A DNA stretch of 8,644 nucleotides from CBDUXP01 sp965371225 [NCBI: uncultured bacterium] (GTDB taxonomy: Bacteria; Abyssobacteria; SURF-5; CBDUXP01), in contig CBDUXP010000103.1 in NCBI GenBank assembly GCA_965371225.1, positions 1-8,644 of the forward strand, in the 5' to 3' direction. Positions 1 to 8,644 of this stretch are shown one piece after another. The notes beneath the pieces were generated by a model that did not search any database, was not told the DNA's origin, and worked only from the letters and a program-made list of their open reading frames with translations. Position 1 is the first letter of the stretch. Every line of letters starts with the position of its first letter. A program made the position numbers and the translations under genes.

Positions 1-81
1 TCGCAGCCTTCTTACGGCCCTTGCGCTTCGCAGCCTTCTTACGGCCCTTGCGCTTCGCAGCCTTCTTACGGCCCTTGCGCT
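1..81. repeat. Three perfect 27-bp tandem repeats inside the histone-like gene
   Basis: Positions 1-27, 28-54 and 55-81 are identical 27-bp units, each starting TCGCAGCCTTCTTACGGCCC on the plus strand. The unit is a multiple of three, so every copy encodes the same nine basic residues on the minus strand. The array touches position 1 and probably continues outside the window. Synonymous positions are also identical, which points to recent slippage or unequal recombination rather than selection on the protein alone. Positions 82-166 encode related but diverged basic repeats. Confidence 0.9.
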
Positions 82-166
82 TGGTGGCCTTCCGTTTGGT
101 GGTCTTCCGCTTCGCGGCCTTGCGCTTACGCGACTTCCGCTTTGCGGCTTTCTTTTTGGTCGCCAT
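1..166 (-). CDS. Histone H1-like Lys/Arg/Ala-rich DNA-binding protein (5' part of gene, cut by window edge)
   Basis: The start codon is at 166-164 and the frame runs off the left edge of the window, giving 55 visible codons. These residues are only Lys, Arg, Ala, Thr, Ser and Gly after the initial Met, beginning MATKKKAAKRKSRKRKAAKR. From residue 29 the protein becomes a perfect 9-residue repeat, KRKGRKKAA. Such composition is known from bacterial histone H1-like proteins and from the Lys/Ala-rich tails of AlgP- or Hc1/Hc2-like proteins, which bind DNA without sequence specificity and compact the nucleoid. The start is well supported: an AAGGAG Shine-Dalgarno sequence lies 6 nt upstream, and a sigma70-like promoter lies about 110 nt upstream. 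No globular domain is visible, but one could follow beyond the edge. The plus-strand frame here is Phe/Arg/Leu-rich and is only the complement of this gene. A ribosomal or spore protein is less likely. Confidence 0.75.
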   Translation of the reverse strand, partial: MATKKKAAKRKSRKRKAAKRKTTKRKATKRKGRKKAAKRKGRKKAAKRKGRKKAA

Positions 167-172
167 AGAACT

Positions 173-178
173 CTCCTT
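173..178 (-). promoter_or_regulatory. Ribosome binding site of the histone-like gene
   Basis: The minus strand reads AAGGAG followed by 6 nt and then ATG. This near-consensus site fixes the start codon at 166-164. Confidence 0.8.
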
Positions 179-190
179 TTTGTCTGCGTC

Positions 191-270
191 GGTGGTCGGG
201 GCGGTCCCCGTCACCAGTGCTTAGTCATACACAGGTCTGGAATCGCCCCGACGGGATCCAGCCCTCACCT
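191..270 (-). other. Leader region of the histone-like gene with two possible stem-loops
   Basis: Two inverted repeats lie between the predicted transcription start (about 276) and the ribosome binding site. The distal one pairs 233-236 with 267-270, 237-241 with 257-261 and 246-248 with 253-255. The proximal one pairs 191-194 with 212-215 and 197-201 with 206-210 around a 4-nt loop. Neither is followed by a T-tract on the minus strand, so they are not intrinsic terminators. They could stabilise the mRNA or tune translation. That role is inference; the pairing is seen in the sequence. Confidence 0.4.
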
Positions 271-282
271 AAGTGCGCACGC

Positions 283-311
283 ATTGTACCATAACCGATA
301 TGGCCGGTCAA
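283..311 (-). promoter_or_regulatory. Sigma70-like promoter of the histone-like gene
   Basis: On the minus strand, TTGACC (311-306) and TACAAT (288-283) are separated by exactly 17 bp. Each hexamer has five of six consensus bases. The predicted start of transcription is near 276, giving a 5' leader of about 110 nt. This is the best promoter match in the window and it faces the histone-like gene. Confidence 0.65.
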
Positions 312-368
312 TACGGTAAGTCAAGCCATAACATAGGCTTATACTGATTCGCCGTTACGCTCGCACCT

Positions 369-430
369 GCAATAATGACGCACCGCGTTATGAATTGCCA
401 CCGGTATTGACGCGACGCGTTAATCGGTGG
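369..430. other. Two abutting imperfect palindromes (hairpins)
   Basis: The first pairs 369-373 with 394-398 and 375-380 with 386-391, including one G-T pair, around a 5-nt loop. The second pairs 398-403 with 425-430 and 406-414 with 416-424, including one G-T pair. Its only interruption is a 2-nt bulge at 404-405, giving about 15 pairs in 33 bp. They share base 398. No T-tract follows on either strand, so these do not look like terminators. They could be part of a structured RNA, an operator or the remnant of a mobile palindrome. Confidence 0.4.
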
Positions 431-674
431 AAGTCCTTGCTGGCCAGCCGCTTGCTCCTTGACATGCAGAAAGAGCACCTCGCAATAAACGTAGGTAAAT
501 CAAGGGTTTCCTCCGGATTGGATTTCAGGCTGTCTACACGGGCGAGGGGCCGCCCAGGCCGGTCGTCCCATTCGCCAACCCGCCATGGCAGCCCAGGGTG
601 CGGCGCTGAAATACCCTCCGAGGTGGACGACCCTGCCAGGCTTGGGGTTACGCCGGGGAGAGTGCCTAATAAGC

Positions 675-779
675 ACACGAATGGGGTCGACGGTTCTGGC
701 AGCTTGGATCGCCGAGCCGGTTTGTTGTCCTATTCCATGGCTCGCCAAAGGACCCGAAAAATGGCTTTCTTATTCGTGT
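675..779. other. Nested inverted repeats, possible structured RNA segment
   Basis: Three complementary pairs are nested in order: 675-682 with 772-779 (8 bp), 684-688 with 751-755 (5 bp) and 713-718 with 739-744 (6 bp). The arrangement would fold into one long interrupted arm of about 105 nt on either strand. An 8-bp match alone is expected by chance in a region this size, so the nesting is the only suggestive part. No known RNA family was recognised. Confidence 0.2.
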
Positions 780-789
780 TGATTTAGCA

Positions 790-902
790 CACAGGCTCCA
801 CACCTGTGGGCCTGGCCGGACCGCCGGTGTTTCGGGCCTGTCCTTATGTGCAGGAGAGATGACCAGGGGCGCAGCCCGGGGCGCCGCAGGTGGGCTCGGC
901 CC
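790..902 (-). terminator. Cluster of GC-rich hairpins downstream of the ligase-dehydrogenase operon
   Basis: Small stems follow the dehydrogenase stop codon on the minus strand: 892-895 with 899-902, 868-872 with 881-885, and 790-795 with 803-808. There are also GGCC and CCGG self-complementary blocks between 810 and 838. None carries the T-tract of a classical intrinsic terminator. They may slow polymerase or protect the 3' end. Calling them a terminator is inference from position only. Confidence 0.25.
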
Positions 903-911
903 GATCGATAG

Positions 912-1664
912 CTACACGTTCCGCGCGCCCAGACTTTTCCCACCGTCCACGTGGATTACCTGCCCCGTGATGTACCAGGCTTCGTCGCTGACCAAGAACA
1001 GGACCGCATTCGCAATGTCCCGTGGCTTGCCAATGTGTTGGGTCGGCTGCGCCTTGCGCAGTTGCTCCTGGACGTCGGGGCGCAGGGACCGAATGAGCGG
1101 CGTGTCAATCAGGCCCGGTGCGATGACATTGACCGAGACGTCGTACCTGGCCAATTCCAACGCCACGGCCCGGGTCAAGCCGATGATCCCCGCTTTGGAT
1201 GCGGAGTAGTTCGCCTGCCCCCGGTTGCCCAGCCAGGCGCGCGAACTGATGCTACAGATGCGGCCATAGCGTTGCTCGCGCAGGTGCGGGGAGGCGGCTT
1301 TCATGGTCAGGAAACACGACTTCAAGTTCGTATCGACCACGAAGTCCCAATCGTCGCTCGACATGTTGTGGAGCAGATTGTCGCGCAACACGCCCGCATT
1401 GTTCACGAGGAAGTCCAAGCGTCCGTGCTGGGCGACGATCCCGTCGATCATCGCCTTCACGGCCGCCTCGTCCGTCACGTCGCAGGCGTGGGCCGCGGCG
1501 CGGTTGCCCGCGTCCACAATCGTCTGCACGGTGGCGTCCGCGCGGGCCGGATCCAGGTCGTTGACTATGACCCGCGCCCCCTCCTCCGCAAGGCGCACGG
1601 CAATCGCCTGTCCAATGCCCTGTCCCGCCCCGGTGACCACGCCAATCTTGTCTTCCAGTCGCAC
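912..1664 (-). CDS. Short-chain dehydrogenase/reductase, FabG / 3-hydroxyacyl-CoA dehydrogenase-like
   Basis: This 250-residue protein belongs to the classical SDR family and has the usual family length. The cofactor motif TGAGQGIG is at residues 11-18, NNAG at 88-91, and catalytic Asn113, Ser140 or Ser141, Tyr153 and Lys157 are all present (YSASK). Asp36 at the end of strand 2 (VIVNDLD) points to NAD rather than NADP. The tail resembles FabG (ITG...HVDGG). The likely reaction is reversible oxidation of a hydroxyl to a ketone on an acyl-CoA or ring substrate. GTG at 1664-1662 is chosen because GGAGG lies 8 nt upstream and the Rossmann strand begins right after it. The frame stays open much further upstream, but that part lies inside the ligase gene and is not protein-like. 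It is 32 bp downstream of the ligase, in the same operon. An acyl-ACP reductase role is possible but less fitting in this context. Confidence 0.9.
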   Translation of the reverse strand: MRLEDKIGVVTGAGQGIGQAIAVRLAEEGARVIVNDLDPARADATVQTIVDAGNRAAAHACDVTDEAAVKAMIDGIVAQHGRLDFLVNNAGVLRDNLLHNMSSDDWDFVVDTNLKSCFLTMKAASPHLREQRYGRICSISSRAWLGNRGQANYSASKAGIIGLTRAVALELARYDVSVNVIAPGLIDTPLIRSLRPDVQEQLRKAQPTQHIGKPRDIANAVLFLVSDEAWYITGQVIHVDGGKSLGARNV

Positions 1665-1696
1665 GATCGCTCCCTCCCCGCCCGGTCCGTGCCAGC

Positions 1697-3268
1697 CTAG
1701 TGCACGTGCCGCGCCTGGCCCGCCCAGTACGGTTCCCGCAGCACGCGCTTGAGCACCTTGCCCGAAGCGTTCCGCGGCAGTTCGTCGATGAAATCTACCG
1801 AAGTCGGCGCCTTGAAATGCGCTAGCCGTTCGCGGCAATAGCCGATGAGCGCCCCCGCCTCGGGCCGGGCTCCGTCGCGTGGCACGACCACCGCCTTGAT
1901 CGTCTCCCCCCACCGGTCGCTTGGAACGCCGATCACGGCGACTTCGCGTACCGCCGGATGCGTGTACAACACCTCCTCGACCTCGCGGGGATAGACGTTC
2001 TCGGCGCCGGTGACAATCATGTCCTTCTTGCGATCCACGATATAGATGTACCCGTCCGCATCGCGGAACGCGAGGTCGCCCGTGTGAAACCAGCCATCGC
2101 GTATCGCAGCCGCCGTCGCGTCCGGCTGGTTCCAATAGCCCTTCATGACGTTCCGCCCGCGCGCGATGATCTCGCCGATATCCTCCGGGGCGCACTCGGT
2201 GCCCGCCTCGTCTACGATCCGGACCTCCACGTTGTAGGCGGGACGGCCGCAGCTCTGGATGCGCCGCGCGCCGGCGCCCTCGGTCACGTGGTCGGCGGCG
2301 GGGAGCACGCAGAGCACGGGGCTCGTTTCCGTCAGGCCATAGCCCTGCGCGAACTGGCACGGGAACCGGTCGAGCGCGGCGCGCAGCCGGTCCGCCGGGA
2401 TGGAGGACCCGCCGTACACCACCAGCCGCAAGCTGGACAGGTCATAGTCGTCGAACGCGGGGTGTTCCAAAAGGAAATTGATCATGGCGGGCACGAGCAG
2501 CGTGACGGTGACCTTCTCCCGTTCCACCGCGCCGAGCACCGCGTCGGGATCGAACTCGCGGATCACCACGTTGCCGCCGCCCGCGTAGGTCATCCCGTAG
2601 AACAACTCCAGGTCGGCGCAGTGGTACAGGGGCGCCACGTGCAGATAGATGTCGCTCGCGTTGTAATCGCGCTCGTAGTTCGTCGTCAACGTGTTCGCGA
2701 TCATGTTGGTATGCGTCAGCATGGCGCCCTTGGGCCGGCCCGTCGTCCCGCTCGTATACATCTGCAGCACCACGTCCCCCGGTTCCCGTCCGACCGGCGT
2801 TGGCGCCGGCGGGGCCGCGGCCAGGAGCGCGTCGTAGGCCGGCGTCCCCTCCGTGCCCCCCTCCAGGCAGACGAATCGTTCGACGCCTGCGAGTCCGGTA
2901 CGAAGCTGGGCCACGGTCGCGGCGTACTCCCGGCTGAACAGCAAGGTGGTGGCTGTGCTGTCGTCGAGGATGTACCGCAGTTCGGGTTCCGCCAGGCGAT
3001 AGTTCAGCGGCACCGCCACGGCGCCGAGCGTTGGCAGTGCAAAGTAGAGTTCCAGGTAGTAGTGGCTGTTTTTGTCGAGGATGGCCACACGGTCGCCCGG
3101 CGCAATCCCCATCTGTTGCAGCATCGCCGCGGCGCGCGCCACCCGCTGCTGGAACTCGCGATAAGTCAGCCGCAGGTCGCCGCTGACCACAGCGGTCTTG
3201 GCCGGCTGCGCGGTTGCGGCGCGCTCGAGCAAGTCCGTGATCAGAGTCGGCTCAAACAGGTCCGCCAT
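1697..3268 (-). CDS. ATP-dependent acyl-CoA ligase (AMP-forming, fatty-acid/aryl-CoA synthetase family)
   Basis: This 523-residue protein is a complete class I adenylate-forming enzyme that activates a carboxylic acid with ATP and joins it to CoA. The P-loop motif YTSGTTGRPKGAMLTH is at residues 171-186, GYGLTE at 309-314, WFHTGD at 393-398 and DRKKDMI at 412-418. The catalytic lysine is Lys504 in PRNASGK. The large N-terminal domain ends near residue 411, followed by the mobile C-terminal domain. The start at 3268 (MADLFEPTL) is preferred over an in-frame extension of 33 codons because family homology begins near residue 8 and a G-rich stretch precedes the ATG. It is the first gene of the minus-strand unit, with the dehydrogenase following, and is divergent from the CoA-transferase operon. 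The acid substrate cannot be read from the sequence. A medium- or long-chain, alicyclic or aromatic acid would fit. Confidence 0.93.
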   Translation of the reverse strand: MADLFEPTLITDLLERAATAQPAKTAVVSGDLRLTYREFQQRVARAAAMLQQMGIAPGDRVAILDKNSHYYLELYFALPTLGAVAVPLNYRLAEPELRYILDDSTATTLLFSREYAATVAQLRTGLAGVERFVCLEGGTEGTPAYDALLAAAPPAPTPVGREPGDVVLQMYTSGTTGRPKGAMLTHTNMIANTLTTNYERDYNASDIYLHVAPLYHCADLELFYGMTYAGGGNVVIREFDPDAVLGAVEREKVTVTLLVPAMINFLLEHPAFDDYDLSSLRLVVYGGSSIPADRLRAALDRFPCQFAQGYGLTETSPVLCVLPAADHVTEGAGARRIQSCGRPAYNVEVRIVDEAGTECAPEDIGEIIARGRNVMKGYWNQPDATAAAIRDGWFHTGDLAFRDADGYIYIVDRKKDMIVTGAENVYPREVEEVLYTHPAVREVAVIGVPSDRWGETIKAVVVPRDGARPEAGALIGYCRERLAHFKAPTSVDFIDELPRNASGKVLKRVLREPYWAGQARHVH

Positions 3269-3324
3269 GCGTTCCCCCCCGCGTGGGCCGGAGGATATCA
3301 CACCGAAATCGCGGCGCCTGCCGC

Positions 3325-3354
3325 TTGAGCGCGTGTCAGTGGGTCGGGTATGCT
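3325..3354 (+). promoter_or_regulatory. Possible promoter of the CoA-transferase/crotonase operon
   Basis: TTGAGC (3325-3330) and TATGCT (3349-3354) are 18 bp apart on the plus strand. This would start transcription near 3361 and give a leader of about 36 nt before the GTG start. A 5+5 bp inverted repeat (3311-3315 with 3320-3324) lies directly upstream and could be an operator. No equally good promoter for the divergent ligase operon was found in the 128-bp gap. No regulator gene is in the window. Confidence 0.4.
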
Positions 3355-3396
3355 GCGGCGCTCTCACGTCGTGCGCGTAGCCCTGAGGGGTGCCCC

Positions 3397-5124
3397 GTGG
3401 CCAAGGCCCGCCGGTCCAAACTGAAATCGCTCGCCGCCGCTGCCCGGCTCGTGCCCGATGGCACGAACCTGGCCCTCGGTGGCTTCAGCATCCACAACCG
3501 CCCCTGTGGATTTGCCCGGGCGCTGGTGGCCCGCGGCGCGAAGAACCTCACGCTGTACGGCAGCCCCATTGGCTCGTTCGACCTGGAGCTGCTCATCGCT
3601 GCCGAGTGCGCGTCGGCCTCGGCGGTGCCGGTCATTTCCTTCGAGCAACATGGCCTCGCGCCCATGTATCGCCACCGGGCCGAGACGAAGCAGCTCACGA
3701 TTCTGGAAGGCGATGAAGCGACCCTCGTAGGCGGATACATGGCCACGATCGAGAATGTGCCCTACCACCCCATTACCTCGGTCAAAGGCTGCGACCTGCT
3801 GGAGCACTCGCCGCACATTATCCGGGACCCGGGCGCGCCGACGATTGCGGCCGACGGTCTCATCCACGTGCGGCCGCTGGCGCCGGACGTGTGCGTGATC
3901 CACGCGGCGGAAGCGGATATCTACGGCAACGTGCGCCACGGCGGCGCCGTGTCGTGTGATTTGGTGTTGGCCAAAGCCTCGACCACGGTGATTGTCACCG
4001 TCGAGCGGCTTATCGACCCGGAAGCGATGGCCAGCCGGCCGGCGCGCATTACTGTGCCGGGGTATCTGGTGGATGCAGTGGTCGAGCTGCCGTTCGGTGC
4101 CCATCCCACCTCCTGTCACGGGGAGTACATTCACGACGAACAGCACTTGGCCGCGTATAGCGCCGCCGCGACGTCGACGGCCAAGGGGCGCGACAAACGG
4201 GCCCTCGACCAGTACCTGCGGCAATATGCCAAGGTGAAGCCAGATGCATACGTGGCGAAATGCGGCGGGAAACGGACGTTACGGCGGCGGTTGTCGCCCT
4301 CCCCCACGCGCCACGCCGCCGCTCCACCCCGCGCAAACCAAAAAGCGTCTATAAAGGATGGCAAGGGGTATGCGCCGCAAGAACTCATGGCCGTCCTGCT
4401 CTCGCGAGAGATTCGCGACGGGGAGACGTCGCTGGTCGGGCTCGCCTCGTCTCTAGCGCTTGGGGCGGCGCTGTTGGCGCAGCGGCGGCACGCCCCGAAC
4501 AGTACGGTCGTCACCACGGCGGGCTTTGTGAACCCCAAACCGAAAGCGTTGTACCTCTCCTGCAGCGATGGACGGTACGGGCACGTGTGCGAGGGCTATC
4601 TGGACTTTTACGAGATCTTCGAACTGTCGGAGTGTCACGCGCTCGATTTCTTCTGTTACGGCGGCTTGCAGATCGACCAGTTTGGCAATGTGAATCTGAC
4701 GGTTCTGGGGTCCCTGGACGCGCCGAAGCTGCGCGGGCCCGGGCTTGCGAACATCAGCTTTGCCGTGACCGCGAAACGCATGTACCTGCAGAGCGTGAAC
4801 CACTCCACGCGGACATTCGTCCCGCGGGTGGACTACATCTCCGCGCCGGGCCACATCGACGGGCCCGAGGGCCGGCGCAACGCCGGCATCACCACGGAGG
4901 GGCCCGTGCTCTGCGTCACCCCGCTGTGCACGTTCGGGTTCCCCCCCGAGACGCGCACGATGACCGTGCAGACGCTGCATCCGGGCGTGCCGTGGGCGGA
5001 CGTGGAGCAGCACACCGGTTTCCCGCTCACGCAGCCTACACGCCTGAAACGCACGAAACCGCCCACGCGCGACGAACTCGCTCAGCTTCGCGCCATTGAC
5101 ACCACCGGTATCCTGCGCCGGTGA
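3397..5124 (+). CDS. Fused alpha-beta family I CoA-transferase-like protein (GctAB/IpdAB type)
   Basis: This 575-residue protein joins both subunits of a GctAB- or IpdAB-type family I CoA-transferase. The alpha half (about 1-298) begins with ALGGF (26-30), carries D-I-Y-G-N-V at 174-179 and the GctA-like VDAVVELPFGAHPTSCHG ending at 242. The beta half (about 324-575) has YGGLQIDQFGNVN (421-433), DYISAPGHIDGP (479-490) and LHPGV (527-531). The D-x-aromatic-G-N-V motif in both halves reflects their common fold. Residues 289-323 are a basic, low-complexity linker. In my recalled alignment, GctB's catalytic Glu (VESG) corresponds to Thr374 in TTAG, so CoA transfer is uncertain. IpdB also appears to lack this Glu. 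An acidic cluster at Glu104-Asp106-Glu107 of the alpha half matches the region I recall as active in IpdA. The GTG start follows GAGGGG by 6 nt. It leads the plus-strand operon, 16 bp before the next gene. Confidence 0.85.
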   Translation: MAKARRSKLKSLAAAARLVPDGTNLALGGFSIHNRPCGFARALVARGAKNLTLYGSPIGSFDLELLIAAECASASAVPVISFEQHGLAPMYRHRAETKQLTILEGDEATLVGGYMATIENVPYHPITSVKGCDLLEHSPHIIRDPGAPTIAADGLIHVRPLAPDVCVIHAAEADIYGNVRHGGAVSCDLVLAKASTTVIVTVERLIDPEAMASRPARITVPGYLVDAVVELPFGAHPTSCHGEYIHDEQHLAAYSAAATSTAKGRDKRALDQYLRQYAKVKPDAYVAKCGGKRTLRRRLSPSPTRHAAAPPRANQKASIKDGKGYAPQELMAVLLSREIRDGETSLVGLASSLALGAALLAQRRHAPNSTVVTTAGFVNPKPKALYLSCSDGRYGHVCEGYLDFYEIFELSECHALDFFCYGGLQIDQFGNVNLTVLGSLDAPKLRGPGLANISFAVTAKRMYLQSVNHSTRTFVPRVDYISAPGHIDGPEGRRNAGITTEGPVLCVTPLCTFGFPPETRTMTVQTLHPGVPWADVEQHTGFPLTQPTRLKRTKPPTRDELAQLRAIDTTGILRR

Positions 5125-5140
5125 GCCCATTGGAGGAACC

Positions 5141-5941
5141 ATGTCGGCAGACCTCGTACTGACTGAAGTCCTGGACGATCACATCTATAAGGTGACGCTG
5201 AACCGGCCGGAGAAGCGCAATGCGGTGAATCCCGCCCTGCAGGAGGCCGCCTGGAAGGCCACGCAACGCTTCAAGGAGAACGATGACCTCTGGGTCATGC
5301 TGCTCACGGCGGCGGGGGACAAGGCGTTCTGCGCCGGCGCGGACCTGCAGGAACTGATCCTGGGCGGCATGAGCGGCGCCTACGACCCCGTCGAGATCGG
5401 GCTTACCACTGCGGGGTTTCTCGGGCTCACGCGCAATTACGACTGCTACAAGCCGATCGTAGTCGCCGTCAACGGCCACTGCCTGGCCGGGGGCACGGAG
5501 ACCATCCTCGCGTGCGACCTGCGCATCGCGGCGGAACACGCCACCTTCGGGCTGACTGAGACGAAGTGGGCAATCTTGCCGGGCGCGGGCGGCACGCAGC
5601 GGCTGCCGCGGAGCATCACCCTCGCGCGTGCCATGGAAATTATCCTCGTGGCGGAGCCCATCAGCGCGCAAACGGCGCTCGAATGGGGCCTGATTAATAA
5701 GGTGGTGCCCGCAGACCAGTTGCAAGACGAAGCGTTGCAACTATGCCGGACCTTACTGGAACGCGGGCCGCTGGCGCTGCGGAATGCCAAGCGCGCGATG
5801 ATCGAGGGCATGAGCCTGCCGCTGAAGGAGGGGATGAAGCTGGAGGGGCGGATGTTCGTGGAGCTGCAGCAGACGGAGGACGCGCGGGAGGGCCCGATGG
5901 CGTTTATGCAAAAGCGGAAGCCGGAATTCAAGGGCAAGTAA
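5141..5941 (+). CDS. Enoyl-CoA hydratase/isomerase family protein (crotonase), first copy
   Basis: This 266-residue crotonase has the normal family length. The first oxyanion-hole segment is FCAGAD (63-68) and the second lies at AGGTE (116-120). The two glutamates that act on water in classical hydratases are both present: Glu120, and Glu140 in the segment FGLTET. The surroundings are slightly unusual, since the usual GGGCE is AGGTE and the usual PE(I/V) is TET. PGAGGTQRLPR follows at 147-157. The expected reaction is syn-hydration of a trans-2-enoyl-CoA, although isomerase, hydrolase or ring-opening activities exist in this family. The ATG start at 5141 has GGAGG 4 nt upstream. It sits 16 bp after the fused CoA-transferase-like gene and 2 bp before its paralogue, so the genes are surely cotranscribed. 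An open frame extends 15 codons further upstream into the preceding gene and is not used in this call. Confidence 0.92.
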   Translation: MSADLVLTEVLDDHIYKVTLNRPEKRNAVNPALQEAAWKATQRFKENDDLWVMLLTAAGDKAFCAGADLQELILGGMSGAYDPVEIGLTTAGFLGLTRNYDCYKPIVVAVNGHCLAGGTETILACDLRIAAEHATFGLTETKWAILPGAGGTQRLPRSITLARAMEIILVAEPISAQTALEWGLINKVVPADQLQDEALQLCRTLLERGPLALRNAKRAMIEGMSLPLKEGMKLEGRMFVELQQTEDAREGPMAFMQKRKPEFKGK

Positions 5942-5943
5942 CC

Positions 5944-6726
5944 GTGTCCTTCGACACCCTCCTGGTGGAGAGCGACGGGCCCGTCCTGACCGTCACGCTC
6001 AACCGTCCGCCCATGAACCCGATCAACCGGCAGATGCAGGCGGACATTCGCGCCATGCTGGAGGGCGAGGGGGCGGACGAATCGATTCGCGCGATCATCC
6101 TGACGGGCGCGGGCGACCGCGCGTTCTGCGCCGGGGCGGACATCACCGAGTTCCCGGAGATCAACGCCGAGGGCGCGCGCGAGGCGCTCATTACGAATGT
6201 GCACCGGCTCATGCGCCGCGTCATGCTGCATCCGAAGCCCATCATCGCCGCAGTGAATGGTTACGCGCTCGGCGGCGGCTGCGAGCTGGCCATGGCGTGC
6301 CACTTCCGGGTGGTGGCGGAGACCGCGCAGGTGGGCTTGCCGGAAATCCGGCTCGGGATCGTGCCCGCCTACGGCGGCACGCAGATGCTGCCGCGGCTGG
6401 TAGGCAAGGCGCGCGCGTTGGAGATGATGCTGCTCGCCCGCCGCATCACCGCCGCCGAGGCGTTGGACTACGGCTGGGCCACGAGCACCGCGCCCGCGGC
6501 GACGCTGATGGAAGAGGCGCGGGCGCTCGCCACCCGCCTCGCGAAACAGGCGCCGCTCGCCGTCAACGGGATCCTGAAATCCGTGATGCTGGGGATGGAG
6601 ACCACCCTCGAAGCAGGCTTCGAGATCGAGCGCGAGATGGCGGCGATCACGCACAACACCGCCGACGCGGTTGAGGGCGCTACAGCATTTTTCCAGAAGC
6701 GCGAGCCCAAGTTCCAGGGCAAGTAG
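5944..6726 (+). CDS. Enoyl-CoA hydratase/isomerase family protein (crotonase), second copy
   Basis: This 260-residue protein is a more canonical crotonase than its neighbour. It has FCAGAD (61-66), ALGGGCELAMAC (108-119) with Glu114, and GLPEIRLG (131-138) with Glu134, followed by PAYGGTQ (141-147). Both catalytic glutamates are therefore in their textbook settings, supporting true 2-enoyl-CoA hydratase activity in beta-oxidation. The GTG start lies 2 bp after the first copy's stop codon, with AAGGG 9 nt upstream. The frame is open upstream into the first copy, but that part has no crotonase character. The two proteins end alike (AF-QKR-P-F-GK), so they are paralogues. Their divergence in the active-site loops suggests different substrates or steps rather than simple dosage. 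A gap of 19 bp leads to the family III CoA-transferase. Confidence 0.92.
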   Translation: MSFDTLLVESDGPVLTVTLNRPPMNPINRQMQADIRAMLEGEGADESIRAIILTGAGDRAFCAGADITEFPEINAEGAREALITNVHRLMRRVMLHPKPIIAAVNGYALGGGCELAMACHFRVVAETAQVGLPEIRLGIVPAYGGTQMLPRLVGKARALEMMLLARRITAAEALDYGWATSTAPAATLMEEARALATRLAKQAPLAVNGILKSVMLGMETTLEAGFEIEREMAAITHNTADAVEGATAFFQKREPKFQGK

Positions 6727-6745
6727 GCGCAGTGGCCGGCGCCTG

Positions 6746-7933
6746 ATGTTTGCGGGGTCGCTCCAGGGGATTCGGGTCCTGGACCTGACGCGCGTGTTGG
6801 CTGGGCCCTTCGGCGGCGCGCTGCTCGCGGACCTGGGCGCCGAGGTCATCAAGATCGAGGAACCAGGCCGGGGCGACCCCACCCGCGAGATGGGCCCCCC
6901 CGCGCACGGGACGACCGCGTACTTCGTCTCCACGAACCGGAACAAGCAGGGGATGACGCTCGACCTGCGCAAGCCCGAGGGGCAGGCCGTGTTCCACGAT
7001 CTCGTGCGCGTGAGCGACGTGGTGCTGGACAACTTCCGCCCCGGCGTGCTGGCTCGGCTGGGGGCGGACTACGACACGCTGCGCGCCATTAAGCCGGACA
7101 TCATCTGTTGCAGTATCACCGGCTACGGGCCCGACGGCCCGTACGCCCAGGTGCCCGCGTTCGACCTCGCGATCCAGGCGCTGGCCGGGGGCATGAGCGT
7201 GACCGGCGAACCCGGCCGGCCGCCCCTGCGCATGGGGCTGTCCGTCGCGGACTTGGGCGGAGGCATGTTCGCCGCTACCGCCATTTGCGCCGCGCTGGTG
7301 CACCGCGCGCGTACCGGCGAGGGGCAGCGGCTGGACGTGCCGCTCTTGGACACGCACCTGGCCATGCTCACGTACCTGGGGCAGTACTGGCTGAGCTGCG
7401 GGCAAGTGACCGAGCCGGTCGGGAGCGAGCATCCGTCGCTCGCGCCCTACGGCGCGTTTGCTACGCAGGACGGCTACGTGGTGATCGCGGTCATCGGCGA
7501 GAAATTCTGGCACCTGCTCTGCGATTGCCTTGCGGACGATGCCATGCGGACCAATGCGCGGTTCGCCACGAACGCGGAGCGCACGAAGCACAAGGCGGCG
7601 CTGCGGGCCGCGCTCGAGGATCACCTGACCGAACGGCTGACAGCGGACTGGGTGGACCGGCTGCGCGCGGCCGGTGTCCCCTGCGCGCCCGTGAACGACA
7701 TGTCCCAGGTGTTCGAGGATCCGCAGGTCGTCCACCGGCAATTGGTCCGGAAGATAGACACGGACGCGGGCCCCGTTCCCGTCGTGCCCGGCCCGTTCAC
7801 CACGGCCGGTGGCCGCACCGCCGACCCGGACATGGCCCCCGGCCTCGGTGCGGACACAGAGTCCGTACTCGGAGGGCTACTGGGCTACGACAGCGCGCGC
7901 ATCGCGGGATTGCGCGCAGACGGCATCCTCTGA
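6746..7933 (+). CDS. Family III CoA-transferase (CaiB/BaiF type)
   Basis: This 395-residue protein has the usual length and order of the CaiB/BaiF family, whose members form interlocked dimers and move CoA between carboxylic acids. The N-terminus GIRVLDLTRVLAGPFGG (8-24) and LADLGAEVIKIE (27-38) is diagnostic, as are DNFRPGV (95-101) and GYGPDGPY (126-133). The catalytic Asp that forms the acyl anhydride is Asp169 in SVADLGGGMF, the same number as in formyl-CoA transferase. The C-terminal part contains GVPCAPVND, typical of the family. The ATG at 6746 is chosen because the family N-terminus begins about 5 residues later. Its Shine-Dalgarno sequence is weak, so translation may be coupled to the upstream gene 19 bp away. 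It is the last gene of the operon. It could load CoA onto the pathway acid without ATP, or recover CoA from an end product. Donor and acceptor are unknown. Confidence 0.93.
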   Translation: MFAGSLQGIRVLDLTRVLAGPFGGALLADLGAEVIKIEEPGRGDPTREMGPPAHGTTAYFVSTNRNKQGMTLDLRKPEGQAVFHDLVRVSDVVLDNFRPGVLARLGADYDTLRAIKPDIICCSITGYGPDGPYAQVPAFDLAIQALAGGMSVTGEPGRPPLRMGLSVADLGGGMFAATAICAALVHRARTGEGQRLDVPLLDTHLAMLTYLGQYWLSCGQVTEPVGSEHPSLAPYGAFATQDGYVVIAVIGEKFWHLLCDCLADDAMRTNARFATNAERTKHKAALRAALEDHLTERLTADWVDRLRAAGVPCAPVNDMSQVFEDPQVVHRQLVRKIDTDAGPVPVVPGPFTTAGGRTADPDMAPGLGADTESVLGGLLGYDSARIAGLRADGIL

Positions 7934-7937
7934 GTCG

Positions 7938-7981
7938 GGGCGCAATCTATTGCGCCCATCTGGGCGTGATAAATCACGCCC
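7938..7981. repeat. Twin perfect palindromes between convergent genes (REP-like, possible bidirectional terminator)
   Basis: Two perfect 9-bp stems with 2-nt loops stand 4 bp apart. The first pairs GGGCGCAAT (7938-7946) with ATTGCGCCC (7949-7957). The second pairs GGGCGTGAT (7962-7970) with ATCACGCCC (7973-7981). The arms have similar GGGCG ends but different inner bases, as in dispersed extragenic palindromic repeats. A third, smaller stem (8001-8006 with 8014-8019) overlaps the leuA stop codon. The pair lies 4 bp after the CoA-transferase stop and 27 bp from the leuA stop, so transcripts from both sides would carry it. T-tracts are absent, so termination is inferred only from position. Confidence 0.65.
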
Positions 7982-8008
7982 CTACAAGGCTCAATGCACT
8001 AAGGCGAG

Positions 8009-8644
8009 TTACGCGCCTTCGTGGTACTCGTCGTCGACGATGAGCTGGCCGGAGACGACCTTGTTGACCGCGTTGAGGTAGGCCAGGACGCTGGCTTCGA
8101 CCACGTCGGTGCTGGTGCCGTGGCCGACGGCGGTCTGCTCGCCGAAGTCGACAGTCACCTGCGCTTCGCCCAGCGCGTCTTTGCCTTTGCTGACGCTGTG
8201 CACGTTGTACTCCAGCAGGGTGCCGCGCTGGCCCGTGCCCCGTTCGATGGCTTTGAAACACGCGTCGATGGGCCCGTCACCGTCGCTGGATTCGGTCACG
8301 ACCTCCCCGTTCTTCCGCAGCCCGATGGTGGCAGTCGAGGTGCCGCTGCCGCTGTGCGTCTCCCAGCTTTCGAGCGTGAAGACGTCGTCCTCGACCCCTG
8401 TCCGCTCCGCGCGCATGAGCGCGTGCAGGTCGGAGTCGTAGACTTCCTTCTTCTTGTCCGCCAGTTCCATCACCTTCTCGTAGATCGCCGCGAGCTGCTC
8501 GGCGTCCACGTCGTAGCCCAGGTGCGTCAGCCGGTCGCGGATCCCGTGCTTGCCGGAATGTTTGCCGAGGACCAGCTCATTCCGGCTGATGCCGATGGAC
8601 TCGGGGGTCATGATCTCGTACGTCAACTTGTCCGCGATCACGCC
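8009..8644 (-). CDS. leuA: 2-isopropylmalate synthase, C-terminal part (gene cut by window edge)
   Basis: The 211 visible residues are the C-terminal part of LeuA, which condenses acetyl-CoA with 2-oxoisovalerate in the first committed step of leucine synthesis. The end of the catalytic region shows YEIMTPESIGISRNELVLGK followed by HSGKHGIRDRL, and ELADKKKEVYDSDLHAL marks the linker. The regulatory LeuA dimer domain follows, with GDGPIDACFKAIE, SKGKDALGEAQV and GHGTSTDVVEASVLAYLNA. These segments favour LeuA over citramalate or homocitrate synthase, though a citramalate synthase sharing this domain cannot be fully excluded. The regulatory domain is intact to the TAA stop at 8011-8009, so leucine feedback control is likely. 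The start lies beyond the right edge. It converges on the catabolic operon and shows no functional tie to it. Confidence 0.92.
   Translation of the reverse strand, partial: GVIADKLTYEIMTPESIGISRNELVLGKHSGKHGIRDRLTHLGYDVDAEQLAAIYEKVMELADKKKEVYDSDLHALMRAERTGVEDDVFTLESWETHSGSGTSTATIGLRKNGEVVTESSDGDGPIDACFKAIERGTGQRGTLLEYNVHSVSKGKDALGEAQVTVDFGEQTAVGHGTSTDVVEASVLAYLNAVNKVVSGQLIVDDEYHEGA

Follow-up and report, generated by a model that had tools for sequence, protein, structure and literature searches.

We found that one gene in the window, by which we mean the whole 8,644-nucleotide stretch of DNA analysed, encodes both halves of a GctAB/IpdAB-type enzyme in a single chain. Where family I CoA-transferases have a catalytic Glu in an E-x-G motif of the beta half, this protein has Thr374, and its alpha half has Glu107 in the column of an IpdA glutamate. 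The alignments support well the conclusion that neither the window protein nor its closest relative, a two-gene pair of R. opacus B4, is a classical CoA-transferase. The window protein may instead be an IpdAB-like hydrolytic enzyme that cleaves C-C bonds of acyl-CoA esters in some breakdown pathway and has lost the glutamyl-CoA chemistry, a reading that we adopt tentatively and rate just short of even. As one chain from one gene, it is a simpler version to express and assay than the two-subunit IpdAB.

The fused protein and its place in the tree

The sequence-only reading had described one frame holding an alpha and a beta half, and this was borne out. Pfam CoA_trans (PF01144) matched above its cut-off in the alpha piece (residues 13-230, E 1.3e-14) and again in the beta piece (3.8e-15). 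Among PDB chains, the alpha half aligned with GctA (1poi), AibA (5mzw) and IpdA (6con, 6co6, 6coj), and the beta half aligned with GctB, AibB and IpdB chains. The frame has no internal stop, and an alternative in-frame GTG upstream, at 3283, would give a protein of 613 aa. The features of the window are collected in Table 1.

Table 1. Features of the window, with positions, strand and the evidence for each
Feature	Positions	Strand	Evidence or remark
SDR / FabG-like reductase	912..1664	-	PF13561; NCBIfam PRK12826.1-2 above cut-off; GTG 1664 assumed
AMP-binding acyl-CoA ligase, divergent	1697..3268	-	PF00501/PF13193; NCBIfam PRK06187 above cut-off
Single-chain GctAB/IpdAB-type protein	3397..5124	+	575 aa; GTG start
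Alpha half, about residues 1-298	3397..4290	+	HMMER to 5mzw_A, 1poi_A, 6con_A, 6co6_A
Glu83, second candidate catalytic residue	3643..3645	+	Alignment survey
Asp106, also in IpdAB clade and AibA	3712..3714	+	Alignment survey
Glu107, candidate catalytic residue; IpdA Glu column (Ala in 6coj)	3715..3717	+	
Linker, about residues 299-323	4291..4365	+	Pro/Ser/Ala-rich; stop-free
Beta half, residues 324-575 and stop	4366..5124	+	HMMER to 1poi_B, AibB chains, 6con_B, 6co6_B
Thr374, column of GctB Glu54 / AibB Cys56	4516..4518	+	HMMER alignments; survey
Crotonase-family enoyl-CoA hydratase 1	5141..5941	+	PF00378
Crotonase-family enoyl-CoA hydratase 2	5944..6726	+	PF00378; GTG 5944 assumed, scanned as 5956-6726
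Family III (CaiB/BaiF) CoA-transferase	6746..7933	+	PF02515, E 9.5e-131

Relatives were collected with tblastn. Of 72,556 plasmid records, 247 matched, all below 60% identity, and 25 pairs were taken from the records retrieved. In a set of 398 Pseudomonadota genomes, 54 matched at E <= 1e-15 and 2 at E <= 1e-45. Three repeat loci were omitted, 92 alpha/beta pairs were extracted, and 87 were kept; the five discarded were four copies of pairs already included and one match of poor quality. The 87 pairs, the window protein and four references gave 92 rows, 63 of which entered the tree once 29 near-duplicates had been omitted; columns 107, 374 and 375 were masked. The window protein grouped with the R. 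opacus pROB02 genes at 100/97, three roseobacter pairs joined them at 100/98, and four more rows completed a nine-row window clade at 96/99. Neither the IpdAB clade (12 rows, 100/100) nor the Glu-bearing transferase clade (21 rows, 98/96) includes it. We therefore rejected IpdAB orthology. The proposal that the protein is a fused member of the IpdAB type was thus not borne out: it belongs to a separate clade, in which Glu107 is present in 3 of 9 rows. Long branches lead to AibAB, GctAB and the rows L015 and L087. AibAB lies apart from the window protein on a weakly placed branch of 2.04, and the tree program flagged two long-branch joins, one of AibAB with a clade of fused proteins and one of IpdAB with L037/L057.

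Since the relatives within the window clade are two genes, the fusion is local. Their alpha and beta genes overlap by 4 bases at four of the five junctions inspected and are spaced by 2 bases at the fifth, the linker is absent from all five, and the remaining three clade relatives (L004, L009 and L012) have beta-alpha gene order. The fusion is known from a single record, where a read-level error is conceivable, and GC3 of the linker codons (288-324) is 0.70, somewhat below the 0.82 and 0.84 of the halves. All this would agree with two ordinary neighbouring genes having been joined by an artefact of assembly or sequencing, an explanation that concerns the fusion only and not the chemistry. However, there is no ATG or GTG in codons 287-330 from which a separate beta protein could start, only a single TTG at 299. 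The first ATG afterwards, codon 331, lies within the conserved beta start, and the GTGs at 280 and 286 lie within the alpha tail. The halves also share one frame, so a single indel would be insufficient as the cause, and fused proteins of the same type occur elsewhere. We consider an artefact highly improbable. The shared frame and the lack of ATG and GTG in codons 287-330 likewise make an origin through a lost stop unlikely.

The other fused proteins, three of the 87 pairs (G052, G056 and G332), are single chains of about 590 aa from three Pseudomonadota genomes and form one clade (L080, L081, L082), and we rejected the idea that fusion is unique to the window on their account. Like the window protein, they have no Glu near the beta column, and they have CaiB, SDR and crotonase genes within 5.5 kb. 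Unlike it, they have Ala at 107; they are 27-28% identical to it and distant in the tree, on which the fusion state needs two changes.

Residues in the beta and alpha catalytic columns

HMMER set VESG of GctB over TTAG of the window protein without a gap, which places Glu54 on Thr374. In four AibB variant chains (5n02, 5n00, 5n03 and 5n01, with S, A, V or N), the variable residue falls in the same column. Because these chains differ exactly there, the column is that of AibB Cys56, which stands in for the Gct Glu (PMC7756340). The earlier placement of Thr374 in the Glu54 column thus stood, and the Glu that a proper alignment might have brought into that column is not there. The local sequence is VVTTAGFVN (residues 371-376, VVTTAG), and between 374 and Asp391 the window protein has no acidic residue. 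The glycine-rich GSGG of GctB reads GLAN, and the motif GGxQxDxxGNxN, which we take to be part of the CoA site, is kept. The PF01144 fold and the kept motif would fit a classical family I CoA-transferase whose nucleophile is a different Glu of the protein. However, the Glu54 column and its surroundings contain no Glu, GSGG is replaced, and Glu104 is generic. We regard this explanation as very improbable indeed.

The beta Glu is missing from IpdAB as well. Gly57 of RHA1 IpdB is described as the counterpart of Glu54 (PMC5380842). When a Sphingobium IpdB-type protein was aligned to GctB, Gly again fell in the Glu54 column, and all 10 surveyed pairs of the IpdAB clade have G or S there.

In the alpha half, HMMER alignments of 6co6_A and 6coj_A differ by Glu versus Ala within the motif MDEGM, and the window counterpart of this residue is Glu107. 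The IpdA residue is presumably Glu105, which Crowe et al. in 2018 reportedly found to be essential for hydrolysis. The sequence-only reading had named Glu104 or Glu107 as the candidate catalytic residue. Glu107 kept its candidacy through the IpdA column; Glu104 was rejected, because all 42 Glu-bearing transferases have Glu there too and the position does not discriminate. In column 107, all 10 surveyed pairs of the IpdAB clade have Glu. The window clade has E, A or G in this column, and the eight clade-mates of the window protein have Glu in two (L002 and L015), Ala in three (the roseobacter pairs) and Gly in three. All 9 window-clade and all 10 IpdAB-clade rows have Asp at position 106, where 40 of the 42 Glu-bearing transferases have Ser. 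At position 83, all 9 window-clade rows carry Glu and all 10 IpdAB-clade rows carry Asp, against Pro in 39 of the 42 Glu-bearing transferases. Predicted models were of low confidence, with a mean pLDDT of 34.6 for the whole protein and 35.6 for the beta half alone.

We read beta column 374 and alpha column 107 across the survey from MAFFT alignments. Glu was present in the beta column only in 42 of the 87 pairs, in the alpha column only in 19 and in neither in 14, and the beta column was gapped in 12. The two occurred together in 0 of 87 pairs, many of which are near relatives. On the tree as coded, the beta-Glu state changes once (more often if the roseobacter rows are Glu-bearing) and the alpha-Glu state four times; the mutual exclusion of the two rests on few events. 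Register was uncertain in 6 of the 14 pairs with neither, and in 18 non-Glu rows a Glu lies no more than three columns away (10 in the IpdAB clade, 3 roseobacter, 3 on ethene plasmids and 2 gapped). For the ten IpdAB-clade rows, the register is backed by the Sphingobium-GctB alignment and by PMC5380842. For the roseobacter rows, MAFFT sets the Glu one column past 374, and HMMER, in the one of three tested, aligns it with Glu54 and has a gap of one residue further on. Judged from these alignments, the three roseobacter pairs may be Glu-bearing, and we abandoned the description of the whole window clade as Glu-less and for this reason lowered our rating of the hydrolytic reading from even to just below it; Glu is clearly absent in 6 of its 9 rows. 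In the ethene-plasmid rows, HMMER to AibB (one tested) leaves the Glu off the column, adjoining a gap, and in the two gapped rows the nearby Glu falls outside the motif. Since alpha position 107 is not Glu in those eight rows, the exclusion holds under either register, and the roseobacter Ala107 fits it if those rows are Glu-bearing transferases.

As aligned, 45 of the 87 pairs lack Glu in the catalytic column, 12 of them by a gap and 6 with uncertain register, and pairs of the surveyed kind often carry a plain CoA-transferase annotation. The alpha-107 and beta-374 columns, read jointly, offer a simple test for hydrolase-like proteins.

A further type was seen in all 12 pairs with a gapped beta column (L058, L059, L063-L067, L069, L073, L075, L088 and L090). 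These have alpha Cys at 107 in the motif (A/S)TCPA, and their beta catalytic column is gapped or misaligned; CaiB lies within 5.5 kb in 4 of the 12.

Relatives and gene neighbourhood

The R. opacus B4 pROB02 pair (WP_148222693.1 / WP_012687199.1) is the closest relative found, with 42% identity in the alpha and 49% in the beta half. Like the window protein, it keeps Glu107 and has CaiB and crotonase neighbours. On Glu54 it has Pro, with MPSG over VESG and no gap, where the window protein has Thr. Unlike the window protein, it is encoded by two genes, which overlap by 4 bases. Directly downstream is a CaiB gene whose product is 44% identical to the window CaiB, followed by another CoA transferase and a crotonase; further on are two 3-hydroxyacyl-CoA dehydrogenases and a second enoyl-CoA hydratase-related gene. 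A literature search for the pair found no function. Among the papers listed by a search on IpdAB-like and AibAB names, none had a title about the window clade, which is not proof that no such paper exists.

IpdAB, the COCHEA-CoA hydrolase (6con, 6co6, 6coj), resembles the window protein in the CoA_trans fold of both halves, the absent beta Glu, alpha Glu107 and Asp106, an acid at position 83 and crotonase neighbours. It differs in being two chains, and blastp identity of the window protein to IpdAB-clade pairs is about 26-31%. The window protein reads TTAG where IpdAB-clade proteins read DGEA/DSE, and it has a CaiB neighbour, in contrast to 0 of 10 IpdAB-clade pairs. IpdAB is described as a retro-Claisen ring hydrolase (PMC6678751), and it showed no CoA transfer between short acyl-CoAs (PMC5380842). 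GctAB, the glutaconate CoA-transferase (1poi), has the same alpha/beta arrangement, and among PDB chains the beta half matches GctB best. However, besides Glu54 in place of Thr, GctAB has Gln for Glu107 and Ser for Asp106 in the MAFFT alignment.

AibA/AibB, a 3-methylglutaconyl-CoA decarboxylase (5mzw and variants), suggests another activity, in which a glutaconyl-type CoA ester would sit in the pocket and be decarboxylated directly, with no covalent intermediate. Among PDB chains the alpha half matches AibA best (E 8.2e-24), and AibA shares Asp106; AibB chains are second after GctB for the beta half (E 2e-18 to 3.7e-18), and the beta Glu is replaced in both systems, by Cys56 or Thr374. AibB variants in which Cys56 is replaced by Ala, Ser, Asn or Val remain active (PMC7756340), so a Thr in this position might be tolerated too. 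However, AibA has Gly for Glu107 and Ser for Glu83. AibB Gly134, whose backbone NH is the one enolate contact described (PMC7756340), aligns to window Asn452 (GVAG over GLAN; numbering from the Cys56 column). AibAB is also two chains and did not group with the window protein, though its branch is long and weakly placed. We think a decarboxylase of this kind unlikely.

The neighbours of the gene are listed in Table 1; the C-terminal part of LeuA lies at the right edge of the window. The seven window proteins scanned include neither an acyl-CoA dehydrogenase nor a thiolase, which leaves the pathway incomplete in the window. None of the NCBIfam matches listed put a window protein above a steroid-specific cut-off, and a search of viral contigs found no match. 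We scanned 68 of the 87 pairs, those with at least 2.5 kb on both flanks, for matches within 5.5 kb (E <= 1e-10) to one PcaF-like thiolase and to the CaiB, crotonases, SDR and ligase of the window. Of 24 Glu-bearing pairs, 19 had the PcaF-like thiolase and 1 had CaiB. Of 34 Glu-less pairs outside the IpdAB clade, 16 had CaiB and 1 had the thiolase, and IpdAB-clade pairs had crotonase in 9 of 10, SDR in 4 of 10 and no CaiB. When the roseobacter pairs were counted as Glu-bearing, the figures became thiolase 20/27 and CaiB 1/27 for Glu-bearing pairs, and CaiB 16/31 and thiolase 0/31 for Glu-less ones. CaiB was present within this distance in 4 of 8 clade-mates (L002, L004, L009 and L012). The window neighbours (ligase, SDR, crotonases and type III CoA-transferase) resemble those of other Glu-less loci.

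These neighbours also bear on whether the window protein could transfer CoA without the Glu. ThnP, a family I enzyme (Cat1), is described as transferring CoA intramolecularly without the usual active-site Glu (PMC11659651); by that precedent, an absent Glu alone does not exclude CoA transfer. The window protein might likewise act intramolecularly or with substrate assistance on a dicarboxylic substrate, by way of the kind of internal anhydride that has been proposed for ThnP, and its sister roseobacter proteins may be Glu-bearing, so that transferase ancestry may be near. However, ThnP belongs to the Cat1 subgroup and is not of the GctAB type, the cluster already includes a type III CoA-transferase, and the PcaF-like thiolase of the Glu-bearing pairs is absent from the seven window proteins scanned. 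Glu-less transfer is, in our estimate, quite improbable.

Two sets of relatives deserve separate mention. In the roseobacter pair L010 (4455-16070), which belongs to the window clade, the alpha half has Ala107 and the beta motif is AGEM. Its neighbours are acyl-CoA dehydrogenase, biotin carboxylase, carboxyltransferase and AtuA-family genes, which suggests a terpene-like or glutaconyl-type pathway. The pairs on ethene/vinyl chloride plasmids of Nocardioides JS614 and M. chubuense NBB4 (L013, 7944-9685; L014, 7941-9688; L083, 3944-5691) have alpha Cys at 107 and the beta motif VEGATYA. MAFFT places the Glu of this motif outside the catalytic column, with uncertain register. The best PDB match of the JS614 beta protein is AibB (E 9.7e-30), and its Glu is off the column in HMMER also. 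This two-component CoA-transferase is presumed to transfer CoA to malonate (PMC8727900). Going by these alignments, the ethene-plasmid pairs are candidate decarboxylases, and this deserves a test.

A hydrolytic reading of the window protein

The sequence-only reading had called the protein a hydrolase or C-C bond-cleaving enzyme rather than a transferase. The lack of a beta Glu and the IpdA-type Glu107 speak for this. The beta-Glu loss alone does not show hydrolysis, since AibAB (PMC7756340) and ThnP (PMC11659651) are also without this Glu. What favours the IpdAB-like hydrolytic reading is that IpdAB shares three alpha-side positions (83, 106 and 107) with the window protein, whereas AibAB shares only Asp106, and that the R. 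opacus pair likewise combines Glu107 with no beta Glu. The mutual exclusion of alpha-Glu107 and beta-Glu374 across the survey, the neighbourhood figures and the failure of IpdAB to transfer CoA between short acyl-CoAs also count in its favour. Against it, 6 of 8 clade-mates have Ala or Gly at 107, the window protein stands outside the IpdAB clade, the exclusion depends on few events, the pathway is incomplete in the window, and CaiB is near only 4 of the 8 clade-mates. Glu83 and Asp106 may mark lineage rather than chemistry, since they are common to the roseobacter pairs, which are possibly Glu-bearing.

Under the hydrolytic reading, a carboxylic acid would be activated by the ligase or through CoA transfer by the CaiB protein, and crotonase and SDR would yield a 3-oxoacyl-CoA or a vinylogous one. 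The CoA thioester of this substrate would be held between the alpha and beta halves, and Glu107 (or Glu83) would activate water or handle a proton. The carbonyl carbon would then be attacked and the C-C bond broken (retro-Claisen) without a covalent enzyme intermediate, so that a ring is opened or an acid released. The fusion would fix 1:1 pairing of the halves. A more specific version is possible but doubtful. It takes the window protein to be a single-chain CoA-ester hydrolase that opens a ring or cleaves a chain, with the R. opacus pair as its two-gene form, catalysis shifted from the beta Glu to an alpha acid independently of IpdAB, and a non-steroid substrate made with the type III CoA-transferase.

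At the left edge of the window, on the minus strand (1-166), lies the start of a Lys/Arg-rich, histone-H1-like protein (MATKKKAAKRKSRKRKAAKRK...) that continues off the edge. It includes a perfect 27-base tandem repeat encoding KRKGRKKAA.
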